64,000 nt of DNA, taken from positions 1,834,879 to 1,898,878 of the forward strand of contig NZ_AZAJ01000001.1 of NCBI RefSeq assembly GCF_000504205.1, read 5' to 3'. Source of the stretch: Methanolobus tindarius DSM 2278. Lineage in GTDB: Archaea; Halobacteriota; Methanosarcinia; Methanosarcinales; Methanosarcinaceae. The translations under genes were made by a program, and so were the position numbers. Shown piece by piece: positions 1-64,000 of the stretch. Within the stretch, counting starts at the first letter, position 1. Every line of letters starts with the position of its first letter. Under the pieces are notes generated by a model. That model was not told the origin of the DNA. It saw only the letters and a list, made by a program, of their open reading frames with translations, and did no database searches.

Positions 1-96
1 GGACAACGTAACAGTAGTTCCACCGAAGAGCGAATAAATTTTGACAATCTGTTTCTGAATATCTCTTTTTAAGATATTCATATCACTTTTTTCCAT
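1..96 (-). CDS. Hypothetical protein, 5' end only (runs off the window)
   Basis: An open frame on the minus strand begins with ATG at 96 and runs off the left edge. An in-frame TAA lies two codons upstream of the ATG, so the start is well bounded. The visible 32 residues begin MEKSDMNILKRDIQKQ and continue through a hydrophobic/Gly-Thr stretch. No family is recognisable from so short a piece. It is divergent from the prenyltransferase operon, with about 95 bp between the two starts that must hold both promoters. It could be a chance frame. Confidence 0.45.
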   Translation of the reverse strand, partial: MEKSDMNILKRDIQKQIVKIYSLFGGTTVTLS

Positions 97-143
97 TCTT
101 TAAACCCGAATTTGAGTCTATTTGATTCACCAACCCTAATACT

Positions 144-153
144 AATATATAAT
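144..153 (+). promoter_or_regulatory. TATA box of the UbiA operon
   Basis: AATATATAAT is a good archaeal TATA element. It would place the transcription start near 172-176, giving a leader of about 15-20 nt before the TTG start at 192. The box is nearly symmetrical and might also serve the divergent gene on the left. Confidence 0.45.
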
Positions 154-191
154 ACAGGGAATTAGGTGCTATAATCTATCAGGTGATATAC

Positions 192-1136
192 TTGGTTTCC
201 ACTTCAGGCTCTAAAACACGAAATCCTTATCTTGAGATGTTAAGGCCGGAAATATCTGACATGGACTTAGCCCTGCCTGCAGCCAGCGCTTTACTTGCAT
301 CTTATCTGGTTACCGGTGGTTTTCCCGGACTAATACCGTTCATCATAGCTGTGATTGGTGGGTATGCGGCAATCACCAGTTCATATGTTTACAACGATTG
401 CTGCGATATTGATATCGATGCCATAAATCTGCCAGATAGGCCGCTTGTAGCTAATAAACTCAAAAGGAATCAGGCCCTGAAGTATGCAGGACTCTTATTT
501 TTAGTTGCCAGTGCAGCCGCTCTTTATCTTAATCCAGAATCATTTGTGGTTCTTGTGATTGCTGTTGTAACCATCAGTATATACTCAAAACTCGCAAAAA
601 GAATGACATTTTTGAGTTTTGTTCCTGTGGGAATTGCATACGGACTTGTGCCCATTGGTATATGGCTTGCTTTTGATCCCGCAGGGTTCCTGAAAACACC
701 TGATTACGGTTCAATACTTCCACTTCCTGCGATATTCCTTGGTCTGATGATGTGTTTCACAGACTGGGGATTCACACTCTCAGGTGTGGCAAGGGATGTA
801 GAAGGTGACAGGGCCAGAGGAGCACCAACATTCCCGGTGACATTCGGTATTCCTGCAACATCAAAATTCGTTACATTCATGTGGACAGTAGGTGTTATTG
901 CTTCCGTTGCAATTGGAATTACTGCAGAGATCGGTCCTATATACTTTGCAGGTGCACTGCTTGCAGGCGGGTGGATGCTCATCCAATCATTTGATTTCAT
1001 AAAGAACCCAACAGAAGAGCGTGGGGGAAGACTTTTCCTTCAGGGCTCAAGATACAGAGGAATAATGTTTGGTTCTCTCATACTCGATGTAATACTTTGC
1101 ATACTCGTACCGGCTTATTCCGGAATCTTATGGTAA
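192..1136 (+). CDS. UbiA-family prenyltransferase
   Basis: This is an integral-membrane prenyltransferase that moves an isoprenoid chain onto an acceptor. The first Asp-rich motif (NDCCDIDID, near residue 68) is followed by INLPDRPL, and the second (DVEGDRARG, near residue 202) by a TFPVTFG segment. Both are the Mg-diphosphate sites of UbiA enzymes. Eight or nine hydrophobic helices fill the rest. I chose TTG at 192 over the in-frame GTG at 183 because GGTGAT (182-187) is a textbook Shine-Dalgarno sequence 4 nt upstream; the same GGTGAT-TTG arrangement occurs at 11853. The gene leads an operon with a geranylgeranyl-reductase homologue and a radical SAM enzyme. The acceptor is unknown: it could be a lipid glycerol-phosphate (DGGGP synthase) or, from the context, a prenylated cofactor such as methanophenazine (inference). 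Confidence 0.85.
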   Translation: MVSTSGSKTRNPYLEMLRPEISDMDLALPAASALLASYLVTGGFPGLIPFIIAVIGGYAAITSSYVYNDCCDIDIDAINLPDRPLVANKLKRNQALKYAGLLFLVASAAALYLNPESFVVLVIAVVTISIYSKLAKRMTFLSFVPVGIAYGLVPIGIWLAFDPAGFLKTPDYGSILPLPAIFLGLMMCFTDWGFTLSGVARDVEGDRARGAPTFPVTFGIPATSKFVTFMWTVGVIASVAIGITAEIGPIYFAGALLAGGWMLIQSFDFIKNPTEERGGRLFLQGSRYRGIMFGSLILDVILCILVPAYSGILW

Positions 1137-1185
1137 TTCTTATATTTTTGGTAGCTTTGTTAGATTAGCAACTAAGAGGTTCAAA

Positions 1186-2343
1186 ATGGATGCAGATATC
1201 ATAGTAATAGGAGCTTCCCCTGCGGGAGTCATGGCAGCCAGAAATGCATCGGCAAAAGGCTGCAAAGTTATTCTCCTGGATAAAAAGGAAGCAGTGGGAG
1301 TGCCCACTCATCCTGCAAACACATTTTTCAAAGGAATGTTTGACAGGACAGGGGAAGAAGTAGACCAGAGTTATGTAGTTAAGAACCTCAAAGGTGCCTA
1401 TATCATCGCACCTTCCGGGAAGAATGTGATTTTTGAAGGAGATGCTTATTTCCTTGACAGGAAGAAGTTCGATGAATTCTATATTAAGCAGGCCAAAGAT
1501 GCAGGTGCAGATGTTCGCTTCGGTATTGAAGTTCTCAATGTTCTCAAAAATGATGATGGCTTCATTGTAAGCACATCAAAAGGCAAGATTAAGTGTAAAC
1601 TCGTCATTGTTTCTGATGGAATCAACTCAAGGGTCGCTGCACTTCTTGGTATGAAGCCAATTAAACACACTCAGGATATTGCCTGGTCACTTGAGGCTGA
1701 GATTGAGGCAGAAGGCATCGGTGAACCGGATTACTTTGAATATTATGTAGGAAACCATGCTCCTGGGTGGAAATCCACATATTCTCCTTGTGGTGGCAAC
1801 AGAGCTACACTTGGAATGTATGTGCGCAGGCATGGTACAGATGTTTCAGACTTTTTCGATGCATGGCTTGAAAAGTTCAAGGAACTCAAAGGTCTTGATG
1901 ACGTAAAGATCATAAGCAAATCCACCGGTGGCGATCCTATTGTTGCAATTCCCGGTGAGCTTGTGGCTGACGGCGTGATGATAGTCGGCGGTTCAGCAGC
2001 ACAGTCCGGAATTGGCTATGGAATGCATGCAGGACAGATGTGCGGTGATGTTGCAGCAGATGCTATAGCAAAGGGTAACACATCGAAAAACTTCCTGTCC
2101 GAATACCAAAGACGCTGGAATGCAGCTTACAGGACGGAATACCATCTTGGAAGATTCGCCATGGAAACTCTCAGGAAGATGACTGACAAGGAAATCGATG
2201 GGATGATGGAAGTCTTTGAAGGTGAGGATTTGAAAGTTCTTAGCGGAACACCTTTTAACCAGGCGTTACAGGTATCAAAGATGATACTGAAAAATAATCC
2301 ATCTTCTATATTATCATACAGGGCAGTTTTCAGGAACAAATAG
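1186..2343 (+). CDS. Geranylgeranyl reductase family flavoprotein
   Basis: FAD-dependent reductase of the archaeal geranylgeranyl reductase (digeranylgeranylglycerophospholipid reductase) family, which saturates isoprenoid double bonds. The N-terminus has the Rossmann dinucleotide motif (IVIGASPAGVMAA, residues 6-18) followed by an acidic-end strand (VILLDKKE). A second FAD motif (DGVMIVGGSAAQSGIGYGMHAG) lies near residue 260. At 385 residues it has the family's usual length. It is separated from the prenyltransferase by 49 bp and abuts or overlaps the radical SAM gene, so the three are probably co-transcribed. The substrate (membrane lipid or a cofactor side chain) cannot be told from sequence. 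Confidence 0.88.
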   Translation: MDADIIVIGASPAGVMAARNASAKGCKVILLDKKEAVGVPTHPANTFFKGMFDRTGEEVDQSYVVKNLKGAYIIAPSGKNVIFEGDAYFLDRKKFDEFYIKQAKDAGADVRFGIEVLNVLKNDDGFIVSTSKGKIKCKLVIVSDGINSRVAALLGMKPIKHTQDIAWSLEAEIEAEGIGEPDYFEYYVGNHAPGWKSTYSPCGGNRATLGMYVRRHGTDVSDFFDAWLEKFKELKGLDDVKIISKSTGGDPIVAIPGELVADGVMIVGGSAAQSGIGYGMHAGQMCGDVAADAIAKGNTSKNFLSEYQRRWNAAYRTEYHLGRFAMETLRKMTDKEIDGMMEVFEGEDLKVLSGTPFNQALQVSKMILKNNPSSILSYRAVFRNK

Positions 2344-2345
2344 TG

Positions 2346-3491
2346 ATGAAACCAAAATATTATTTCTATAAGAATCCGGTTTTCAAGGTATATGCCCAGG
2401 TTGAAAACAACCGGGTAAGGATGAAGACCTCAGGTATTGCATCATCTATTATGGGTTCTTTTATAGCGGATATGATGGAAATATTCGAGGATACAAAACC
2501 ATCCAAGGTTGAAAAGGATAAACTCATCTATTCAACATGGATGCCTCCAATTCCAAGCAAGGCTTTTGACAGGCTTGTTTCAAGCCAGATGAAGGCCATG
2601 AGGGGAAAATATGTTCCTGAACAAATTACAATTTCAATTACGGAAGAATGTCCGAACAGGTGTCTTCACTGCGCTCTTCCTGACACTAAGAATAAAGCAA
2701 GGCTGGATCCAGATACTGTGAAAAGTGTTATTGACCAGACAATCGACCTTGGTACCACGCTTATTATTTTTGATGGAGGCGAACCACTTCTTTACGATGG
2801 CCTTGAAGATCTTATCAGCTATGTAGACCAGTCACGTGCAATACCAGGTCTTTTTACATCAGGTGTTGGAATGACTCCTGAGCGTGCAAAGAGTCTCAAA
2901 AATGCAGGTCTTTCCATGCTAAGTGTGAGCTTTGACAGTGCTAATGAAGAAGGACACGACTATATGCGTGGCAGACCGGGTGTTTTTAAGGAAGCTGTAA
3001 ATGCTCTTAAAAATGGACTTGATGCAGGCCTGCTGGTTGGAATTTATGTAGTTCTTTCACCACGCAACGTTGATGAACTTGACGATTTCTATGAGCTTGC
3101 AAAGGAACTTGGAGTACACGAATTATCTTTCTATGAGATCGTTCCAACAGGCAGGTGGCAAGGCCATGAGGGGGAAGTAATTACTCCGGAACATATCAAA
3201 AAATTCGATGATTTTGTTGAAAGAACATCCCATGCAGAAGGTCCTCGTGTATTCCCGATTCCTCAGATTATCAGGAAAATGGGATGTTTTGCAGGAAGAA
3301 AATGGCTCCATGTTACTCCGGAAGGGAATGTACTTCCATGCGCATGCATGCCAAAACCATATGGTAATGTTCACGAAGAAAGTCTTGCATCCATATGGAA
3401 AAAGATATACACTGATCCTGTATTCTGCTCTGGTCCATGTCTGATGCGTGATTCTTCATTCAGGATTAATCATCTTGGTCTTGAGCGCTGA
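2346..3491 (+). CDS. Radical SAM protein with C-terminal cysteine cluster
   Basis: Radical S-adenosylmethionine enzyme. The CX3CX2C cluster motif (CPNRCLHC, around residues 102-109) binds the SAM-cleaving [4Fe-4S] cluster, and FDGGEPLL is the GGE motif. The C-terminus carries further cysteines (GCFAGRK, LPCACMP, CSGPC) and resembles a SPASM/twitch auxiliary-cluster domain. About 90 residues precede the core, including an unusual basic/aromatic N-terminus. ATG at 2346 lies 2 bp after the stop of the reductase; a GTG at 2343 would overlap the stop. The specific reaction is unknown. Its place after UbiA and a prenyl reductase suggests modification of a prenylated molecule or its aromatic head group (inference). 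Confidence 0.85.
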   Translation: MKPKYYFYKNPVFKVYAQVENNRVRMKTSGIASSIMGSFIADMMEIFEDTKPSKVEKDKLIYSTWMPPIPSKAFDRLVSSQMKAMRGKYVPEQITISITEECPNRCLHCALPDTKNKARLDPDTVKSVIDQTIDLGTTLIIFDGGEPLLYDGLEDLISYVDQSRAIPGLFTSGVGMTPERAKSLKNAGLSMLSVSFDSANEEGHDYMRGRPGVFKEAVNALKNGLDAGLLVGIYVVLSPRNVDELDDFYELAKELGVHELSFYEIVPTGRWQGHEGEVITPEHIKKFDDFVERTSHAEGPRVFPIPQIIRKMGCFAGRKWLHVTPEGNVLPCACMPKPYGNVHEESLASIWKKIYTDPVFCSGPCLMRDSSFRINHLGLER

Positions 3492-3596
3492 GGTGCTTTC
3501 TTTTTTAATCTTTCAGACCTTCGTCTCTGATTTAAGCATCTTTTTACTTATGGATTAATTGTAAATTACAATTAGAATTTATTGATAAAAAACAGT

Positions 3597-3621
3597 TGAA
3601 AAAAGGGTGAAAAAGTCACCC
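3597..3621 (-). terminator. Terminator of serB/coiled-coil operon
   Basis: On the minus strand GGGTGA-CTTTT-TCACCC forms a 6-bp hairpin followed by a run of T, just past the stop of the coiled-coil gene. Confidence 0.6.
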
Positions 3622-3633
3622 TCTTAAATTTGA

Positions 3634-4494
3634 TTATTTCAGGACTCCAGATCTCTGGATTGCCATCAGATTCTCCATGGTGAGCTTTTCGCCGGACTTG
3701 AACTTGTCAAAGATGTCTTCTGCATCCTTGCGCGCCTCTGCCCTTGAAGCCTCTTTCTTACCATCGACATCTCCCTTCTTGAGTTTGCGGAGTTCCTTGT
3801 CGATATCACGGATTTCTTTCTGGGCTGTGATGAAAAGTTTGTGCTGTTCATCAGCCTTTTCCTGGAAGTGAACGAATTCTTTGTGAGCAGCATCAGATTC
3901 TGCACGGACCTTGTCAGCCTCTTTGAAGGTGGTGATCATCTTGTCGTGATATTCCTGTGCCTTCTGTGCGTATTCTGAAAGTGTAGTGTGATAGGTGGAT
4001 GCCTCGTCCCTGATCTCCTGTGCTTCAGTCAGCAGGTTCTTGAGCTCATCGTTGCTTTCAAGCTGCTGTTTCTTTACAACATACTGTTTCTGGAGTTCAG
4101 TAATTTTATTGACCAGCTCTCTTTCCTTGTTGGTTGTAAGGACTTCTGTCTGCTGTGCAAATTCCAGCCTGTCGATCTCCTTGCGGATATCTTTGATAGA
4201 AGGACCACCAAGGTTGTTTTCATTGCGTATCTGGTCTATCTTGGCAAATACTTCGTTAGCCTTGTTGTTGACCTCATCACGGAGTGCTTTGTTTTCCTTT
4301 ACCTTCTCGTTGTTCTCGTCACGGAGCACCTTGTATTCCTGTGCTTCATTGATAAGGTCTTTAGTCTTTTTGTTCAGCTCATTACGCTTTGCTGCGAGTG
4401 TACTTGCTTCTGCGTTGAGTTCGTTACGTTTCTTCTTATATTCTTCAGACAGGTTCTTAAGCTCTGTCTTCTTTTCGTTCAGTTCTTTAATCAC
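3634..4494 (-). CDS. Archaeal coiled-coil protein (COG1340-like)
   Basis: A 286-residue protein that is almost entirely heptad-patterned coiled coil. It is rich in Lys, Glu, Asn and Ala, with no membrane segment and no catalytic motif. This fits the archaeal family often found beside phosphoserine phosphatase (COG1340). The start is GTG at 4494, preceded by a strong GGAGG 7 nt upstream. It follows serB on the same strand after 66 bp and ends in a clear terminator, so the two form an operon. The N-terminal 120 residues repeat a Lys-Lys/Asn-Glu-Leu pattern. The function is unknown; a structural or scaffold role is a guess. Long frames on the opposite strand are shadows of its biased codons. Confidence 0.8.
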   Translation of the reverse strand: MIKELNEKKTELKNLSEEYKKKRNELNAEASTLAAKRNELNKKTKDLINEAQEYKVLRDENNEKVKENKALRDEVNNKANEVFAKIDQIRNENNLGGPSIKDIRKEIDRLEFAQQTEVLTTNKERELVNKITELQKQYVVKKQQLESNDELKNLLTEAQEIRDEASTYHTTLSEYAQKAQEYHDKMITTFKEADKVRAESDAAHKEFVHFQEKADEQHKLFITAQKEIRDIDKELRKLKKGDVDGKKEASRAEARKDAEDIFDKFKSGEKLTMENLMAIQRSGVLK

Positions 4495-4560
4495 TTATTA
4501 TCCTCCCGGTCCAGCAAAAAAGCTGGCATTTCATGCATCTCTAATGCACGATACTTGGCA

Positions 4561-5229
4561 TCACTCGCTGTCCAGTGACTGGACAACCGGTATTACTGCC
4601 TCAAGATTCTTCTCTGTAATGACAATATTGGCATGTTCACGCAGGATAGGTTTGGAATTAAATGCAATGGCATATTTTGCCTTTTTGAATATACATATGT
4701 CATTGGCACCATCGCCAACTACTATACATTCATCAGGTTTTATCCCATATTTTCCAGAAATCTCTTCCAGAACAAACTCTTTAGAGCCTTGATCTGTCAG
4801 CGGACCTCTAACCTCTCCTGTAAGACAACCATTATCCGTAAGAAGCTCGTTTGAAACCACATGATCCATTCCCAGTGTCTCTCCAACACGGTCAGCAGCT
4901 ATTGTAAAGCCGCCTGAGATCATTGCGGTTTTATAACCTCGGGATTTCAGGTAAGAAACCAGTTCTTTCGCACCTGGCATGAAAGGCATTTTGGCAAGAG
5001 CCTCATTTGCACTTTCAAGTGACAGTCCTTTAAGAAGCCTGACTCTTTGCTGAAGAGCTTCGGAAAAGTCAAGTTCCCCATGCATTGCTCTTTCAGTTAT
5101 GGCGGCTACTTCGTCTCCCACTCCTGCGGCTTCTGCTAGCTCGTCAATGGTTTCAGCATCAATAAGGGTGCTGTCCATATCAAAAACTATTAACTTTATC
5201 CTATCAGAATTATTGCTGGTACGACTCAC
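4561..5229 (-). CDS. serB: Phosphoserine phosphatase
   Basis: HAD-superfamily phosphatase that makes serine from O-phosphoserine, the last step of the phosphorylated serine pathway. The catalytic DMDST motif is at residues 17-21 (first Asp nucleophile, second general acid). MISGGF supplies the motif II Ser, and VVGDGANDICIF is the motif IV Mg site. The cap domain sits between motifs I and II, and the 222-residue length is typical. The start is GTG at 5229, with no in-frame ATG nearby. It is the first gene of an operon with the downstream coiled-coil protein. O-phosphoserine is also the substrate of the sepS product further along the window, but nothing suggests joint regulation. Confidence 0.93.
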   Translation of the reverse strand: MSRTSNNSDRIKLIVFDMDSTLIDAETIDELAEAAGVGDEVAAITERAMHGELDFSEALQQRVRLLKGLSLESANEALAKMPFMPGAKELVSYLKSRGYKTAMISGGFTIAADRVGETLGMDHVVSNELLTDNGCLTGEVRGPLTDQGSKEFVLEEISGKYGIKPDECIVVGDGANDICIFKKAKYAIAFNSKPILREHANIVITEKNLEAVIPVVQSLDSE

Positions 5230-5571
5230 TTCATCAAACCTGGAATTTGAATCCCGTATTGAAACAGTATTTAAGTGCCGAGATTGATGTGAGATAAGTT
5301 ACATTGCTTTTAAGGTTTTCGATAGATGTATTTGACAGCATTTCTATTTTCTGAAAGTTACCGGGGATATCAAAGATTGGAGTAATATTAGTTTATATAT
5401 TATATTGCAAATTAAGCTATTCAGAATATATATGTTATTATTTCAGTGTATAAGTGATATGGTTCAGGGTCTATCTGCGGATAGCAGGATACACGGTAGC
5501 TGGCAGGTAAAACGCTACAGGTATATGATCGAGGTATGACTGTACTGGAATAATTAAAGAGGTGATGCATC
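5230..5571 (+). other. Long leader/intergenic region with possible structured 5' UTR
   Basis: A 342-bp gap between divergent serB and a histidine kinase. TTTATATATTATATTG (5391-5406) looks like a TATA box for the kinase, placing its transcript start near 5420-5430 and leaving a leader of about 145 nt. In the leader, CTATC-TGCG-GATAG (5471-5484) and GTAGC-13 nt-GCTAC (5496-5518) can form two hairpins, and TACAG (5516-5520) could instead pair with CTGTA (5540-5544). A 35-codon ATG frame (5432-5539) also crosses it. Whether this is a regulatory RNA, a leader peptide or neither is open. Confidence 0.3.
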
Positions 5572-6567
5572 ATTATCGGATCAAACATCAATGAGAGATA
5601 TTATGGAATACTACAGGGTTATGTTTCCTCACATGATGAAAAATATCTTCTAAGGTCAAGAGATCTTGGTTCTGAATTTGTAAGATATGGTGTCCCACCT
5701 GATGAGATTGTTGAAATGCATGAGAGGACGGTAAGGAAGCTAACAGGCAATCTTTCCTCAAAAGATATTATGCAATGTGCATTGCTTGTCTCAGTTCCTC
5801 TTGTAGAGGTCATGGTGGCTTATGGACTTGCTTTCAGGGAACTTGTAAAGGAACTTGAAGTCAAATCCCGGGAATTACAGCATTCTAATGAACTCAAAGA
5901 GTTGTTTGCAGATATAATGCGTCATGACCTTTTGAATCCTGCTTCTCAGGTAGATGGCTTTGTCTCTGTTCTGCTTGAATGTGAGGATGATTGCACTAAA
6001 CGGTCAATGCTTTCCAATATTCATAAGAGCAATAGTAATCTCATTTCAATGATCGATAAAGCTGCAGAATTTGCAAAGCTGGATTCCGTTGATGAACTTG
6101 ACTTTTCAGTACATGACCTGGCTTTAATTCTTAGGGAGGTTACGGATAGTTTTGCTTCGAAACTGGAGGGAAATAACATGACTATGAGCCTGGAAACTGA
6201 AAGTTCCTGTCCTTCGATGGTAAATCCTGTAATAGGTCAGGTATTTTCAAATCTTATATCCAATTCTATCAAATACAGTCCAAAGGGCAGCCATATGGAT
6301 GTGAATATCTGTGACGAAGGGGATAAATGGAAAATTACTGTGAAAGACAATGGTATTGGTATTCCGGAAACCGACAGGGACCTTATCTTCACCCGCTTTT
6401 CAAGACTGAATAAAGTAAAGAAACGTGGAATCAAGGGAACAGGTCTTGGACTTGCAATCGTCCACAAAATTGTTACTCTTCATAATGGGGAAGTTGGCGT
6501 GGAAAGCAATTCTCCTGAACCTGGCAGCACATTCTGGGTACGCCTCAATAAAGTAAAAACAGATTAG
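5572..6567 (+). CDS. Cytoplasmic sensor histidine kinase (non-ATG start)
   Basis: A 331-residue soluble kinase. The first ~85 residues look like an RsbU/RsbR-type N-terminal helical domain (YLLRSRDLGSEFVRYGVPPD). A short coiled linker follows, then the dimerisation/phospho-acceptor helix with H-box MRHDLLNP (about residue 117). The HATPase domain has an N box (NLISNSIKYSPKG), a DNGIGIP G1 box and a GTGLGLAIV G2 box. No ATG, GTG or TTG lies upstream of the conserved N-terminal region in this frame before a TGA at 5563. The best start is ATT at 5572, 5 nt after GGTGAT (5561-5566); an ATC at 5569 is the alternative. An ATG at 5716 would remove most of the N-terminal domain. No transmembrane segment or adjacent response regulator is present. 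Confidence 0.8.
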   Translation: MIGSNINERYYGILQGYVSSHDEKYLLRSRDLGSEFVRYGVPPDEIVEMHERTVRKLTGNLSSKDIMQCALLVSVPLVEVMVAYGLAFRELVKELEVKSRELQHSNELKELFADIMRHDLLNPASQVDGFVSVLLECEDDCTKRSMLSNIHKSNSNLISMIDKAAEFAKLDSVDELDFSVHDLALILREVTDSFASKLEGNNMTMSLETESSCPSMVNPVIGQVFSNLISNSIKYSPKGSHMDVNICDEGDKWKITVKDNGIGIPETDRDLIFTRFSRLNKVKKRGIKGTGLGLAIVHKIVTLHNGEVGVESNSPEPGSTFWVRLNKVKTD

Positions 6568-6644
6568 TGTTCCCATTCATATTCTCTCATTTTTAACTTT
6601 ATTTCTGGTATATTTATTCATTTTTGGATTGTAGCGGTGTCATT

Positions 6645-6660
6645 CCAAAAGTAATATATG
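6645..6660 (+). promoter_or_regulatory. BRE/TATA promoter of mtd
   Basis: CCAAAAG (BRE-like) followed by TAATATATG. The expected transcript start near 6680 leaves a very short leader that still holds GTGAT (6683-6687) 5 nt before the ATG. Confidence 0.55.
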
Positions 6661-6692
6661 CTACACTGCCCATTGCACTACTGTGATTTTAC

Positions 6693-7514
6693 ATGGCAAA
6701 GATTGGATTCATAAAGCTAGGTAACTTAGGTATGAGCCAGGTCATCGACCTTGTACAGGACGAGATCGCAGCAAGAGAAGGAATTACCGTCCGTGTATTC
6801 GGAACCGGTCCTAAAATGGGTAAAGACGAGGCAGCAGCAACAGAAGAACTCAAAAAATTCGATGCTGACTTCTACGTTATGATCAGCCCAAACTCAAGCG
6901 CACCAGGCCCAACCGCAGCTCGTGAGATATACAAGGACGTTCCATGTGTTGTTATCTCAGACGGTCCAACAAAGAAGGACGACCGTGCAGCACTTGAAGA
7001 AGCTGGCTTTGGTTACATCATTATGACCGTTGACCCACTCATCGGTGCAAAGACAGAATTCCTTGACCCTGTAGAGATGGCATCATTCAACTCAGATGCA
7101 ATGAAAGTCCTTTCAACCTGTGGTGTTGTAAGACTTATTCAGGAAGAACTCGACAAACTCGCTGCAATGGCAGATGAAGGTAAGGAACTTGAGCTTCCAC
7201 ACATCCTCGCAAAGCCAGAGAAGTGCATCGAGAGAGCAGGATTCAACAACCCATACGCAAAGGCAAAGGGTCTCGCAGCTCTGCACATGGCTGACATGGT
7301 CGCAAAGATCAACTTCCCAGCATGCTTCATGATGAAGGAGATCGAGCAGGTTACACTTACAACTGCAGCAGGTCACGAGATGATGCGCGCAGCAGCACAG
7401 CTGGCAATCGAAGCAAGAGAGATTGAGAAAGCAAACGACAGTGTCTTCAGGCAGCCACACTCCAAGAAGGGCAATCTGATGACAAAGACAGCTCTCTACG
7501 AGAAGCCACAGTAA
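6693..7514 (+). CDS. mtd: F420-dependent methylene-H4MPT dehydrogenase
   Basis: Mtd catalyses the reversible F420-dependent oxidation of methylene-tetrahydro(sarcina)pterin to the methenyl form, a central step of methanogenesis and of methyl-group oxidation in methylotrophic growth. The 273-residue protein starts MAKIGFIKLGNLGMSQ and contains the family stretches FGTGPKMGKDEAAAT and MISPNSSAPGPTAAREIY. Codon use is strongly biased to optimal codons (GCA, AAG, CTC/CTT), as expected for an abundant enzyme. The gene is monocistronic: a strong TATA promoter lies in front and an 8-bp hairpin plus T tract begins within its stop codon. Confidence 0.97.
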   Translation: MAKIGFIKLGNLGMSQVIDLVQDEIAAREGITVRVFGTGPKMGKDEAAATEELKKFDADFYVMISPNSSAPGPTAAREIYKDVPCVVISDGPTKKDDRAALEEAGFGYIIMTVDPLIGAKTEFLDPVEMASFNSDAMKVLSTCGVVRLIQEELDKLAAMADEGKELELPHILAKPEKCIERAGFNNPYAKAKGLAALHMADMVAKINFPACFMMKEIEQVTLTTAAGHEMMRAAAQLAIEAREIEKANDSVFRQPHSKKGNLMTKTALYEKPQ

Positions 7515-7542
7515 GTACCTCTAAGGTACTTTTCTTTTTTTT
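7513..7542 (+). terminator. mtd terminator
   Basis: AAGTACCT-CTA-AGGTACTT is a perfect 8-bp stem whose first arm overlaps the TAA stop of mtd. It is followed directly by a T-rich run (7531-7542). Confidence 0.7.
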
Positions 7543-7716
7543 ATGGATACTCTTTCTGCGATACTGATCGGTATTGCTCTCTTTGTTGCATTTGTTCTTC
7601 TTACTGCCTATTTCATGAAGTCAACTTTGTACATGAATATGCAATCAAAAGTTGAAGAAGAAAACAGTGAATCTGAAAAAGACGAAGATGATGTTAAAAA
7701 TAAGAGTGGGAATTAG
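7543..7716 (+). CDS. Small single-pass membrane protein (57 aa)
   Basis: An ATG frame of 57 codons starts directly after the mtd terminator T tract. The product begins MDTLSAILIGIALFVAF, a single hydrophobic helix of about 22 residues. A Met-rich linker follows, then a strongly acidic, Lys/Glu/Asp/Asn-rich tail of about 25 residues ending in KNKSGN. The helix-plus-charged-tail composition is protein-like, but no clear ribosome binding site precedes it. It could be translated from mtd read-through. I do not recognise a family. Confidence 0.5.
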   Translation: MDTLSAILIGIALFVAFVLLTAYFMKSTLYMNMQSKVEEENSESEKDEDDVKNKSGN

Positions 7717-7752
7717 TTCCCATTAAATAACTGATTTTAAAACCTGATTTTG

Positions 7753-8349
7753 TTATTGTTTTGGCTCTTCCTTGGCTCTTGGCATTGCAATGATTTCTCT
7801 TACCTGGTTGCCGAAGAAATCAAAGGAATGTGCGGCTCTGAGGACTACTGATACATCAGCTCCCCATCTGGTTCCGCCAATTGCTATTATCTCTGTGTCC
7901 TTGTCCACTGGTATGTGACCAGAGTCTGCTGCCATCATTGCACTTTCAATAGCGACCTTGAATCCTTTTCCAAATACTGCTCTTAATGTGTCGGATATGA
8001 CATCAGCACGGCTGGCACCGCCAATACGCTTCTGGATTGCACGCTCAACACCTGAGAACATGTGTGACTGTGTTGTCATTACAACTCCAAGTTCATTGAG
8101 TTTTGCAAGTTTGTCCTCATCGACTTCCCACTTTCCAGGTTCCTTGAGTCCGTACTGGTGTGTGATTGCTATTATCTTTACGTCCTGTCCTTTGAATGCT
8201 TCTGCGGCAATAAGTGCTGTTTCCCCACTTGTGCTTGCCAGCACAACGTATTTGATCCCAAGCTCTGCTGCTCTTTTTGCAGATAAATTCATGACCTCTT
8301 CAGTGTTTGCTTTTCCAACTTCGTCAAAGTATGTGATTGTCTTTTCCAT
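7753..8349 (-). CDS. Pyruvate kinase alpha/beta (C-terminal) domain-like protein
   Basis: A 198-residue stand-alone protein resembling the C-terminal alpha/beta domain of pyruvate kinase (PK_C fold). That domain is regulatory in the full enzyme and has no active site by itself. It has the Rossmann-like pattern of the fold: AAELGIKYVVLASTSGETALIAAEAF, then strand IIAITHQYG, and near the C-terminus EIIAIGGTRWGADVSVVLRAA. No pyruvate kinase barrel lies nearby. The leader has CGATAAC just before the ATG. A degraded copy of its first ~75 bp and leader occurs at 8894-8990. The function is unknown; small-molecule binding is plausible. Confidence 0.8.
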   Translation of the reverse strand: MEKTITYFDEVGKANTEEVMNLSAKRAAELGIKYVVLASTSGETALIAAEAFKGQDVKIIAITHQYGLKEPGKWEVDEDKLAKLNELGVVMTTQSHMFSGVERAIQKRIGGASRADVISDTLRAVFGKGFKVAIESAMMAADSGHIPVDKDTEIIAIGGTRWGADVSVVLRAAHSFDFFGNQVREIIAMPRAKEEPKQ

Positions 8350-8548
8350 GTTATCGCCTTTGTGATTTTATCATAGCGTTAGTAATTTCTTAAAAAGCTT
8401 CTCATCATTGGATATAAATGTATTTCTAGGTAGTGATTATACTGCAAAAAGGAATGTGCTGAAATACAACTTACTTATGTGCTGTCTAAGAGAGATGAAT
8501 TTTACCTGCGGTCTCAAAAAGTAAAAAAGTAGTTTTGATGTGTCTTAT

Positions 8549-8899
8549 TTAATCGACAACATTATACCCAAGACTTTTCAGGTTTTCGAAAATTTTCTTT
8601 CCAAATGATGGTATGAATGCTATGTAAGGTTTCTCATTCATTTTGTTGTGCTCTATCAAAAAACCAACATGTGTCTGTACGGAATCGTCTTGTTTCCTAA
8701 TCTTCTTATGTCTTCTGATGACCACAACGTTTTCCTTCCTGATTTCCACTCTTGTCAGGATTCCTTTTATTGTAATCTTGTTTGTGTCCGCCTTTAATTT
8801 CAGGAATGGTCCTGAAGAGTAGGTAAAGTTCTTTTCGTCCTTGCCTCTATAAAGGCCTCCGTATGCTGTATATGTCGTTATTTCATCAACTCCTTGCAA
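8549..8899 (-). CDS. Hypothetical protein, possible chimera
   Basis: An open frame of up to 116 codons whose first in-frame start is TTG at 8899, with no ribosome site in front. A better-placed site is AAGGAG (8890-8895), 8 nt before an in-frame ATA at 8881. The product is basic (VVVIRRHKKIRKQDD) with alternating beta-like strands (ITIKGILTRVEIRKENVVV) and a C-terminal helix ending LKSLGYNVVD. I do not recognise it. Its 5' end lies inside a decayed copy of the 5' end of the gene at 8349, so it may be the remnant of a rearrangement, or a real gene expressed from the duplicated leader. Confidence 0.4.
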   Translation of the reverse strand: MQGVDEITTYTAYGGLYRGKDEKNFTYSSGPFLKLKADTNKITIKGILTRVEIRKENVVVIRRHKKIRKQDDSVQTHVGFLIEHNKMNEKPYIAFIPSFGKKIFENLKSLGYNVVD

Positions 8900-8990
8900 A
8901 TAATTTCATGACCACTTCCGTGTTTAACTTTCCGAAATCGTTAAAGTATGTGATTGTTTTTCCATGTTATCGCCTTCGTGACTTTGTGAT
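8894..8990 (-). pseudogene. Decayed copy of the 5' end of the pyruvate-kinase-domain gene
   Basis: On the minus strand this segment repeats, with scattered substitutions, the leader (ATCACAAAGGCGATAAC-like), the ATG and about 24 codons of the gene starting at 8349. The ATG copy is at 8963-8965. One base is missing shortly after the ATG (an A/G run), so the copied frame meets TAA after 13 codons. The match stops where the unrelated 8549-8899 frame begins. Confidence 0.75.
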
Positions 8991-9051
8991 ATGGAATTGG
9001 ATGATTCCTTGCTCAATAATGTAGATATCTCAGTATATTATCCATTGATTG

Positions 9052-9060
9052 CGTATATAT
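9052..9060 (+). promoter_or_regulatory. Likely TATA box cut off from the kinase at 9988
   Basis: CGTATATAT would place a start near 9081, exactly where the IS5-type element begins (9082). Without the insertion, this box would lie about 55 bp upstream of the ATG now at 9988. Confidence 0.35.
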
Positions 9061-9090
9061 GTATATCAGAGATTATATATAGAGCCTATT

Positions 9091-9555
9091 TCAAAACCTT
9101 TCCCCTATCTTTTTCCAGCATAACAAGAAGCATGCAATATCTAATAACCCTTTGAAAACAATATTCAGTCTTTCATACCTACTTGCTATTTTCCTGAATC
9201 CCATCTTCAACCATGCAAAGAATCGTTCTATAGTTCCTCTTTTATGATATGACTCATACTCGAATCTTGTAGGTCTTCCTCTTTTTCTGTGTTTTTCATT
9301 CCTGCTGTTGACTGGAATGTTACTTTTTATAGCTCTGGATCTTAGATACTTCCGTATAGCAACATTATCATAAGCTGAATCTGCAAGTACTTCTAATGGT
9401 CTTGTTCTTGGTTTTCTATCAGTCTTAACCTTGATACTTTCCATGATCTTGATAAATTGTTGACTATCATGTTCCTTTCCAGAAGCAATTTGGATCGTCA
9501 ATGGAAAACCGTCACAACTTACACAAACATGAATCTTTATGCCTTTCCTTTTTTT
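9091..9555 (-). CDS. IS5-family transposase, orfB part (after -1 frameshift)
   Basis: C-terminal part of the DDE transposase. It holds the second Asp (LEVLADSAYDN) and the catalytic Glu in a Y(2)R(3)E(6)K-like block (YHKRGTIERFFAWLK). There is no credible start of its own; an in-frame TTG at 9501 lies inside conserved sequence (VSCDGFPLTIQIAS). The frame is entered from orfA by a -1 slip on A AAA AAA (minus strand, 9555-9549). The fused product would be about 271 residues, the normal size for this family. Confidence 0.85.
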   Translation of the reverse strand, partial: KKRKGIKIHVCVSCDGFPLTIQIASGKEHDSQQFIKIMESIKVKTDRKPRTRPLEVLADSAYDNVAIRKYLRSRAIKSNIPVNSRNEKHRKRGRPTRFEYESYHKRGTIERFFAWLKMGFRKIASRYERLNIVFKGLLDIACFLLCWKKIGERF

Positions 9556-9905
9556 ATGACCGTTGTATGTGGAGTCTTCTCCCCTTTTTTAGTTTCAATG
9601 AAACTGCTATCAACACATACAACATCCATAGAGAACTTACCATTCTGGTAAGCGGAATCCCGAAGGGATTCCATTATCCTGTTCCATATACCTTCCTCTG
9701 ACCATCTTTTCAGCCTTCTCCAGGCAGTTGCCTGGGAACCATAAATAGCTGGCATATCTCCCCATCTGCAACCAGTTATCAGAACAAAGAGAATACCATT
9801 GATGACCTTACGGTCATCAGCCCTCTTTCTTCCGGTTATTGGTTGTGGTGGTAAATGTGGCTTAATAAATTTCCATTGATCATCAGAGATTTCTCTGAAT
9901 TCCAT
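9537..9905 (-). CDS. IS5-family transposase, orfA part
   Basis: N-terminal 122 residues of the transposase. The N-terminal domain has the family pattern EISDDQWKFIKPHLPP, NGILFVLITGCRWGDMP and a helix-turn-helix-like W-R-RLKRW segment. It carries the first catalytic Asp in VVCVDSSFIETKKG. Ordinary translation ends at a TAA soon after the A7 run. A -1 slip at that run continues into orfB and gives the full DDE enzyme; this arrangement is known in the IS427 group. Confidence 0.87.
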   Translation of the reverse strand: MEFREISDDQWKFIKPHLPPQPITGRKRADDRKVINGILFVLITGCRWGDMPAIYGSQATAWRRLKRWSEEGIWNRIMESLRDSAYQNGKFSMDVVCVDSSFIETKKGEKTPHTTVIKKGKA

Positions 9906-9987
9906 TCATATCCCCATAATAACATTCAGAGAGATAGTATTTATAGTTTTGATATGGGTTCATAGTAATAACTAGCACCATTTTTTA

Positions 9988-11685
9988 ATGATTGATCTGA
10001 GAACCGTATTTGTTTGTACAATTGCAGTTGAGCTTTTTCTTGTATTAGTCATGTTCATGTATTGGAAAAATCAGAAAACTTATCCTGGTTTTCTCAAATG
10101 GACACTTGGTATTTTTTCATTATTAATTGCTCATATATTTTATTCACTTAGAGGCAATGCTCCTGATTTAATAACAATTGTGCTGGCAAATACATTTGTA
10201 ATTCTTAGTGTGTTTCTCAAATTAGAAAGTCTGAAACTTTATTTTCAGGTTCCTGCTTTTCGTAGGGATGTATATTTGCTATTTTTTCCTTTGGCATTGG
10301 TATTTTACTTTTTCACAGAGTATATTGATAGTCCTCTGATTCGTACTATCATACTCACAGTATTGGCAATTCTTATATTATCTATATCAGTGTATGTTCT
10401 TTTGACTCGAAGTAGTCCTGAAGAGATGCTATTTTCCAGGCTATTTGCATCCCTTTATATGCTTTTTATTCTGGTTCTTTTTGGAAGGTTGCTTGAGTGG
10501 TGGATTGCACCACTAACCAGAGATTTGTTAACATTATCATTTTTCAACAACATTCTCGTGTTTGTAGATCTGATTATCTCTCTCGGCACGACTATAGTAT
10601 TTCTTTTGCTGAATGGACAGAGAATGAACAGTGAAATTGAATTTTCAAGGCTGAAGGCACAGGAGTTTGCAGAACGCTATTCTCATGCGGTCAAATCTGC
10701 AAAAGCATATGTATGGGATCTTGATCTGGAAACCGGGGATCTATTCTGGGATGACGCACTCGATAAATTATACGGGTCACCAATTGAATCTCAAAAACAA
10801 CTTAAAAGCATATGTCAGTCATTTGGTATTGATATTGATGATGTTTCAAATCTTGGGAACTTGTGTAATACGAATGTGATTGAAGAAGATCTGACTGTTG
10901 AGGTTACTTTCCACCATCCTGAAAATGGAATGAGATTCTTGCTGGTTCATGCAACTACTTCATGTGACAATTCAAATCCTAGTAGATTAAGCGGATTAAT
11001 TTATGATCTCACATCTTTGAGAAAGGTTGAGCATGCATTAAAGGAATCTCACCGGAAACTAAATCTTTTAACTCAGATAACTCGCCATGATATACTTAAC
11101 AGGGTTCATATTGTACGTGGTTTTGGACAACTTCTGGCCAGGGAATTAGAACAGCCTAAACAGCAGGAAATGGCAGAACATATCGTTGTAAGTGCTGATC
11201 TGATTTTTGATCTTATATCTTTCACAGGACAATATCAGAACATTGGGATGCAAGAGCCAAAATGGCAGGATATTGCTGTTCTACTGGATTCAAATGATAT
11301 TCGTAATTCGATCGATGGAATTGAATTGAACCGCCCTGACTCTGGAACATTGATCTATGCAGATGTAATGCTGGAGAAACTTCTGTTCAATTTAATTGAG
11401 AATTCATTGAGACATGGTGGTGATGTAAAAGTAATTTCTCTTTCATGCGAGCACTCAGATGAATACCTCAAAATAGTATATCAGGATGATGGCGTTGGTG
11501 TTCCGGAATCTGAAAAAGATCAGATATTTGAAAGAGGATATGGTAAAAATACCGGTATGGGCTTATTTTTTTGTAGAGAAATACTGGAAATAACTAATTT
11601 GGACATCCGTGAAACCGGGGCTTTTGGTGAAGGTGTCAGATTTGAAATGAAAGTTCCTCCTGGTTATTTCAGGATTGGAAATTAA
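9988..11685 (+). CDS. Membrane sensor histidine kinase
   Basis: A 565-residue kinase. The first ~215 residues hold about seven hydrophobic helices, an integral-membrane sensor domain. A PAS-like region follows (AKAYVWDLDLETGDLFWDDALDKLYG, about 235-350). The phospho-acceptor helix has H-box ITRHDILNRVHIVRGF. The HATPase domain has an N box (LLFNLIENSLRHGG), DDGVGVP and GMGLFFCREI. The ATG lies only 27 bp after the right end of the IS5-type element and has no ribosome binding site, so its original promoter and leader may have been displaced by the insertion. No response regulator is adjacent. Confidence 0.87.
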   Translation: MIDLRTVFVCTIAVELFLVLVMFMYWKNQKTYPGFLKWTLGIFSLLIAHIFYSLRGNAPDLITIVLANTFVILSVFLKLESLKLYFQVPAFRRDVYLLFFPLALVFYFFTEYIDSPLIRTIILTVLAILILSISVYVLLTRSSPEEMLFSRLFASLYMLFILVLFGRLLEWWIAPLTRDLLTLSFFNNILVFVDLIISLGTTIVFLLLNGQRMNSEIEFSRLKAQEFAERYSHAVKSAKAYVWDLDLETGDLFWDDALDKLYGSPIESQKQLKSICQSFGIDIDDVSNLGNLCNTNVIEEDLTVEVTFHHPENGMRFLLVHATTSCDNSNPSRLSGLIYDLTSLRKVEHALKESHRKLNLLTQITRHDILNRVHIVRGFGQLLARELEQPKQQEMAEHIVVSADLIFDLISFTGQYQNIGMQEPKWQDIAVLLDSNDIRNSIDGIELNRPDSGTLIYADVMLEKLLFNLIENSLRHGGDVKVISLSCEHSDEYLKIVYQDDGVGVPESEKDQIFERGYGKNTGMGLFFCREILEITNLDIRETGAFGEGVRFEMKVPPGYFRIGN

Positions 11686-11852
11686 TTCAGATCTTTTCTA
11701 TAACCTGAAAATCGGCTAAATTTAAATCCTGGTGGGAACTTAATGCTTTCTATCTTTCTGTTTTATTATGCTTACAAACGATGCTCTTATCTATAATCGG
11801 AATCTTATATTAATCAGGGAGTTTACTAAGTTGTATTTTAAAAGGTGATCGT

Positions 11853-12602
11853 TTGGCTGAAACAGATTATGACGATAATAATGTAAAGATCATAACTACA
11901 GAGATTCAGACTGAAAATCCGGTACTTATTGAGGGATTTCCGGGTATAGGTTTAGTTGGTAATATTGCCAGTCAGCAGATAATAGATGAACTTAAGATGG
12001 AATATGTCGGTTCCATAGATTCCAGGCATTTTCCACCGATAGCAGTTCTCTATGAAGGGCTTATCAACATGCCAGTCAGGATTTACGAAAGCACAGAGCA
12101 TGGCATGGTAATGGTGGTATCTGACATTCCAATCAATCCTGTAGTTGCATACGATATAAGCAAAGCACTTCTCACATGGGCTCAGTCCATCAATGTGAAA
12201 GAAATCGTATCCCTTGCAGGAATTGCAACCATGAGCGAGGAACACAAAGTGTTCGGTGCAGCCACCAACATGGACATGCTGGAGAGAATAAAGGAAAAAG
12301 TCGAATTATTCCAGATGGGAACAATCTCAGGAATTTCCGGCAGCATCATGGGAGAATGTCTCGTACGTGAAGTGCCGGCAATAAGTCTGCTCGGTTCAAC
12401 CATGAGTCAGAACCCTGACCCAAGGGCAGCAGCAGTAGTAATTGATGTCCTGAATCTTCTTTACGACTATGGTATCAACACAGAAGGTCTCATAGAACAG
12501 GCAGAGAAGATCGAAATAGAGATGCAGAGACTCGCTGAGGATGTAAGGACAACCGAACAACCCACTGCAGGTGGAAGAAAAGAGTTCCCAATGTACGGGT
12601 GA
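11853..12602 (+). CDS. PAC2-family protein (proteasome assembly chaperone-like)
   Basis: A 249-residue archaeal PAC2-domain protein (COG2047). Members resemble the eukaryotic 20S proteasome assembly chaperone, and their archaeal role is not settled. The signature NPVLIEGFPGIGLVGNIA sits at about residues 23-40, with EIVSLAGIAT and the late PDPRAAAVVIDVLNLLYDYGI helix. A Glu/Gln-rich tail follows. The start is TTG at 11853, supported by AGGTGAT 3 nt upstream. It is followed immediately by a small gene whose ribosome site overlaps its stop, so the two are co-translated. Confidence 0.87.
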   Translation: MAETDYDDNNVKIITTEIQTENPVLIEGFPGIGLVGNIASQQIIDELKMEYVGSIDSRHFPPIAVLYEGLINMPVRIYESTEHGMVMVVSDIPINPVVAYDISKALLTWAQSINVKEIVSLAGIATMSEEHKVFGAATNMDMLERIKEKVELFQMGTISGISGSIMGECLVREVPAISLLGSTMSQNPDPRAAAVVIDVLNLLYDYGINTEGLIEQAEKIEIEMQRLAEDVRTTEQPTAGGRKEFPMYG

Positions 12603-12606
12603 TAAC

Positions 12607-12996
12607 ATGGAATATATTGCTTTGACAGGAATATCTGAGCGTGTTATCTCAGAACTGAGACAAAACAGGCTTCTGACAATCGAGATCAGGAGTCCTAACA
12701 ACTTTCTGGCTGCACTGCGCATGAACGTAGGAGAAATGCTGTTCCTGACCCACACAAGTGCCGAGGATCTCACAGGTGGCAGCATGGGTATAATCACAAA
12801 ACTGGTCAGGCATCAGGTATCAACCCACCGCGTAATGCAGAGCAACGAAGCCTTTTATGAGGAACGTGAAACCACGAGCCTCAGACTTCAGCTCGACCCA
12901 AACTGTATTGCACGTGTAAGAAAAGTCCTGAACAACACCATCGGTGAAGTCACAAAAGTAGATGCTGAAGAAATCCCACTCTACAATGCCAGATGA
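12607..12996 (+). CDS. Conserved archaeal protein (DUF473-like)
   Basis: A 129-residue protein beginning MEYIALTGISERVISEL. ATG 12607 is chosen over an in-frame ATG at 12571 because GGTGAT (12599-12604) sits just before it and the longer form would overlap PAC2 by 32 bp. The sequence looks like the methanogen/archaeal DUF473 family from memory of its pattern (RVISELRQN, FLTHTSAEDLTGGSMGIITKL). There are no membrane segments or obvious catalytic residues. Coupling with PAC2 suggests a shared process, which cannot be named. Confidence 0.72.
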   Translation: MEYIALTGISERVISELRQNRLLTIEIRSPNNFLAALRMNVGEMLFLTHTSAEDLTGGSMGIITKLVRHQVSTHRVMQSNEAFYEERETTSLRLQLDPNCIARVRKVLNNTIGEVTKVDAEEIPLYNAR

Positions 12997-13055
12997 TTGT
13001 AATCAATGAGTGTAATTAGTAGGATTAGTAGGTTCAATCAAATAGACATACATAA

Positions 13056-13727
13056 TTAATCAAAAGTTTCAGGGATGGTTTTAAGTCCCTCTTCTATTTT
13101 TTCCAGCATACTATATGAAATTCCAATCGGAACTTCCTCATTAGCATAGCCGCTATGTTTCCTAGAACCCTTGCAGCCATAGGATATCCCAATTCCCTCT
13201 TTCAGTACCCTTGCAGTACAATCTCCACATATGGATGCCGCACCAATTGATCTTGAAGTGATACTCTCTCCAAAATGAAATGCATATGCCTGTATAATCT
13301 TCATTGCACTTTCAGGTTTAAGATAAAGCAAAAGAACATCAAATTCACCATCATTCTTCTTAAGCGGCTCGATTTTAATTGACCTGTACTCTTTTTCAAT
13401 CCTCGGGAGTGAGTCCACAGCTCTCTTTGCAGTCTCTTCGTCTTTGTAGCGATTGGATTTCAGGTAATAATCTGCCGGACTGTTTTCACTCAGGCCAAGT
13501 ATGAATTTTCCGGGTCTGCATCTCTGGTCTTCTATCAGGAAAGATTCTCCGTTTCGTGCCAGATGAATTAGTTCACAGTAAAGCCTCTCTGAAGTTTCAC
13601 CTTCATCATCACACAGGGAGATGCACACAGGTTCGCCTTCGTCCATAAGCGCTTCAATATTCGGGTAATTTTGATAATATTGATGATTTGAATAATCAGG
13701 AGAATTTGAATCGTTGTATGTTTTCAT
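13056..13727 (-). CDS. DUF169 family protein
   Basis: A 223-residue protein that fits the DUF169 (COG2043) pattern. It has a polar Tyr/Asn-rich N-terminus (about 20 residues), then EPVCISLC, CRPGKFILGL, FDVLLLYLKPESAMKIIQAYAF, and a Cys-bearing SICGDCTARVLKEGIGISYGCKGSRKHSG block. The conserved cysteines and glycines suggest a metal or cofactor site, but the function is unknown. It is the last gene of sepS-nfi-DUF169, 4 bp after nfi. Confidence 0.75.
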   Translation of the reverse strand: MKTYNDSNSPDYSNHQYYQNYPNIEALMDEGEPVCISLCDDEGETSERLYCELIHLARNGESFLIEDQRCRPGKFILGLSENSPADYYLKSNRYKDEETAKRAVDSLPRIEKEYRSIKIEPLKKNDGEFDVLLLYLKPESAMKIIQAYAFHFGESITSRSIGAASICGDCTARVLKEGIGISYGCKGSRKHSGYANEEVPIGISYSMLEKIEEGLKTIPETFD

Positions 13728-13731
13728 AATC

Positions 13732-14430
13732 TCATTTCCTGTTCTTGTGTTCCGGAATTTCTATCTTAGCTTCCGCCGCATACATATGTGCAAGTCTCGT
13801 AGGTTCTGGCAATTTATATCCTTTCAGGCAGTGTTTTACAATTTCAAGCGAGCTTTCAACAGAAACCTTGTGTCCGGGTGCGATTATGATTGGATTGCTA
13901 CGTTTATTACTTTTCAGAAGCCAGCCAACCTGTTCACCTTTGAACATCAGTTTTTGTGATTCTCCCACCTCATTAGGTGTTTCGGATTCACCGCAAAGGA
14001 TCTTTTTGGAAACTCCAATTGTCGGGATATCCATAACCGCTCCAAAATAAGTAGCCATGCCTGCCTTAATCGGATGATTGATGCCGCAGGAATCAAACAC
14101 AATTATGTCCGGTTTATTTTTAAGTTCCGTAAAAACAGATGCAATGGCTTTTCCTTCCCTGAAGTTCAGGTAGGTGGGTATGTAAGGAAGAGGCACTTTC
14201 TGTACAATGTGCTTTTTCTCAATTAGTTCAAGTGATTTATAGTCCAGGACAGGCATAGAGCAGATGATTTTATCGTCATAATATGCGCAGTCCACACCTG
14301 CTATTCTGTCTATCTTTCCAAAGCCATCCTCAAGGCTGAGATTCCCAATGGCTTTGTTCTGGAGGAGTCTTAGTTCCTCCAGAGTACGTGAAGATGGATC
14401 GAACCAGTAATCCAGTTCGCTATTATTCAA
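13732..14430 (-). CDS. nfi: Endonuclease V
   Basis: Deoxyinosine-specific endonuclease that nicks one base 3' to hypoxanthine in DNA (and inosine in RNA in some homologues). Key blocks are present: IAGVDCAYYDDK (metal Asp), the wedge motif YIPTYLNFREGKAIAS (with the Glu), and IIVFDSCGINHPIKAGMATYFG (catalytic Asp; the usual GHGxxHPR is here SCGINHPI). The C-terminal end has IIIAPGHKVSVESSL. It overlaps the end of sepS by 8 bp and is followed at once by the DUF169 gene, so it belongs to the sepS transcript. Confidence 0.9.
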   Translation of the reverse strand: MNNSELDYWFDPSSRTLEELRLLQNKAIGNLSLEDGFGKIDRIAGVDCAYYDDKIICSMPVLDYKSLELIEKKHIVQKVPLPYIPTYLNFREGKAIASVFTELKNKPDIIVFDSCGINHPIKAGMATYFGAVMDIPTIGVSKKILCGESETPNEVGESQKLMFKGEQVGWLLKSNKRSNPIIIAPGHKVSVESSLEIVKHCLKGYKLPEPTRLAHMYAAEAKIEIPEHKNRK

Positions 14431-16042
14431 TAGTTGCCCTCACAGTAGTGAACACAGGTCCACGGATGTCTATTTTCTTCTTGTTGCTTGTGATAAAGCG
14501 CTGTGCCAGTGGTTCAAGGCGAATGTTAATCTCGGAAGGAACCTTCACGATTCTGACCCTTGTTTCAACTTCGCTTTCACCATTTTCAACAGCACATTCA
14601 ATATCCTTTGCAGCCTGGCATGCAAAAGCATCAAGGAACCTTACACCAGTCCTTGCAGAATGGTTCTCAAGTACTTTCTTCCACTTCTTATTGTCAGGTA
14701 CGCCAAGTACGTCATTTTCGTATGCAACAATTTCATTAAACACTGCAGGTCCACAGAGTTTTGTTTCCTCTTCCGGTTCAATAACCGAGACCTTTACTGT
14801 CTTTCCTTTGACTGTACCTTCCCATGCAGGGAATTCACACGGACTTGGGGTTGAACCATTCTCCTCACAGACAGCCACGATAGCCTTTACAATTTCCATT
14901 CCTTCTTCAGTCTCAGGAACATTAGCCACATGCACTGTCTTTGCAAGTTCGTTGTCGGTCATCTTCCATTCAGAATACTGAGTAATCTGTGGATATGTGA
15001 GAGAACGGATGTCAGTTGCATCGTGGAGTATCATTGCAAGCCTTTCCACGCCAAGTCCCAGGTTCATCACAGGATAGGGTATATCGTACTGTGAGAGGGC
15101 TGTAGGTGAGTAAATTCCAAAGGTTGCTATCTCTATCCATCCGTCGGAGTATTTTGTCTTAGAACCCACCAGATTTGGATGGTAAGCAAATACCTCTATC
15201 TGTGTGTCAGGTACGTAGTACTTGCTGCGCTTGTCATCCGGCCTGAACATAAACTTCTCAAAACCGAACTGTGAAAGTAATCCCTGCGCTACTGCTTTTC
15301 CGTGGTCTATGGTCACATTCTCATCCATAATCACACAGGATGCAGAGTAGTAAGTCATCAGACGTGCCGCATCTTCGTCCTGCTCCCTTCTGAAGCAGCG
15401 GTCAATTGAGAAGAAATTGAAAGGCGGGTTTGCACGTTCAATTACTGATGCAAGACTGATGAACCATCCTGAAGTCATGTGACTTCTGAGTGTCTTCTTG
15501 GTAGCCTGAGGAATGAGTTCCTTAAATTCCGGGAAGACCTGGTCAATCATCTCAACAACAAGTGAGTCTGATACGTTGATACTTGCTGCAATCTCAGGTA
15601 CGAGGTCATCTCCTTCGACATCTCCCTTCTTGTATGCGTGAAGAACTTTCCTGATGGTCTCAATGGCTTCATCATCAACTCCCCCGAGTATCTCCTTAAT
15701 CTCAGCGATACGCTCGTCTGAGATACCTACATTCGGACGTGGGAGTCCTGCAAGGTAGAAGCATCTGTCAAGGACAGCCAGCGCTTCATGGCTGAACTGC
15801 TTGTGAACCTCTCTCTCATCAACAATAAGCGGGTTCATCATTTCCTCAAATCCCATTCTGAGGTAAGCATCACGAAGCTTTGAGATTGTGTCATAAACCG
15901 GATGTGGCTTACCATATTTGATAGTCATATGTGGGTACTGTTCATTCAGCTTTGACTCGCTGATGTACTCTGTACCCTTATTCCATGCAGCGTCAAAATC
16001 CTCGCTTGCTGCTTTTTTGATATCATCAGGGTTGAATTTCAT
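14423..16042 (-). CDS. sepS: O-phosphoseryl-tRNA synthetase
   Basis: Class II aminoacyl-tRNA synthetase that charges tRNA-Cys with O-phosphoserine, the first step of the indirect Cys-tRNA route of methanogens. SepCysS then converts the product; that gene is not in this window. At 539 residues it is full length. Landmarks are MGFEEMMNPLIVDEREVHKQF, the motif 2 region FFSIDRCFRREQDEDA, and motif 3 NLGLGVERLAMIL. GAGGA lies 6 nt before ATG 16042. It heads an operon with endonuclease V and a DUF169 protein. Confidence 0.96.
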   Translation of the reverse strand: MKFNPDDIKKAASEDFDAAWNKGTEYISESKLNEQYPHMTIKYGKPHPVYDTISKLRDAYLRMGFEEMMNPLIVDEREVHKQFSHEALAVLDRCFYLAGLPRPNVGISDERIAEIKEILGGVDDEAIETIRKVLHAYKKGDVEGDDLVPEIAASINVSDSLVVEMIDQVFPEFKELIPQATKKTLRSHMTSGWFISLASVIERANPPFNFFSIDRCFRREQDEDAARLMTYYSASCVIMDENVTIDHGKAVAQGLLSQFGFEKFMFRPDDKRSKYYVPDTQIEVFAYHPNLVGSKTKYSDGWIEIATFGIYSPTALSQYDIPYPVMNLGLGVERLAMILHDATDIRSLTYPQITQYSEWKMTDNELAKTVHVANVPETEEGMEIVKAIVAVCEENGSTPSPCEFPAWEGTVKGKTVKVSVIEPEEETKLCGPAVFNEIVAYENDVLGVPDNKKWKKVLENHSARTGVRFLDAFACQAAKDIECAVENGESEVETRVRIVKVPSEINIRLEPLAQRFITSNKKKIDIRGPVFTTVRATIE

Positions 16043-16108
16043 GTATATTCCTCGTAATATGTGTAAATATGTAACTGAATTGAAAGCGGGTTAATTTTGA
16101 TTAATTGA

Positions 16109-16738
16109 CTAGTTTATTCTATTCTCAAATTCCTTCATTGCCTTTTCCAGCTTCTGCTGGCGCATTGCATTTGTAAGGTCGCCTCTGGTCTTCTCTATAA
16201 TTGACCTAGTGACATCGGTCTTATGTCGAAGTCCGTGTGTCATGGCGTCGGGATAGTCAAACATCATGAGGCAATTGTATATCTCTTCCATCAGGCCCAG
16301 GTATTTTTCTCCTTCTTCGGGAGTATCTTTTCTAATAAGATCCAGAATATGTCGTCTGAGTTCCCCGCCAACATCTCCAAGCCCGTTAAGGTATGCTACG
16401 TTGCTGACATTAAGTTCCTGAGGTCCGGGAATCTCGTCATCTTCACCGCTGAGTATGTTGTACACAACAAGGCATTCGACGAATTCCTGCTGGGCATGTT
16501 CCAGAAAACCGGAATAGTATATGTCAGGATGATCCGCAAGCAATGTATCCATTTTTTCTATCATTTCTACGGATTTGGATATCAGCAAATTTGCTTTATC
16601 AAAATCCCTGTTATGTATGCTGTACATTGCTGTCCTGCAGTTGCGCACAACATCTCTGGAAATTGCCAGAGTGCTTTCTCTTGCTTTGTCTTTTTCCTCA
16701 AAGCTGTCTTTTATACTACAGGATATATTGTAGATCAT
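16109..16738 (-). CDS. Translin-family protein
   Basis: A 209-residue, all-alpha protein of the archaeal translin (COG2178) family, single-stranded nucleic-acid-binding proteins related to eukaryotic translin/TRAX. Matching features are EEKDKARESTLAISRDVVRNCRTAM, FLEHAQQEFVECLVVYNIL (Glu residues used by TRAX-type RNases), YLNGLGDVGGELRRHILD and the C-terminal LRHKTDVTRSIIEKTRGDLTNA. It is a single gene downstream of UPF0147 with its own 140-bp gap. RNA processing is plausible, but the activity cannot be inferred with confidence. Confidence 0.87.
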   Translation of the reverse strand: MIYNISCSIKDSFEEKDKARESTLAISRDVVRNCRTAMYSIHNRDFDKANLLISKSVEMIEKMDTLLADHPDIYYSGFLEHAQQEFVECLVVYNILSGEDDEIPGPQELNVSNVAYLNGLGDVGGELRRHILDLIRKDTPEEGEKYLGLMEEIYNCLMMFDYPDAMTHGLRHKTDVTRSIIEKTRGDLTNAMRQQKLEKAMKEFENRIN

Positions 16739-16841
16739 TCCAATCCTTTAGTTCATTTACAGCTTGATATAAACAGTTTTTCAAAAGCCTGGATAAAAAC
16801 AGTGATATTTTGTCGAAACTACGGCCTATGCATAGTTCAAA

Positions 16842-16878
16842 ATTAAAAAAAGTAAAAGGCGAACAATTATATTGTTCG
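16842..16878 (-). terminator. Terminator after UPF0147 gene
   Basis: On the minus strand CGAACAA-TATAA-TTGTTCG forms a 7-bp hairpin followed by CCTTTTACTTTTTTT. Confidence 0.65.
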
Positions 16879-16880
16879 TT

Positions 16881-17147
16881 TTACTCGTCGACCGGAATGG
16901 TCTCGAGCTGGCTTGCAACATCCCAGATGAGTGTTCTTGTGTGAACAGGGATGTTAGGGTCGTTGCTGATATCCTCAAGAATGGATATGCTTGATGATGT
17001 CCTCAAAAAGAGAGGTTCATCTTTCTTACTTAATGTTTCCAGTATATCATTTGCAGAACGCCTAATGTTTCTTGGTACTGAATTATCGTTTGCGATATAT
17101 TCTAACTTTTGTTTGCATTCTTCAATGACTTGATCAAAATTTGACAT
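16881..17147 (-). CDS. UPF0147 family protein
   Basis: An 88-residue helical protein of the archaeal UPF0147 family. The pattern is [29 protein letters not shown] and then [28 protein letters not shown], two HEAT-like helical hairpins. It has no membrane segment. The function is unknown. It has its own terminator and is divergent from the zinc-ribbon gene at 17265. Confidence 0.88.
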
Positions 17148-17264
17148 GTAGGATCACCTTGATAAGTTTGAAATCAAAATAGGGTTGCTCAATTTATCCC
17201 TAAATAATTATATTCTATAAAAAGACTTTCATTGGTATATAGGTTTTGAGAAAAAGGAGATAAC

Positions 17265-17732
17265 ATGTCAAACACTGATGATGAAAATATACAAAAAATA
17301 TCCCGAATGCTTGAGATTGGCGGAACAATGCTTGCACAACATTGTGGCAACTGTGGAGCCCCTCTCTTCCGCTATCAGGGTAGGGTACTATGTCCGGTCT
17401 GTGATGATGTTCGCGACCCACGTGGAAGCATGCAGCAAGCATCTGCTCCGGTAGTTACACCTGAGCCAGAAACAGAAATTTCTCCAGTAGAAGAAAAGAA
17501 AACTCCGGTTGCGGCAGTTCCGAAAACCACGCCTGTAAGATCTCAGTCTGAAGATACATCTGTGGGACAATCAACTTCAGCTCCGGCATCAATCCCTGAA
17601 CTGGAAAATTTGCTCGTAAGAAAAATGGTTTCACTTGCAAATACTATGCAGGATGAAACTGATGTAAGAAGAATATCTGATTATCTTGATATGATCGAAC
17701 GCTGTATGGATATAATGAATAAAATGAAGTAG
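17265..17732 (+). CDS. Sjogren's/scleroderma autoantigen-1-type zinc-ribbon protein
   Basis: A 155-residue protein. An N-terminal zinc ribbon (CGNCGAPLFRYQGRVLCPVC, four Cys in two CXXC knuckles) after an ISRMLEIGGTMLAQHC helix matches the archaeal SSSCA1/p27 family (COG1645). A Pro/Thr/Val/Glu-rich low-complexity linker (about residues 60-115) joins a C-terminal helical region (LENLLVRKMVSLANTMQD). ATG 17265 is preceded by AAAAGGAGATAAC. The function is unknown; a nucleic-acid or protein adaptor role is possible. Confidence 0.82.
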   Translation: MSNTDDENIQKISRMLEIGGTMLAQHCGNCGAPLFRYQGRVLCPVCDDVRDPRGSMQQASAPVVTPEPETEISPVEEKKTPVAAVPKTTPVRSQSEDTSVGQSTSAPASIPELENLLVRKMVSLANTMQDETDVRRISDYLDMIERCMDIMNKMK

Positions 17733-17753
17733 CCAGGTAATCTTCAATTTGGT

Positions 17754-17791
17754 AAGTGGTAAACTCCACTTAACTCCCTTTTTTATTTTTA
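17754..17791 (+). terminator. Terminator of the zinc-ribbon gene
   Basis: AAGTGG-TAAACT-CCACTT hairpin followed by a T-rich run (17779-17791). Confidence 0.6.
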
Positions 17792-17795
17792 GGAA

Positions 17796-20111
17796 TCAAC
17801 GCTTATACTCACTGCCGATAATTTCCCTTATTTTTGCTGCGGTCTTGGGTCCAACATTGTTGACATCAAGCAGTTCTTCATAACTGGCTTTCATCACATT
17901 TTCCACAGAACCGAAATGTTTCAGGAGGTTTCTGGCTGCTTTCGGACCGATATCAGATATTGAAGACACAACATATTCCTGCTGCTGTGGAAGCATAGCA
18001 GCAGCTTTCTTCCCGTGCATGTTAACTTCCCGTTTCTCATCAACCTGCTCTCTTTTTGCAACCTGTTGTAAGAGGGCAGCAGTATCTTCCGGGTCGCGCG
18101 TATAGAATATTGAAACCCCAAAATCCAGTGATATTGATGACAGGGTTCCATGAATTGCATTCGGATTTATTCCTCTGCAATTAAAGAGGCTTTCACCCTC
18201 AATTATCAGTATTGGCTTTTCATAGGCTCTTGAGAGGTTTGATATCTGCTCGAACAGTTTTTGTTCAATAAGCGAACCCACAAAGTCCTGTGTATCTTTC
18301 CTTTCCGCAGCAATGCGGTCACTCAGGATGTAGTCACCAACTTCCAGTGTTTTTACTGTAATTTCAACACCGTTTCTGTCAAGGGAACGGGCAACAGAAC
18401 TGCGAATCTCACGCTGGTCCACAACAATTTTGATATTATCCTTGTTTTCAGGTTTAGATTCATTGTTGTCATCGTATTCAAACAATGTCTTCTGGTCCTT
18501 CCCGTTACTATCCAGCATGAATTCCTCTTCAATTGAGTTATTCTTCCGTGCCGGCATGGCTGACTGAAGCTCTTTCATGTTGCTCTGCATTTTCCTTTCC
18601 TTTGAAAGGCTGCTCCAGTAGTATCCTTCATCCCTGGTGCCTTTTGTAACTAGAACAACAACACGACCTTCATGCTTTCTTCCTGTTCGCCCTTTTCTCT
18701 GGATACTCCTAATTTCAGAGGGAATTGGTTCGTAAAACAACACAAGATCTGTTGATGGAATATCAAGGCCTTCCTCTGCAACCGAGGTTGCCACAAGAAC
18801 ATTGTAATCTCCAGCCTTGAATTGTTCGATTATCTCGACCTGTTGCTTCTGTGTCAGTCCCTTATCCTTGTATTTGGACGCCTGTCCCACAAATCTCACA
18901 GGTCTTATCCCTTCAACTTCGGCAAGTGCTTTTGTCAGCATCTCGGCTGTGTCACGATAATTTGCAAAAACAATAACTCTGGAATGCGGCTTGTTCTCAA
19001 GTTCATTAAGGACTATATCTTTCACATATTCCAGTTTGGGATGCTCAAGGTCACAGTCTTTCAGGCGGTGTACGACCTGCCTGATGTAAAGGTCTTCAGC
19101 AAGACGCTTTGAAGCCTTGCTTCCACTTTTAGAACCTGCTTCGTTGTCCAGTCTTTCCATGTACATACGGAGAGCTTCAAGTCCCTGAGTTTCTGTGATT
19201 TCCACAGCGTGGCTTACTTTCAGTATCTCTGCAAGCAAGGAAATTGCACTATAAACTGAAGTATCGGGCATTCCTCCCCTGAGTTCTCCCTGAAGTTTTG
19301 TCTGCAATCCAAGAAGGTCTTTTTTTGAGACAAATCTCTTATTATATATTGGGTAACCAAGTTCAGTAAGCTTCTTGTACCTGTCTTCAAGGACCTTATT
19401 CAACAGGTCTTTAATCTCTTTCATTTCGTCAGGAAGGTTGATGCGCTTCCATTCGATCTCTTTTTTATGAATGTAAGGTTTGACATCGCTATCTGATTCA
19501 GTTTTAACGGCAACCGATTCAATGTGAAGTGATTCACAGACCTCCGCTATCTTCTCATCAGAACTTCCAGGACTTGCAGTAATCCCTAAACAAAGAGGGT
19601 TTTTTGCGGTTTCAAAATATTTCTCTGCAATATAGGTATAAGCGTAATTTCCAACTGCACGGTGTGCCTCATCAAATGTAATGTGTGTAACATTTTCAAG
19701 ACTTATTCTTTTGGTAAGTATGTCATTCTCAATGACCTGCGGTGTGGAAATGATTACTTTGCCTGTTTTCCAGAGTTCTGATCTTTTTTCAGGACTGATG
19801 CTACCTGTGAATGTGAGGACTTCTTCCTCCGGAATGTTCATTACATTTTTGAAAAAAGATGCATGCTGTTCCACAAGAGGTTTTGTTGGTGAGAGCACCA
19901 TGACCTTGCCGCCTAATTTCTCAAGGCGAGATGCCATGACAAGAAGACATACAACGGTTTTTCCAAGTCCGGTTGGCAAAACCACAAGTGTGGAAACATC
20001 AAGAGCCTTGCCCGCCAGATCAAGTTGATATAGCCTCTGCTCCACAGTATCTGCTTTTATCAAAGGGTGTTTGATATATTCCGGCATGTTACCATACTTG
20101 CATGTTTGCAA
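17796..20111 (-). CDS. hef: Hef-type fork helicase/nuclease
   Basis: Archaeal XPF/FANCM-like protein that acts on stalled replication forks. The N-terminal superfamily 2 helicase has Walker A (VVLPTGLGKTVV, about residue 45) and motif II (ITFDEAHRAVG). Motif VI is IQRKGRTGRKHEG. The C-terminal ERCC4-type nuclease has VVDQREIRSSV and the catalytic ERKDTQDFVGS (canonical ERKxxxD). It ends in two helix-hairpin-helix units (ISDIGPKAARNLLKHFG and VNNVGPKTAAKIREII). At 771 residues both halves are present. An in-frame ATG eight codons downstream (20087, MPEYIKHP) may be the true start; neither has a strong ribosome site. Confidence 0.94.
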   Translation of the reverse strand: MQTCKYGNMPEYIKHPLIKADTVEQRLYQLDLAGKALDVSTLVVLPTGLGKTVVCLLVMASRLEKLGGKVMVLSPTKPLVEQHASFFKNVMNIPEEEVLTFTGSISPEKRSELWKTGKVIISTPQVIENDILTKRISLENVTHITFDEAHRAVGNYAYTYIAEKYFETAKNPLCLGITASPGSSDEKIAEVCESLHIESVAVKTESDSDVKPYIHKKEIEWKRINLPDEMKEIKDLLNKVLEDRYKKLTELGYPIYNKRFVSKKDLLGLQTKLQGELRGGMPDTSVYSAISLLAEILKVSHAVEITETQGLEALRMYMERLDNEAGSKSGSKASKRLAEDLYIRQVVHRLKDCDLEHPKLEYVKDIVLNELENKPHSRVIVFANYRDTAEMLTKALAEVEGIRPVRFVGQASKYKDKGLTQKQQVEIIEQFKAGDYNVLVATSVAEEGLDIPSTDLVLFYEPIPSEIRSIQRKGRTGRKHEGRVVVLVTKGTRDEGYYWSSLSKERKMQSNMKELQSAMPARKNNSIEEEFMLDSNGKDQKTLFEYDDNNESKPENKDNIKIVVDQREIRSSVARSLDRNGVEITVKTLEVGDYILSDRIAAERKDTQDFVGSLIEQKLFEQISNLSRAYEKPILIIEGESLFNCRGINPNAIHGTLSSISLDFGVSIFYTRDPEDTAALLQQVAKREQVDEKREVNMHGKKAAAMLPQQQEYVVSSISDIGPKAARNLLKHFGSVENVMKASYEELLDVNNVGPKTAAKIREIIGSEYKR

Positions 20112-20262
20112 TTTTTATGATTATTATAATATTTACATTAAGTATCTGGTTTTGCAATATATAATCTCTTCAGGCTTTTAAAGCTGAGCTAAGCAGGGTG
20201 AAAGTATTGTTTAATTTCGAAAACAGGAAATGAACTAATAAAGTAAAAGAAAAACTAAAAGA

Positions 20263-20300
20263 GAAAAGAAAATGAATTTAGAGTGCTTTTCCAGCACTCT
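20263..20300 (-). terminator. glyS terminator overlapping its stop codon
   Basis: On the minus strand AGAGTGC-TGGAAAA-GCACTCT (7 bp) ends on the TAA of glyS and is followed by ATTCATTTTCTTTTCTC. Confidence 0.6.
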
Positions 20301-22032
20301 CAAAATCCCTATTCATGTAAATCATCTCATAAATAAGGTCTGCAATTCCGTCAATTGGTGCACGAACCTGCTTCATGCTGTCCCTGTCCCTGATTGTGAC
20401 GGTGTTATCTTCCAGTGTATCATAGTCTATTGTAATGGAGTATGGTGTTCCAATCTCATCGTTTCTTCTGTAACGTCTTCCGATGGTTCCTGAGTCATCA
20501 TAGGAAACAAGCAGGCCTTTTTGTTTCAACTGAGCCTCGATTTGCCTTGCAGGGTTGATGAGTTCTTCCCTTGTAAGCAGTGGAAGAATTGCAACCTGTA
20601 CAGGAGAGACTTCCTTCTTGAATCTCAGGACAATCCTTGCTTCTGCCTCTTCATTCTCAGTTTCTTCCTTGCCGCTGACCATTTCCTCTTCAAATGCATG
20701 TTCCATGGTTGAGTAGAATATCCTGTCAATACCGTAGGATGGCTCGATAACGTGAGGAATGACATTTTCTCCGCTTATCTTGACAGTTTCCTCTGCAAAC
20801 TCGACAATATCTCCGGGTACAGTTACTTCTTCTCCGTCAACAGTGATTGTGATGTTCTCCTGTTCGAGTTCTGCCTGGTTGAGTGCTTTGAGTGCATCTG
20901 CAACAGCCTTTGCCTTTCCTTTGAAGAGTGGTCCGAGTTTACCCATATTTGGCTTGACAACAAACTGAGTAACCATCTTAGGTTCGCTGTATTCTCTGTA
21001 GATTGAGAGTTCGGTCTTGCTTACAGCAGCATGTGCCTTCAGGTCATAGTCTGTCCTGTCTGCAATTCCCACAACTTCTACCCAGTCGAATCTGTCAGTT
21101 AGAATCTCAGCATCCCAGCAGTCTATTGCATAGTGTGCCATCTCATCTTTCTGGTGCTGTCTGAATCTCAGCTTGTCTGCTGAAATTCCAATACGCTGGA
21201 GAAAATGGTTTGTAAGTCCTATCTGGTAAGCGAGGAACTCGTGGGCAATGGTGCCTTTCTCCACTGCTTCGCCGAGAGTCATTTTCTCGATAACACCTTT
21301 ATGCTGTGCTTCCTCGGAGTAAAGGTTGATAACAGTGTCAGCAAACCTGCTGAAGTTTGCGTGTTTTTTGTCGTTAGGATCAATAAATATCTCAGCTTCA
21401 GCCTGGGTAAATTCTCTTAGCCTGATAACTCCCTGTCTTGGTGAGATCTCGTTACGGTAGGATTTTCCGATCTGTGTTGCACCGAACGGAAGTTTCTCAC
21501 GGTAGAATCTTGCGAGTCTTAAAAAGTCAACAAACATTCCCTGTGCAGTCTCAGGACGCATGTATCCCTGTCTTCCTGTACCCGGGCCGATGTTTGTCTT
21601 GAACATGAGGTTAAATTCATAGGCCTCTCCCAGTTCCCCATCACATTCAGGACACCTGACATTGTTCTCTATTATAACTTTGTCAAGCTCTTTGACGTGA
21701 AGTGCGTCAGCACAGTCTACTATTTTGTCAATAAGATGATCTGCCCTGAATGCTTCTCCACAGTTTTTACATTCACAGAGAGGATCTGAGAAACCGCCAA
21801 CGTGACCTGATGCCACGAAAACTTCTTCAATACCGATTGTTGGGGCTTCTATCTCCATGAAACCCTCCTGTACAACGTAGGTTTCTCTCCAGATCTGCTC
21901 AATCCTGCGCTTTAAGGTGCTTCCAAGTGGTCCGTAGTCGTAAAATCCTGCGGTTCCTCCGTATAGCTCAAAAGAGTTCCACAAAAATCCGCGACGTTTA
22001 GCCAGTTCTATTACCTGCTCATATTTATCCAT
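20278..22032 (-). CDS. glyS: Glycyl-tRNA synthetase (class II)
   Basis: Eukaryote/archaeal alpha2-type glycyl-tRNA synthetase, 584 residues. It begins with RRGFLWNSFELYGGTAGFYDYGPLGS, includes the zinc-binding insertion (CECKNCG and RCPECDG), the class II motif 2 region QIGKSYRNEISPRQGVIRLREFTQAE, and motif 3 EPSYGIDRIFY. The C-terminal anticodon-binding domain has VQVAILPLLTREELINPARQI. GAGGATCA lies 5 nt before ATG 22032. It is monocistronic, with a hairpin terminator formed by its last codons. Confidence 0.96.
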   Translation of the reverse strand: MDKYEQVIELAKRRGFLWNSFELYGGTAGFYDYGPLGSTLKRRIEQIWRETYVVQEGFMEIEAPTIGIEEVFVASGHVGGFSDPLCECKNCGEAFRADHLIDKIVDCADALHVKELDKVIIENNVRCPECDGELGEAYEFNLMFKTNIGPGTGRQGYMRPETAQGMFVDFLRLARFYREKLPFGATQIGKSYRNEISPRQGVIRLREFTQAEAEIFIDPNDKKHANFSRFADTVINLYSEEAQHKGVIEKMTLGEAVEKGTIAHEFLAYQIGLTNHFLQRIGISADKLRFRQHQKDEMAHYAIDCWDAEILTDRFDWVEVVGIADRTDYDLKAHAAVSKTELSIYREYSEPKMVTQFVVKPNMGKLGPLFKGKAKAVADALKALNQAELEQENITITVDGEEVTVPGDIVEFAEETVKISGENVIPHVIEPSYGIDRIFYSTMEHAFEEEMVSGKEETENEEAEARIVLRFKKEVSPVQVAILPLLTREELINPARQIEAQLKQKGLLVSYDDSGTIGRRYRRNDEIGTPYSITIDYDTLEDNTVTIRDRDSMKQVRAPIDGIADLIYEMIYMNRDFESAGKAL

Positions 22033-22545
22033 GAATGATCCTCGATAATTGTGTATATCTATGATTCTTATGAGTCATCGATATGCCCATTACATTTAAT
22101 GGTAACGAAAGCATCCCCAAAACATCTATGTTCATAAAATCTGATTTTATGTAGTAATATGACATTTTTATACTCGCAATTATTATATGCATGTTCATAT
22201 ATTGTATGATTGAGCAAGGTCGAATCTCAATCAAATCATATCATATCGTACCACCATCTAAATATGATTCAATTGGTCATTTCAACACTGACCTTGCTCT
22301 TCCTATCCATTTTTTTGATATTGAATATTACTATTGAATCCTGTTTATCCAATGGTTTTTTTCATCAATGAGCTAACATTATTTTTTCTTGGCTGTTATT
22401 TTCAATTAGCTCCGATTCTGTGTAAGGGTACACACGTCAAAAAAGAATGCATTTGTGAATAGTAAACAAAACCCCTTTGTTTCCACTGGAGTATAAAATA
22501 TATACTATTATGAATAAAATTAGCGAAAATAAAATATGAGTGCTC
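22033..22545. other. 513-bp AT-rich intergenic region
   Basis: It holds the glyS promoter (on the minus strand GTATAAAAATG near 22165-22177 looks like a TATA box, which implies a leader of about 110 nt) and, at the right end, the terminator of the next gene. A 69-codon minus-strand frame (22025-22234) overlaps glyS and has low-complexity codons; I do not accept it. I see no tRNA, long repeat or insertion-sequence end in the rest. Confidence 0.5.
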
Positions 22546-22561
22546 TTATTCTTTGAGCACT
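22524..22561 (-). terminator. Terminator with stop codon in its loop
   Basis: On the minus strand AGTGCTC-AAAGAATAA-GAGCACT (7-bp stem) has the TAA of the ADH-synthase paralogue as the last loop bases, followed by CATATTTTATTTTC. Confidence 0.55.
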
Positions 22562-23337
22562 TCTTCCGGGGTCATTCCACCATGTACAATCCTGGATATG
22601 TGTGACACCAGTTTTGTAGGGTCATCTGACTGGAATACGTTTCTTCCGATAGCTACTCCTTTTCCTCCGGCCTGGAGTGAGTCATAAACCATTTCCAGGA
22701 GCTGTTGTTCAGTATCCATTCTGGGACCGCCTGCAACTACAATAGGTACAGGACATCCGCTGACAACTTCCTTGAATGTATCAATATCACCGGTATAATT
22801 TGTCTTGACAATATCTGCTCCAAGTTCCGCTCCGATCCTTGCTGCATGCTTTACATACTCAACATCATGTTCGGAGGTTACTTTAGGTCCTCTTGGATAC
22901 AACATTGCAAGCAGAGGCATTCCCCATTCATCGCATTTTCGGGCAACATGTCCCATGTCCTGAAGCATCTGTGCCTCGTCATCAGCCCCAACATTTACAT
23001 GGATTGATACTGCATCAGCACCGACTTTGATAGCTTCCTCGATGTCTGTGACAATGACCTTGTGGTTTGGGTCAGGTCCCAGGGATGTTGAAGCTGAGAG
23101 GTGTATAATAAGTCCAATGTCTCTTCCATATCCACGGTGGCCGTGTTTTGGAAGTCCCATATGTCCGAGAACTGCGTTTGCTCCGCCGTCTGCAACTTTG
23201 TTCACAGCAGCAGGCAGGTCAATAATTCCTTTTATAGGCCCTGCACCCACACCATGGTCCATTGGAATGATAATTGCATTCTTTGTATTTCGATCGAAGA
23301 TCCTTTCCATCCTGACAGATTTGCCTATTTCACTCAT
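22546..23337 (-). CDS. Class I aldolase-like / ADH synthase paralogue
   Basis: A 263-residue DhnA-type class I aldolase, closely related to the enzyme at 40111. Schiff-base Lys is in [11 protein letters not shown], with the early [15 protein letters not shown] loop, [15 protein letters not shown] and [12 protein letters not shown] phosphate site. In this family, 2-amino-3,7-dideoxy-threo-heptulosonate (ADH) synthase starts the archaeal shikimate route, and other members are fructose-1,6-bisphosphate aldolases. Because the second copy sits in the aromatic operon, this one may be the sugar-phosphate aldolase (inference). It stands alone, with its own terminator and a 54-bp gap to dUTPase upstream. 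Confidence 0.85.
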
Positions 23338-23391
23338 GATTGCGTGATTGCTTTAATTATAGATAATCCTAACGTAGATTATGTTACTATG

Positions 23392-23904
23392 TCACAGGTT
23401 CTCATGTTGGTACTTTCCGTTGTACCCTTCTGAAAGTTTGCTGTGCAGGTCAAAAAATATCAGTTGCATTACACGTGCATTTCTTTTCAGCCTGAATCCA
23501 TGAGGATTGTAAACAACAAGCATGGATTCACTTCTTCCTCTGTAGCCGGAATCCCATACTGCAGTTCCTATATTTGCTCCGCATCTGAGTAATGTGGATC
23601 TTGGTCTTGCAATGGCAGCCCTGTCAAGAGGAATGTTGACTATTTCGTTGAATGTAATTTTGTATACTCCGGGTTCCAGGTGTGCCCAGTCTTTCTCATC
23701 AAATTCCACTGGTTTTGTAGAAGGTGTTTCTCTTTCACTATTATCAAAGTCAACTGCACCGGAACTTGTGTATGTCTCGATACCTTTGAGGGTCAGTTCA
23801 ACACTGTTTGGTTGCAGTTGAGTTTCAGTATCTATCATGTTCTCAACAAGTGGCGGTTCGCTGTTTATCAATTCCCTGAGTTCGTTTCTGGATAATAGGG
23901 TCAT
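23392..23904 (-). CDS. dut: dUTP diphosphatase (Dcd/DUT family)
   Basis: A 170-residue trimeric dUTPase/dCTP-deaminase-fold protein. PNSVELTLKGIE, ARPRSTLLRCGANIGTAVWDSGYRGRSESML and VYNPHGFRLKRNARVMQLIFFDL are the nucleotide-binding blocks. The GYRGRSE region lacks the pattern I associate with the deaminase Glu of Dcd, so I favour the archaeal dUTPase assignment; a dCTP deaminase or bifunctional role is not excluded. It removes dUTP and supplies dUMP for thymidylate synthesis. The gene precedes the aldolase paralogue with 54 bp between them and is divergent from the small gene at 24142. Confidence 0.82.
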   Translation of the reverse strand: MTLLSRNELRELINSEPPLVENMIDTETQLQPNSVELTLKGIETYTSSGAVDFDNSERETPSTKPVEFDEKDWAHLEPGVYKITFNEIVNIPLDRAAIARPRSTLLRCGANIGTAVWDSGYRGRSESMLVVYNPHGFRLKRNARVMQLIFFDLHSKLSEGYNGKYQHENL

Positions 23905-24141
23905 GGTTGTAGGTTTGCATTATCTAATATATCATTTTGTGTAGTATCCAGAATATCTGTAAACACAAATTAGTATTAAATTATATATTTGTAAACCAAT
24001 CAGTTTATATTTCTTAGTAACTATCTGGTTTATGGTGAGTTTGAAAATGTTTTCATAATTCCAGTTCCCTGAGGAAAAGGCATTGGATGTGGAAACCTGT
24101 ATCGAATACATAAAAATATTTGACTAGAAGGAGTGAATGAT

Positions 24142-24354
24142 GTGAGTAGTACGGATCTAGTAAAGAATGGAAGCAGGCCTGAAATGTTGTTTAAAGTAAC
24201 TTTAAGCCCTGATGGAACCACTTATCAGAAAGAGATTTCTCTTGTTTTCCCGAAGTATGCAAGTGCAGATCTTCCTCATTATAAAGAGGAATTTGATTCC
24301 CAGTCACGTGAAATGCGTGATGACTGCCAGTGGCATTTCCAGGCAGAGGATTGA
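24142..24354 (+). CDS. Small conserved-looking soluble protein (70 aa)
   Basis: A 70-residue protein with GTG start at 24142, placed 5 nt after GGAGTGA (24130-24136). An in-frame GTG at 24133 would lie inside that ribosome site. The sequence has a beta pattern MLFKVTLSPDGTTYQKEISLVF, a helix-like FPKYASADLPHYKEEFDSQSREM and a DDCQWHFQAED end. Codon use is normal for the window, and a strong terminator follows. No family is recognised. Confidence 0.65.
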   Translation: MSSTDLVKNGSRPEMLFKVTLSPDGTTYQKEISLVFPKYASADLPHYKEEFDSQSREMRDDCQWHFQAED

Positions 24355-24375
24355 TATTTTAATCCTCTCTTTTTT
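24346..24375 (+). terminator. Terminator of the 70-aa gene
   Basis: GAGGATT-GATATTTT-AATCCTC (7 bp) overlaps the TGA stop and is followed by TCTTTTTT. A second palindrome, GATCAGTATTTACTGATC, lies at 24382-24399. Confidence 0.7.
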
Positions 24376-24621
24376 AATTCTGATCAGTATTTACTGATCT
24401 GAATCTTATATTTTCTATTTGTATTGTATGGCTATTTTCTCATAGAATACTCGTATCCTGATTTTTTCTTGTTACTATGACTTTTCATTTTATTATTTTG
24501 ATAAAATACTTTTATTTATTATTACTATCAAATAGTGAACTCGGAAGTGAGCTGCCTTTGAAATCTGATATTCTATGGGTATTCAGAAGGTAACCCTGAA
24601 CAGGTATGTGGGAAAGGTATT

Positions 24622-26277
24622 ATGGTGAATCTGAAGTCTAATGGTCTGCAGGGGAATGATGACATTCGTTCCAATAGTGAAACTGATGTTTCCTGTACTT
24701 CTTCCCGTGAATGTGATAATGTTCAATCGGACGATTCTGTCAAAAATACAGACTCTGAATCGGGCAATGGTGCAGACTTTTTAAGTCCTACTGATAGGTT
24801 TTTCATGGAAAAGGGTGATGTGTACCGCTCCCTTTTCAAGTACAACAAAGCAATTACCCTTCTCATTAATCCTGAAAACTTTGAAATAATTGATGCAAAT
24901 AATGCTGCGTGCGATTATTATGGCTGGTCGCTTGAAGTCATCACATGTATGAAGATACAGGACATCAATCTTCTTCCTCCTGATAAAATATTGGAAGAGA
25001 TGCAGAATGCAGTTGCTGAAAAAAGAAACTATTTCCTTTTTAAGCATAAACTTGCAGATGGCCAGATCCGTGATGTGGAAGTGTATAGCAGTCCTGTAAT
25101 TGTAAATTCAAAGAAGCTTCTTTACTCTATTATCCATGACATAACTGAACGCAAGAAAGCCGAAGCTGAATTAAATAAAAGAAATATGCAGCTTAGAACT
25201 GCTCAAAAAATAGGTCATATCGGAAGCTGGGACTTAAATCTGAATTCTGGTATGATGGATTCTTCAGATGAAGCTAAAAGAATTTATGGGTATGAACCCG
25301 ATGATACTATTTTCTCTCTTAAAGAGGTACAGGCCGTAGTTTTTCCAGAATATCGGCCGATGATGGATGAGGCAATGCGGGATTTGATAGGACATGGGGT
25401 CACCTATGATGTGCAGTTTAAGATCACCAGGCAGAATGATGGAGCTGTACGTGATATTCATTCAATTGCCGAATATGATGCAGAGAAAAATACAATTATA
25501 GGTACAATTCAGGATATCACAGAACGCAAAAAAGTTGAAGATGCTTTGCTGCATGCTAAGATTGTTGCAGAGGCAGCAAATCGCAGTAAGGATGAATTCT
25601 TGGCTACCATGAGCCACGAATTGAGAACTCCGCTTACATCTATAATTGGTTTTTCTGATATTCTCATGGACAATATGTTTGGTGAGTTGAATGAAAAGCA
25701 GAATCGTTATGCTGGCCATATTTTAGATGCTGGTAATCATTTGTTACAACTTATCAATGATGTGCTGGACCTCTCAAAAGTGGAAGCAGGAAAAATGGAG
25801 CTTCAATACGAATATTTTTCATTGTCTCCTGCAGTAGATGAAGTAAAAACCCTGGTTTCTCCAATGGCAATGGATAAGAGAATAAAACTGGTCATTGATA
25901 CCGATGAAAGTATTGGGGAAATCCACGCAGACAGGACTAAGCTTAAGCAGATTCTCTATAATCTTGCCAGCAATGCAATAAAGTTCACTCCTGAAAAAGG
26001 TACAGTTTCTATTATTTCAAAACTATCGGAAAATATGGTTCATTTCTGCGTAAAGGATACAGGAGTAGGTATTTCAGAGAATGATCAGGCCATACTTTTC
26101 CAGCCATTCAGACAGCTTAATTCATACACCACTAATGAATATGCAGGGACAGGTCTTGGGCTTGCTCTTGTGAAGAAGTTCGTAGAAATGCACAATGGTA
26201 AAGTATGGGTTGATAGTACGGTTGGTGAGGGTAGCGAGTTTTGTTTTTCGATTCCCGTTAATAATAGCAATAAGTGA
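24622..26277 (+). CDS. Soluble PAS-PAS histidine kinase
   Basis: A 551-residue kinase with no membrane helices. The first ~70 residues are Ser/Asn/Asp-rich and probably disordered. PAS1 (about 72-185) starts YRSLFKYNKAITLLINPENFEI and ends IIHDITERKKAEAE. PAS2 (about 190-310) has IGHIGSWDLNLNSG and ends TIQDITERKKVED. The phospho-acceptor helix has H-box ATMSHELRTPLTSIIGF. The HATPase domain has ILYNLASNAIKFTPEKG, DTGVGI and GTGLGLALVKKF. The signal sensed is unknown. No response regulator is adjacent on this transcript; the next kinase at 27459 carries its own receiver and could act as partner (inference). Confidence 0.9.
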   Translation: MVNLKSNGLQGNDDIRSNSETDVSCTSSRECDNVQSDDSVKNTDSESGNGADFLSPTDRFFMEKGDVYRSLFKYNKAITLLINPENFEIIDANNAACDYYGWSLEVITCMKIQDINLLPPDKILEEMQNAVAEKRNYFLFKHKLADGQIRDVEVYSSPVIVNSKKLLYSIIHDITERKKAEAELNKRNMQLRTAQKIGHIGSWDLNLNSGMMDSSDEAKRIYGYEPDDTIFSLKEVQAVVFPEYRPMMDEAMRDLIGHGVTYDVQFKITRQNDGAVRDIHSIAEYDAEKNTIIGTIQDITERKKVEDALLHAKIVAEAANRSKDEFLATMSHELRTPLTSIIGFSDILMDNMFGELNEKQNRYAGHILDAGNHLLQLINDVLDLSKVEAGKMELQYEYFSLSPAVDEVKTLVSPMAMDKRIKLVIDTDESIGEIHADRTKLKQILYNLASNAIKFTPEKGTVSIISKLSENMVHFCVKDTGVGISENDQAILFQPFRQLNSYTTNEYAGTGLGLALVKKFVEMHNGKVWVDSTVGEGSEFCFSIPVNNSNK

Positions 26278-26287
26278 TGCGGACTAA

Positions 26288-26450
26288 TTTTTAAAAAGGC
26301 AGGTTCGGTAAAATTCGAACATCCAGCCTATGCTGTGCAAAAACAACGCCAAAAGCAGTCAGACACGGGCTCTGATGAGAGCAGAATAAGTTCTTAATTT
26401 GTGTCTGCAAAGATGTCGTTGTCTGCATTATGTTTTATTCTTCTTTCTTT
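26288..26450 (+). ncRNA. Candidate structured RNA
   Basis: The gap after the kinase at 24622-26277 contains a TATA-like TTTTTAAAAAGG (26288-26299). It is followed by a nested fold: CAGACAC (26360-26366) pairs with GTGTCTG (26401-26407), enclosing the perfect hairpin GCTCT-GATG-AGAGC (26369-26382). A small GTTCG...CGAAC stem lies upstream, and a T-rich run (26432-26456) could terminate it. The T run overlaps the end of the opposite-strand gene. No known RNA family is recognised. Confidence 0.25.
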
Positions 26451-26641
26451 TTTTTTAAAAAGGCATAGGTTATCAAAGCCACTATAATTGCACCTGAAAA
26501 TATAGTTATCAACGCTGTATTGTTTGGGAGGTATGTATAGGCGATAATTGCCAATAAAGTTCCAAGAGCTACAGCAACAGGTATCAGCAAAGAATTTTGC
26601 TTAAGTGTCTTCTCTTCTATTTCTAATTTTGCCATTTCCAT
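26435..26641 (-). CDS. Small membrane protein (68 aa)
   Basis: A 68-residue protein with a charged N-terminus (MEMAKLEIEEKTLKQ), two hydrophobic helices (about residues 18-36 and 44-62) joined by a short polar turn (LPNNTA), and a Lys-rich tail (KKKKEE). It would be a two-pass membrane protein with both ends in the cytoplasm by the positive-inside rule. The start could be the ATG two codons later. No family is recognised. It lies downstream of the DedA-like gene on the same strand after 151 bp. Confidence 0.6.
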   Translation of the reverse strand: MEMAKLEIEEKTLKQNSLLIPVAVALGTLLAIIAYTYLPNNTALITIFSGAIIVALITYAFLKKKKEE

Positions 26642-26792
26642 GTCTCTGAATGTTTTGCTATCTTTGGTAATATATATTTATTTATATGCTCTGGATGAGT
26701 ATATATACTTTATCCCTTTGAGACATATGTTTGAACAATCCCGTCTTAATTATGGCTTAAAACAGGTAAAACATGTACATCAAAATTCAAAA

Positions 26793-27260
26793 TCACTGGA
26801 AAAACATCAGGGTTCCTGCCGTGAGGTAAGCCAGTGCTGCATACCTTGCAGTTTTTCCTATGAACACATAGAAAGAAAATATCCTGAAATCAAGCTTCAT
26901 AATTCCTCCTGTTGCAGTAATTGCATCGCCTATAATTGGGACCCAGGTAAAGAGCAACAAAAAAGAACCATATCTGGCAAACAATCTATCGGTTTTTTTC
27001 AGTTGTTCATCAGAAATAGAAAAATACTTTTCAATAACATCCTGCCTGCCTCTGATTCCAATGTAATATGTTGTGCATGCTCCTATGTAATTACCAATAG
27101 AGGCAACCATTACTACAGGCAGAATAGAAAAACCTTTACTGATTAACAGGACTACATAAGCTTCCGAACCTATTGGAAGAATGGTTGATGCAAGAAAACT
27201 TGCAATAAATAAACCAGCAAGTGCATGCTCTTCTACAAGTACAGACAGTATCTCTATTAT
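26793..27260 (-). CDS. DedA/YqaA-like membrane protein (apparent ATA start)
   Basis: A 155-residue integral-membrane protein of the VTT/DedA-like group (YqaA type, COG1238). FIASFLASTILPIGSEAYVVLL matches the family's N-terminal re-entrant region. IGNYIGACTTYYIGIRG and the FTWVPIIGDAITATGGIMKL segment (Gly/Pro-rich re-entrant loop) follow. The conserved frame is open only from 27263. The first codon with a ribosome site is ATA at 27260, 7 nt after GGAG (27268-27271). The first ATG in frame (27110) would lose about 50 conserved residues. The alternative is a one-base error in the AAAAA run at 27260-27264, which would restore a TTG start. The likely role is membrane lipid or metabolite handling. 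Confidence 0.72.
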   Translation of the reverse strand: MIEILSVLVEEHALAGLFIASFLASTILPIGSEAYVVLLISKGFSILPVVMVASIGNYIGACTTYYIGIRGRQDVIEKYFSISDEQLKKTDRLFARYGSFLLLFTWVPIIGDAITATGGIMKLDFRIFSFYVFIGKTARYAALAYLTAGTLMFFQ

Positions 27261-27458
27261 TTTTCAACTCCGGATTTTTATTTTTCTTTGCATCTTATGA
27301 TAAAACATACTAATGACATTTATATATTAATAACTCTATACTCATCAATGTAACATTTGCTCACTAGTGTAAAAACCATCCCATATAATCATAACTGCGT
27401 TTCATAGAATAGTCACTTATTTAATCAAATTCAAAATTCTGATTTCCAGGGTTTAAAA

Positions 27459-29756
27459 ATGGAAGAAAAAACCGAATATACTATATTGATCGTAGATGAT
27501 GACCCTCTAAACGTCAGGCTTCTGGAAGCATTTCTCTCAAAACACCATTCAGTTCTTGGAGCCTATAGCGGAGAAGAAGCTCTTGAAATAATAGAGTCTG
27601 AACCTGTTGATCTTGTAATATTGGATATAATGATGCCCGGAATGGATGGATATGAAGTCTGTCGCAGGATAAAGGCAAATGAATCAACGAAAATCATTCC
27701 AGTGGTTGTCGTCACAGCTCTTTCTTCAAAAGATGACAGGATAAAAGGAATAGAAGTAGGTGCAGATGAGTTCCTCGTAAAACCCATTGACAGGGTAGAA
27801 GTTCTCACACGTGTGCGAACTCTGTTGAATAACAAAAATCTCTATGATGAATTAAAGCTTGAAAAAGACAGGGTACAATCTTATCTTGACATTGCAGGAT
27901 GTATTATAGTTGGTTTTGATAAAAAAGGCTATGTGAAGCTTGTAAACAAAAAATGCTGTCAGGTTTTGGGATATGCCGAGAAGGAACTCATTGGTAAAAA
28001 ATGGGTGGATATTGCCATTCCGGAAGACGAAAAAGAACGGGTATCCATGGTATTTAATAGCATATCAAAAGGCAATCTGGAATTAGTAAAAGTAAATGAA
28101 AACAGTGTTCTGACTAAGAGTAAAGAAAAGAGGCTCATAAGCTGGAACAATTCTTATCATAAGGATCCTGATGGAAATATTGTCGGCGTACTAAGTTCCG
28201 GTTCAGATGTAACTGAGGAAAGACTTGCCACTAAAAAACTTCAGGCATCCGAATCCAAATTCAGGGCTCTGTTTGAAAATGCTGCGGATGCTATATTGGT
28301 ATTTGACTTTGATTGTAATGTTATTGATGCAAATTCAATAGCATCAGAAATGCTTGGTTACTCAATTGATGAACTGTTAAAAACGACCCGTTACGATCTT
28401 GTGGCACCGGAATTTCATGGTATTTGCAGTGAAAAAATGAGTGATGTCATGGAACACCAGTCCATAAGGCTGGAAATGGTCTACATGGGAAAAGACGGAT
28501 CCCGCATTCCTGTTGAAATGGGTGTCAGAATAATAGATTATGATGGGAATCCTGCACTATTGAGCAATGTACGGGACATAACCGAAAGAAAACTCGCTGA
28601 GAAAGAACTCCGTGAAAGTGAGCATAAATTCCGTCTTCTTGCTGAAAATACAAATGATGTAATATGGACTCTGAATAAAGAAGGTAAATTCACCTATACA
28701 AGTCCTTCTGTATTCAAATTAAGGGGCTATACTCCTGAAGAGGTCGCAAAGCAGTCATTTGAGGAAATCTTCCCACCAGAACATATAAAAACTATATCAG
28801 GTGCTATAGCACGTTTTCAGGATCACCTTGAGGCAGGCGAAATTAAATATTCTGAAACATTTGAGATTGAACAATATCACAAAGATGGTTCAAAAAGATG
28901 GACTGAAGCAATTGCAAACCCGGTTTTTGATGAGGATGGGACTTTTGAGTTCTTCCTGGGTGTGACGCGTGATATTTCCGAGCGCAAAAAGGCTGAGGAA
29001 GAAATTAAACGTTATACAGAGGAATTGGCAAGGGTAAATGAGGAACTGAAATCTCTTGACAGGATGAAGGACGAGTTCATATCAAATCTGAGTCATGAGT
29101 TGAAAACACCTCTGATATCCATAAAAGGTTATAGTGAACTGGTTCACGATGAAGTAATGGGCCCTCTGAATTCCAAACAGAAAAATGCCATGAAAACAGT
29201 TCTCGAAAAATATGATCATCTAAGTTTCCTCATGGATTCATTGATCTATATGAGTATTATCAAGTCAGGAAAAGTACAATACAGGCTTGATCCTATCAGA
29301 ATAGAGGATATCCTTACAAAAGTAGTAGAGAATTTTTCCTTTAAATCCGAGGAAAAAGATCTTACTATTTCATTTGATTTCCAGGAGCATTTGCCTCTAA
29401 TGAAAGGTGATGTGGAATATTTGCCCTATCTTTTCAGATCCATTGTTGACAATGCTGTTAAGTTCAGTCCTGATGGCTCGGAGATATCGATATGTGCATT
29501 TGAGGATGATGGACAGGTTCATGTGACAGTGACTGATTCAGGAATAGGTATTCCTGAGCATGAAATAGACAATATTTTTGAACGCTTTTATCAGATAGAT
29601 GGTTCCAAGTCTAGGAAATACGGTGGAAGCGGAATGGGTCTTTATGTCAGCAAAACCATTGCTGAGATCCATCATGGTAAGGTATGGGTTGAAAGTACGG
29701 AAGGTTCAGGAACTACTGTTCATATTGTTTTTCCCGCGTATTCCAGATCCAGTTAA
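27459..29756 (+). CDS. Hybrid response regulator-PAS3-histidine kinase
   Basis: A 765-residue soluble signalling protein. The N-terminal receiver (1-125) has the acidic pair VDDD, phospho-acceptor VILDIMMPGMDG and switch Lys VKPIDR. PAS1 (about 140-255), PAS2 (about 262-375, ending NVRDITERKLAE) and PAS3 (about 383-510, ending VTRDISERKKAEEEI) follow, then a coiled linker. The phospho-acceptor helix has SNLSHELKTPLISIKGY. The HATPase domain has DSGIGIP and GSGMGLYVSKTI. It lies 1.2 kb downstream of the PAS-PAS kinase, which could phosphorylate its receiver. The ISL3 element has inserted just behind it (target 29784-29791) without touching the coding region. Confidence 0.92.
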   Translation: MEEKTEYTILIVDDDPLNVRLLEAFLSKHHSVLGAYSGEEALEIIESEPVDLVILDIMMPGMDGYEVCRRIKANESTKIIPVVVVTALSSKDDRIKGIEVGADEFLVKPIDRVEVLTRVRTLLNNKNLYDELKLEKDRVQSYLDIAGCIIVGFDKKGYVKLVNKKCCQVLGYAEKELIGKKWVDIAIPEDEKERVSMVFNSISKGNLELVKVNENSVLTKSKEKRLISWNNSYHKDPDGNIVGVLSSGSDVTEERLATKKLQASESKFRALFENAADAILVFDFDCNVIDANSIASEMLGYSIDELLKTTRYDLVAPEFHGICSEKMSDVMEHQSIRLEMVYMGKDGSRIPVEMGVRIIDYDGNPALLSNVRDITERKLAEKELRESEHKFRLLAENTNDVIWTLNKEGKFTYTSPSVFKLRGYTPEEVAKQSFEEIFPPEHIKTISGAIARFQDHLEAGEIKYSETFEIEQYHKDGSKRWTEAIANPVFDEDGTFEFFLGVTRDISERKKAEEEIKRYTEELARVNEELKSLDRMKDEFISNLSHELKTPLISIKGYSELVHDEVMGPLNSKQKNAMKTVLEKYDHLSFLMDSLIYMSIIKSGKVQYRLDPIRIEDILTKVVENFSFKSEEKDLTISFDFQEHLPLMKGDVEYLPYLFRSIVDNAVKFSPDGSEISICAFEDDGQVHVTVTDSGIGIPEHEIDNIFERFYQIDGSKSRKYGGSGMGLYVSKTIAEIHHGKVWVESTEGSGTTVHIVFPAYSRSS

Positions 29757-29783
29757 TAGACTAGTTTATTAATTTTTCAATAT

Positions 29784-29791
29784 AATCTCTT
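29784..29791. repeat. 8-bp target-site duplication, left copy
   Basis: AATCTCTT immediately precedes the left inverted repeat of the ISL3 element. The same 8 bp follow the right end at 31066-31073. Confidence 0.9.
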
Positions 29792-31065
29792 GGATCTCCT
29801 CAAGATTGAGTGGGTAACTTAATATTTCTATTCTCTAATTCACTTGTTGTGGACGATAAAGAACTCATTCAACTTGCCTTAGGACTCTCAAGTCCGTGGT
29901 ATGTGAAAGACATTAATCTTAATGTTTCTAAGAAGAGAATGGATATTTATCTTGATTTTACAAGGGGAACGAAGTTCCCCTGTCCTGTTTGCAACAAACT
30001 GTGTGATCTCCATGATACTAAAGAAAGAGTATGGAGACATCTTGATTTCTTCCATCATGAAACATACATTCATGCACGAGTTCCCCGAACAAAGTGTGAT
30101 GGAGATGATGTAAAACTTGTAGAAGTTCCATGGACAAGACAGAACACTGGATTCACATTGTTTTTTGAAGCATTGATTGTTGCTATGTCTAAAGAAATGA
30201 GTGTTTCTTCAATTGCTGAATTAATCAATATTCATGAAAATTCTGTCTGGATAATTCTAGCTCATTATGTTGAAGAAGCAAGATCAAGGATGGATCTCTC
30301 TAAGCTAGATACTATCGGGGTAGACGAAATATCTGTTAAAAAAGGTCACAGCTATGTGACTTTGTTCTATGATCTGAAAGAATCAAGAGTAATTCATATT
30401 GAAAATGGGAAGAAAAAAAGTGTTTTCAAGAACTTCAGGGAAATTCTTTCCAGGAAAATAGATCCTGATAATATCAAGTATATTTCAATGGATATGTATC
30501 CTGCTTTTAAAGGTGGAGCTAGAGAATATTTCCCGAATGCTAAGATCGTTTACGATAAGTTCCATATTGTCAAAATGATGAACAATGCAATCGATAAGAT
30601 TCGAAGAAAGGAGTATCAAACAAATAAGGAACTGGGTAAAACGAGATTTATGTGGTTGAAAAATCCTGAAAATCTATCAGATCGGGAAGTAGTTAAGATT
30701 CAATCAATCAAAGATCTGGATACTGAAACGGCGAAAGCTTACAGATTTAAGCTTGGACTTCAGCGTCTGTGGGAAATCAAAAATATGGAAGTAGCAAGGG
30801 AATATCTCGATAAATGGTATTATTGGGGAACACATAGCAACATCAAGGAAATTATCACATTGGCTAAGATGATAAAAAGAAATTCTCACGGGATATTGGA
30901 ATCAATTAAACAAGGTATCAGTAATGGTGTTGTTGAAGGATTGAACAACAAGATCAAGACTGTTTTTAAGAGATCATATGGATTAAAGACTGAAAAGTGT
31001 AGGAATACAATGATATTCTTGATGGCGGGTAAACTTCGTTTACCCACACGATGTTAAAGAGAACC
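29792..31065 (+). mobile_element. ISL3-family insertion sequence, 1274 bp, complete
   Basis: The ends are 26-bp imperfect inverted repeats: GGATCTCC...GTGGGTAA on the left (29792-29817) and its partner GGTTCTCT...GTGGGTAA read inward from the right (31040-31065), matching at 20 of 26 positions. They begin GGnTCT as ISL3 ends do. A perfect 8-bp duplication AATCTCTT flanks the element, the ISL3 target size. One intact transposase fills it. The perfect duplication argues for recent insertion. Confidence 0.93.
29849..31057 (+). CDS. ISL3-family transposase
   Basis: A DDE transposase of about 402 residues. It has an N-terminal zinc finger (CPVCNKLCDLHD ... RTKCDG), a helix-turn-helix region (MSVSSIAELINIHENSVW), then the catalytic core with IGVDEISVKKGHSYVT (first Asp), ISMDMYPAFKGGAREYFP (second Asp) and GISNGVVEGLNNKIKTVFKRSYG (catalytic Glu). 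GTG 29849 (MDDKELIQLALG) is the likely start; upstream in-frame codons run into the inverted repeat. The TAA stop lies inside the right inverted repeat. No frameshift or internal stop is seen, so it may be active. Confidence 0.92.
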   Translation: MDDKELIQLALGLSSPWYVKDINLNVSKKRMDIYLDFTRGTKFPCPVCNKLCDLHDTKERVWRHLDFFHHETYIHARVPRTKCDGDDVKLVEVPWTRQNTGFTLFFEALIVAMSKEMSVSSIAELINIHENSVWIILAHYVEEARSRMDLSKLDTIGVDEISVKKGHSYVTLFYDLKESRVIHIENGKKKSVFKNFREILSRKIDPDNIKYISMDMYPAFKGGAREYFPNAKIVYDKFHIVKMMNNAIDKIRRKEYQTNKELGKTRFMWLKNPENLSDREVVKIQSIKDLDTETAKAYRFKLGLQRLWEIKNMEVAREYLDKWYYWGTHSNIKEIITLAKMIKRNSHGILESIKQGISNGVVEGLNNKIKTVFKRSYGLKTEKCRNTMIFLMAGKLRLPTRC

Positions 31066-31073
31066 AATCTCTT
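31066..31073. repeat. 8-bp target-site duplication, right copy
   Basis: AATCTCTT directly after the right inverted repeat, identical to 29784-29791. Confidence 0.9.
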
Positions 31074-31094
31074 TTATTTTCTTTGGGGTACAGG

Positions 31095-31113
31095 TTCCAA
31101 AGGATTTTATATC
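31095..31113 (+). promoter_or_regulatory. BRE/TATA promoter of nth
   Basis: TTCCAAAGG (BRE-like) followed by TTTATATC (31106-31113). The predicted start of transcription falls at about 31133-31136, on the ATG, which suggests a leaderless message. Confidence 0.45.
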
Positions 31114-31134
31114 CTGAAGTTTCTCTTTGTTCTG

Positions 31135-31746
31135 ATGTACGCTGAAGATGTAGTCTCAAGGCTGTGGGAATTGTACCCGAGCGGATATTATCATATTAAC
31201 AAGGACCCTTTCTATCTTTTGATATCCACAGTCCTTTCCCAGCGCACAAGAGATGAGGTAACCATTCCAACCACGCAAAAGCTTTTCAGTGTATTTGGTA
31301 CGGTTCAGCAAATGGCAGAGGCAGATGTTGATGAGATACAGGAACTAATTAAAGAAGTGGGATTTTATAGGGTGAAATCCCAGCGTATTATCGATATTTC
31401 ACGCATCATTCTACAGGACTACGGCGGAGTTGTTCCTGATAGTATGGATGAGCTTCTCAAACTTCCAGGTGTTGGGAGGAAGACTGCTAATTGTGTACTT
31501 GGGTATGGATTTGAGCAGGATGTCATAGCAGTTGATACTCACGTGCATCGGATATCCAATCGCATGGGACTTGTTGAAACCTCCGATCCCGATGAGACCG
31601 AAAAAGAGCTTGAGAAGGTGCTATCGAAAGAGGAATGGAAGGACATAAACGGTTTGATGGTGTTGTTCGGCAAGAATATATGCAGGCCTGTCGGGCCGAA
31701 ATGTGATGTCTGCATCATGGATGATATTTGTCCGAAGCTCATTTGA
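31135..31746 (+). CDS. nth: Endonuclease III
   Basis: DNA glycosylase/AP-lyase for oxidised pyrimidines, 203 residues. The helix-hairpin-helix LPGVGRKTANCVLGYG carries the catalytic Lys, and VIAVDTHVHRISNRMGL the catalytic Asp. CRPVGPKCDVCIMDDIC gives the four Cys of the [4Fe-4S] cluster (C-X6-C-X2-C-X5-C). The frame is open back to 31051, but ATG 31135 (MYAEDVVSRLWELYP) gives the usual family N-terminus and matches the promoter position. The ISL3 element ends 70 bp upstream and leaves the TATA box intact. Confidence 0.93.
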   Translation: MYAEDVVSRLWELYPSGYYHINKDPFYLLISTVLSQRTRDEVTIPTTQKLFSVFGTVQQMAEADVDEIQELIKEVGFYRVKSQRIIDISRIILQDYGGVVPDSMDELLKLPGVGRKTANCVLGYGFEQDVIAVDTHVHRISNRMGLVETSDPDETEKELEKVLSKEEWKDINGLMVLFGKNICRPVGPKCDVCIMDDICPKLI

Positions 31747-31812
31747 GTTATTTTTTGTATTTTTGGCAGTTTTGATTAAAAACGCGAGTTTCAACAAACT
31801 ATTTATTTGTAT

Positions 31813-31866
31813 ATACTATATAAAGCAGAAATCTCGTGTATCCTGCCATAACTCTAATATATAAAG
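31813..31866 (+). promoter_or_regulatory. Two possible TATA boxes before fae-hps
   Basis: ATACTATATAAAG (31813-31825) and CTAATATATAAAG (31854-31866) are both good archaeal TATA elements upstream of the ATG at 32008. Either gives a leader of at least 110 nt, which contains the palindrome GTTATAAC (31931-31938). A long leader is consistent with a regulated, highly expressed gene. Confidence 0.4.
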
Positions 31867-32007
31867 CGCTGGTTTTGCACGAGAACTGATAAATTTCATA
31901 GTTGCAAATACTATAATAACTAATGAACTGGTTATAACGCAACTACAACTACAGATACGCTATTTATCCAGTATAAGTTAAAATACACATACAGTTGAGT
32001 GAGAATC

Positions 32008-33186
32008 ATGTTATTAATCGGAGAAGCATTAATCGGCGAGGAACCAGAACTCGCACACGTAGACCTCATGATCGGAAACAAAGACGGTCCTGTTGGTCAG
32101 GCATTCGCAAATGGTTTAACACAGCTTTCAGCAGGTCACACACCTCTGCTTTCAGTTGTCCGTCCAAACCTTCCAACCAAACCTGCAACACTTATCGTAC
32201 CTAAAGTAACTGTAAAGAACATGGGCCAGGCAGCTCAGATCTTCGGTCCTGCACAGGCAGCTGTTGCAAAGGCTGTTGCAGATGCTCTTGAAGAGGGAAC
32301 ATTCGGTGACCTTGACATTGAGGATCTTGTAGTAGTTGCAAGTGTTTTCATCCACCCTGAAGCAAAGGACTACAACAGAATCTACAGATACAACTACGGA
32401 GCTACAAAGTTGGCAGTTAAGCGCGCAGTAGATGGCTTCCCGGACATCGACACAGTACTCAAGGAGAAGGACAGAATGGGACACGCAATCATGGGGTTCA
32501 AGGTATCCAGACTCTGGAACCCACCATACCTTCAGGTTGCACTTGACAATCCAAACCTTCCTGTTATCCAGAACATTGTTAAGCAGATTCCTAAGAGTGA
32601 CCACGTCATCCTTGAAGCAGGTACACCTCTTATCAAGCGCTATGGTGTTGACGTAATCACCAAGCTCAGGGAAATCCGCCCAGATGCATTTATCGTAGCT
32701 GACCTTAAGACCCTGGACACAGGAAACCTCGAGGCACGTATGGTAGCAGACGCAACAGCAGACGCAATTGTCGTCTCCGCACTTGCACCAATTGCAACCA
32801 TGAACAAGGCAATTGAGGAAGCTCACAAGACTGGTATCTATGCTATCATGGACACTCTCAACTGTGACGACCCTGTAGCAGTGCTCAAACAGCTCGATGT
32901 ACTTCCTGATGTAGTAGAACTTCACCGTGGAATCGACATTGAGGAAACAGAGCATGCATGGGGTAACATCGATGCTATCAAGGCACTCTCACCAAAGATC
33001 CTGGTGGCAGTTGCTGGTGGTGTACGTATCAACACAATGCCACAGGCACTTAAGGCAGGCGCAGATGTCCTTGTAGTTGGAAGAGCAATCACCAATGCAA
33101 AGGATGTAAGGCAGGTTGCAGAGAAATTCATTGAAGGTCTTAACAACCCTGAAATCGACCAGTTCAGAGTTATGACCGATTTCTAA
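32008..33186 (+). CDS. fae-hps: Bifunctional Fae-Hps (formaldehyde-activating enzyme / hexulose-6-phosphate synthase)
   Basis: A 392-residue fusion. Residues 1-165 are Fae, which condenses formaldehyde with tetrahydromethanopterin ([20 protein letters not shown], with the active-site His, then [15 protein letters not shown]). Residues 170-392 are hexulose-6-phosphate synthase of the OMP-decarboxylase fold ([34 protein letters not shown]). In methanogens the Hps side makes ribulose-5-phosphate from fructose-6-phosphate by releasing formaldehyde, which Fae then captures. Optimal codon bias suggests high expression. ATG 32008 is preferred to a GTG at 31999 because the protein then starts at the family [10 protein letters not shown]. 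It is monocistronic with a hairpin terminator. Confidence 0.95.
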
Positions 33187-33188
33187 GC

Positions 33189-33223
33189 GTGTGGAATTTC
33201 CACACTCTTTTCTTCTTTTTTCT
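33189..33223 (+). terminator. fae-hps terminator
   Basis: GTGTGG-AATTT-CCACAC hairpin directly after the stop, followed by TCTTTTCTTCTTTTTTC. Confidence 0.7.
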
Positions 33224-33301
33224 AAACTTTCAGTCTCACTTTTTGCTTCTTCTGCGTTTTTTCTAAGATTATATTTATAGTTGGAGTTACATCTATATTG
33301 C

Positions 33302-33318
33302 TGCGTACGAGATACGCA
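33302..33318. promoter_or_regulatory. Palindrome in the tpiA leader
   Basis: TGCGTA-CGAGA-TACGCA is a perfect 6-bp inverted repeat just downstream of where transcription should start from TTATATTTATAG (33269-33280). It could be an operator or an mRNA hairpin. Confidence 0.35.
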
Positions 33319-33355
33319 TACTGATATTCATATAATCATATTGGAGAGATTTAAT

Positions 33356-34024
33356 TTGAGTTCTACACTAATTGTCCTGAACCTCAAAACATACCTTGAG
33401 GGTACAGGCGAAGGCGCCGTAAAGGTTGCACAGGCATGTAAAGAAGTTGCAGATGAATGCGGAATTGAAATTGGTGTTGCACCACAGTTCTGTGACATCT
33501 ACCGTGTTGCATCACAGGTTGACCTGCCGGTCTACTCACAGAGTCTTGACCCGGTTGGAGCAGGCAGCTTTACAGGACATGCATTCGTCCAGTCAATCAA
33601 AGACGCAGGCGCAGTTGGAACCCTTATCAACCACTCCGAATGCCGTCTTACCCTTGCAAACATTGATGCATCAATCACAACTGCAAGGGACGCAGCTCTC
33701 AAAACAATAGTCTGCACCAACAACGTTGCAACATCAGCCGCCGCCGCAGCACTCGGTCCTGATTATGTTGCAGTTGAACCCCCAGAGCTTATCGGCTCCG
33801 GCATCCCTGTATCAAAAGCAGACCCTGGAGTAGTCACTGGTTCAGTTGATGCAGTAAAGAGGATCAACCCTGCAGTACAGGTTCTCTGTGGTGCAGGTAT
33901 ATCAAAAGGTGAAGACCTTGCAGCAGCTCTTGAACTTGGTTCTGTGGGAGTTCTGCTGGCATCTGGTATTGTAAAGGCTGCAGATCCGAAGGTAGCGCTG
34001 GAAGACCTTGTGAGCAAGGTCTAA
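33356..34024 (+). CDS. tpiA: Triosephosphate isomerase
   Basis: Archaeal-type (short, about 222 residues) TIM-barrel enzyme interconverting dihydroxyacetone phosphate and glyceraldehyde-3-phosphate. NLKTY has the catalytic Lys, TLINHSECRL the His, and VAVEPPELIGSGIPVSKA the catalytic Glu and flexible loop. LCGAGISKGEDLAAALELGSVGVLLASGI is the phosphate site. The start is TTG at 33356: the N-terminus (SSTLIVLNLKTY) matches the family, and GGAGAGAT lies just upstream. Codons further upstream are not protein-like. Confidence 0.93.
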   Translation: MSSTLIVLNLKTYLEGTGEGAVKVAQACKEVADECGIEIGVAPQFCDIYRVASQVDLPVYSQSLDPVGAGSFTGHAFVQSIKDAGAVGTLINHSECRLTLANIDASITTARDAALKTIVCTNNVATSAAAAALGPDYVAVEPPELIGSGIPVSKADPGVVTGSVDAVKRINPAVQVLCGAGISKGEDLAAALELGSVGVLLASGIVKAADPKVALEDLVSKV

Positions 34025-34046
34025 TTATTCTTTTTTAATTATTATT

Positions 34047-35885
34047 TCATTTGGAATTTTCATACACATCTTTTATTTTGCAATGTATTCTCTTAAGTAA
34101 TTTTATGTATGCTGGATATTCTCTTTTTAGCTCCTCAGCAGATTTGTTTGCAATATCATCCATTACTTTCTGAGTAATGTGTTTCTTCAAAATAGCATAG
34201 TCAAAAGCTGTATCTGATTGTGTCCGAACTGCTGATTTTATTTGGCTTATAATGGGCTTATTATTTGTAGGGGTGAATCTAAATCCATAAAGTTCATTTA
34301 CGGATTCTATTATAACTCTCTCTGGAAGAATATCTTCCATTTCGGCATCGTCTTTAGAAATATCTGCTAAATCTTTAATTTCAAAGCAATTATTCATAAT
34401 ATCTGGATCTCCTGCCCGGATTGATTCTAATGCCCCTCTTCCAGCATTATCTGAATCTACTAACACAAATCCATTTATGTATCGGCTATGGAAAAATTTA
34501 ACATATTTTGAAATCTCTCCTGTCCCAGTTGCTACTATGGTTTGGAATTTTGCAGGCTTTATTTCATCCTTTAATTTATCTGTAAATGAATCAAAAATGT
34601 CTTTATCTGTTCTTCCTTCTAAAACTAAAATATTAGGTTGAATTAATTCAAAAATAGAAGTGCCTAATGAATTATATATTACTTCATCTTCAAGTGGGTT
34701 ATTAGGATCAACACACTTAACCATAGTTTTGGAGTCTTCTTTCTTCACGGTATAGTGCCTCTCCAAATTCTTTTTATCAACCATAAAAATAGAGTGTGAA
34801 GAAGCTAGAACAATATTCTGAATTCCAATTTGCATTAATTCGTCACGGAGACATTGGATACTCCCGGGATGCAGACTTATTTCAGGCTCATCCAACAAAA
34901 TTATATTATTTACTAATTGTTTTGCTCTGTTTTTTACAGATAATGAAAGTAGTATGGATATAAACTGTTTGAACCCATCACTTCTTTGTTCCATACTAAA
35001 TGTTTGATTAGTATTGTCTTTATCTTCGACATAAATATGGCAAAGATTAGTTTCTTCCATTCTGATTCCAATATTGATCTGATGTTCTGGCCATATTTTA
35101 TTTATTTGTTTAGTAATGGCCTGAGACATATCTTTTTCGAGCTCCTTTCGAGTATCAAACTCTTTTTGTATTAAATTTACAATCTTAACTATTTCTTCTC
35201 CATTGTAGTTTAATAGCTGAAAAATATGTTTCAGTGGAATGGATGTCTCGGTTTTATTTTTAAACTCTTCTAGATTTATGGGTTTAGTTATGAGGTATTC
35301 TGGTGAATACTTCCAGTAAATAATCGGTGGAACAAGTTTGTCAATTGCTTTTTTTGCTTGGTCATTGACGCATTTTTCAACTTTATTCCTCTCTACAAAA
35401 TCTCCTGTTCCAACGAGTAATTTTCCAATAGTAGCTCCCAGACTTTTGTCTTCATTTTGGAAAAGGATATCATACATTTCTTTGGATTGATGAATTATAT
35501 AGGCTTCTTGTCTGCTTGAATTTTCATCAAACTGTATTCTTTTTTCGATGTAAAAAGGTTCAATCGCATTTCTAAAACCATCTGCTATAGTTAATTTTAC
35601 ATCATAAGAAGCTAAAATCTGTTTCACTTCATCTTTTTTTGTTAGTCCAAAGAAAAATTTGATTATTATTGGTTCGCTCTTTTTCATTGCAGCTTTATTG
35701 CAATCGACTCTGTATTGGACTGTTTTTTCAGGGGCTAAAAGGCCAATTGCTTTCAGTATGTTACTTTTTCCAACTTCATTTATGCCAAAAAATGTGTGGA
35801 ATCTACAGCCTGCAATTTGTTTTATATCAATTTCAAGATGTTCAATGCTTCGATAATTTTCAATAATAACTTTTTTCAATAACAT
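34047..35885 (-). CDS. OLD-family ATPase-TOPRIM nuclease
   Basis: A 612-residue protein of the overcoming-lysogenisation-defect type. The N-terminal ABC/AAA ATPase has Walker A FGINEVGKSNILKAI (about residue 34), signature-like SDGFKQFISILLSLS, Walker B NIILLDEPEISLHPGS and switch His LASSHSIFMV. The C-terminal TOPRIM nuclease has VLEGRTDKDIF (catalytic Glu) and GFVLVDSDNAGRG (DxD). Such enzymes are anti-phage or DNA-repair nucleases. No UvrD-like helicase is adjacent, so this is a stand-alone (class 1-like) OLD and not a Gabija pair. The gene is clearly more AT-rich than its neighbours and sits alone between tpiA and tyrA, signs of horizontal acquisition. GAGGT precedes ATG 35885. Confidence 0.88.
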   Translation of the reverse strand: MLLKKVIIENYRSIEHLEIDIKQIAGCRFHTFFGINEVGKSNILKAIGLLAPEKTVQYRVDCNKAAMKKSEPIIIKFFFGLTKKDEVKQILASYDVKLTIADGFRNAIEPFYIEKRIQFDENSSRQEAYIIHQSKEMYDILFQNEDKSLGATIGKLLVGTGDFVERNKVEKCVNDQAKKAIDKLVPPIIYWKYSPEYLITKPINLEEFKNKTETSIPLKHIFQLLNYNGEEIVKIVNLIQKEFDTRKELEKDMSQAITKQINKIWPEHQINIGIRMEETNLCHIYVEDKDNTNQTFSMEQRSDGFKQFISILLSLSVKNRAKQLVNNIILLDEPEISLHPGSIQCLRDELMQIGIQNIVLASSHSIFMVDKKNLERHYTVKKEDSKTMVKCVDPNNPLEDEVIYNSLGTSIFELIQPNILVLEGRTDKDIFDSFTDKLKDEIKPAKFQTIVATGTGEISKYVKFFHSRYINGFVLVDSDNAGRGALESIRAGDPDIMNNCFEIKDLADISKDDAEMEDILPERVIIESVNELYGFRFTPTNNKPIISQIKSAVRTQSDTAFDYAILKKHITQKVMDDIANKSAEELKREYPAYIKLLKRIHCKIKDVYENSK

Positions 35886-36060
35886 TTAGTTAAACCTCAT
35901 CTTTTGGTTCTACTCCAATACTATTGAGAAAATAGTATCTTAATTTTTTTATTTATGTCATAACTAAATGTTGAAATAGCTTAAATACTTGTGCAAGATA
36001 TCTGCTAAAAATAGGTGTTCTAATACATTTTCATGTATTCATGTGGATACTTCTGTTTTT

Positions 36061-37380
36061 TTACCATCCACGAATACTACAACCAATCCCCATCAGTTGC
36101 CTCTCAATTCCCAGATGCACTTTCTCAGCTTCAACATCACCCATTATCATTACACGGAATGTAACACTCAGCCGCTTAGTTCCCTCAACACCCTCATACC
36201 TGTCAATTATCTCAATTGAAACGATGTCGTCATTGCAGGAAACAAGTTCCATAATTACATCAGCATTGGCTTCCTCGGGAATCAACACTGAAATATCTCT
36301 TAAATGATGTTCGAGGTTTTCGAGTTTCCACTCATGCAGTTCCTCTTCATCTAAAAGACGGATGTTCTCTATTTTCAGAGGTACCATCCTGCTGCCGCAT
36401 TCAAGAACAACGTCTCTAGGACTTACTTTCTTGATAATTCCTGTGTGCACTATACCTGAATAGATGTGCCTGACACCAATTTCCTGTCCAATGGAATCAA
36501 GCAGCCTGTCAAATTCAGCAATTTTTGAGTTTATGAGTTTGTCAGACCTGCGGAGTGCCGATGCAGTATCTCCAAAATGCACAGCTGCATCCTTCATTTT
36601 GTTGGTGAAGGCTTCAACATCCTTTTTTCTGACAATGGATGACATCTCGCTGCATTGGTTCATGAAAGCATCATGCACTTTGAGAACTTCCGGGTTCTCC
36701 ATCTGGATGTATGCGTAGAGGTATGGGTTCTGTCCGAGTATCCTGCCAACGAAATCAAGCATGATATCGTAGACCGGGCTCATGAATCTCCTTGATTCAT
36801 TCACGCTGAAATCAAGAGCATCAAAGGTGGTTCCTATGGTGATGTATGCAAAGTGAGTGAGTCCCTGCACAACGGAAACGAACCTGTCATGCTCTGCTGG
36901 TGTGATCACTTCGATGTGTGCTCCGTTATCCTCAAAAAGTGAGCGCATAACAGGGAACCATTTATCACATCGTCCTTCGATGGGTGTTAAAATAAAGATC
37001 TGCCCATGCAGGCTTGGTATGGATGGTCCGAACATAGGGTGGGTACCGAGTATCTCCACATCTTCGGGAGCATACTTCTTCATGGCTTCAGTTGGTCCGA
37101 CCTTTAGGGAAGTGAAATCCATAAGCAGGCTTCCACTCTTCATCTTGGGTGCAGTTTCACTGATAACCCTCTCGGTTATATTGATGGGTACTGTTACGAT
37201 AACAATGTCACTGGTACCTATTTCAGCATCAAGGTCGCTGGCAAACTCAACACCCATTCGCTCAGCAACTTCAACTTTACCACTGCTGCCCCAGACAACA
37301 ACCTCGTAACCGTGGTTCTTAAAGAAAGGAGTGAACCACTGCCCCATTTCACCGGTACCGCCTATGATAAGGACTTTCAA
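36061..37380 (-). CDS. tyrA: Prephenate dehydrogenase with C-terminal extension
   Basis: A 439-residue protein. The N-terminal NAD(P) Rossmann fold (VLIIGGTGEMGQWFTPFFKNHG, residues 3-24) and TyrA core (LGTHPMFGPSIPSLHGQ with the catalytic His; VVQGLTHFAYI) convert prephenate to hydroxyphenylpyruvate for tyrosine. From about residue 300 there is an extra domain (IYSGIVHTGIIKKVSPRDVVLECG; then ISVLIPEEANADVIMELV) with a ferredoxin-like/ACT-type pattern that may give feedback control (inference). It is the last gene of the aromatic operon and starts 2 bp after aroE. Confidence 0.9.
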   Translation of the reverse strand: MKVLIIGGTGEMGQWFTPFFKNHGYEVVVWGSSGKVEVAERMGVEFASDLDAEIGTSDIVIVTVPINITERVISETAPKMKSGSLLMDFTSLKVGPTEAMKKYAPEDVEILGTHPMFGPSIPSLHGQIFILTPIEGRCDKWFPVMRSLFEDNGAHIEVITPAEHDRFVSVVQGLTHFAYITIGTTFDALDFSVNESRRFMSPVYDIMLDFVGRILGQNPYLYAYIQMENPEVLKVHDAFMNQCSEMSSIVRKKDVEAFTNKMKDAAVHFGDTASALRRSDKLINSKIAEFDRLLDSIGQEIGVRHIYSGIVHTGIIKKVSPRDVVLECGSRMVPLKIENIRLLDEEELHEWKLENLEHHLRDISVLIPEEANADVIMELVSCNDDIVSIEIIDRYEGVEGTKRLSVTFRVMIMGDVEAEKVHLGIERQLMGIGCSIRGW

Positions 37381-37382
37381 AC

Positions 37383-38198
37383 TCAGAAGCCCTCCAATAC
37401 CGCTTTCTTCATAACTTCAATTGGTGGCTCAACGCCAGTCCATATCTTGAATGCCTCTGCACCCTGGTAGACAAGCATCATCTCACCGGTGACAGCTTTA
37501 GCTCCGGCTTTCTTTGCCTCTTTCAGAAGGGTGGTTTCCAGAGGGTTGTAAACGATATCAAATACAGTAAGTTCTGAATGCATGTCCTCTGCTCTTGCTA
37601 TTGTTCCCTCGGTCTTTGGATGCATTCCGAGAGTGGTGCAATTGATGAGTATATCACTATCTGCAATCAGTTGCTTCAAATTCTCAAGTCCACAGCCTTT
37701 TGCATTACCAACTTTCGACACACCGGCTGCAAGCTCGATAGCCTTTTCCTCAGTCCTGTTGGCTATGGTGATGTCCGCTCCGTCCTTTGCAAACTGGAAT
37801 GCGATGGCTCTTGAAGCTCCACCTGCACCAACTATCAGTACATTGGAACCCTTAATCTTCACTCCTTTTTCCTCAAGGCTGCGTTTTGCACCAAGTCCGT
37901 CGGTATTGTAACCGACCATTCCATCCTTGAAGTCAACGGTGTTCACAGCACCAATTCCTTCTGCCAGCGGGTCAGCATCGACTATCTTCAATGCTTCCTG
38001 TTTCAGTGGAACAGTAAGGTTCACTCCGCCAAAACCCATGGCTTTAGCTCCAAGAAGCGCATCCTTCAGATTCTCAGGGCTGACCCTGAAAGCATGGTAT
38101 GTGCAGTTCATGCCAAGTTCCCTGAAAGCTGCATTATGCATGTCGGGTGATTTGGAATGTGCTATCGGGTCACCAAATACACCAAAAACCGTGTTCAA
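37383..38198 (-). CDS. aroE: Shikimate dehydrogenase
   Basis: NADPH-dependent reduction of 3-dehydroshikimate to shikimate. The 271-residue protein has the substrate site SKSPDMHNAAF, NLTVPLKQEAL (catalytic Lys) and GYNTDGLGA (catalytic Asp). The nucleotide fold is VLIVGAGGASRAIAFQFA with ITIANRTEEKA, and the C-terminal MLVYQGAEAFKIWTG completes it. It overlaps aroD by 4 bp upstream (ATGA type) and is followed by tyrA, so it is translationally coupled in the operon. Confidence 0.95.
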   Translation of the reverse strand: MNTVFGVFGDPIAHSKSPDMHNAAFRELGMNCTYHAFRVSPENLKDALLGAKAMGFGGVNLTVPLKQEALKIVDADPLAEGIGAVNTVDFKDGMVGYNTDGLGAKRSLEEKGVKIKGSNVLIVGAGGASRAIAFQFAKDGADITIANRTEEKAIELAAGVSKVGNAKGCGLENLKQLIADSDILINCTTLGMHPKTEGTIARAEDMHSELTVFDIVYNPLETTLLKEAKKAGAKAVTGEMMLVYQGAEAFKIWTGVEPPIEVMKKAVLEGF

Positions 38199-38899
38199 AA
38201 GAGAATCTCCAGGGCTGATTTAAGTTCGTGTATCTTTATCTGTCCAGGTGCAACAGCCTGTGCTATTGCTCCGTATGTGAGTCTTGAACCGTAACATGGA
38301 GCTACAATGCGGCTGTGTTTGCCGATCTCGCCCATTGCAATGGTGCACACTGGTTTTTTCATGTCAGCAGTTGCCTGGAGTACGTTCAGCACATCCTGTG
38401 TAGAGTGTGGCATGACTGCAAGTTTTGCAATATCAGCACCGGCTTCATGTGCATGATTGAGTATCTTTTTCATGATCTCAACAGAAGGAGTTCCATCAAA
38501 ATCATGAGCAGAAACAATTACTGTTACTCCTGCTGCTTTTGCTGCTGCAATGACTTTATTACGCTGGTCTTCGTCAGCGCTAAGCTCGATATCAACAGCT
38601 TCCACAAAAGGCATAATGTCAACCAATAATTTTATTCTATCATCTTCTGAACCTTCCCATTTGCCGCCGTCAGATTGTAATCTATTGGTTGCAATACATG
38701 GGAGGTTGGTATTCACTTTTATTCTTTCAATGGTCTTCTTAGCTTCTTCAAGGTCTGAAAAATTGAGAAGATCAAGCCTCAGCTCAAGAACATTTGCACC
38801 CAGCCAGTTTGCAGCTTTTGCATTCTCTGCCGGGTCATCGTCTATCACTGAAACGATAGCGGGCTTTTCATCAAGGTCAAAGTTTCCTATCTTTACCAT
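38195..38899 (-). CDS. aroD: 3-Dehydroquinate dehydratase, type I
   Basis: Class I (Schiff-base) dehydroquinase, 234 residues. The catalytic His is in VIVSAHDFDGTPS and the Lys in ADIAKLAVMPHS; early NVLELRLDLL and late ICTIAMGEIGKHSRI-type segments (here CTIAMGEIGKHSR) frame the barrel. It removes water from 3-dehydroquinate to give 3-dehydroshikimate. Within the operon it follows DHQ synthase II after 31 bp and overlaps aroE. Confidence 0.95.
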   Translation of the reverse strand: MVKIGNFDLDEKPAIVSVIDDDPAENAKAANWLGANVLELRLDLLNFSDLEEAKKTIERIKVNTNLPCIATNRLQSDGGKWEGSEDDRIKLLVDIMPFVEAVDIELSADEDQRNKVIAAAKAAGVTVIVSAHDFDGTPSVEIMKKILNHAHEAGADIAKLAVMPHSTQDVLNVLQATADMKKPVCTIAMGEIGKHSRIVAPCYGSRLTYGAIAQAVAPGQIKIHELKSALEILF

Positions 38900-38930
38900 T
38901 GAATCGCTCCTGAATTTCTCTTCTTCTCAC

Positions 38931-40073
38931 TTATTTCTCGATTATTGTCTCTTCGATCTTCATTCCGAAGTGACGACCAATATCTTCTGAGTGAACAAGT
39001 ATTTCATCGCCTACCTTGACATCTGTAACAGCTATTGGTTCTTTGTCCTTTGTGACGAGTTTGATGGTTTCTGCATTCTGCAAAATGTTCTTGATTATCT
39101 TTCCATTTAGGTCTGCTTCCACAAGAATAAGTGGTCTTCTCTCTATCTTGACCCGACCGACAACGCCTGTTCTCTGCTTACCGTCACCATCTACTATTGT
39201 GACCTGATCACCTGCTTTAAGCTCTGAAAGGTAGCGTGTTTTCTCTCCTACCTTAATATAAGCGTGAACTGCACCTGCGTTGACTCTGAATGGACGTGAA
39301 GCAACGTATGGACTTTCCTCGGATTCAGAGTGCACGAGGAACATTCCGTTTGCCTGTGAACCCACAAGCATTCCCTCTCCTCTTACCATGAGATTGCATG
39401 TGTCAACACAAACCCTGTCACCCATACCGATTGCCTCAACTCTTGTGACAACAGCAGTCTGGATTGCAAGGTTCTTGACACCGGCTGTTTCTGCAACTTC
39501 CGCTGTCTTCTTGATGGTACTCAGGTCCTTTGTGTCAAGCATTACACCGTCGGTTCCGTGTTCCATTGTCTCGAATGCAAGTTTTGCTTGCTCTGAATTC
39601 TGGACGCCGGAGAGAAGCATTACATTCTCCTTCTGAAGTCCTGCAATAAGGTTCTCCAGTGGAATGACCTGCCAGTCAGTGCCTATTGTAACGAGATAAT
39701 CACAGATGCTTCCCATTTCTGCTGCAAAGTTCTCGTAATCCTTGTTGCGGATTATGACGTATCCTGCAACCTTGAGTCCTTTTTCTTTCAGGCGAAGAGC
39801 TGTTGTAATGTCAAGAGATCCAGCATAGTCTGGTGGCAATGGCTTTGTTCCGTCTCCTTCTCCGCCTTTTCCCACTACAACAATTTCAGCACCATCAACA
39901 GGGTTTGAGGAGAAAGCTGCTACTTTCACATTTCCAAGCTCTTTTACCTTCTCAACATCAGCAGCATCAACCATAATTGCATCTACGCCGGATTCCATTC
40001 CGGTGGTAATTACAGCCTTGCGTTCATCCCAGTTGCCTTCATCGGCTTTAATCCAGATTATCTTATTATTCAT
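38931..40073 (-). CDS. 3-Dehydroquinate synthase II (archaeal AroB')
   Basis: Enzyme that oxidatively deaminates and cyclises ADH to 3-dehydroquinate in archaea, replacing the bacterial AroB (COG1465). About 380 residues. IIWIKADEGNWDERKAVIT is the family N-terminus, so ATG 40073 is chosen over TTG at 40103. Further blocks are IVVVGKGGEGDGTKPLPPDYAGS, LLSGVQNSEQAKLAFETMEHGTDGVMLDT and GDRVCVDTCNLMVRGEGMLVGSQANGMFLVHSE. It lies directly behind the ADH synthase gene, matching consecutive steps. Confidence 0.93.
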   Translation of the reverse strand: MNNKIIWIKADEGNWDERKAVITTGMESGVDAIMVDAADVEKVKELGNVKVAAFSSNPVDGAEIVVVGKGGEGDGTKPLPPDYAGSLDITTALRLKEKGLKVAGYVIIRNKDYENFAAEMGSICDYLVTIGTDWQVIPLENLIAGLQKENVMLLSGVQNSEQAKLAFETMEHGTDGVMLDTKDLSTIKKTAEVAETAGVKNLAIQTAVVTRVEAIGMGDRVCVDTCNLMVRGEGMLVGSQANGMFLVHSESEESPYVASRPFRVNAGAVHAYIKVGEKTRYLSELKAGDQVTIVDGDGKQRTGVVGRVKIERRPLILVEADLNGKIIKNILQNAETIKLVTKDKEPIAVTDVKVGDEILVHSEDIGRHFGMKIEETIIEK

Positions 40074-40110
40074 AATGAGCACGTCCGCAAGCACAGGAAA
40101 CAATCTCAGC

Positions 40111-40908
40111 TTATTTCAGCATTTCCAGTGCTTCTTCAACTGACTTTTTGTAGTGCACTATCTCTGTAATGGCTTTTGTAATTTTTGTAGGGTTCTCGTG
40201 CTGGAATACGTTCCTTCCTATTGCAACACCCCTTGCACCACCTTCCATAGCACCTTCGATCATCTGGAGGAATTCTTCATCTGTATTGGTTTTTGGTCCT
40301 CCTGCAATCACTATTGGTACTGGACAACCCTGCACTACGTCTTTGAATGTATCCGGGTTGCCGGTGTATAATGTTTTTACAACATCTGCACCAAGTTCTG
40401 CGCCAACTCTGGCAACATGTGCTATAAGTTCAGGGTCATGCGGGTTGATGATTTCTTTTCCACGTGGGTACATCATTGCAAGAAGAGGCATTCCCCAGTA
40501 GTTGCACTCCTCAGCCACGCTTCCAAGTTTCTGGAGCTGGTCTGCTTCTGTTTCGGAACCTACGTTCACGTGGATGGAAACTGCATCTGCTCCCATTTTC
40601 ATGACTTCTTCAACAGAGCATACCTGAACCTTGTTATTAGGATCTGGTCCAAGGATTGTGGATGCGCTCATGTGAACTATGAGTCCCACATCATGTCCGT
40701 ATCCTCTGTGGCCGTGGTTTACTATGCCTTTCTGCATGAGAACTGCATCTGCACCGCCTTCTGCTACCTTGTTGATGGTGTCAGCAACATCAATGAGTCC
40801 TTTTATTGGGCCATCAGATATTCCGTGGTCCATTGGGATTATCACGATGTTTCTGCTGTCTCTGTGCATGATTCTTTCGATACGGATCTTTTTACCAATT
40901 TCTGACAT
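40111..40908 (-). CDS. 2-Amino-3,7-dideoxy-D-threo-hept-6-ulosonate (ADH) synthase
   Basis: First enzyme of the archaeal aromatic pathway, a class I aldolase-type transaldolase of 265 residues. [15 protein letters not shown] holds the catalytic Asp, [11 protein letters not shown] the Schiff-base Lys, and [13 protein letters not shown] the phosphate-binding loop. ATG 40908 ([13 protein letters not shown]) is chosen because it aligns with the paralogue at 23337; the longer in-frame extension runs into the promoter leader. It heads the operon ADH synthase, DHQ synthase II, aroD, aroE, tyrA. Two palindromic sites lie in its leader. Its paralogue (22546-23337) is not in a pathway context. Confidence 0.92.
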
Positions 40909-40945
40909 TTGCTTTCGCCTTCTATAAGATTGAGTTATATTGAAT

Positions 40946-40978
40946 ATACATTGATGTATTGTTAAGTACATTAATGTA
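40946..40978. promoter_or_regulatory. Paired palindromic operator of the aromatic operon
   Basis: ATACATTGATGTAT (40946-40959) and TACATTAATGTA (40967-40978) are two near-identical palindromes whose centres are 20 bp apart, two helical turns. They lie between the predicted transcript start (about 41000) and the ADH synthase ATG, a position typical for repressor binding. Confidence 0.5.
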
Positions 40979-41023
40979 TTTGTTTAGTTGCATGTTAGTA
41001 TGTGACATAGTAGCATGGTTTAG

Positions 41024-41033
41024 TATATAAAAG
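41024..41033 (-). promoter_or_regulatory. TATA box of the aromatic operon
   Basis: On the minus strand CTTTTATATA is a strong TATA element. Transcription would start near 41000, leaving a leader of about 90 nt that contains the two palindromes. Confidence 0.5.
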
Positions 41034-41085
41034 TTTTTGTATGACGGGCTGAAACGAATTAAAAATAAAGCTCAGATTTCAAAGA

Positions 41086-42483
41086 TCAGATATCTTTCAG
41101 GAATTCGCCGATGATGACTCCTTCAGAACTTATGTCGTAGCTTATAAGGTGCTTCTCATGGTCACTGCCATGCATTTTCAGAATGGACATGGTTTTTCTG
41201 ATTTCTTTGCCAATATCCATATGCTTGAGAAGTATCAGCACATCTGCAAGTGATGATACAGGTATCTCTGTCTGAAGTATATTGCTTCCAGCAGCCATGT
41301 TTCCGCTAATAAACATGGATGTAACACTCATATTTTTGAAGAGCCGTATCAGGTTGGCAATATGTTCTCTTTTTGCGATCTGGGTATCGAAAACATAATC
41401 AAAGCCTGAAATATCATCCAGTAGAACTCTTTTTGCTCCCATTTCCTGAATGTAGTTGCGAAGTTCGATTGTGTGTCTGCATGCATTAATCTCAGAAGGT
41501 GGCGTGTAAATTATTCGTATTAATCCCTGTTTTTCCAGTTCTTCAAGTTCAAGCCCAAGACTTGCTGCATAGCGCCTAAGTTCGGCCGGGCTGTCCTCAA
41601 AAGTACTGATTATTCCGGGTTCACCGTTTTTGGCACCCTCAACAATAAAATTTAGCCCAAACAGTGTTTTCCCTGTTCCGGTATTTCCGGCTATCAATGT
41701 AGCTGATAATTCAAAAAGGCCGCCTCTGCTCAATTCATCAAACTTAGGAATGCCTGCACTGATTCTGTTAATCTGTGCTGTTTCTTCAACAACTGGTGCG
41801 GTAATTCTTGGATAAATAGTAACCCCATTGGAATTTATGCTGAAACTATGCTCACCATCAATATAATTGGGACGATTCATCTTGATTATTGTTATCATCC
41901 GTTTGCTGCCTCTTCTCTGGATCTCCTGGGACAGATGAACAATACCATCTGCCACATCGCTGATAACTGATCTGCAAACATCAGATTTTGACATGGTTCC
42001 TGTAAGGTAAACAACAGCATTCCATTCGACTATGGCTGAATTTAGTGAGTAGATAAATCTTCTCCTTTCAGCTTCCGGGAAACCAAATCCAATAGGTGTT
42101 ATGGGGTCGATAAGTATCCTGTCAGGTTTGACGGAGTTCACTATGTTTCCAAGTTCTACCAGCATTGTAAGAGGATCTCTTTCAACGGAGCTGACATTAA
42201 ATATGTGTACATTCAGGGCTTCCTCATAAAATGAATACTCAGATAGTGATTCTCTTATGGAATTCTCTGATTGTGTTGTGATGCAGATGTAAAGTACCTT
42301 TTCACCGTTACGCGCTGCTTCACACAAGCTCTGGACTCCAAGTATGGTTCTTCCGCTGCCTGTATTACCTGCTATGAGTATTGTGGATGGGGCAGTTATC
42401 CCACCGCCCAGTATCTCATCGAAACCGTCTATTCCTGTGAATTTTGTTTCCAATTTCAGAACCTCGTCCCGGGTTATTGCCAA
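41086..42483 (-). CDS. Double KaiC-type RecA-superfamily ATPase
   Basis: A 465-residue protein with two KaiC domains (about 10-235 and 240-465). Domain 1: TGIDGFDEILGGGI, Walker A GNTGSGRT with Arg (AGA) in place of the catalytic Lys, and Walker B-like DRILIDPIT. Domain 2: ISAGIPKFDELSRGGL, intact Walker A GNTGTGKT, and Walker B RVLLDDISGFD. Archaeal KaiC-like ATPases are often linked to signal transduction. The start is TTG at 42483 without a clear ribosome site. It is alone on its strand upstream of the aromatic operon, with no KaiB or kinase beside it. Domain 1 may bind ATP poorly and be regulatory (inference). Confidence 0.88.
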   Translation of the reverse strand: MAITRDEVLKLETKFTGIDGFDEILGGGITAPSTILIAGNTGSGRTILGVQSLCEAARNGEKVLYICITTQSENSIRESLSEYSFYEEALNVHIFNVSSVERDPLTMLVELGNIVNSVKPDRILIDPITPIGFGFPEAERRRFIYSLNSAIVEWNAVVYLTGTMSKSDVCRSVISDVADGIVHLSQEIQRRGSKRMITIIKMNRPNYIDGEHSFSINSNGVTIYPRITAPVVEETAQINRISAGIPKFDELSRGGLFELSATLIAGNTGTGKTLFGLNFIVEGAKNGEPGIISTFEDSPAELRRYAASLGLELEELEKQGLIRIIYTPPSEINACRHTIELRNYIQEMGAKRVLLDDISGFDYVFDTQIAKREHIANLIRLFKNMSVTSMFISGNMAAGSNILQTEIPVSSLADVLILLKHMDIGKEIRKTMSILKMHGSDHEKHLISYDISSEGVIIGEFLKDI

Positions 42484-42818
42484 GCAATAATGAGAATTTC
42501 ATGTAAAGGATTTATTTGAAATTTCCTCTCCCTTACTTAATTTACTTTTAATTTTACTTAACATTATTCATGAGTTCAATATATTTTAAAGCAAATACTG
42601 TTTTAATATGCCTGTACAGTTTCTTATTTAAAAGGTTGTAGAGGTTTCAGACGCTATGTTTGTGCTATGAAACTATCTTATATGGTTAATTACTATAACG
42701 CCAATATTAATACTGGAATTAATAATAAATCTATGCTGATCACTGATCATATTTGGAGATCTTCTCTATCTCTAATCTAACGACTTAATATTAACACAAA
42801 CTAAATCAGGGAACTAAT
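42484..42818. other. 335-bp divergent intergenic region
   Basis: An AT-rich gap between divergently transcribed KaiC and guaAA genes. It must contain both promoters: TTATTTAAAAGG (42625-42636) and TTATATGG (42677-42684) are TATA candidates on the plus strand. A near-palindrome TGATCACTGATCA (42736-42748) is also present. I see no gene, RNA or IS end. Confidence 0.4.
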
Positions 42819-43388
42819 ATGAGAGAGTTAAAAATCCTTGTTATCAACAATTACGGGCAGTTCTGCCACCTTATCCACCGTTCAGTAAGGGATATGGACA
42901 TGGAAACAAAGATAGTAGCCAACACAACACCAGTTGAAGAGATCCTCGAAGAGGAGCCAGATGGGCTGATACTCAGTGGTGGTCCCACAATGGAACGTGC
43001 TGGAATATGTTCCGAATACGTGGAAAGCATTGACCTTCCAATTCTTGGAATTTGTCTTGGACACCAGATTATTGCTAAGACTTTTGGCGGCGAGGTTGGT
43101 TCCGGAAACTCCGGTGGCTATGCAGATATAGAAGTTGAGATCGTGGAAGAAGATGATCTTCTGAAAGGACTTGGTCCTAAGACCTCAGTCTGGGCTTCAC
43201 ATGCAGATGAAGTTGTCAGAATGCCCGAAGGCTTCATTCAGCTTGCAAGGTCTAACATTTGTGAATGTGAGGCAATGAGGCATGAAGACAGGCCAATATT
43301 TGGGGTCCAGTGGCATCCGGAAGTTGCTCACACAGAAAAAGGAGAACAGTTGTTGACGAATTTCTTTGAGGTATGTGAGAACTATTAG
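42819..43388 (+). CDS. guaAA: GMP synthase glutamine amidotransferase subunit
   Basis: Class I glutamine amidotransferase, 189 residues, supplying ammonia to the ATP-pyrophosphatase subunit that converts XMP to GMP. The nucleophile Cys is in [18 protein letters not shown], the oxyanion strand in [14 protein letters not shown], and the His-Glu pair in [15 protein letters not shown]. Archaeal GMP synthase is commonly split into two proteins. The partner subunit begins at 63837, about 20 kb away on the same strand. AGGGA precedes ATG 42819. Confidence 0.95.
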
Positions 43389-43488
43389 TTCTTACATTCT
43401 CTATGTAATTACTTAATTTGACCACTCTTAAACCATATTCAGTATTTATTATGTCAAAAAAAATCAATTGATGTGAGAACTATTGCTC

Positions 43489-44808
43489 TCACATTCCCAT
43501 TTTCTTCATCATTTTTTGCATATTGAACTTTCCGCCACGGAATCCTTTCATGGCAGTCTGCATCATCTTATGATATTTTAAGAGCTCTCTGACATCTTCA
43601 GGAGCACAGCCTGAACCTCTGGCAATCCTCTTAATACGGGCACTGCCGATGATCCTTGGATTGAGCATTTCCTCTTCTGTCATTGAATCCATAAGGACTC
43701 TGTAACGTCCGAGTTTGTCACCCGTCACCTGATATGCATCTTCCGGTATTTTGGCACCCATTCCTCCAAGAGGCAGCATCTGCATAATTTGCTTCATTGG
43801 TCCCATCTTGTTGAGACTTTCAAGCTGTTTGTACATATCTTTCAGAGTGAACTTTCCACGAAGCATTGATTCCATATCAAAGTCTTCTTCACCGAGTGCT
43901 TCCTCTGCCTTTTCAATAAGACTCTTGATATCACCCATTCCAAGAAGCCTTGAGATAAACCTGTCAGCTTCAAACCTTTCAAGGTCATCAGGCGTTTCAC
44001 CAATACCAATGAATGCGATGGATGAGTTTGTTTCAGAAACAGCGGAGAGCGCTCCACCACCTTTTGCGGTACCGTCAAGTTTTGAGATTACAACACCGGA
44101 TATTCCGATGGACTCATTGAATGCACGTGCCTGTTCGCTCGCCTGCTGGCCGATTGCACCGTCAAGTACCAAGAGCTTGTAATCAGGTTTTGCCACAGCA
44201 TGTATTTCTTCCATCTCTGTGATGAGGTCACTTTCAAGTGAGTGACGTCCGGCAGTATCCACAATGAGAATGTCGTTTTTCTCGAGTTCTTTAAGACCTC
44301 TTTCAACGATTCCTACTGCATCCGGATTGCCTTCTTCTCCGTAGAATGCAACATTAAGTTTAGTACAGAGAGTCTTCAGCTGCTGGTATGCACCTGGCCT
44401 GAATGTGTCAGCACAAACCACACCGGGTTTCAGTCCTTTCCTCTGGAAGTAGCGTGCAAGTTTTGATGTTGTGGTAGTTTTACCGCTACCCTGCAAACCT
44501 ATCATCATGATGGTCTGTGGTTTGAGGGGAATGTCGGTACTCTTACCGATGATATTAATGAGTTCCTGGTAAACAATTCTAATTACATGTTCTCTGGGGC
44601 TCATTCCTGAGGGTACTTCTTCTTTCAGTGCACGCTCTTTGATGTGCTTTGACATCTGCATTACAAGCTTGACATTTACGTCTGACTGAAGCAAAGCCCT
44701 CTGGATATCCTTGACGACCTCGTTAACGGTACGCTCGTCGATACGTCCAGATTTTACTATTTTCTTAAGGGCATCCTGCAGGGAATTCCCGAGTTTATCC
44801 ATTACCAT
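43489..44808 (-). CDS. srp54: Signal recognition particle protein SRP54
   Basis: GTPase of the signal recognition particle, binding 7S RNA and signal peptides and targeting proteins to the membrane. The N domain (about 1-90) precedes the G domain with [20 protein letters not shown] (G1), [25 protein letters not shown] (G3), [16 protein letters not shown] (G4) and [14 protein letters not shown]. The C-terminal M domain (from about 300) has [18 protein letters not shown] and [21 protein letters not shown], ending in a Met/Lys-rich [10 protein letters not shown] tail. At 439 residues it is full length. The start may be ATG 44808 or the ATG two codons later. Confidence 0.96.
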
Positions 44809-45097
44809 TTAAGGATCTTCCTATTCAGTTCTCTCTTTTTGCTCTAATAAATGGGGAGTTCATATTTAATTCTGTTGTGAAAATCATCTATTTTTAGATT
44901 TACAAATCTTTCGTTTTATGACATTACGCTATCATAATGGCTGCAATATCAACTCTCCCGGTTGTTGCTGCAAGTCTGAAAATAAGAACTGATAGTTCCA
45001 TTTTGATATCCTGAAATTACTCGAATGATTAAATGGTATAAAAAAGTTACAACTCAGCTTTCTGGACGATATTTAAACCAAAATGGTGTTAGAAAAG
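44809..45097. other. Intergenic region between SRP54 and tRNA genes
   Basis: 289 bp of AT-rich sequence. The SRP54 promoter must lie here, and a T-rich stretch on the minus strand just past 45098 may end the tRNA transcripts. No coding frame is convincing. Confidence 0.4.
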
Positions 45098-45172
45098 TAG
45101 CGGGGGATAGATTCGAACTATCGGTCTACGGGTTATGAGCCCGTCGGGATCTCCTGGCTACCCCACCCCGCT
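45098..45172 (-). tRNA. Initiator tRNA-Met (CAT), copy 1
   Basis: On the minus strand a cloverleaf begins AGCGGGGTGGGGTAGCC with acceptor AGCGGGG/CCCCGCT, anticodon stem ACGGG-CTCATAA-CCCGT (anticodon CAT) and T arm GATAG-TTCGAAT-CTATC, then discriminator A. The A1-U72 pair and the three consecutive G-C pairs at the base of the anticodon loop mark an archaeal initiator. CCA is not encoded. A TATA-like CATATATAG lies at about 45222-45230 on the minus strand. Confidence 0.93.
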
Positions 45173-45294
45173 TCGGGGATTGAAGTTTAACTTGTAAAGC
45201 AAATCCTTCTATGTCTGCATACTATATATGTATATTTCCAGAACAAGGCTCTAACACACTAATTGATGTTTAAATCAAAATGATGTTAGAAAAG

Positions 45295-45369
45295 TAGCGG
45301 GGGATAGATTCGAACTATCGGTCTACGGGTTATGAGCCCGTCGGGATCTCCTGGCTACCCCACCCCGCT
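45295..45369 (-). tRNA. Initiator tRNA-Met (CAT), copy 2
   Basis: Identical in all 75 bases to copy 1, including anticodon CAT, A1-U72 and the GGG/CCC anticodon stem. It has its own TATA-like CTATATGAAC near 45420-45430 on the minus strand, so the copies are probably transcribed separately. Confidence 0.93.
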
Positions 45370-45558
45370 TCGGAGATTGATGTTTATTCTGGAAGGGTAC
45401 TCCCCCATCAACTATTTCATAGTTCATATAGTTTGCGTGTGACTTTGTTTTTATAGCAGGATTACATGATTAATTATGTGTTTGATAATAGGTAAATTAT
45501 ATCTCTTAGCTGTCTAAATATAGTGTTTCATCTTAATTTTATTAATTGGAGAGATAAT

Positions 45559-46260
45559 ATGGCCTTACCTGACAAATTCAAATGTGTTGTTACAAACTGG
45601 GATTACATTTATGACCTGTGCAGAGAAGTTGCAAACGAAGTGAAAGCTTCAGGTTACGAACCAGATATGATAGTTGCCCTTGCAAGAGGCGGATGGTTTG
45701 CAGGTCGTGTATTATGTGATTTTCTTGGTCTTGATGACCTCACAAGTCTTAAGATTGAACACTACCTTGGAACTGCACTTGCAGGTGATGAGCCACAAAT
45801 AAAATACCCTCTTGCCGACAAAGCTGTTGCAGGGAAGAAAATCCTGATTGTAGATGACATTGCAGACACTGGTAAGAGTCTCATGCGCTCCTTTGAATAT
45901 GTAAATGAACAGAACCCCATAGAAGTCAGGACTGCAGCTCTCCAATATCTGGATTCCTCTGAATATAACCCTGATTTTGTAGGAGAACGTCTTGAAGAAT
46001 GGGCATGGGTTGTTTTCCCATGGAATTTTATTGAGGACATGACCGATCTCATCTCAACCCTCATGACAAAAGAGGATAAGGAACTCTGGGATGTTGCTTC
46101 CATAAGGCATGGTCTTTACATGTATCACTCACTTGACTCATTTGCATTTGAGATTGCACAACCCGGAAGGCTTCCTGAGATTCTAGAAGAGATGCATCGC
46201 AGAGGCGTTGTATGCTCTGTGAATGAGGATGGAAAACAGTACTGGAAACTTGCTGAATAA
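45559..46260 (+). CDS. Purine-type phosphoribosyltransferase
   Basis: A 233-residue enzyme of the COG2236 group. The PRPP-binding motif KKILIVDDIADTGKSLM (about residues 94-110) and the early MIVALARGGWFAGRVL (pyrophosphate loop) identify a type I phosphoribosyltransferase. The C-terminal 80 residues (LEEWAWVVFPWNFIEDM and on) are longer than in simple hypoxanthine transferases. ATG 45559 follows GGAGAGAT; the frame upstream to 45523 is not needed. The next gene, 14 bp later, is a methylthio-purine nucleoside phosphorylase, so the pair probably salvages a purine base (guanine, hypoxanthine or xanthine). Confidence 0.85.
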   Translation: MALPDKFKCVVTNWDYIYDLCREVANEVKASGYEPDMIVALARGGWFAGRVLCDFLGLDDLTSLKIEHYLGTALAGDEPQIKYPLADKAVAGKKILIVDDIADTGKSLMRSFEYVNEQNPIEVRTAALQYLDSSEYNPDFVGERLEEWAWVVFPWNFIEDMTDLISTLMTKEDKELWDVASIRHGLYMYHSLDSFAFEIAQPGRLPEILEEMHRRGVVCSVNEDGKQYWKLAE

Positions 46261-46273
46261 AACGAGTGATAGA

Positions 46274-47149
46274 ATGCAGGAAAAAGCTAAAGCTAAAGCT
46301 GATATCGCAATTATAGGCGGAAGCGGCATTTATGATGCCAATCTGCTTGACAACGTACGGGATGTTGATATTGACACACCTTTTGGAAAACCTTCTGATT
46401 CAATAACAGTTGGTAATCATGGTGATGTAGGTGTGTGTTTCCTTCCAAGACATGGCATTGGGCACAGGATATCTCCATCAGAGCTGAATTCAAGAGCCAA
46501 TATCTTTGCTCTTAAAAAACTTGGTGTAAAGCGCATAATCGCTGCATCTGCTGTGGGAAGTCTGAAAGAAGAACTCAAACCACTGGATATTGTTATCCCC
46601 AATCAGATATATGACCGTACAAAATCCAGGCCATCAACTTTCTTTGAGGATGGCATTGTGGTTCACATGGGATTTGCAGATCCATTCTGTCCTGAGACTT
46701 CAAAGACCATAGTTGATGTTGCCAATTCAAAAGGATACAGCGTCAAAGAAGGCGGAACTTACGTTTGCATGGAAGGTCCGCAGTTCTCAACTCGTGCAGA
46801 GTCAAGAGTCTACCAGTCACTTGGCTTTGATATTATCGGAATGACTGCAATTCCTGAGGCAAAACTTGCACGTGAAGCTGAAATATGCTACTCCATGATT
46901 GCTACTGTTACAGATTATGATGTTTGGTATGAGGAAGATGTTACCATCGAAACTGTCATTGAGAATGCAATGAAGAACGAGGCTGCTGTTAAAGATATAA
47001 TCGTGTCAACTCTTGATAAATTGAGTCTTGAACAGCATTGTATGTGTAAGGATGCTCTGATGGGTGCGATAACAACCGTTCCGTCCATGATACCTCATGA
47101 AACAAAGAGAAGACTTGATCCTCTTATCGGGAAATATCTGGATGAGTAA
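46274..47149 (+). CDS. 5'-Methylthioadenosine/methylthioinosine phosphorylase
   Basis: A 291-residue purine nucleoside phosphorylase of the MTAP family. It shows IAIIGGSGIYDANLL (phosphate loop), FLPRHGIGHRISPSELNSRANIFALKKLGVKRIIAASAVGSL, the purine site TYVCMEGPQFSTRAESRVY and IIGMTAIPEAKLAREAEICY. ATG 46274 is preferred because GAGTGAT (46264-46270) precedes it; the open frame back to 46223 overlaps the upstream gene. In methanogens homologues act on 5'-methylthioinosine formed from deaminated methylthioadenosine. Which substrate applies here cannot be told from sequence. Confidence 0.9.
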   Translation: MQEKAKAKADIAIIGGSGIYDANLLDNVRDVDIDTPFGKPSDSITVGNHGDVGVCFLPRHGIGHRISPSELNSRANIFALKKLGVKRIIAASAVGSLKEELKPLDIVIPNQIYDRTKSRPSTFFEDGIVVHMGFADPFCPETSKTIVDVANSKGYSVKEGGTYVCMEGPQFSTRAESRVYQSLGFDIIGMTAIPEAKLAREAEICYSMIATVTDYDVWYEEDVTIETVIENAMKNEAAVKDIIVSTLDKLSLEQHCMCKDALMGAITTVPSMIPHETKRRLDPLIGKYLDE

Positions 47150-47221
47150 GTCTCAGCTATCTGTAAGTGGCTTATCGCAAGTGTTTTAATATATCATGAT
47201 GCTTATTTAATTCGGTGGACC

Positions 47222-47680
47222 ATGCCTCATAAGTGTACAAGATGTGAATCTATCTTTGTAGACGGCGCTTCAGTAATACTTAGCGGATGCCCTAATTGTG
47301 GCTGGAATAAGTTCCTTTATGTCAAGGATGAAGAGCTTGAGCAGCAATCTCCGGAAGGTTCTGAAGCTCAGGAAACCGGAGAGGAACATGTCATTGATGA
47401 GACTTCTTCTGAAACAAAAGGAGAACAGTCTTCAGGAGAAATAATCCGTGAGATTGATGATATCCTTGGTGTTGAGAAGGAAGAATCCAGTGTCACTGAA
47501 GAGGAAGGCGAAAGGGTTGAATCCGTGCGTATCCTTGGTCCCGGCTCTTACGAACTGAACCTTGATTCCCTGCTTGATCGCAAGGAGATTGTAATGGCCT
47601 TCAAAGAAGATGGTGCATATGCTCTCCATCTTGGTTCTGTTTTTAAGGAAAACAAAGATAAGAAAAAGAAGAAAAAGTAA
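47222..47680 (+). CDS. Zn-ribbon protein with acidic linker (COG3364-like)
   Basis: A 152-residue protein. An N-terminal zinc ribbon has two CXXC knuckles (CTRCESIF and SGCPNCGWNKFLYV). A long Glu/Ser/Thr-rich acidic linker (about 40-100) follows, then a compact C-terminal domain SVRILGPGSYELNLDSLLDRKEIVMAFKEDGAYALHLGSVF and a poly-Lys tail. This fits the archaeal Zn-ribbon family COG3364, of unknown function. It is followed 19 bp later by a membrane acyltransferase-like gene on the same strand. Confidence 0.82.
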   Translation: MPHKCTRCESIFVDGASVILSGCPNCGWNKFLYVKDEELEQQSPEGSEAQETGEEHVIDETSSETKGEQSSGEIIREIDDILGVEKEESSVTEEEGERVESVRILGPGSYELNLDSLLDRKEIVMAFKEDGAYALHLGSVFKENKDKKKKKK

Positions 47681-47699
47681 ATCTTCTTTGAGGTAAGCA

Positions 47700-48443
47700 A
47701 TGGATGTAAATCCAAAAGAACGATTCTTTGAAGTTGATGCTCTGCGTGCAGTCGCAATCGTTCTGATGGTTATCTATCATTTCTTTTTTGATCTTGATTT
47801 TTTCAGCATCTCTGAATTTGACATGCATTCGGGTCTTATTGTAGTTATAGGAAGAAGCGCAGCTATCCTGTTCATTTTCCTTGTGGGTGTTTCACTCACT
47901 TTAAGTTACTCAAGAGCATCCCGCTGCAAATCTGGAAAAGAGATATTCATCCACAATCTCAAAAGAGGTGCCGGAATCTTTGGCTGGGGTCTTGTGATTA
48001 CGCTGGTAACCGCAACATTCCTTGAAAGCGGCACGATTTACTTTGGAATTCTCCACCTGATTGGAGTTTCAATAATCATTTCTTATCCCTTTCTAAAATA
48101 CCGATGGTTCAACCTGATTGCAGGTCTTGTACTGCTCTTTGCAGGAATCCCAATGGATGCTGCTTATGTTGATTATCCATGGCTTTTATGGATAGGTCTG
48201 AAACCTCATGGTTTTTATACTCTTGATTACTTCCCGCTGATACCCTGGTTTGGACTTGTCCTTCTGGGAATCTATACAGGGAACAGTCTGTATCCTGATT
48301 ACAAACGAAGTTTCAGGATGTGTGATTGCGAGGGGAATGCTGGCGTGAGATTGCTTGAGTATCTGGGGAAAAAGTCGCTGTTGATCTATCTGGTGCATCA
48401 GCCGGTGATTGTGGGAATGCTACTGCTGCTTACAAGCTTCTAA
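47700..48443 (+). CDS. DUF1624/HGSNAT-like membrane protein
   Basis: A 247-residue integral-membrane protein with about seven helices. The N-terminus RFFEVDALRAVAIVLMVIYHFFFDL matches the R-x2-D-x2-R(A/G) opening and catalytic-type His region of DUF1624, related to heparan-alpha-glucosaminide N-acetyltransferase and acyltransferase-3 proteins. FLVGVSLTLSYSRA and FPLIPWFGLVLLGIYTGN are also typical. GAGGTAAGCA precedes ATG 47700. Transmembrane acyl transfer is the likely activity, with unknown acceptor. Confidence 0.82.
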   Translation: MDVNPKERFFEVDALRAVAIVLMVIYHFFFDLDFFSISEFDMHSGLIVVIGRSAAILFIFLVGVSLTLSYSRASRCKSGKEIFIHNLKRGAGIFGWGLVITLVTATFLESGTIYFGILHLIGVSIIISYPFLKYRWFNLIAGLVLLFAGIPMDAAYVDYPWLLWIGLKPHGFYTLDYFPLIPWFGLVLLGIYTGNSLYPDYKRSFRMCDCEGNAGVRLLEYLGKKSLLIYLVHQPVIVGMLLLLTSF

Positions 48444-48472
48444 AGAAGTGTTCTGCATATAAGACACAGAAC

Positions 48473-48745
48473 TCAATCTTTTGCCAGTGAATAACTTGCC
48501 ATTACCTTTAGATATTCATGGTCAACTTCCATGAGGACTGTCTGGAACATGGCTGCATGAACTTTTTCTTCTTTAGCTATATCGAGTAATATTGTCTTAA
48601 GGTCTTCATTTTCGGTGAGATTTGCCATCTGTTCGTACATATTAATGGCATCAAACTCAGCCATAATGGCAACTCTCATTAACTCTTTATCAATGTCATC
48701 TTCACTGATATTTTTAAGTTCAATGGGAACTTCTGAAAATACCAT
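48473..48745 (-). CDS. Half-ferritin (encapsulated-ferritin-like) 1
   Basis: A 90-residue two-helix ferritin-like protein. Predicted metal ligands are Glu30 (MAEFDAINMYEQMA), Glu60 and His63 (DIAKEEKVHAAMF), with the E...E-x2-H spacing of 30 and 33 seen in encapsulated ferritins. Such proteins make a ferroxidase site only by pairing two subunits. It lies 11 bp downstream of a paralogue, so the two are co-transcribed and may form hetero-oligomers. No encapsulin shell gene is in the window. It lacks the acidic/Lys tail of the partner. Confidence 0.8.
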   Translation of the reverse strand: MVFSEVPIELKNISEDDIDKELMRVAIMAEFDAINMYEQMANLTENEDLKTILLDIAKEEKVHAAMFQTVLMEVDHEYLKVMASYSLAKD

Positions 48746-48756
48746 TTCATCACCCT

Positions 48757-49041
48757 TTATTTGCCCAGTTCTTCTTTAACTTCTTTCTTTCCAGCTTCCA
48801 GCTCATCAACCTGCTGCTGATCTATCTGAAGTAGAAGTGTCTGGAACTCTCCAATGTGCGTTTTCTCTTCCTTTGCAACATCAAGAAGTACATCACTGAC
48901 TTCTTTATTGTCAGTCATACCTGCCATTTGTTCATAGAGGTTGATGGCATCAAGTTCGGCCATGAGTGCGGCTCTTAGTATCTCTTTGTCAATATTTTCT
49001 TTTTTTATGTTACTGAGGTCTATAGGTACTTTTGAAAACAT
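48757..49041 (-). CDS. Half-ferritin (encapsulated-ferritin-like) 2
   Basis: A 94-residue paralogue of the gene after it, with Glu29 (MAELDAINLYEQMA), Glu59 and His62 (DVAKEEKTHIGEFQ) at the same spacing. It continues QTLLLQIDQQQVDELEAGKKEVKEELGK, which closely resembles my recollection of the ferritin-like N-terminal part of the Pyrococcus furiosus encapsulin. ATG 49041 (MFSKVPIDLS) matches the start of the partner; an in-frame ATG at 49056 would add five residues. Iron storage or oxidation is the likely role. Confidence 0.82.
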   Translation of the reverse strand: MFSKVPIDLSNIKKENIDKEILRAALMAELDAINLYEQMAGMTDNKEVSDVLLDVAKEEKTHIGEFQTLLLQIDQQQVDELEAGKKEVKEELGK

Positions 49042-49241
49042 ATATCCACTCTCCATATCCAGTATTCACTAACTGGCAATAATCGATTCAATGTGATTTT
49101 ATTTGCCTGTAAGATAAAGGCAAATAATAACTCCCATCTAATACATGAAGCCTCAGTCTATTTAGAACTAACGAAATAAGTCATGGAACAAAATCAAATG
49201 TCATATGATCTGTTCCATTAAAAATAATTTTGAATTGCAGT

Positions 49242-51164
49242 TTATCCCTGTTTCTGCCCAGATATCCTCTCATCCGCGCTCTTGAGTATCATGGCTATCA
49301 TATCGCTGTACGAGATATCAGCTATCTTTGCCATTTTTGCAAGGTGTCCGTCCCAGCACCAGCCGGGGTTGGGGTTGACTTCAAGGAGTTTTGGGTTGCC
49401 TTTTGCATCAAGTCTCCAGTCAAGGCGGGTGTAATCCCTGCACTCCAGCCTAGTTATGAGTTTCAGGCTGCACTCGATAATGAGTTCTTCAGTCTCTTTT
49501 GGAAGATCAGCAGGTGAGGATTTAATTTTCCAGTAAGGTGAGTCTGGTATCCACTTTGCTTCGTATCCGCAGAGTTTTGGAAGTTCTTCAGGTAAGTCAG
49601 AGTAATCTTCCTGTGTAAGCGGCAGTACGGTATAGTTCTCAGGTGGGTTGCCTATGATTCCTATACTGAGGTCTTTTCCGGAGAGGAATTCTTCCACAAG
49701 TATCGGTTTGTCGTAACCAAGTCCTTCCCTGATGTCATAAATAGCCCTGACAACTTCATCGCGGCTGTTACAAACGCTGTGCTGGTTCAGTCCGAAACTG
49801 GAGTCACCAAAGTTAGGTTTTACGATTACCGGGAAATCCATGGGCAGCTCGAACAGGGTGTCCTCTCCTTTAACAACAATACCTTCAGGAACCGGAACAC
49901 CAAGATCCTTTGCAATCCCCCTCACAAGTGCTTTATCATAGCAGAATGCAAGGCACTGCGGTCCTGATCCAGTGTAAGGAATGTTAAACATTTCAAGTAT
50001 TGCAGGCACATGCAGCTCTTTTTTAGGATCGTTATCATATCCCTCGTCACAAAGATTGAAAATGAAATCTGTTTTAGATTTTATCTTTGCAAGGTCTGTG
50101 ACAAGTGTATCGTGGTTATCCAGATATTTGAAAGAATAATTTTCAAGCCCATGGAGTCCGCCTTTAAGCTGGTCAATGGTGTACATGTCATCATCATCAA
50201 AGACACCGCAAGGTTTCAGTGAATCGTTTTTTCTCGGGTCTCCAAAAACAACGACTACATTCTTCTTTGCTTCCTTCGCCTTTTTTCTCTTGGGAGTCCA
50301 TTCTTTCCTGACCGTGGCAGTCACAGTAATGCGCCTTTCCATCATTCCAAGATCCTGGTTTCTCAGTGTCTGTGAATTAATGGAATCAACTATCTCAATG
50401 TCCGTGAAATCTGCTTTTTTCAGCAGTTCTTTCAGCGTTTCAGTTGTATAGAGGCGTTCAGCATAGAACTGGTCTGCTATAACTCCTGATGTATCGTTGA
50501 CAATGACTTCTCTGGATATGAGTTTCTGACCATCGGTTGAAATAGATCTCTCCCTGCACACAAAGTTGTGCTTGTCAATCCATTCCCACGAACGTGGCTG
50601 GTACTTTTCCTTTAGATATGAACCATCTGCCACATCAAGCAGCACCTTTCCCCAGGGTTTGAGTATCCTTTTTACTTCTTTTAAGACTCTCAGGTCTTCA
50701 TCAGACGTTTCAAAATAACCAAAACTATTTCCAAGGACCATCACAACATCGAATGTGTCAGTTGTGTATGGTGTTTTTCTTGCGTCCCCTTCCTTGAACT
50801 TGACACCAAGACTTTCCTTTTTAGCAGTGTTCTTCGCCCTCTGGATAAGGTAGTGTGACCTGTCAAGTCCATCTAGGTTCTTTATACCTCTTCTTGCAAG
50901 TTCCAGTGTGTGTCTTCCCTGGCCACAGCACAGGTCGAGCACATGGCTTTCAGGTGTCAGTTTAAGTATTGATGAAAAAGTATCTATTTCCTGTCTGGTG
51001 ATGCTTGCATCTTCTACTATGTCTGCATCGGTTTTCAGGTAGAGTGAATTAAATATTTTCTTCCACCAATCAGGGTTCACATGCTCTTCCAGATGTGGTA
51101 CAGGTCCCAATGTCCTTGATTTTTGTTTTTCCTTGTTCTGGTATTCTTTAGGTCTTTCTTTCAT
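49242..51164 (-). CDS. Methyltransferase-ATP-grasp ligase fusion
   Basis: A 640-residue two-domain protein. Residues about 60-290 are a class I SAM methyltransferase (HVLDLCCGQGRHTLELARRG motif I, VKFKEGDARKTPY, FDVVMVLGNSFGYF). After a Lys-rich linker (KRKKAKEAKK) residues about 310-635 are an ATP-grasp enzyme of the D-alanine-D-alanine ligase type. It shows DFIFNLCDEGYDNDPKKELHVPAILEMFNIPYTGSGPQCLAFCYDK, VIVKPNFGDSSFGLNQHS, ILVEEFLSGKDLSIGI and LDAKGNPKLLEVNPNPGWCWDGHL (metal-binding Glu/Asn). It probably ligates an amino or carboxyl compound and methylates the same product. The substrate is unknown. It is a lone gene, with no peptidoglycan genes near it. Confidence 0.85.
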   Translation of the reverse strand: MKERPKEYQNKEKQKSRTLGPVPHLEEHVNPDWWKKIFNSLYLKTDADIVEDASITRQEIDTFSSILKLTPESHVLDLCCGQGRHTLELARRGIKNLDGLDRSHYLIQRAKNTAKKESLGVKFKEGDARKTPYTTDTFDVVMVLGNSFGYFETSDEDLRVLKEVKRILKPWGKVLLDVADGSYLKEKYQPRSWEWIDKHNFVCRERSISTDGQKLISREVIVNDTSGVIADQFYAERLYTTETLKELLKKADFTDIEIVDSINSQTLRNQDLGMMERRITVTATVRKEWTPKRKKAKEAKKNVVVVFGDPRKNDSLKPCGVFDDDDMYTIDQLKGGLHGLENYSFKYLDNHDTLVTDLAKIKSKTDFIFNLCDEGYDNDPKKELHVPAILEMFNIPYTGSGPQCLAFCYDKALVRGIAKDLGVPVPEGIVVKGEDTLFELPMDFPVIVKPNFGDSSFGLNQHSVCNSRDEVVRAIYDIREGLGYDKPILVEEFLSGKDLSIGIIGNPPENYTVLPLTQEDYSDLPEELPKLCGYEAKWIPDSPYWKIKSSPADLPKETEELIIECSLKLITRLECRDYTRLDWRLDAKGNPKLLEVNPNPGWCWDGHLAKMAKIADISYSDMIAMILKSADERISGQKQG

Positions 51165-51481
51165 CAGGTATAGCCCTCTAATTTTTGGAACACATATTAC
51201 AGTGTATTCAAAGGCTATACTGGTGTTTAAGGATAAATAACCTATGATTACAAGTTTTATTTAGTTTTAATATCATAAATCATTATTAATCATATTAATA
51301 CTAATTTTAACTCCTTATTTACTAAAAAAAAGATAAATTATGTATTATTTATCACTATTAATTATTCCTTCATTGCAGAATTACAATATCAGCCATTTAC
51401 TGATATCTTTGCAAGTAACAGGGTATCTTAAATGAAAAAGAAATCGTATTAAAAAATAAAAAAAGCAGAGTAAGTTTTCAC
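51165..51481. other. 317-bp AT-rich intergenic region
   Basis: This gap holds the promoter of the fusion gene (near its right-to-left start at 51164) and the terminator of the PEF-CTERM gene. The stretch 51250-51420 is extremely AT-rich with no convincing frame, RNA or repeat. Confidence 0.4.
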
Positions 51482-51487
51482 TTACTC
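51451..51487 (-). terminator. Terminator overlapping the PEF-CTERM stop
   Basis: On the minus strand GAGTAAG-TGAAAA-CTTACTC (7 bp) includes the last Glu codon and TAA, followed by TGCTTTTTTTATTTTTT. Confidence 0.7.
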
Positions 51488-52513
51488 ATTCTTGCGTCTC
51501 TGGATTACCAGTGCAAGACCAAGAATTGCAGCTACTGGAAGTACAAGTGTTGGGAACTCTGGAATTTCCTCTTCGCCACATTCTCTTACAATTGTCTCAA
51601 ATTCCACTTCGACCATTGGGCCCTGTGCACCATGAACATCTACAGGAGTGACCTGTACCATCCATTTCTGTCCGGCACTTGTGTCTGCAGCAGGTACTGT
51701 GCATCCTGTGTGGTCGATTCCAAGTGCGAATTCATCATCAAGGTATCCGCCGGTTCCTACATCCACATACCATCTGTACTTGTATGTAACAGCATCTTCA
51801 TCTGGGTCTGCAGGGTCTGGACCGGTTACAGTAACAGTAAGGTCATCATTTGTATCTACACAGTATGCAGGGTATTTCTCAACAACAGGCTCGTATGGCA
51901 CATGGTTGGAACCATCCAGACTGTATGTTACAATAAGCTTACTGTATTCAAGTGTGGTTGCCCACTCATCATAATTGTGGTAAATGTCGATGTCAATCCA
52001 GATGTCAAGTTCTCCATCATCTGTCAATAAGGTAGGATTTACATCGAATGTTGTGGTTGCCCATTGACCATTTGTTCCCTGGAGATATACCGGGTTCATG
52101 TCTACACCATCTGCAGTAACATGATCGTATTCTCCATCAAGGCCATGGTATGTTTCCGCATCGACATCATATGCACTTATGACAAGCTGTACGGAATTGA
52201 TTGTAAGATTTGGATCATTATATATTGCTGAATCTAATGTGTGTGTCCAGCCATAGTCTTCATCCCACCAGCTGTATATGTCAAATCCTCCATTGGCAGG
52301 TTCAGTGTAATGAGGAGCTGTACTGCTATCGTCCACTGTCTGAGTGTATGTGAAGGTTCCGTCTCCATTATTTACAGTTGATTCTCCTGTTGCAGCAGCC
52401 AGTTTTATCATTGGCTCTGGTCCATTTGAGCTTAGGTCATTTGTTTCATAAGCACTTGCCATTCCTGTGAATAAAGCCAGCACTACAAGTAATGTAATTA
52501 TTTTGCATTTCAT
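51482..52513 (-). CDS. PEF-CTERM secreted/surface protein
   Basis: A protein of about 343 residues with an N-terminal signal peptide (MKCKIITLLVVLALFTGMASA, cleavage after ASA) and a C-terminal sorting signal: IPEFPT, a hydrophobic helix, then QRRKNE. That PEF-CTERM tail is processed by an archaeosortase in methanosarcinal archaea. The mature region is rich in Asp, Thr and Tyr with beta-sandwich-like repeats (about 50-190 and a PKD/fibronectin-like 205-310 with YKYRWYVDVG). It is an extracellular adhesin or surface-layer-associated protein by context of type; the partner is unknown. The start could also be GTG at 52525. Confidence 0.85.
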   Translation of the reverse strand: MKCKIITLLVVLALFTGMASAYETNDLSSNGPEPMIKLAAATGESTVNNGDGTFTYTQTVDDSSTAPHYTEPANGGFDIYSWWDEDYGWTHTLDSAIYNDPNLTINSVQLVISAYDVDAETYHGLDGEYDHVTADGVDMNPVYLQGTNGQWATTTFDVNPTLLTDDGELDIWIDIDIYHNYDEWATTLEYSKLIVTYSLDGSNHVPYEPVVEKYPAYCVDTNDDLTVTVTGPDPADPDEDAVTYKYRWYVDVGTGGYLDDEFALGIDHTGCTVPAADTSAGQKWMVQVTPVDVHGAQGPMVEVEFETIVRECGEEEIPEFPTLVLPVAAILGLALVIQRRKNE

Positions 52514-52687
52514 ATATCGCACCACCCAATATCTATTGGATCACTTTTTAGCTCAGAATAGGTTTGTTTTGTCCCCCTTATTCCAGCTTATCCACATGTT
52601 GATTTTTCTTTCATATATAATTATTCGAATGACCTGTATATCATAATAATGATGATTAGCATATAATCAATATCTCTAATTTGTTTA

Positions 52688-53776
52688 TCAATAAAAATCA
52701 CTCAAAAAAGTCTGTCTTTCATCAATCTTCTCAAGCTTAGTGACCCCTACTCCAAGTAACCTGAATCTGCCTTTTCCCATGAACTCTTCCATAAGTATCA
52801 GCGCATTCTTTGCGATGACCTCTTTATCAGTGGTTGCAGCATTCAGGGTTCTTGCACGGGTGTATGTCCTGAAATCCTCGTAACGAACCTTGATTGTTAC
52901 AGTCCTGTATCGGAATCGCTTTTTCATCATTGAAGCGTGGACTTTCTCGGTCAGTTCTTTGAAAACCTGTTCAATTCTCCCGGGGTCGGAGATGTCTTCA
53001 TCGAATGTGTCTTCAGTGCTTACGGATTTTACTTCTTCCCGTTCTTTAACTTCCCGTGTGTCAATACCATTTGCAAGCTGGTGCATTACAACCCCGAATT
53101 TTCCAAAGCGTGCTATAAGCAACTGCACATCACAGGTGGCAAGTTGGCCAACAGTTTCAATTCCCAATTCTTGCAGTATTGGCTGTGTCTTCTTACCGAT
53201 TCCCGGGATTTTAGATACATGCATTGGGAACAGGAAATCCTGTATGTCCTCAGGCCTTACAACTGTCAAGCCATTGGGTTTGTTAAAATCCGACGCAATT
53301 TTTGCAATCACTTTATTTGGTGCCACGCCTATGGAACATGTGAGTCCGTGAAGTCTCTGGATCTCACTTTTAATCTTCTTTGCAAGCAATGTTGCAGATT
53401 CATAGTCCGAAATAGATTCTCCAATGTCAAGGTATGCTTCATCAACACTCACCTGCTGGAATTTGTCTGCAAAAATGCGAAGTGTCTGCATAATTTCTGC
53501 CGATACTTCTTTGTAGAGCTTCATGTTAACTCTGAGATAAACTGCATCCGGGCATAGTTTGTAGGCTTTTGAAATTGCCATTCCGGAATGTATACCAAAT
53601 TTTCTTGCTTCATAAGAGCAGGTGCTGGCAACTCCTCTTCCACTACCACCTTTTGGATCAGAACCTACAACAACAGGTAATCCTCGAATTTCCGGCTTTT
53701 CTCTCACTTCAACTGATGAATAAAAACTATCCATATCAATGTGCAGTGTTATTCTTTCCCTTCCAGAGTTTTCCAT
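52688..53776 (-). CDS. dinB: DNA polymerase IV (Y family)
   Basis: Translesion DNA polymerase of 362 residues. The catalytic acidic residues are in LHIDMDSFYSSVEVRE (Asp-x-Asp) and VSVDEAYLDIGES (Asp-Glu). The steric-gate region is part of SFYSSVE, and STCSYEARKFGIHSGM and IGVAPNKVIAKIASDFNKPNG are conserved. The thumb has helix-hairpin-helix IPGIGKKTQPILQELG. The little-finger domain ends at LGVGVTKL, and the C-terminal QTFLSDFY resembles a PCNA-interaction box. GGAG lies 5 nt before ATG 53776. Confidence 0.95.
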   Translation of the reverse strand: MENSGRERITLHIDMDSFYSSVEVREKPEIRGLPVVVGSDPKGGSGRGVASTCSYEARKFGIHSGMAISKAYKLCPDAVYLRVNMKLYKEVSAEIMQTLRIFADKFQQVSVDEAYLDIGESISDYESATLLAKKIKSEIQRLHGLTCSIGVAPNKVIAKIASDFNKPNGLTVVRPEDIQDFLFPMHVSKIPGIGKKTQPILQELGIETVGQLATCDVQLLIARFGKFGVVMHQLANGIDTREVKEREEVKSVSTEDTFDEDISDPGRIEQVFKELTEKVHASMMKKRFRYRTVTIKVRYEDFRTYTRARTLNAATTDKEVIAKNALILMEEFMGKGRFRLLGVGVTKLEKIDERQTFLSDFY

Positions 53777-53936
53777 TTAGTCTCCATAAGTGTTTTTATT
53801 CAACTGCAGTTATATTTACAGCCTCAATTGAATATATCATTTATTTTGATTTTTTGCTTATGCCTAACGGAACTCTGATATAATATCAGGAACCATGGCA
53901 ACCGTATAAAGTAATAAACCAATGGTCCTGTAAATC

Positions 53937-54227
53937 ATGTATTATATCTATCTTGCAATTTTTGCTTACGTAGCTGTTCTTTATCTAACATTGAGGGATA
54001 TCCGGATCTATAAAAGGACCAAACTTGATTCTTACCGTAAAGGGGCAATGAAAGGTATTCTTGCTTCGTCAATAGTACTACTTGGAATCCTGTTCACAAC
54101 TTTTAATCCGGAAATGGGTCTTCTTATTGTATTTATTGGTATGTATGCCAATAAAAAAGGTGTCCGGGAGCGTGTATTCAACAACGCTGATGCTATGGAT
54201 CGTTTTCTGGGAAAGACTGATATATAA
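53937..54227 (+). CDS. Small membrane protein (96 aa)
   Basis: A 96-residue protein with an N-terminal helix (MYYIYLAIFAYVAVLYLTL), a basic loop (RDIRIYKRTKLDSYRKGAMK) and one or two further helices (GILASSIVLLGILFTTF and GLLIVFIGMYA). It ends in a charged soluble tail (NNADAMDRFLGKTDI). The topology and basic loop are credible for a real membrane protein. The family is not recognised. The gene stands 134 bp before rps17e on the same strand and is probably separate. Confidence 0.65.
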   Translation: MYYIYLAIFAYVAVLYLTLRDIRIYKRTKLDSYRKGAMKGILASSIVLLGILFTTFNPEMGLLIVFIGMYANKKGVRERVFNNADAMDRFLGKTDI

Positions 54228-54361
54228 TCAAGTATTCAGGTGCAGTTCCAGTAATCCAAAAGGTATAAATGTAAGGGTATTTATTATAACCCCGACACAA
54301 GTTACTACTATAAAGTTTCAAGTTTCATCAAATAATTAATTCATAATAATGGAGAATTATC

Positions 54362-54556
54362 ATGGGAAATATTAGACAAACAAATATCAAGAGAATCGCA
54401 ATTCGCTTAGCCGAAAACCACGGTAACGTATTTACAACAGACTTTGACACAAACAAGCACCTTGTGACAAAGTACACAACCATCGAGAGCAAGGTTATCA
54501 GAAACCGTGTAGCAGGTTACGTGACAAGAAAGATGACCCATAAGCCAAGAGAGTAA
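54362..54556 (+). CDS. rps17e: Ribosomal protein S17e
   Basis: A 64-residue archaeal/eukaryotic small-subunit protein with the characteristic start [19 protein letters not shown] and [14 protein letters not shown] near the end. GGAG precedes the ATG. It leads a short operon with dapA (24 bp later) and dapB. Confidence 0.95.
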
Positions 54557-54580
54557 GGTTTCTGGAGAGGGGATGTTCCC

Positions 54581-55456
54581 ATGTTCGAAGGAGTTTTACC
54601 TGCTCTTGTAACGCCATTCTTAAAGGACGGTTCTGTTGATTCAGAAAGTTTCAAAAACATTGTCAATTTTGTAGAAGAAGGTGGCGTTTCCGGAGTTGTT
54701 GTCTGTGGCACGACCGGTGAATCCGCAACCCTGGAGACCAGGGAACACAAAGAGCTGATTAATCTTTGTGTAGATTGCGCTAAGGTTCCTGTCATTGCCG
54801 GTACAGGTTCTAACAACACTGCAGAGGCGGTGGAACTTACTAAACACGCAGCTGACGCGGGAGCAGATGGTGCTCTTATAATATCCCCATATTATATCCG
54901 GCCCAACAACGCAGGGCTGATAGCTCATTTTAAAAAGATAGCAGAAGCTTCAGATATTCCTATAGTCTTATACAATGTCCCATCCCGTACAGGGCAGGAC
55001 ATGCCACTGGAAGTTATTGTAGAGCTTTCAAAGGTTGAGAATATCGTGGCTGTCAAGGAAGCAAGCGGTAGTCTTGGCAAGTTTTCACAGATTATTGAAG
55101 AAACTGCAGACGAAGACTTTGAGGTCCTTTCAGGAGAGGACGGTCTTACGTTTCCATCAATGGCCATAGGCGGCGCAGGTGTAATTTCTGTGGTTGCTAA
55201 TATTGTTCCTGCTAAGATGGTACAACTTGCTGAAGCTGTAAAGGCCAGCGACCTTGAAACTGCCAGAAGGATTCACTTTGAGGTAGCACCACTTATACGT
55301 GCATTGTTCACAGAAACAAACCCTATACCTGTAAAGAGGGCAGTAGAACTTATAGGTCTTTCAAGTGGTGACATGAGGCTCCCTCTTGCGCCATTAAGTG
55401 ATGAGAACAGTGTTCTTCTTGAAAATGTCCTACGCAAGATGGGGTGTATTGCATGA
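54581..55456 (+). CDS. dapA: 4-Hydroxy-tetrahydrodipicolinate synthase
   Basis: Condenses pyruvate with aspartate semialdehyde in lysine biosynthesis. The 291-residue TIM barrel has VVCGTTGESATLE (pyruvate-binding loop), VIAGTGSNNTAEAV, YNVPSRTGQDMP (proton-relay Tyr), and IVAVKEASGSLGKF (Schiff-base Lys). LSGEDGLTFPSMAIGGAGVISV follows. GGAGAGGGGAT precedes ATG 54581. It lies between rps17e and dapB; the dapB ATG overlaps its stop (ATGA). Confidence 0.95.
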   Translation: MFEGVLPALVTPFLKDGSVDSESFKNIVNFVEEGGVSGVVVCGTTGESATLETREHKELINLCVDCAKVPVIAGTGSNNTAEAVELTKHAADAGADGALIISPYYIRPNNAGLIAHFKKIAEASDIPIVLYNVPSRTGQDMPLEVIVELSKVENIVAVKEASGSLGKFSQIIEETADEDFEVLSGEDGLTFPSMAIGGAGVISVVANIVPAKMVQLAEAVKASDLETARRIHFEVAPLIRALFTETNPIPVKRAVELIGLSSGDMRLPLAPLSDENSVLLENVLRKMGCIA

Positions 55457-56244
55457 TCAATGTTGGTGTAACCGGCGCTTCCGGAAGAATGGGAAGACTT
55501 ATTATTGATAATATTCTCAAATTCGACGACCTGAAATTAACATCAGCCTTTGATCTTATGAACATCGGTAAGGATGTCGGTGAGGTAGCTCAGATAGGTT
55601 CATTGGGAGTTGCTATATCGAGCGTAGAGGATATTGAGTCTGTCCTGAAGGAATCTAAAACTCAGGTTCTTATTGATTTTACAATTGCAGATGCAACTGC
55701 TGTAAATGCACCAAAGGCCGCATCAGCCGGTGTGAGTCTTGTGATAGGAACTACAGGTCTTTCTTCTGAGCAGAAAAAAGCAATTGAAGATTCAATTATC
55801 AGCAACAATGTTGCAGGAATTATCTCTCCGAACTATTCAGTAGGAGTAAACGTTTTCTTTAAAATACTTGCAGAAGCTTCCAGATATCTTGGTGACATGG
55901 ACATTGAGATCATAGAAGCTCACCACATGCACAAAAAAGATGCACCAAGCGGAACCGCACTGGGTGCAGCAAAAGTCATTAGTGAAGCACTTGGCGGCAA
56001 GGAATTTGTGTACGGCCGTGAGGGCTTTGCACCTCGCGGAAAAGAGATTGGTATCCATGCAGTACGCGGTGGAGACATAGTTGGAGATCACACTGTTCTT
56101 TTTGCAGGTGATGGTGAGAGAATAGAGATAAAGCATCAGGCACATTCAAGGCAGGCTTTCGCTGGTGGTGCAGTCAAAGCAGCAGCCTGGATTGGCAACG
56201 CTGACTCTGGTCTTTATACCATGCAGGATATACTGGGGTTATAA
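55453..56244 (+). CDS. dapB: 4-Hydroxy-tetrahydrodipicolinate reductase
   Basis: NAD(P)H-dependent reductase following DapA. Its 263 residues start MINVGVTGASGRMGRLI (nucleotide fold). VLIDFTIADATAVNAPKAA, VIGTTGLSSEQK, IISPNYSVGVNVFFKIL and the active-site EAHHMHKKDAPSGTALGAAK (catalytic His and Lys) are all present, as is GDHTVLFAGDGERIEI. ATG 55453 overlaps the dapA stop and gives the correct N-terminus. Confidence 0.95.
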   Translation: MINVGVTGASGRMGRLIIDNILKFDDLKLTSAFDLMNIGKDVGEVAQIGSLGVAISSVEDIESVLKESKTQVLIDFTIADATAVNAPKAASAGVSLVIGTTGLSSEQKKAIEDSIISNNVAGIISPNYSVGVNVFFKILAEASRYLGDMDIEIIEAHHMHKKDAPSGTALGAAKVISEALGGKEFVYGREGFAPRGKEIGIHAVRGGDIVGDHTVLFAGDGERIEIKHQAHSRQAFAGGAVKAAAWIGNADSGLYTMQDILGL

Positions 56245-56454
56245 ATCCCTCTTTTTTTGGTAGGCATATGTTCATTTGTGGCACAGTTATCGGAAAATGT
56301 GTGCACAATATGGCATGATAAATAATTAACAATGGTCATCGATATTATATATTTGTCTACATATAATATGTATTGTAGCATGACAACTTTTGATGCCATT
56401 GTTACTACCTCCAAACTCCAATCGTTTCTTCCTTTTTTTATTTTTTTAATTCTT

Positions 56455-56925
56455 TCATAGCAGGTGCTCTGCAATATTTTCGGAGATTACTCTTCCGCAA
56501 TAATAACATCTGAGTTTCAGGAATATGTTTTCGGTATCTACAGTAAACTTTGATGTAATAGGTTCATTGCTGTTGGATATACAGTTAGGATTTATACAGC
56601 TGACAACTCCTTCTACAAAAGCCGGTATGTGTACTTTGTACTTGCTGGCAACATTAAAGTCGCGTATGATGTTGATTGTAGCATTTGGTGAAATGAGTGC
56701 TATTTTATCAACTTCTTCAACATTCAGCTCACGGTTCTCGACTTTAACTACATCTTTTTTTCCATATCTTCCTTTGGAGTTGATCACAACACTAACAACT
56801 CCTTTTGATGAATCAGGAAGTCCGAGGATCTTCAATACATTAAGAGCCTTGCCTGCGGTGATATGGTCGATGACAGTACCATTCTCTATCCTGCTCACCC
56901 TGAGCTCTGTCTCAATATCGGTCAT
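56455..56925 (-). CDS. pyrI: Aspartate carbamoyltransferase regulatory chain
   Basis: A 156-residue regulatory subunit that binds nucleotides (CTP/ATP) and links catalytic trimers. The allosteric domain has [26 protein letters not shown]. The zinc domain has CINPNC and, 30 residues later, CYYC (four Cys ligands). It overlaps the end of pyrB (ATGA) and is therefore translationally coupled to it. Confidence 0.96.
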
Positions 56926-57848
56926 TCTATCGCTCCTAATACCAGTCCAAGAAGTGCCATTCTCACAGGCACGCCATAGAATGCCTGTTTAAAGTAGCAG
57001 GCGTGTGGTGTAGCATCCACACTAGCATCTATTTCATTCACTCTTGGAAGTGGATGCATAATCTTGAGTTCCGGCTTTGCATTCTTCAGAGTTTCCAGGT
57101 TGATCTTCAGTTTGTTAGCCACTTTGCGGTACTCCGCAGGATCAGGGAATCTCTCTTTCTGTATACGCGTCATGTAAAGCACATCCACATCCCTTGCAGC
57201 TTCTTCTATGGTATCCACTTCTTTTATCTTGGCTCCCCTTTCAATGATATCATTGATTATTTCTTCCGGCATACGCAATTCTTTAGGGGATATCAGGGTT
57301 ATCTGTGCGCCGTAATGTGAAAGTGCGTAACATAATGAATGAACTGTTCTTCCATATTTGAGATCACCTGCAAGTGCAATTTTTAAGTCTTCAAGGTGGC
57401 TTTCACGCTTGATTGTATAAAGGTCAAGCAGGGTTTGAGTGGGGTGATGGCCAGCGCCGTCACCTGCATTAAGAATCGGTACACTGGAGAATTCAGATGC
57501 AAGATGTGCCGCTCCTTCTTTCGGATGGCGGAGAACAATGGCATCGACATAGCCGTCAACAACTCTGATGGTATCTGCAAGTGTTTCACCCTTTGCAATA
57601 GAACTGGCATCCACCGAACCCAGGTTTAAAACATCTCCTCCAAGTCTGAGCATTGCAGTTTCAAAAGACATTCGGGTTCTTGTACTTGGTTCAAAAAAAA
57701 GAACTGCAAGAATCTTTCCTGAAAGCAGGTCCGACCTTTCTTCTCCGCGTGCAATCGGTTCCATCTTTTCAGCAGCAGCGAGTATATGGTCGATCATCTC
57801 TCTGGAGAAATTCCTCATAGAAATGATAGGTTGGTCCTTAAAATTCAT
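56922..57848 (-). CDS. pyrB: Aspartate carbamoyltransferase catalytic chain
   Basis: Second step of pyrimidine synthesis, making carbamoyl-aspartate. The 308-residue subunit has the carbamoyl-phosphate loop [28 protein letters not shown] (Lys), [16 protein letters not shown], and [15 protein letters not shown] (aspartate loop). It is coupled with pyrI downstream and lies 45 bp behind the uncharacterised gene at 57894, possibly in one transcript. Confidence 0.97.
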
Positions 57849-57893
57849 CGACTACTAAAGGCATTGCATGGGATATAATATTTGCCTGCTGAC

Positions 57894-58352
57894 TCAGGAC
57901 TTTTTGCTCCAGCATTTATCTTTCATCTCCTCAGTAAGGCTGTCCCACTCGCATGTTTCAACATCATCACAGATGTGTCTGCACTTGAAAATAGCCTTTC
58001 TTTTTGCAGATGTTGTTAATTCTTTAAGGTCCATAATGGCCCTGCGAATGCCTGCAGCTTTCTCAAAAATATGATTTGCTTCATCAGAGCTAAGATGTCC
58101 CTTCCCAAGACATTCCTCATACTCATTTTCCTTAGCTGCCAGCAGTTCAAGAAGTCTATCGATGTTTTCCACATCGCTTCTTTCTATCCTGGGCTTGTTA
58201 ACGATCTCCCATACGATCTCATGCAGGTGCACTTCCTTTCCGTCGATTATAACCTTATAGGGTATCTCTTCTCCTACCCAGAAAAGACTACTATGAAGGC
58301 TTTTTAACAATTTTTCTCTTTCTCTGTTGGAAATCTCTTCATTATCCTTCAT
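57894..58352 (-). CDS. Uncharacterised archaeal protein (DUF5788-like)
   Basis: A soluble helical protein of about 152 residues, starting MKDNEEISNREREKLLKSLHSS (ATG 58352; four more residues are possible from 58364). It has VGEEIPYKVIIDGKEVHLHEIVWEIVNKP, a long central helix (DRLLELLAAKENEYEECLGKGHLSSDEANHIFEKAAGIRRAIMDLKEL) and a Cys-rich tail (FKCRHICDDVETCEW ... CWSKKS). The pattern recalls an archaeal DUF5788 family; this is from memory and unverified. Position just ahead of pyrB hints at co-transcription, not at function. Confidence 0.65.
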   Translation of the reverse strand: MKDNEEISNREREKLLKSLHSSLFWVGEEIPYKVIIDGKEVHLHEIVWEIVNKPRIERSDVENIDRLLELLAAKENEYEECLGKGHLSSDEANHIFEKAAGIRRAIMDLKELTTSAKRKAIFKCRHICDDVETCEWDSLTEEMKDKCWSKKS

Positions 58353-58430
58353 TTCAGCTCCCAAAATTTAACAATATTAATTTTTACGTGATTAAATTTA
58401 TAGGTTTTCAAGTATTTTAGTAGTGTAAGT

Positions 58431-59729
58431 ATGTCCAAAGTTGATCCTAATAAACCAATTATTCAGGTTGCTCTTGATATCCTGGAAACCGACAGGGCAA
58501 TACAGATAGCAAAAGAATCTCTGGAAGGCGGTGCAGACTGGCTTGAGGCCGGGACTCCTCTCATAAAAAGTGAGGGTATGGATGTTATCAGAAAACTAAG
58601 GGAAGCTTTCCCTGATAAGACCATCATTGCTGATATGAAAATAACAGATACCGGTGCCATGGAAGTTGAAATGGGAGCTAAGGCAGGTGCTGATATCATA
58701 GTTGTCCTTGCAAGTGCAGACGATTCCACTATACTTGAATCTGTACGTGCGGCCAGAAAGTACGGAGTAAAGATTATGGCAGACTTAATCTCTGCAAATG
58801 AGCCTGTTTTCCGCAGTATGGAAGTGGAAAAGCTGGGTGTTGATTACATAAACGTACATGCAGGGATTGACCAGCAGATGGAGGGTCATGATTCACTTTC
58901 CATCATGAAGGAAGTGGTCAGGAAAGTCAATATTCCCGTTGCAATTGCAGGGGGTCTGGACGCGGCATCATGTGCCGAGGCCGTAAGCGCAGGTGCTGAC
59001 ATTGTGATTGTCGGTGGAAATATCGTCCGTTCATCCAATGTGACTGCTTCTGCAAAAACCATCAGAGGAAGTGTTGATTCACCTTCAACTGTCAGGTCCA
59101 TGAAAGTTTCAAAGGATGAGGAAATAAGAGCGATACTGGAAACAGTTTCAACATCCAACATTTCCGATGCCATGCACAGGAAAGGTGCCATGCAGGATAT
59201 CTTCCCAATGAGGGAAGGCAAAAAGATGGTAGGTACTGCGGTAACTGTCCAGACCTTCAAAGGAGACTGGGCAAAAGCAGTTGAGGCCATAGATGAAGCA
59301 AAGGAAGGCGATGTAATCGTAATCTACAATGGAAGCAGGCATGTTGCTCCCTGGGGAGGACTTGCCACTTTGAGCTGCCTTAATAAAGGAGTTGCTGGTG
59401 TGGTTATCGATGGTGCCGTGCGGGACATCGATGAGATTCGGAAAATAGGACTTCCTGTATTTGCTACCTGTCATGTGCCCAATGCAGGTGAACCCAAAGG
59501 TTTCGGTGAAATAAATTCTGAAATTGTTTGCGGGAACCAGACTGTAAACCCGGGTGATTACATTGTGGGTGATGACAGCGGAGTCGTTGTCATTCCAAAA
59601 GAACGCGCCTATGAGATCTCTAGACGTGCTAAAGAGGTTGAAAAGACGGAGCAGCGTCTTTTTGAGGAGATTCGCAGGGGTGCAACATTATCTGAAGTCA
59701 TGAAACTTAAGAAATGGGAGAAACACTGA
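58431..59729 (+). CDS. Bifunctional hexulose-6-phosphate synthase / RraA-like protein
   Basis: A 432-residue fusion. Residues 1-210 are a hexulose-6-phosphate synthase of the OMP-decarboxylase fold ([65 protein letters not shown]). Residues about 230-432 are RraA/HMG-aldolase-like ([55 protein letters not shown]). The first domain is a second Hps besides the Fae-Hps at 32008. The RraA part may be an aldolase/decarboxylase and not an RNase regulator. It is followed 1 bp later by the prepilin peptidase gene. Confidence 0.92.
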
Positions 59730-59730
59730 A

Positions 59731-60489
59731 ATGATTGAATTGTTAAAAGTGCTTGTATGCATGCCTTTTTTGTTATATTCCTGCTATTCGGATATCAAAA
59801 CCCGGCGTGTTTCCAATAATGTATGGTTTATGATGTTCGGTGTGGGATTCATATTTATCATGTACGACCTGATGACCTATGGTCTCCCTTATCTGGTACG
59901 CAACATATTGTCGTTCCTCTTCATATTCGCTTTTGTGTACATCCTTTTCCAGGTCGGAGCCTTCGGAGGCGCAGATGCTAAAATATTAATGGTTATCTCG
60001 CTGATAATTCCAACGTTCCCTGCAATAGAGTTGGGTTCCACAAGTCTCCCACTCACCGGAGTTCCTCCAATCAACCTCTTTGCTTTCAGTGTATTTGGCA
60101 ATTCCGTAATTCTTACTGTAATAGTTCCGATAGGACTGTGCCTGTATAATCTGGTGAAGAATCCATCTGAATCTTTGAAAAGGCCACTTTACATGTTCAT
60201 AGGATATATCACTCCAATATCAAAACTGGAAAAAGGCCATTTCCGTATGATCGATTCTTACGAGGATACAAAAGACGGTTTAAAGTTCAAATTTTCAAGG
60301 TCAGGTACAGAAATCAGTTCTGATGTGATTAAAGAGCTGAAAATGTATCAGAAAGAAGGCAAAGTAAAAGATGGTGTATGGATAACTCCAGGTCTTCCGT
60401 TTATGATTCCAATAACTGCCGGATTCATAACAGCGGTTGTCTATGGGGATCTTATATTCCAGCTGACAATGCAATTCATGATGATGTGA
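59731..60489 (+). CDS. Prepilin/archaellin peptidase (A24 family)
   Basis: A 252-residue integral-membrane aspartyl protease that removes class III signal peptides from pilins or archaellins. The first catalytic Asp is in YSCYSDIKTRRVSNNVW (residue ~21) and the second in VGAFGGADAKILMV (GGAD in place of GxGD). About six membrane helices are seen, plus a soluble segment (about 160-225, SDVIKELKMYQKEG) between the last two. It is coupled to the hps-rraA gene (1 bp gap) and has no pilin gene beside it. Confidence 0.88.
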   Translation: MIELLKVLVCMPFLLYSCYSDIKTRRVSNNVWFMMFGVGFIFIMYDLMTYGLPYLVRNILSFLFIFAFVYILFQVGAFGGADAKILMVISLIIPTFPAIELGSTSLPLTGVPPINLFAFSVFGNSVILTVIVPIGLCLYNLVKNPSESLKRPLYMFIGYITPISKLEKGHFRMIDSYEDTKDGLKFKFSRSGTEISSDVIKELKMYQKEGKVKDGVWITPGLPFMIPITAGFITAVVYGDLIFQLTMQFMMM

Positions 60490-60573
60490 ATTGCATTTTA
60501 ATCTCTTTTTGAGTTCTGTTTTGCATCAGGTTTTAATATTGTTTCTTTCAAATAATTAATTGGAGATGGGTCA

Positions 60574-60699
60574 ATGGAAGAAAATAAACCTGAAAACAAA
60601 AAGCAGAAAGAAGATGATCAAAAGGCAAAGGTAAACCCGATTCATCCTGGTGATCAGAGGGTTCGCCCTAAAAGGCACCTTCTTGATACATGTGAATAA
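60574..60699 (+). CDS. Small charged protein (41 aa)
   Basis: A 41-codon frame with a good ribosome site GGAGATG (60562-60568) 5 nt before ATG 60574. The product MEENKPENKKQKEDDQKAK... is very hydrophilic and probably disordered, with a less charged C-terminus (NPIHPGDQRVRPKRHL) ending LDTCE. It sits between the prepilin peptidase and the convergent recQ gene. The family is not recognised. Confidence 0.5.
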   Translation: MEENKPENKKQKEDDQKAKVNPIHPGDQRVRPKRHLLDTCE

Positions 60700-60735
60700 T
60701 CTCTGAGGAGTATGATTTACAGAATCAGTGTTTTC

Positions 60736-62811
60736 TCATTTTCTTTTAACAATTGACGAGTAAACACTTCTGATTTCATCATCTGAATAGTTTCCACCCA
60801 GTTTATCTTTTATACTTCTGATGAGGTCATCTTCAAGTTCATCCAGTGCCTTAAGAACTATTTCTTTTTTAAGAGCCGGTTTTTGAATGCTGTTTTTGGA
60901 AATATCAGCTTTACTTTTTTCTTTTGCAGGAACTTTCTTTTTGGCTTCTTTATTTCCCGGCTTTGATGCTTCTTCAGCTTCTAAATGTTCTGCAATAGCT
61001 TTGAGGAACATGTCGCCATATTTTTTGAGTTTGTACTCACCAACCCCTGTTATTTTCAACATTTCTTCCTTTGTAGCTGGTCTTCTTGCAGCCATCTGGC
61101 GAAGACTTGTATCTGCAAATATGATGTAAGGTGGTACATCCTGCATCTGCGCCAGGGATATGCGCAGCTCTTTTAATTTGTCAAATAGGATTTTATCAGG
61201 GTCATCGCTGATTCTGCGATGAACGACTGGATTGCATTCTTCCTCAAATTCATCCTCATCGATATCAGATATAACTGGTTCATATTCTGTTTGCGCATCC
61301 TCTACTTTTCGGGTAAAAGTCACAGTTCTTTTTCCATCAAGTATTTCCAGGCTCTTCTTGTTGAGTTTAAGAAGTGGATAACGTGCTCCCTCTACTTTGA
61401 TTACATCCTGTCTGACCATCTCTCGTGCCATATCCTGCCATTCATTTTTGGAATATTTGTCTCCCTGCCCGAAACTTTTGAGCAGATGGTGTTTTTTGTC
61501 TGTGATCTTCTTTGCCCTGCTACCGGTAAGCACATCTATGACCTGGTTCATTCCAAATCTCTGGTTGAGATCCTGAATGCATTTGATTATCAGTCTGGCT
61601 TCTGTAGTTCCATCAACTTCTATACGTGGCTGAAGGCAGACATCACATTTGCCACAGTTATCCTCTGGTATTTCTTCTCCAAAATACCTCAGCAATACTT
61701 TTCGGCGACAGATGTTACTTTCACAGTAGTCCACCATGTCATTGAGCTGCTTGATTGCGATGTCTCTTTCTTCCTTTTTGTCTTTTTGTTTGATGAAATA
61801 CTCAATTTTGTATTTGTCACCTCGACTGAAAAAGAGTACACATTCACATTCAAGTCCGTCTCGTCCTCCTCTGCCGGTTTCCTGGTAATATCCTTCAAGA
61901 TTTTTGGGAAGGTCATAATGTATGACAAAACGAACATTGGGTTTGTCGATTCCCATTCCAAAGGCAATGGTAGCAACAACAATGTCTGCCCTGTCCTTGA
62001 TGAACATTTCCTGGTTCTTTGCTCTCTGGAGATCAGTAAGGCCTGCATGGTATGAAAGTGCATTAAATCCGTCTTTCCTGAGTTTGGTGGTCAGGCTGTC
62101 CACAGTCCTGCGGCTCTGGCAGTAAATTATTCCGCTTTCACCTTTCTTTTTCCGCAGGTACTTCAGAAGGTTGTTATATGTGTCTTTCTTGGCACGCACA
62201 CGGTAAAACAGGTTCTGCCTGTTAAAGCTTGCAATGTATACTCCACACTGCTCGATACCAAGTTGTTTTATGGTGTCTTCTCTTACCTTTGGGGTAGCTG
62301 TGGCGGTCAGTGCAATAATGGGTATTTCCGGAAACTTCTTTTTTAACATGCCGAGTTTTCTGTACTCCGGTCTAAAATCATGTCCCCATTCTGAGATGCA
62401 GTGACTCTCATCAATGGCAAAAAGGCTTACGTTAAGACTCTTAAGAAGTGTGATGGTGCCTGACATCGTCAACCTTTCAGGTGCCACATAGAGAATTTTG
62501 ATTTCCCCTCTTTTCAGCTCGTCATAAATGCGTTTTGACTGGGCAGGTTTCAGTGTACTGTTAAGGTATGCGGCATCAACACCATTCTCTTTCAGACTGT
62601 CAACCTGGTCCTTCATAAGGGATATCAGCGGAGAGACTACAACTGTGATGCCATCTTTTAGAAGTGCAGGTAGCTGGTAACAAAGAGATTTCCCTCCCCC
62701 GGTAGGCATAAGAACAAAAGTATCACGGTCATTTAGCACATCATTGATTATTTCCTTTTGTAAAGGACGAAAATCAGAATATCCGAAGTACTTGCTGAGA
62801 GTCTCGTGCAT
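60736..62811 (-). CDS. recQ: RecQ-family DNA helicase
   Basis: A 691-residue 3'-5' DNA helicase. Walker A is FVLMPTGGGKSLCYQLPALL (residue ~35), and motif II FAIDESHCISEWGHDFRPEY. Motif VI is GRGGRDGLECECVLFFS. The zinc/RQC region has CESNICRRKVLLRYFGE and CGKCDVC, followed by a winged-helix stretch. An HRDC domain (RQMAARRPATKEEMLKITGVGEYKLKKYG) lies at about 565-620. A Lys/Glu-rich C-terminal tail of about 70 residues ends in a small helical element. Monocistronic. Confidence 0.95.
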   Translation of the reverse strand: MHETLSKYFGYSDFRPLQKEIINDVLNDRDTFVLMPTGGGKSLCYQLPALLKDGITVVVSPLISLMKDQVDSLKENGVDAAYLNSTLKPAQSKRIYDELKRGEIKILYVAPERLTMSGTITLLKSLNVSLFAIDESHCISEWGHDFRPEYRKLGMLKKKFPEIPIIALTATATPKVREDTIKQLGIEQCGVYIASFNRQNLFYRVRAKKDTYNNLLKYLRKKKGESGIIYCQSRRTVDSLTTKLRKDGFNALSYHAGLTDLQRAKNQEMFIKDRADIVVATIAFGMGIDKPNVRFVIHYDLPKNLEGYYQETGRGGRDGLECECVLFFSRGDKYKIEYFIKQKDKKEERDIAIKQLNDMVDYCESNICRRKVLLRYFGEEIPEDNCGKCDVCLQPRIEVDGTTEARLIIKCIQDLNQRFGMNQVIDVLTGSRAKKITDKKHHLLKSFGQGDKYSKNEWQDMAREMVRQDVIKVEGARYPLLKLNKKSLEILDGKRTVTFTRKVEDAQTEYEPVISDIDEDEFEEECNPVVHRRISDDPDKILFDKLKELRISLAQMQDVPPYIIFADTSLRQMAARRPATKEEMLKITGVGEYKLKKYGDMFLKAIAEHLEAEEASKPGNKEAKKKVPAKEKSKADISKNSIQKPALKKEIVLKALDELEDDLIRSIKDKLGGNYSDDEIRSVYSSIVKRK

Positions 62812-62916
62812 CTTTAGACCATACTTGTTTTTCCTGAATATATGTTACTGACGTATTTAATCTTCGGGTATGCAGGGTGAAAGTATTCTACTATTCAGTA
62901 CAGTAAAATTAGAATC

Positions 62917-62981
62917 AAAAAAGAGGGGGTAATGGATGATTTCAGGAGAAAAAGAGGAGGGGATATTTTCCCTGAAATCAT
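62917..62981 (-). terminator. Long hairpin terminator after the second PEF-CTERM gene
   Basis: Arms ATGATTTCAGG and CCTGAAATCAT (62936-62946 and 62971-62981) form a perfect 11-bp stem enclosing an inner GGGGATATTTTCCC element. On the minus strand it is followed by CCCCCTCTTTTTT. Confidence 0.65.
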
Positions 62982-62987
62982 TCCTGT

Positions 62988-63569
62988 TTATTCTCTTCTG
63001 CGCTGCATAACAAGTGCAAGACCTATTATAGCTAGCATTGGTATGGCAATAGTTGGGAACTCCGGAATCTCCTCTCTCTGGCATGTGCAGAACTTCAGGT
63101 TATCGATCCATGCAAACTCAGCATATCCTGTTTCCTGGTAGGTAATTGTAATGTAGGATATGCAACTGTCTCCGTTAGACGCTAATTCTATAATTTCAGG
63201 AATAAACAAATTTCCTCCTGATGCTGTATCAACTACATTTCCCTGATTATCGTATGCTGTAGCTTGAGTCCCTGCATAGCTACTATGTTTAAAGCTCACG
63301 CAGGAAACTTCCGGGAAGAAACTAATAGTTGTTGTTTCTGTGAATTCTGCTACTTTGTTACCGTTTGATGCGCTTCCGGACATTGCAGGTTCAAACGTAA
63401 CTCCATTGTACTGTGTTCCTATTGTTTCTCCGCATGTTGTGTCTTCAAAAGTGATGACCACGCCTTCACAGTCACATCCATAATCGCAATTAGCACAACC
63501 TCCATTTGCGCCTGCAACGACTACAAACAAGGCTAATAAACTCAATAAAATAACTATAATTTTTCTCAT
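62988..63569 (-). CDS. Second PEF-CTERM secreted protein, Cys-rich
   Basis: A 193-residue exported protein. The signal peptide MRKIIVILLSLLALFVVVAGA supports ATG 63569 over an upstream in-frame ATG at 63599. The mature N-terminus is Cys-rich (GGCANCDYGCDCEG), followed by a beta domain with FEDTTCGETIGTQYNGVTFEPA and VSCVSFKHSSYAGTQATAYD, then FCTCQREE. The C-terminal tail has IPEFPT, a hydrophobic helix and QRRRE, as in the protein at 51482. It is probably anchored or released by archaeosortase. The ligand is unknown. Confidence 0.85.
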   Translation of the reverse strand: MRKIIVILLSLLALFVVVAGANGGCANCDYGCDCEGVVITFEDTTCGETIGTQYNGVTFEPAMSGSASNGNKVAEFTETTTISFFPEVSCVSFKHSSYAGTQATAYDNQGNVVDTASGGNLFIPEIIELASNGDSCISYITITYQETGYAEFAWIDNLKFCTCQREEIPEFPTIAIPMLAIIGLALVMQRRRE

Positions 63570-63836
63570 TCTAAAACCCCTTTGATTAAAAACTGCCACG
63601 TATGCAGTATGAACTCTTCAATATTTTCTATTTATATTTCGAGAATATATTAGAATAAGAAACAATGTTAAGCAACAATTTTTCTAAATAATCAAATTCG
63701 GTACATGGTAGGCTATTTTGTAAATACTTTTTATTTTTCTCCGGTAAGGCTCTTATCTCCGGGCGAGCATTAATATGTACGAAACACTATTTCAGGGTAA
63801 AATTCATAGTAATCTTATAATCGGAGTTCTCATTCA

Positions 63837-64000
63837 TGGTAAAAGTAGACAAATTCATTCCTAAAGCAATAGATAAAATCCAGAAGCAGATAGATGGAAA
63901 AGCCATCATAGCACTCTCTGGTGGTGTGGACAGTTCAGTCTGCGCAATACTTGCACATCGTGCCATCGGTGACAAACTTACACCAATTTACATTGACACA
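63837..64000 (+). CDS. guaAB: GMP synthase ATP-pyrophosphatase subunit, 5' part
   Basis: The window ends after 54 codons. [16 protein letters not shown] leads to the PP-loop [23 protein letters not shown], and LTPIYIDT follows, matching the ATP-pyrophosphatase subunit of archaeal GMP synthase. Its glutaminase partner is guaAA at 42819-43388. ATG 63837 is preceded by TCGGAG at 9 nt. Confidence 0.9.

Follow-up and report, generated by a model that had tools for sequence, protein, structure and literature searches.

Does the three-gene operon at this locus of Methanolobus tindarius DSM 2278, with genes for a prenyltransferase, a prenyl reductase and a radical SAM enzyme, serve the biosynthesis of methanophenazine? 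Methanophenazine, first described in 1998, is a membrane carrier that passes electrons between Fpo, Vht or Rnf and HdrDE; it consists of a phenazine joined through an ether bond to a C25 isoprenoid that is partly reduced, a 2,3-dihydro-pentaprenyl ether. Judged from sequence comparison and predicted structure, we put the probability that the operon has this role at roughly three in four. Methanophenazine biosynthesis was called undeciphered in papers of 2018, 2021 and 2024 (PMC6315138, PMC8546582, PMC11477647), and our search found no literature linking the operon genes to the compound; preprints and most subscription papers fell outside that search, and a recent report could be missed.

Operon layout and conservation

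The window analysed here, a stretch of 64,000 nucleotides, stems from a genome represented by a single 3.15-Mb contig. UbiA, the reductase and the radical SAM protein (radical SAM A) form a tight co-directional operon, with catalytic motifs intact in all three (Table 1). Congruent with the first-pass annotation, which had described three adjacent co-directional genes with gaps of 49 bp and about 2 bp, three same-strand open reading frames are present, separated by 49 bp (UbiA to reductase) and by -1 or +2 bp (reductase to radical SAM A, counted from the GTG or the ATG start, respectively). The operon had been proposed to begin at position 192; the plus-strand reading frame stands, while the start moves to an earlier GTG, position 192 being a later in-frame TTG. 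A gene for an archaeal tRNA-guanine transglycosylase precedes UbiA and ends near base 37, and a gene of this type is also found just upstream of the operon in those small-genome Methanosarcinaceae genera where the sequence was read.

Table 1. Coordinates of the operon genes and of the candidate promoter, counted from the first base of the window.
Feature	Position	Strand	Remarks
UbiA-superfamily membrane prenyltransferase, candidate for methanophenazine	183..1136	+	317 aa; start GTG 183 or TTG 192
Geranylgeranyl-reductase-type FAD protein, candidate prenyl-chain reductase	1186..2343	+	385 aa
Radical SAM/SPASM protein A	2343..3491	+	382 aa; GTG start, alternative ATG 2346
AT-rich TATA-like stretch, candidate operon promoter	143..155	+	sequence inspection; 28-40 bp 5' of UbiA start

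In a family-wide search, the radical SAM gene was recovered from 112 of 112 Methanosarcinaceae genomes, representing all 14 of 14 genera. The reductase gene is located immediately upstream of it in 30/30 Methanosarcinaceae loci, with the end of UbiA visible in most, and small-genome genera with proteins at 46-57% identity retain the operon order. Thus, it is not by chance that the genes are arranged in this manner. Pfam and NCBIfam matches agree in family type with the earlier assignment to a prenyltransferase, a prenyl reductase and a radical SAM enzyme, all three proteins scoring below every curated NCBIfam cut-off.

Prenyltransferase and reductase resemble lipid enzymes

The prenyltransferase belongs to the UbiA superfamily (PF01040, 143.1 bits; gathering score 34.2). 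Its NDxxDxxxD and RDVxGDR motifs are invariant in an alignment of 13 orthologues (N71, D72, D75 and D79; R204, D205, G208 and D209), and the AF2 model (pLDDT 82.7) is helical and matches UbiA structures, displaying two Asp-rich motifs in a helical bundle. The best PDB matches of the model are the archaeal DGGGP synthases 7bpu and 6m31; the score for the DGGGP synthase equivalog NF009521 is however 82.1 bits against a cut-off of 296. The cut-offs for MqnP (69.5 against 430 bits), heme o synthase (76.8 against 210.3) and ChlG (56.2 against 313) are likewise not reached.

The reductase matches FAD-oxidoreductase families in Pfam, and its top NCBIfam family is TIGR02032 (GG-red-SF), with 126.7 bits against a cut-off of 158.8. 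Its nearest solved structure and best PDB match is the DGGGPL reductase 3oz2 (E 2.5e-29 alone, 2.4e-51 with a profile), followed by the archaeal GGR of the 3atq/4op series, placing the protein among FAD-fold relatives of GGR. An APGWK motif is invariant in 17 relatives in the alignment.

These resemblances to DGGGP synthase and DGGGPL reductase, in fold or sequence, raise the question of whether the operon acts in membrane-lipid or polyprenol metabolism, yielding an extra ether lipid or saturating lipids or dolichol. The first-pass annotation had reasoned that membrane lipids would not need a radical SAM step; this argument is weak, since Tes, an archaeal enzyme acting on lipids, is itself a radical SAM protein (PMC10821996); Tes is also found among the structural matches. 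On the other hand, radical SAM A is closer to SkfB, BlsE and PqqE than to Tes in both sequence and fold, and the DGGGP synthase is a separate gene of the same genome, with a score of 371 bits that exceeds the curated cut-off. The window UbiA has DGGGP synthases as its nearest solved structures (7bpu, 6m31), with about 22% identity only. Moreover, core lipids are needed by all archaea, yet most of those sampled are without these genes; the window UbiA and reductase differ from the lipid enzymes in their restricted distribution. A core-lipid role was therefore rejected as the main reading, the DGGGP synthase being separate and the distribution not tracking lipids, and we consider a lipid or polyprenol function in general improbable.

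A distinct family of radical SAM/SPASM proteins

Radical SAM A combines a Radical_SAM domain (PF04055, 82.5 bits) with a SPASM domain (PF13186, 34.5 bits). The earlier suggestion of an extra cysteine cluster is borne out by C315, C333 and C366, which, besides the CX3CX2C motif (C103/C107/C110), are invariant in 42 relatives, and identify a radical SAM/SPASM protein. A further domain, N-terminal and some 90 aa long, bears the motif STWxPPxPSxxFxR. The closest folds to the AF2 model (pLDDT 93.4) are SkfB (Z-score 26.2), BlsE (24.4), SuiB and PqqE (23.6); these searches returned general radical SAM/SPASM matches alone, without a functional assignment. The top NCBIfam scores are for NirJ2 and AhbD, and no AhbC, AhbD or NirJ equivalog cut-off is reached (at most 126.9 bits against cut-offs of at least 500). 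Thus, radical SAM A has the radical SAM core and the SPASM cysteines in common with SkfB, PqqE, BlsE, AhbC/AhbD and NirJ, but differs in belonging to a monophyletic family, in the additional N-terminal STWxPPxPS domain and in falling below every equivalog cut-off.

The genome carries three paralogues of this family, A (window), B (at 744582) and C (at 1119476), followed by a sharp drop to AhbD-like proteins. In a maximum-likelihood tree, all three group together (100/100), at a clear distance from AhbD. The C clade (100/99) unites Methanosarcinaceae, ANME-2-type archaea, Methanotrichaceae, Methanonatronarchaeia and reduced 'Methanocellales' metagenome-assembled genomes (MAGs). A and B pair as sisters in Methanosarcinaceae, ANME-2-type archaea and Methanotrichaceae, and Methanonatronarchaeia and the reduced 'Methanocellales' MAGs have a separate pair of their own; therefore, both groups of organisms carry one C and two others. 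Paralogue C is 97% identical to a Methanolobus vulcani protein. A scan with a C alignment, covering 84,980 species of bacteria and archaea, yielded 164 relatives, and the 80 listed belong to Methanosarcinaceae, ANME-2/3, Methanotrichaceae, Methanonatronarchaeia and 'Methanocellales' MAGs, along with one Bathyarchaeota-titled and one Methanoperedenaceae-titled MAG.

The NirJ2 and AhbD scores, the presence of heme o synthase among the UbiA matches and the location of paralogue B next to heme-synthesis and CcmE genes could hint at modification of heme or another tetrapyrrole, for example a prenylated heme, by analogy to CtaB (heme o synthase) and AhbC/AhbD/NirJ. The scores are however far below cut-off (126.9 against 500), and AhbD is a different gene of the same genome, with a score of 602 bits that exceeds its cut-off. 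Heme is to be expected in menaquinone-type archaea that possess cytochromes, yet the MqnE-type families are without the set. Since a different gene encodes AhbD and the radical SAM proteins form a clade of their own, a heme role was rejected, and we judge it the least probable of the alternatives.

Co-distribution with presumed methanophenazine producers

Returning to methanophenazine, the first-pass annotation had proposed to compare conservation of the genes in methanogens with and without the compound. Methanophenazine is chemically proven in few species and most lineages are assigned by inference; with the producer status of most genomes thus taken from their family, the genes are found in producers and absent in non-producers, an outcome that favours the methanophenazine reading. 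Among 393 genomes of the phylum, 95 encode a relative of the radical SAM protein at E<=1e-60, the next best value being about 4e-37. The 95 comprise 62 Methanosarcinaceae (f1), 4 members of an ANME-2-like family of the same order (f2), 14 Methanotrichaceae (f5) and 13 genomes of small-genome or halophilic families (f10, f14, f16 and f20), with G150 and G082 as exceptions. The window-type UbiA exceeds 300 bits in 17 of 17 sampled genomes of f1, f2 and f5, and in none of the 26 other sampled genomes, where scores are at most 69.3 bits. The reductase (E<=1e-40) is present in 26 of 43 genomes, from exactly the families with the radical SAM protein (f1, f2, f5, f10, f14, f16 and f20). Close relatives of the three genes are absent from the sampled menaquinone-type families and other methanogens. 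The operon itself is not universal among the carriers: in f2, UbiA adjoins the reductase, with radical SAM A elsewhere, and in Methanotrichaceae all three are scattered.

The futalosine menaquinone pathway (MqnA/C/D/E/P) offers a parallel, as it likewise employs radical SAM enzymes and a UbiA-type prenyltransferase for a redox-active lipid carrier; for the sister lineages described below, the likeness extends to a cytoplasmic protein with periplasmic-binding-protein fold. It differs in that the radical SAM enzymes of the operon are SPASM proteins, not MqnC or MqnE, that UbiA remains at 69.5 bits against the MqnP cut-off of 430, and that the set-bearing genomes are without MqnE, one MAG excepted. 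MqnE-level matches (at least 370 bits) were detected in f3, f4, f8, f9, f19 and f33, and CofH-level matches only (at most 349 bits) in the set-bearing genomes other than that MAG; the window genome scores 349 bits with TIGR03700, at CofH level and below the MqnE cut-off of 434.55. In f3, a family of the same order as the window organism, MqnE is present and the set absent, a pattern as expected of ANME-2d, which we take this family to be. An ANME-2d enrichment was reported to be without methanophenazine (PMC5244752). The excepted MAG, G082, has radical SAM A and MqnE and is without UbiA and the reductase; contamination is a possible account, with a base composition close to that found elsewhere in this MAG and in its sister. 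At the level of families, the mutual exclusion of MqnE and the set is suggestive, and too few families are involved for a strong statistic; we use it as support, not as proof.

Linkage to the C25 synthase

Paralogue B adjoins a CcmE gene and a gene for geranylfarnesyl-diphosphate synthase, which does not reach the curated cut-off of NF040627 (333 bits, E 1e-99). In the window genome, the neighbourhood further includes the ATP synthase operon, AhbD and additional genes of heme synthesis. The B-synthase adjacency was found in 4/4 Methanotrichaceae loci and in all 5/5 Methanosarcinaceae B loci that were read, and not in four ANME-2-like loci. The synthase makes the precursor of the methanophenazine chain (PMC3017947, PMC8546582) and, as MM_0789/MA0606, is the sole enzyme already tied to methanophenazine. 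It would belong to the same pathway as the operon, its orthologue adjoining B, but it supplies the chain only and is uninformative on how the ring is formed, on coupling and on reduction. That the C25 synthase neighbours heme and ATP synthase genes is known from the Methanohalophilus literature, where the radical SAM gene goes unmentioned. The linkage of B to the C25 synthase is new support for the methanophenazine reading. Together with the co-distribution, it lends strong comparative support to the first-pass proposal of a prenylated-cofactor operon linked to methanophenazine, a link that is still inferential.

Beside the observed gene order, motifs, co-distribution, paralogue set and C25 synthase linkage, we propose candidate substrates and an order of steps. 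The C25 chain comes from the geranylfarnesyl-diphosphate synthase, the gene of which is located elsewhere; this activity is known from the literature. Radical SAM/SPASM proteins A, B and C would build or tailor the aromatic acceptor. UbiA may then couple the C25 chain to a hydroxyl of the acceptor (phenazine or a precursor) as an ether, as suggested by the chemistry of the family and by its nearest folds, the ether-forming DGGGP synthases. Finally, the reductase would saturate the alpha double bond, adjacent to the ether.

Ring synthesis and the bacterial phenazine route

The radical SAM enzymes probably make or tailor the ring; that they make the ring itself is somewhat less than an even bet. 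Some bearing on the precursor comes from two Methanosarcinaceae genera (g140 and g141) that have small genomes (1.3-1.8 Mb) and may represent the arthropod-gut clade of PMC11362671; the operon is retained in them as far as the contigs extend. Chorismate synthase and chorismate mutase are each present in 8/8 of their MAGs, whereas a PF00425 chorismate-binding enzyme is detected in 0/8, while all 20 of the 20 other genomes have one. Completeness of the MAGs is 57-93%, and eight joint absences by chance are unlikely. If these genera make methanophenazine, the ring would not arise via ADIC, anthranilate or isochorismate from a PF00425 enzyme. The gut-type auxotrophs had been considered as an argument for import of an amino-acid precursor in place of chorismate; in this form the idea was rejected, as chorismate synthase and mutase are kept and PF00425 alone is missing. 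The bacterial phenazine pathway (PhzA-G) would lead to the same ring system, but its PhzE is of the PF00425 family, which these operon-bearing genera do not show, and PhzF is patchy in methanogens (PMC5244752).

A related set in sister lineages

The related set occupies about 8-14 kb in f10, f16 and f20. It consists of genes for three paralogous radical SAM proteins, a fourth radical SAM protein (TIGR03961-like), a related reductase, a different UbiA and a cytoplasmic THI5/SsuA-like protein. The genes of this sister set are split over two clusters in Methanonatronarchaeia. The THI5-like protein was rejected as a universal member of the pathway, as it exceeds 500 bits only in the Methanonatronarchaeia/'Methanocellales' set and remains below 100 bits elsewhere. 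Probably, f10, f16 and f20 are close relatives of the Met12 archaeon, which is without Mcr, HdrDE and VhtC (PMC11176372); the reduced 'Methanocellales' lineage resembles it, and its carrier may differ.

Such findings bear on a further explanation, that the product of the operon is not methanophenazine but some other prenylated cofactor or redox lipid serving this respiratory chain, such as an undescribed quinone-like carrier. The same co-distribution would be expected, the Serpentinarchaeum-like lineage bears a related set though its relative Met12 is without HdrDE and VhtC, and in sister lineages the THI5-like protein and another UbiA subfamily stand in for some members of the set. Nonetheless, we know of no second carrier from Methanosarcina membranes, the reductase suits a partly reduced chain, and we regard this explanation as unlikely, albeit the strongest of the alternatives. 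Also against it, B is linked to the C25 synthase, the known product of which feeds methanophenazine (PMC3017947).

For methanophenazine, we tentatively propose, at slightly under even odds, that archaea follow a route with no relation to the bacterial Phz pathway, in which a trio of paralogous radical SAM/SPASM enzymes assembles the phenazine from a precursor formed independently of ADIC or anthranilate, with UbiA and the reductase finishing the molecule, and that a related route operates in Methanonatronarchaeia and Serpentinarchaeum-like archaea, so that, Met12 not being a methanogen, such carriers would extend beyond methanogens. The gene set suggests that anaerobic archaea make a phenazine by radical chemistry. 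Naming the set (UbiA, reductase, radical SAM A/B/C and C25 synthase) makes the biosynthesis testable in tractable Methanosarcina and, if the assignment is true, provides a genomic marker for methanophenazine, the presence of which is presently guessed from cytochromes. Outside Halobacteriota, cytochrome b methanogens with a C25 synthase have been described in 'Ca. Methylarchaeales' (PMC9478090).

Related gene sets outside the window

A sister gene set is carried by reduced 'Methanocellales' MAGs, as a single cluster, and by Methanonatronarchaeia, split over two clusters. Four of its genes encode radical SAM proteins, three of them paralogues and the fourth TIGR03961-like; alongside these are genes for a divergent UbiA, a reductase and a THI5-like protein that is cytoplasmic. 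The set predicts a methanophenazine-like carrier in both hosts. The sister cluster was also observed, at 63-75% identity, in a MAG entitled Bathyarchaeota, on a contig (L114) that is probably mislabelled or misbinned.

The contrast with families that bear the futalosine menaquinone enzyme MqnE and lack the UbiA, reductase and radical SAM set has a sole exception, G082, a MAG of a different family, where radical SAM A occurs alongside MqnE, with UbiA and the reductase absent and base composition giving no sign of contamination. G150 encodes just one member of the A/B/C family, divergent and with the PPIPS motif present, next to a putative cobalamin-binding-type radical SAM protein; UbiA and reductase are missing from this genome. 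Menaquinone use is expected in Methanoperedenaceae. The title of UBA10536 may be wrong, since its C paralogue groups beside Methanosarcinaceae in the tree.

Features recovered in the compared loci
Feature	Locus	Host
Sister set, single cluster	L065:6837-14546; also L066, L068, L110-L112, L115	
Sister set, two clusters	L072-L075	
Radical SAM A, 57%	L078:7707-8837	G082
Divergent family member and neighbour gene	L076:9708-12295	G150
Close C paralogue, 67%	L179:896-2075	MAG UBA10536 (title Candidatus Methanoperedenaceae)
CcmE (cytochrome c maturation), adjoining C25 synthase	L077:11622-12011	Methanosarcinaceae
CcmE (cytochrome c maturation), adjoining paralogue B	L092:10919-11290	ANME-2-like family

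Chorismate enzymes

Small-genome Methanosarcinaceae (G398-G403, G407 and G408; L254-L261) retain chorismate synthase and chorismate mutase, and no PF00425 chorismate-binding enzyme was seen in them. Both matches in G408 fall within a single 533-aa open frame, suggesting a synthase-mutase fusion.

Follow-up and report, generated by a model that had tools for sequence, protein, structure and literature searches.

The archaeon Methanolobus tindarius DSM 2278 encodes a 640-residue protein in which a SAM-dependent methyltransferase is joined to an ATP-grasp ligase resembling D-Ala-D-Ala ligase (Ddl). The gene is positioned at 49242..51164 on the minus strand of the window, the whole 64,000-nucleotide stretch of DNA that was analysed, which is part of a 3.15 Mb genome assembled as a single contig. 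Both domains are intact and under purifying selection, and the fusion is present in archaea and bacteria. We tentatively interpret the protein as a bifunctional small-molecule enzyme that makes an N-methylated, dipeptide-like amide. The N-terminal half would transfer the methyl group of SAM, most likely to the nitrogen of a substrate resembling an amino acid. The C-terminal half would use ATP and Mg2+ to convert a carboxylate to an acyl phosphate and join it to an amine, with the chemistry of D-Ala-D-Ala ligase but other substrates. The N-methylated dipeptide-like amide would thus be made by a single gene from housekeeping metabolites and would probably be a dispensable protective or compatible solute. 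A hydrolase of the DoeB/AstE type, where present, would cleave either the amide itself or an attached acyl group and enable recycling of the amide. The synthesis of a small N-methylated amide by a bifunctional enzyme is the simplest account because the acceptor site of Ddl is changed and the other domain is N-methyltransferase-like, and because the gene is self-sufficient, patchily distributed across domains of life, and sometimes paired with an amide hydrolase akin to one that acts in ectoine breakdown. We infer the nitrogen acceptor, the order of the steps, the action of both halves on one molecule, the class of the product, and its physiological role.

The occurrence of a near-identical double enzyme in many archaea and bacteria suggests that they have a small molecule in common. 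It is possible, and is put forward with reserve, that a self-sufficient gene for an N-methylated dipeptide-like metabolite became common to archaea and bacteria through repeated transfer, with a recycling hydrolase as an optional addition. If true, microbes of anoxic settings and the deep biosphere, habitats that we assume from the lineages named below, would commonly make a small molecule that has so far escaped discovery; the poorly known chemistry of microbes would gain a metabolite, and the partner hydrolase would be assigned a function. Named carriers that are not MAGs, including Methanolobus vulcani and Desulfonema magnum, make the relationship of one gene to one product directly testable. 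No publication describing this fusion was found in the open PMC literature, and a methyltransferase-ligase fusion is not mentioned in the relevant passages of a survey of archaeal fusions (PMC11237513). The association of the fusion with a DoeB/AstE-type amidohydrolase is new here.

Integrity of the fusion gene

The open reading frame starts with ATG and contains 640 codons followed by a stop codon, with no internal stops; its extent agrees with Pfam matches and relatives. The methyltransferase half, delimited by Pfam, the structure model, and conserved positions, includes residues 17–285 (50310..51116, minus strand). It is followed by a linker of residues 286–299 (50268..50309, minus strand), which is defined by the model and has low confidence at 293–297. 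The Ddl-like ATP-grasp half, identified by Pfam, conserved positions, and structure matches, is formed by residues 300–640 (49245..50267, minus strand). Pfam domains Methyltransf_25 (residues 75–172, E 5.4e-20) and Dala_Dala_lig_C (residues 441–627, E 2.7e-25) both score above their curated cut-offs. NCBIfam concurs with these domain calls, with all scores below cut-off among the best 25 of 85 matches, and neither these matches nor the Pfam matches listed include a single model spanning both halves. The AlphaFold2 model of the whole protein has a mean pLDDT of 83.5 and a pTM of 0.54, according to which each half is predicted with fair confidence to be folded, and the mutual orientation of the halves is not fixed by the model.

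A scan of genome collections provided at least 590 pattern matches, at least 584 of them with a relative of the protein, and the best 80 were kept. For all but one of the 80, the alignment begins no later than query residue 19 and ends no earlier than residue 632, at 61–96% identity; the exception, from locus L015, is aligned over residues 96–638. The nearest kept relative is a full-length protein from M. vulcani with 96% identity. The intact reading frame and the 79 near end-to-end relatives rule out a frameshift or assembly artefact at the join, and the fusion reported in the first-pass annotation is real.

The ratio of dN/dS relative to M. vulcani is 0.028 for the methyltransferase half and 0.023 for the ligase half. 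In comparisons with three more distant Methanolobus it is 0.02–0.06 where defined, although dS is close to saturation or saturated. Constraint is looser over the first 30 residues (0.13–0.32). Both halves are under purifying selection, and neither is degenerate or decaying. Among the catalytic and conserved positions of the two halves together, 48 of 51 are invariant in the alignment of 64 fusions, and the remaining three are nearly so (C79 in 62 sequences, S455 in 61, E595 in 63), which bears out the earlier impression that both active sites are intact.

Ligase half and its acceptor site

The ligase half resembles structures of D-Ala-D-Ala/D-Lac ligases, with Z-scores of 23.9–28.0 over 276–312 residues among the matches listed. 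Its conserved residues include the acidic cluster D323/D325/D326, K449, S456, the YEAKW segment at 534–538, R580, D582, E595, N597, and the motif W602-C-W-D-G-H607. Residues K411, K449, S456, E491, Y534, K537, W538, R580, D582, N597, and all of WCWDGH are identical in 64 of 64 fusions. The residues for binding ATP and Mg2+ (K, S, R, D, E, and N), whose roles we take from E. coli DdlB, align with those of solved Ddl structures, as is characteristic of the ATP-grasp fold. The fold, the ATP/Mg-binding residues, and the YEAK(Y/W) loop are shared with the Ddl/VanA family (PF07478). By contrast, the two substrate sites differ. The loop following the NxxPG motif is TSHS in E. coli DdlB, with its serine holding the carboxylate of the second D-Ala, whereas it is WCWDGH in all 64 fusions, and the Ddl acceptor-carboxylate motif is absent. 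The region for the first substrate contains an acidic stretch where the Ddl motif would be.

A ligase of the D-Ala-D-Ala type acting on the cell envelope, with the methyltransferase as an accessory, would account for the Ddl fold and the ATP/Mg residues. However, the fusion reaches 120 bits against a cut-off of 245.65 for TIGR01205 and 126.2 against 243 for PRK01372, about half of both cut-offs; the acceptor motif is replaced without exception; and the gene occurs in methanogens, which are not known to make peptidoglycan. The cell-envelope function is highly improbable, and the proposal of the first-pass annotation that the ATP-grasp half serves something other than D-Ala-D-Ala synthesis is upheld by the replaced acceptor motif and the missed family cut-offs.

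The separate proteins found to be most closely related to the ligase half are 27–39% identical to it, are often arranged in tandem, and occur with genes of the lysine-2,3-aminomutase family and GNAT genes. Unlike the fusion, these Ddl-like ATP-grasp proteins have no fused methyltransferase, and 37 ligase halves of fusions form one clade apart from 35 separate relatives with full support, on a long branch of 2.4 changes per site. Among the sequences sampled, fusion of the ligase half traces to a single origin.

The neighbours of these relatives bear on an alternative in which the product is an amide of a polyamine, a diamino acid, or a β-amino acid, with the cluster D323/D325/D326 binding a doubly charged amine. 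Position 323 is glutamate in 19 of 24 separate ATP-grasp relatives (27–37% identical), many relatives of this kind adjoin lysine-2,3-aminomutase-family genes, often with GNAT acetyltransferases, and others adjoin genes recognized by eye as arginine decarboxylase- and agmatinase-like. The partner hydrolase described below is similar to DoeB, an enzyme with a diamino acid as its substrate. However, the decarboxylase and agmatinase are assigned by eye only, and the low identity and the long branch of the fusion clade imply that substrates may have changed, so that a product of this kind is rather unlikely.

Several of the clusters are worth recording for themselves. Lysine-2,3-aminomutase-family radical SAM genes occur together with Ddl-like ATP-grasp genes in archaea at loci L110–L114 and L118, where the ATP-grasp genes are in tandem, and in the phylum of Desulfonema at L136, L139, L141, L143, L149, and L156. 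At L151, L153, and L155, tandem ATP-grasp genes follow genes that by eye are pyruvoyl arginine decarboxylase- or agmatinase-like. In the family to which the window belongs, a Ddl-like ATP-grasp is fused to a Peptidase_S58 domain (L183:5953-8070, minus strand), next to genes that by eye resemble a glycine-betaine-type ABC transporter.

Methyltransferase half and the methyl acceptor

The methyltransferase half modelled alone has a pLDDT of 90.4 and Z-scores of 20.9–24.7 to the best 50 solved methyltransferases listed. The conserved residues on the SAM side are D77, C80, G81, G83, D101, and N146-S147-F-G-Y150-F151, all of which are among the invariants of the 64 fusions. On the cap side W193-E194-W195, R204, R206, R218-E219, D231, Y234, R237, and Y239 are conserved and likewise invariant in 64 of 64, and D271, G273, and M275 are also conserved in this half. 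About half of the best 50 structures, in which several enzymes are repeated, are N-methyltransferases acting on sugars, amino acids, peptides, or bacillithiol; they include TylM1, KedS8, CcbJ, CypM, NmbA, DesVI, and the glycine/sarcosine and glycine N-methyltransferases. At least five of the 50 are named C-methyltransferases (9icz, 9gdj, 7zkh, 7zkg, and 7zgt), and the top match, 3d2l, is uncharacterised, as are others. The methyl acceptor may well be a nitrogen atom, since about half of the near structures are N-methyltransferases and NmbA is the nearest protein by sequence. That one small molecule is methylated and ligated in consecutive steps, as suggested in the first-pass annotation, is plausible.

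The glycine/sarcosine N-methyltransferase of Methanohalophilus, which functions in betaine synthesis, has a similar fold (Z about 22), methylates the nitrogen of an amino acid, and makes a solute; by contrast with the fusion, it lacks an ATP-grasp half, and the two are only about 20% identical.

NmbA N-methylates the cysteine of bacillithiol, and PDB entry 9ri2 was identified as this enzyme through PMC12719100. It is the best PDB sequence match of the methyltransferase half (E 1e-22 alone, 2.4e-28 with a profile) and shares the class I SAM fold, the SFGYF motif, and SAM-site residues. The fusion might therefore make an N-methylated low-molecular-weight thiol, with an NmbA-like methyl step and the ATP-grasp half attaching cysteine or its partner; passages of a review consider it likely that archaea contain novel thiols (PMC7278568). 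However, identity to NmbA is 27% over the structural alignment, NmbA has no ligase, and the 42 positions that do not vary among the fusions comprise 25 shared with NmbA and 17 at which NmbA differs, including W193, E194, W195, R204, R218, E219, D231, and Y234. BshC (PF10079) was found in none of 60 genomes from the family of the window and in three of 14 control genomes, which makes bacillithiol itself unlikely there. Bacillithiol is probably not the substrate, since most of the cap-side residues differ from NmbA and none of the 60 genomes yielded BshC, and a thiol product in general is quite improbable.

Eleven stand-alone methyltransferases were compared with the fusion, ten with 35–40% identity and one with 50%. 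Most of them keep the SAM-site residues and several cap-side residues, and the complete WEW motif is kept only in the 50%-identical protein. This protein is encoded at L178:5758-9642 together with a cNMP-domain ABC transporter and two small SET-domain proteins, retains fusion-type residues, and has no ligase gene beside it, an indication that methylation can proceed without the ligase. A role in peptide modification or export is hinted at because the methyltransferase adjoins SET-domain genes and an ABC transporter in this operon, and the peptide methyltransferases CypM and CgnL are among the close structural matches. According to this alternative, the fusion would modify a peptide or protein, or make an exported peptide-like compound. 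However, the ligase half belongs to the Ddl type, and the known enzymes of that type link free amino acids; when ORFs of at least 70 residues were compared, no neighbour family had a fixed place beside the fusion in 80 loci; and ABC ATPase genes are present in eight of the 80, three to six genes away. A peptide-directed function is unlikely, and the formation of a small N-methylated amide is preferred.

Distribution and evolution

By record title, the best 80 relatives comprise 23 archaeal and 57 bacterial proteins; the fusion is thus not confined to archaea. The archaeal titles are Methanosarcinaceae, Methanophagales, Methanoculleus, Lokiarchaeia, Jordarchaeia, Freyarchaeota, Nitrososphaeria, and Altiarchaeota. 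The bacterial ones include Atribacteria, Aminicenantes, Planctomycetes, Desulfobacterota, Zixibacteria, Stahlbacteria, Spirochaetes, Chloroflexota, Caldithrix, Hydrogenedentota, and Sumerlaeota, among others. MAG titles can mislead: the fusion protein of L027, a MAG with the title Candidatus Nitrosotalea, is nearly a copy of one from Methanophagales, and the bin or title is probably wrong.

In the phylum of the window, the fusion was found in 39 of 246 drawn genomes, counted as ligase-half matches of at least 56% identity, at least five of which are fragments; eight further genomes contain only relatives of up to 37% identity. It is present in seven of 247 drawn genomes from the phylum of Desulfonema, five of 216 from a Planctomycetes phylum, and 31 of 50 from an Atribacteria phylum. 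Six of ten drawn genomes from the genus of the window carry it. Whole copies within the family are 53–96% identical to the window protein, and bacterial copies are 57–69% identical to it.

L108 and L109, two MAGs of the ANME-1 type from one family of the window's phylum, contain the fusion gene in fragments. ATP-grasp, GNAT, and aminomutase genes are located between the pieces in one of them, and in the other a gene that by eye is transposase-like lies beside them. The fragmentation could be true decay or an effect of assembly.

A tree of 82 whole fusions (31 archaeal and 51 bacterial), with domain labels taken from record titles except for seven set by hand and 18 derived from the phylum searched, requires at least 11 changes of domain label, and at least three switches between domains of life are forced by well supported branches alone. 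This and the other trees are quick searches with SH-aLRT support only. In the tree of methyltransferase halves, the stand-alone protein of L127 is placed inside the fusions; however, constraining the fusions together resulted in a better score, and a single origin is not rejected (p 0.82).

A mobile or viral gene was considered and rejected: 72,556 plasmid records provided 14 matches, none covering more than 80% of the query, and the best ten of the 14 are rhizobial ATP-grasp proteins covering 42–43%. No phage match to the fusion was found. Among viral contigs, 44 stretches fit one of two short patterns, and none of them encodes a relative.

Gene neighbourhood and the partner hydrolase

The statement of the first-pass annotation that context gives no substrate holds within the window. 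Elsewhere it does not, since a 325-residue amidohydrolase of the DoeB/AstE type (PF24827, E 1.7e-23) is adjacent to the fusion in four of the 80 loci (L025, L036, L060, and L083), representing two bacterial lineages, and its subtype was found only in fusion-bearing genomes among those searched. DoeB deacetylates N-acetyl-2,4-diaminobutyrate in the breakdown of ectoine. The only NCBIfam match of the hydrolase is DoeB (TIGR02994); however, its score of 53.4 bits is far below the cut-off of 402.7, and the hydrolase is a separate subtype, present in the genomes searched only with the fusion. Its six PDB relatives include solved DoeB (6twl/6twm), ranked behind an AstE/AspA protein.

The hydrolase subtype, defined by at least 55% identity, is present in nine of 50 fusion-bearing genomes; in five of the nine, one of which belongs to Jordarchaeia, it is on a different contig from the fusion. 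It is present in none of 658 genomes lacking the fusion from three phyla (0/240 in the phylum of Desulfonema, 0/211 in the Planctomycetes phylum, and 0/207 in the phylum of the window). In the genomes drawn from these phyla, it occurs only in two centre genomes, both of which carry the fusion. The Fisher p for 9/50 versus 0/658 is 2e-11, and it is 1e-6 after removal of the four seed genomes (5/46 versus 0/658); the 50 genomes were chosen from the 80 kept loci, non-randomly, and their phyla differ from those of the comparison samples. The co-occurrence is therefore suggestive rather than clean. In the nine genomes, distances between the hydrolases correlate with distances between the fusions (r 0.54, a value reached in 21 of 5000 permutations).

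The hydrolase is optional, because 41 of 50 fusion genomes and all 246 genomes from the phylum of the window lack the subtype, and its link may point elsewhere than to the fusion product. More distant AstE proteins have a different distribution. Proteins with 25–34% identity were found in 26 of the 246 genomes, including that of the window. One genome from the phylum of Desulfonema (G464, of 247) contains a single such protein with 29% identity, and G551, one of ten fusion genomes with any match, has only distant AstE proteins (29–33%). The search in the Planctomycetes phylum used a stricter limit of 1e-40, which distant AstE proteins would escape.

The neighbourhood is otherwise unconserved, with the commonest neighbour family present in eight of the 80 loci. 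Four Methanolobus loci with sufficient flanking sequence (L008, L009, L014, and L015) have the same genes on either side of the fusion as the window. Downstream of the fusion are two rubrerythrin/EncFtn-like genes in tandem on the minus strand (48473-48745 and 48757-49056), which share a 137-nucleotide stretch that is 70% alike, at a spacing of 299 nucleotides, and score above the Pfam cut-offs for rubrerythrin and EncFtn-like proteins and below the NCBIfam cut-offs for encapsulin cargo. The pair is also downstream in M. vulcani (L008), is not among the families common to at least three of 80 loci, and was rejected as an operon partner. Upstream of the fusion is a gene for a 347-residue protein with a PEF-CTERM sorting signal (51482-52525, minus strand). 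A radical SAM gene that by eye resembles NifB and follows the fusion in Methanoculleus and its relatives was set aside as belonging to one lineage, as were genes that by eye are CorA-like, aldo-keto-reductase-like, and asparagine-synthase-like near Atribacteria copies, mostly from one lineage.

Glucosylglycerate and mannosylglycerate synthases are makers of solutes. A glycosyltransferase akin to glucosyl-3-phosphoglycerate (glucosylglycerate) and mannosylglycerate synthases, scoring below the NCBIfam cut-off, is encoded near the fusion in five loci from three lineages: L010, L015, and L093 from Methanolobus, L181 of the ANME-1 type, where the fusion is divided between two frames, and L056 from Aerophobetes.

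An operon of an ATP-grasp/M20 peptidase-like fusion, a gamma-glutamyltransferase, and an N-formylglutamate-amidohydrolase-like protein was observed in ANME-1-type and Desulfobacterota genomes (L083:9407-13884, L109:5922-10519, and L158:2107-6759). Its link to the methyltransferase-ligase fusion is a lead only. The set follows the hydrolase in L083, is located beside the broken fusion copies in L108 and L109, with the third gene not found in L108, and in Desulfonema is separated from the fusion by about 20 kb.
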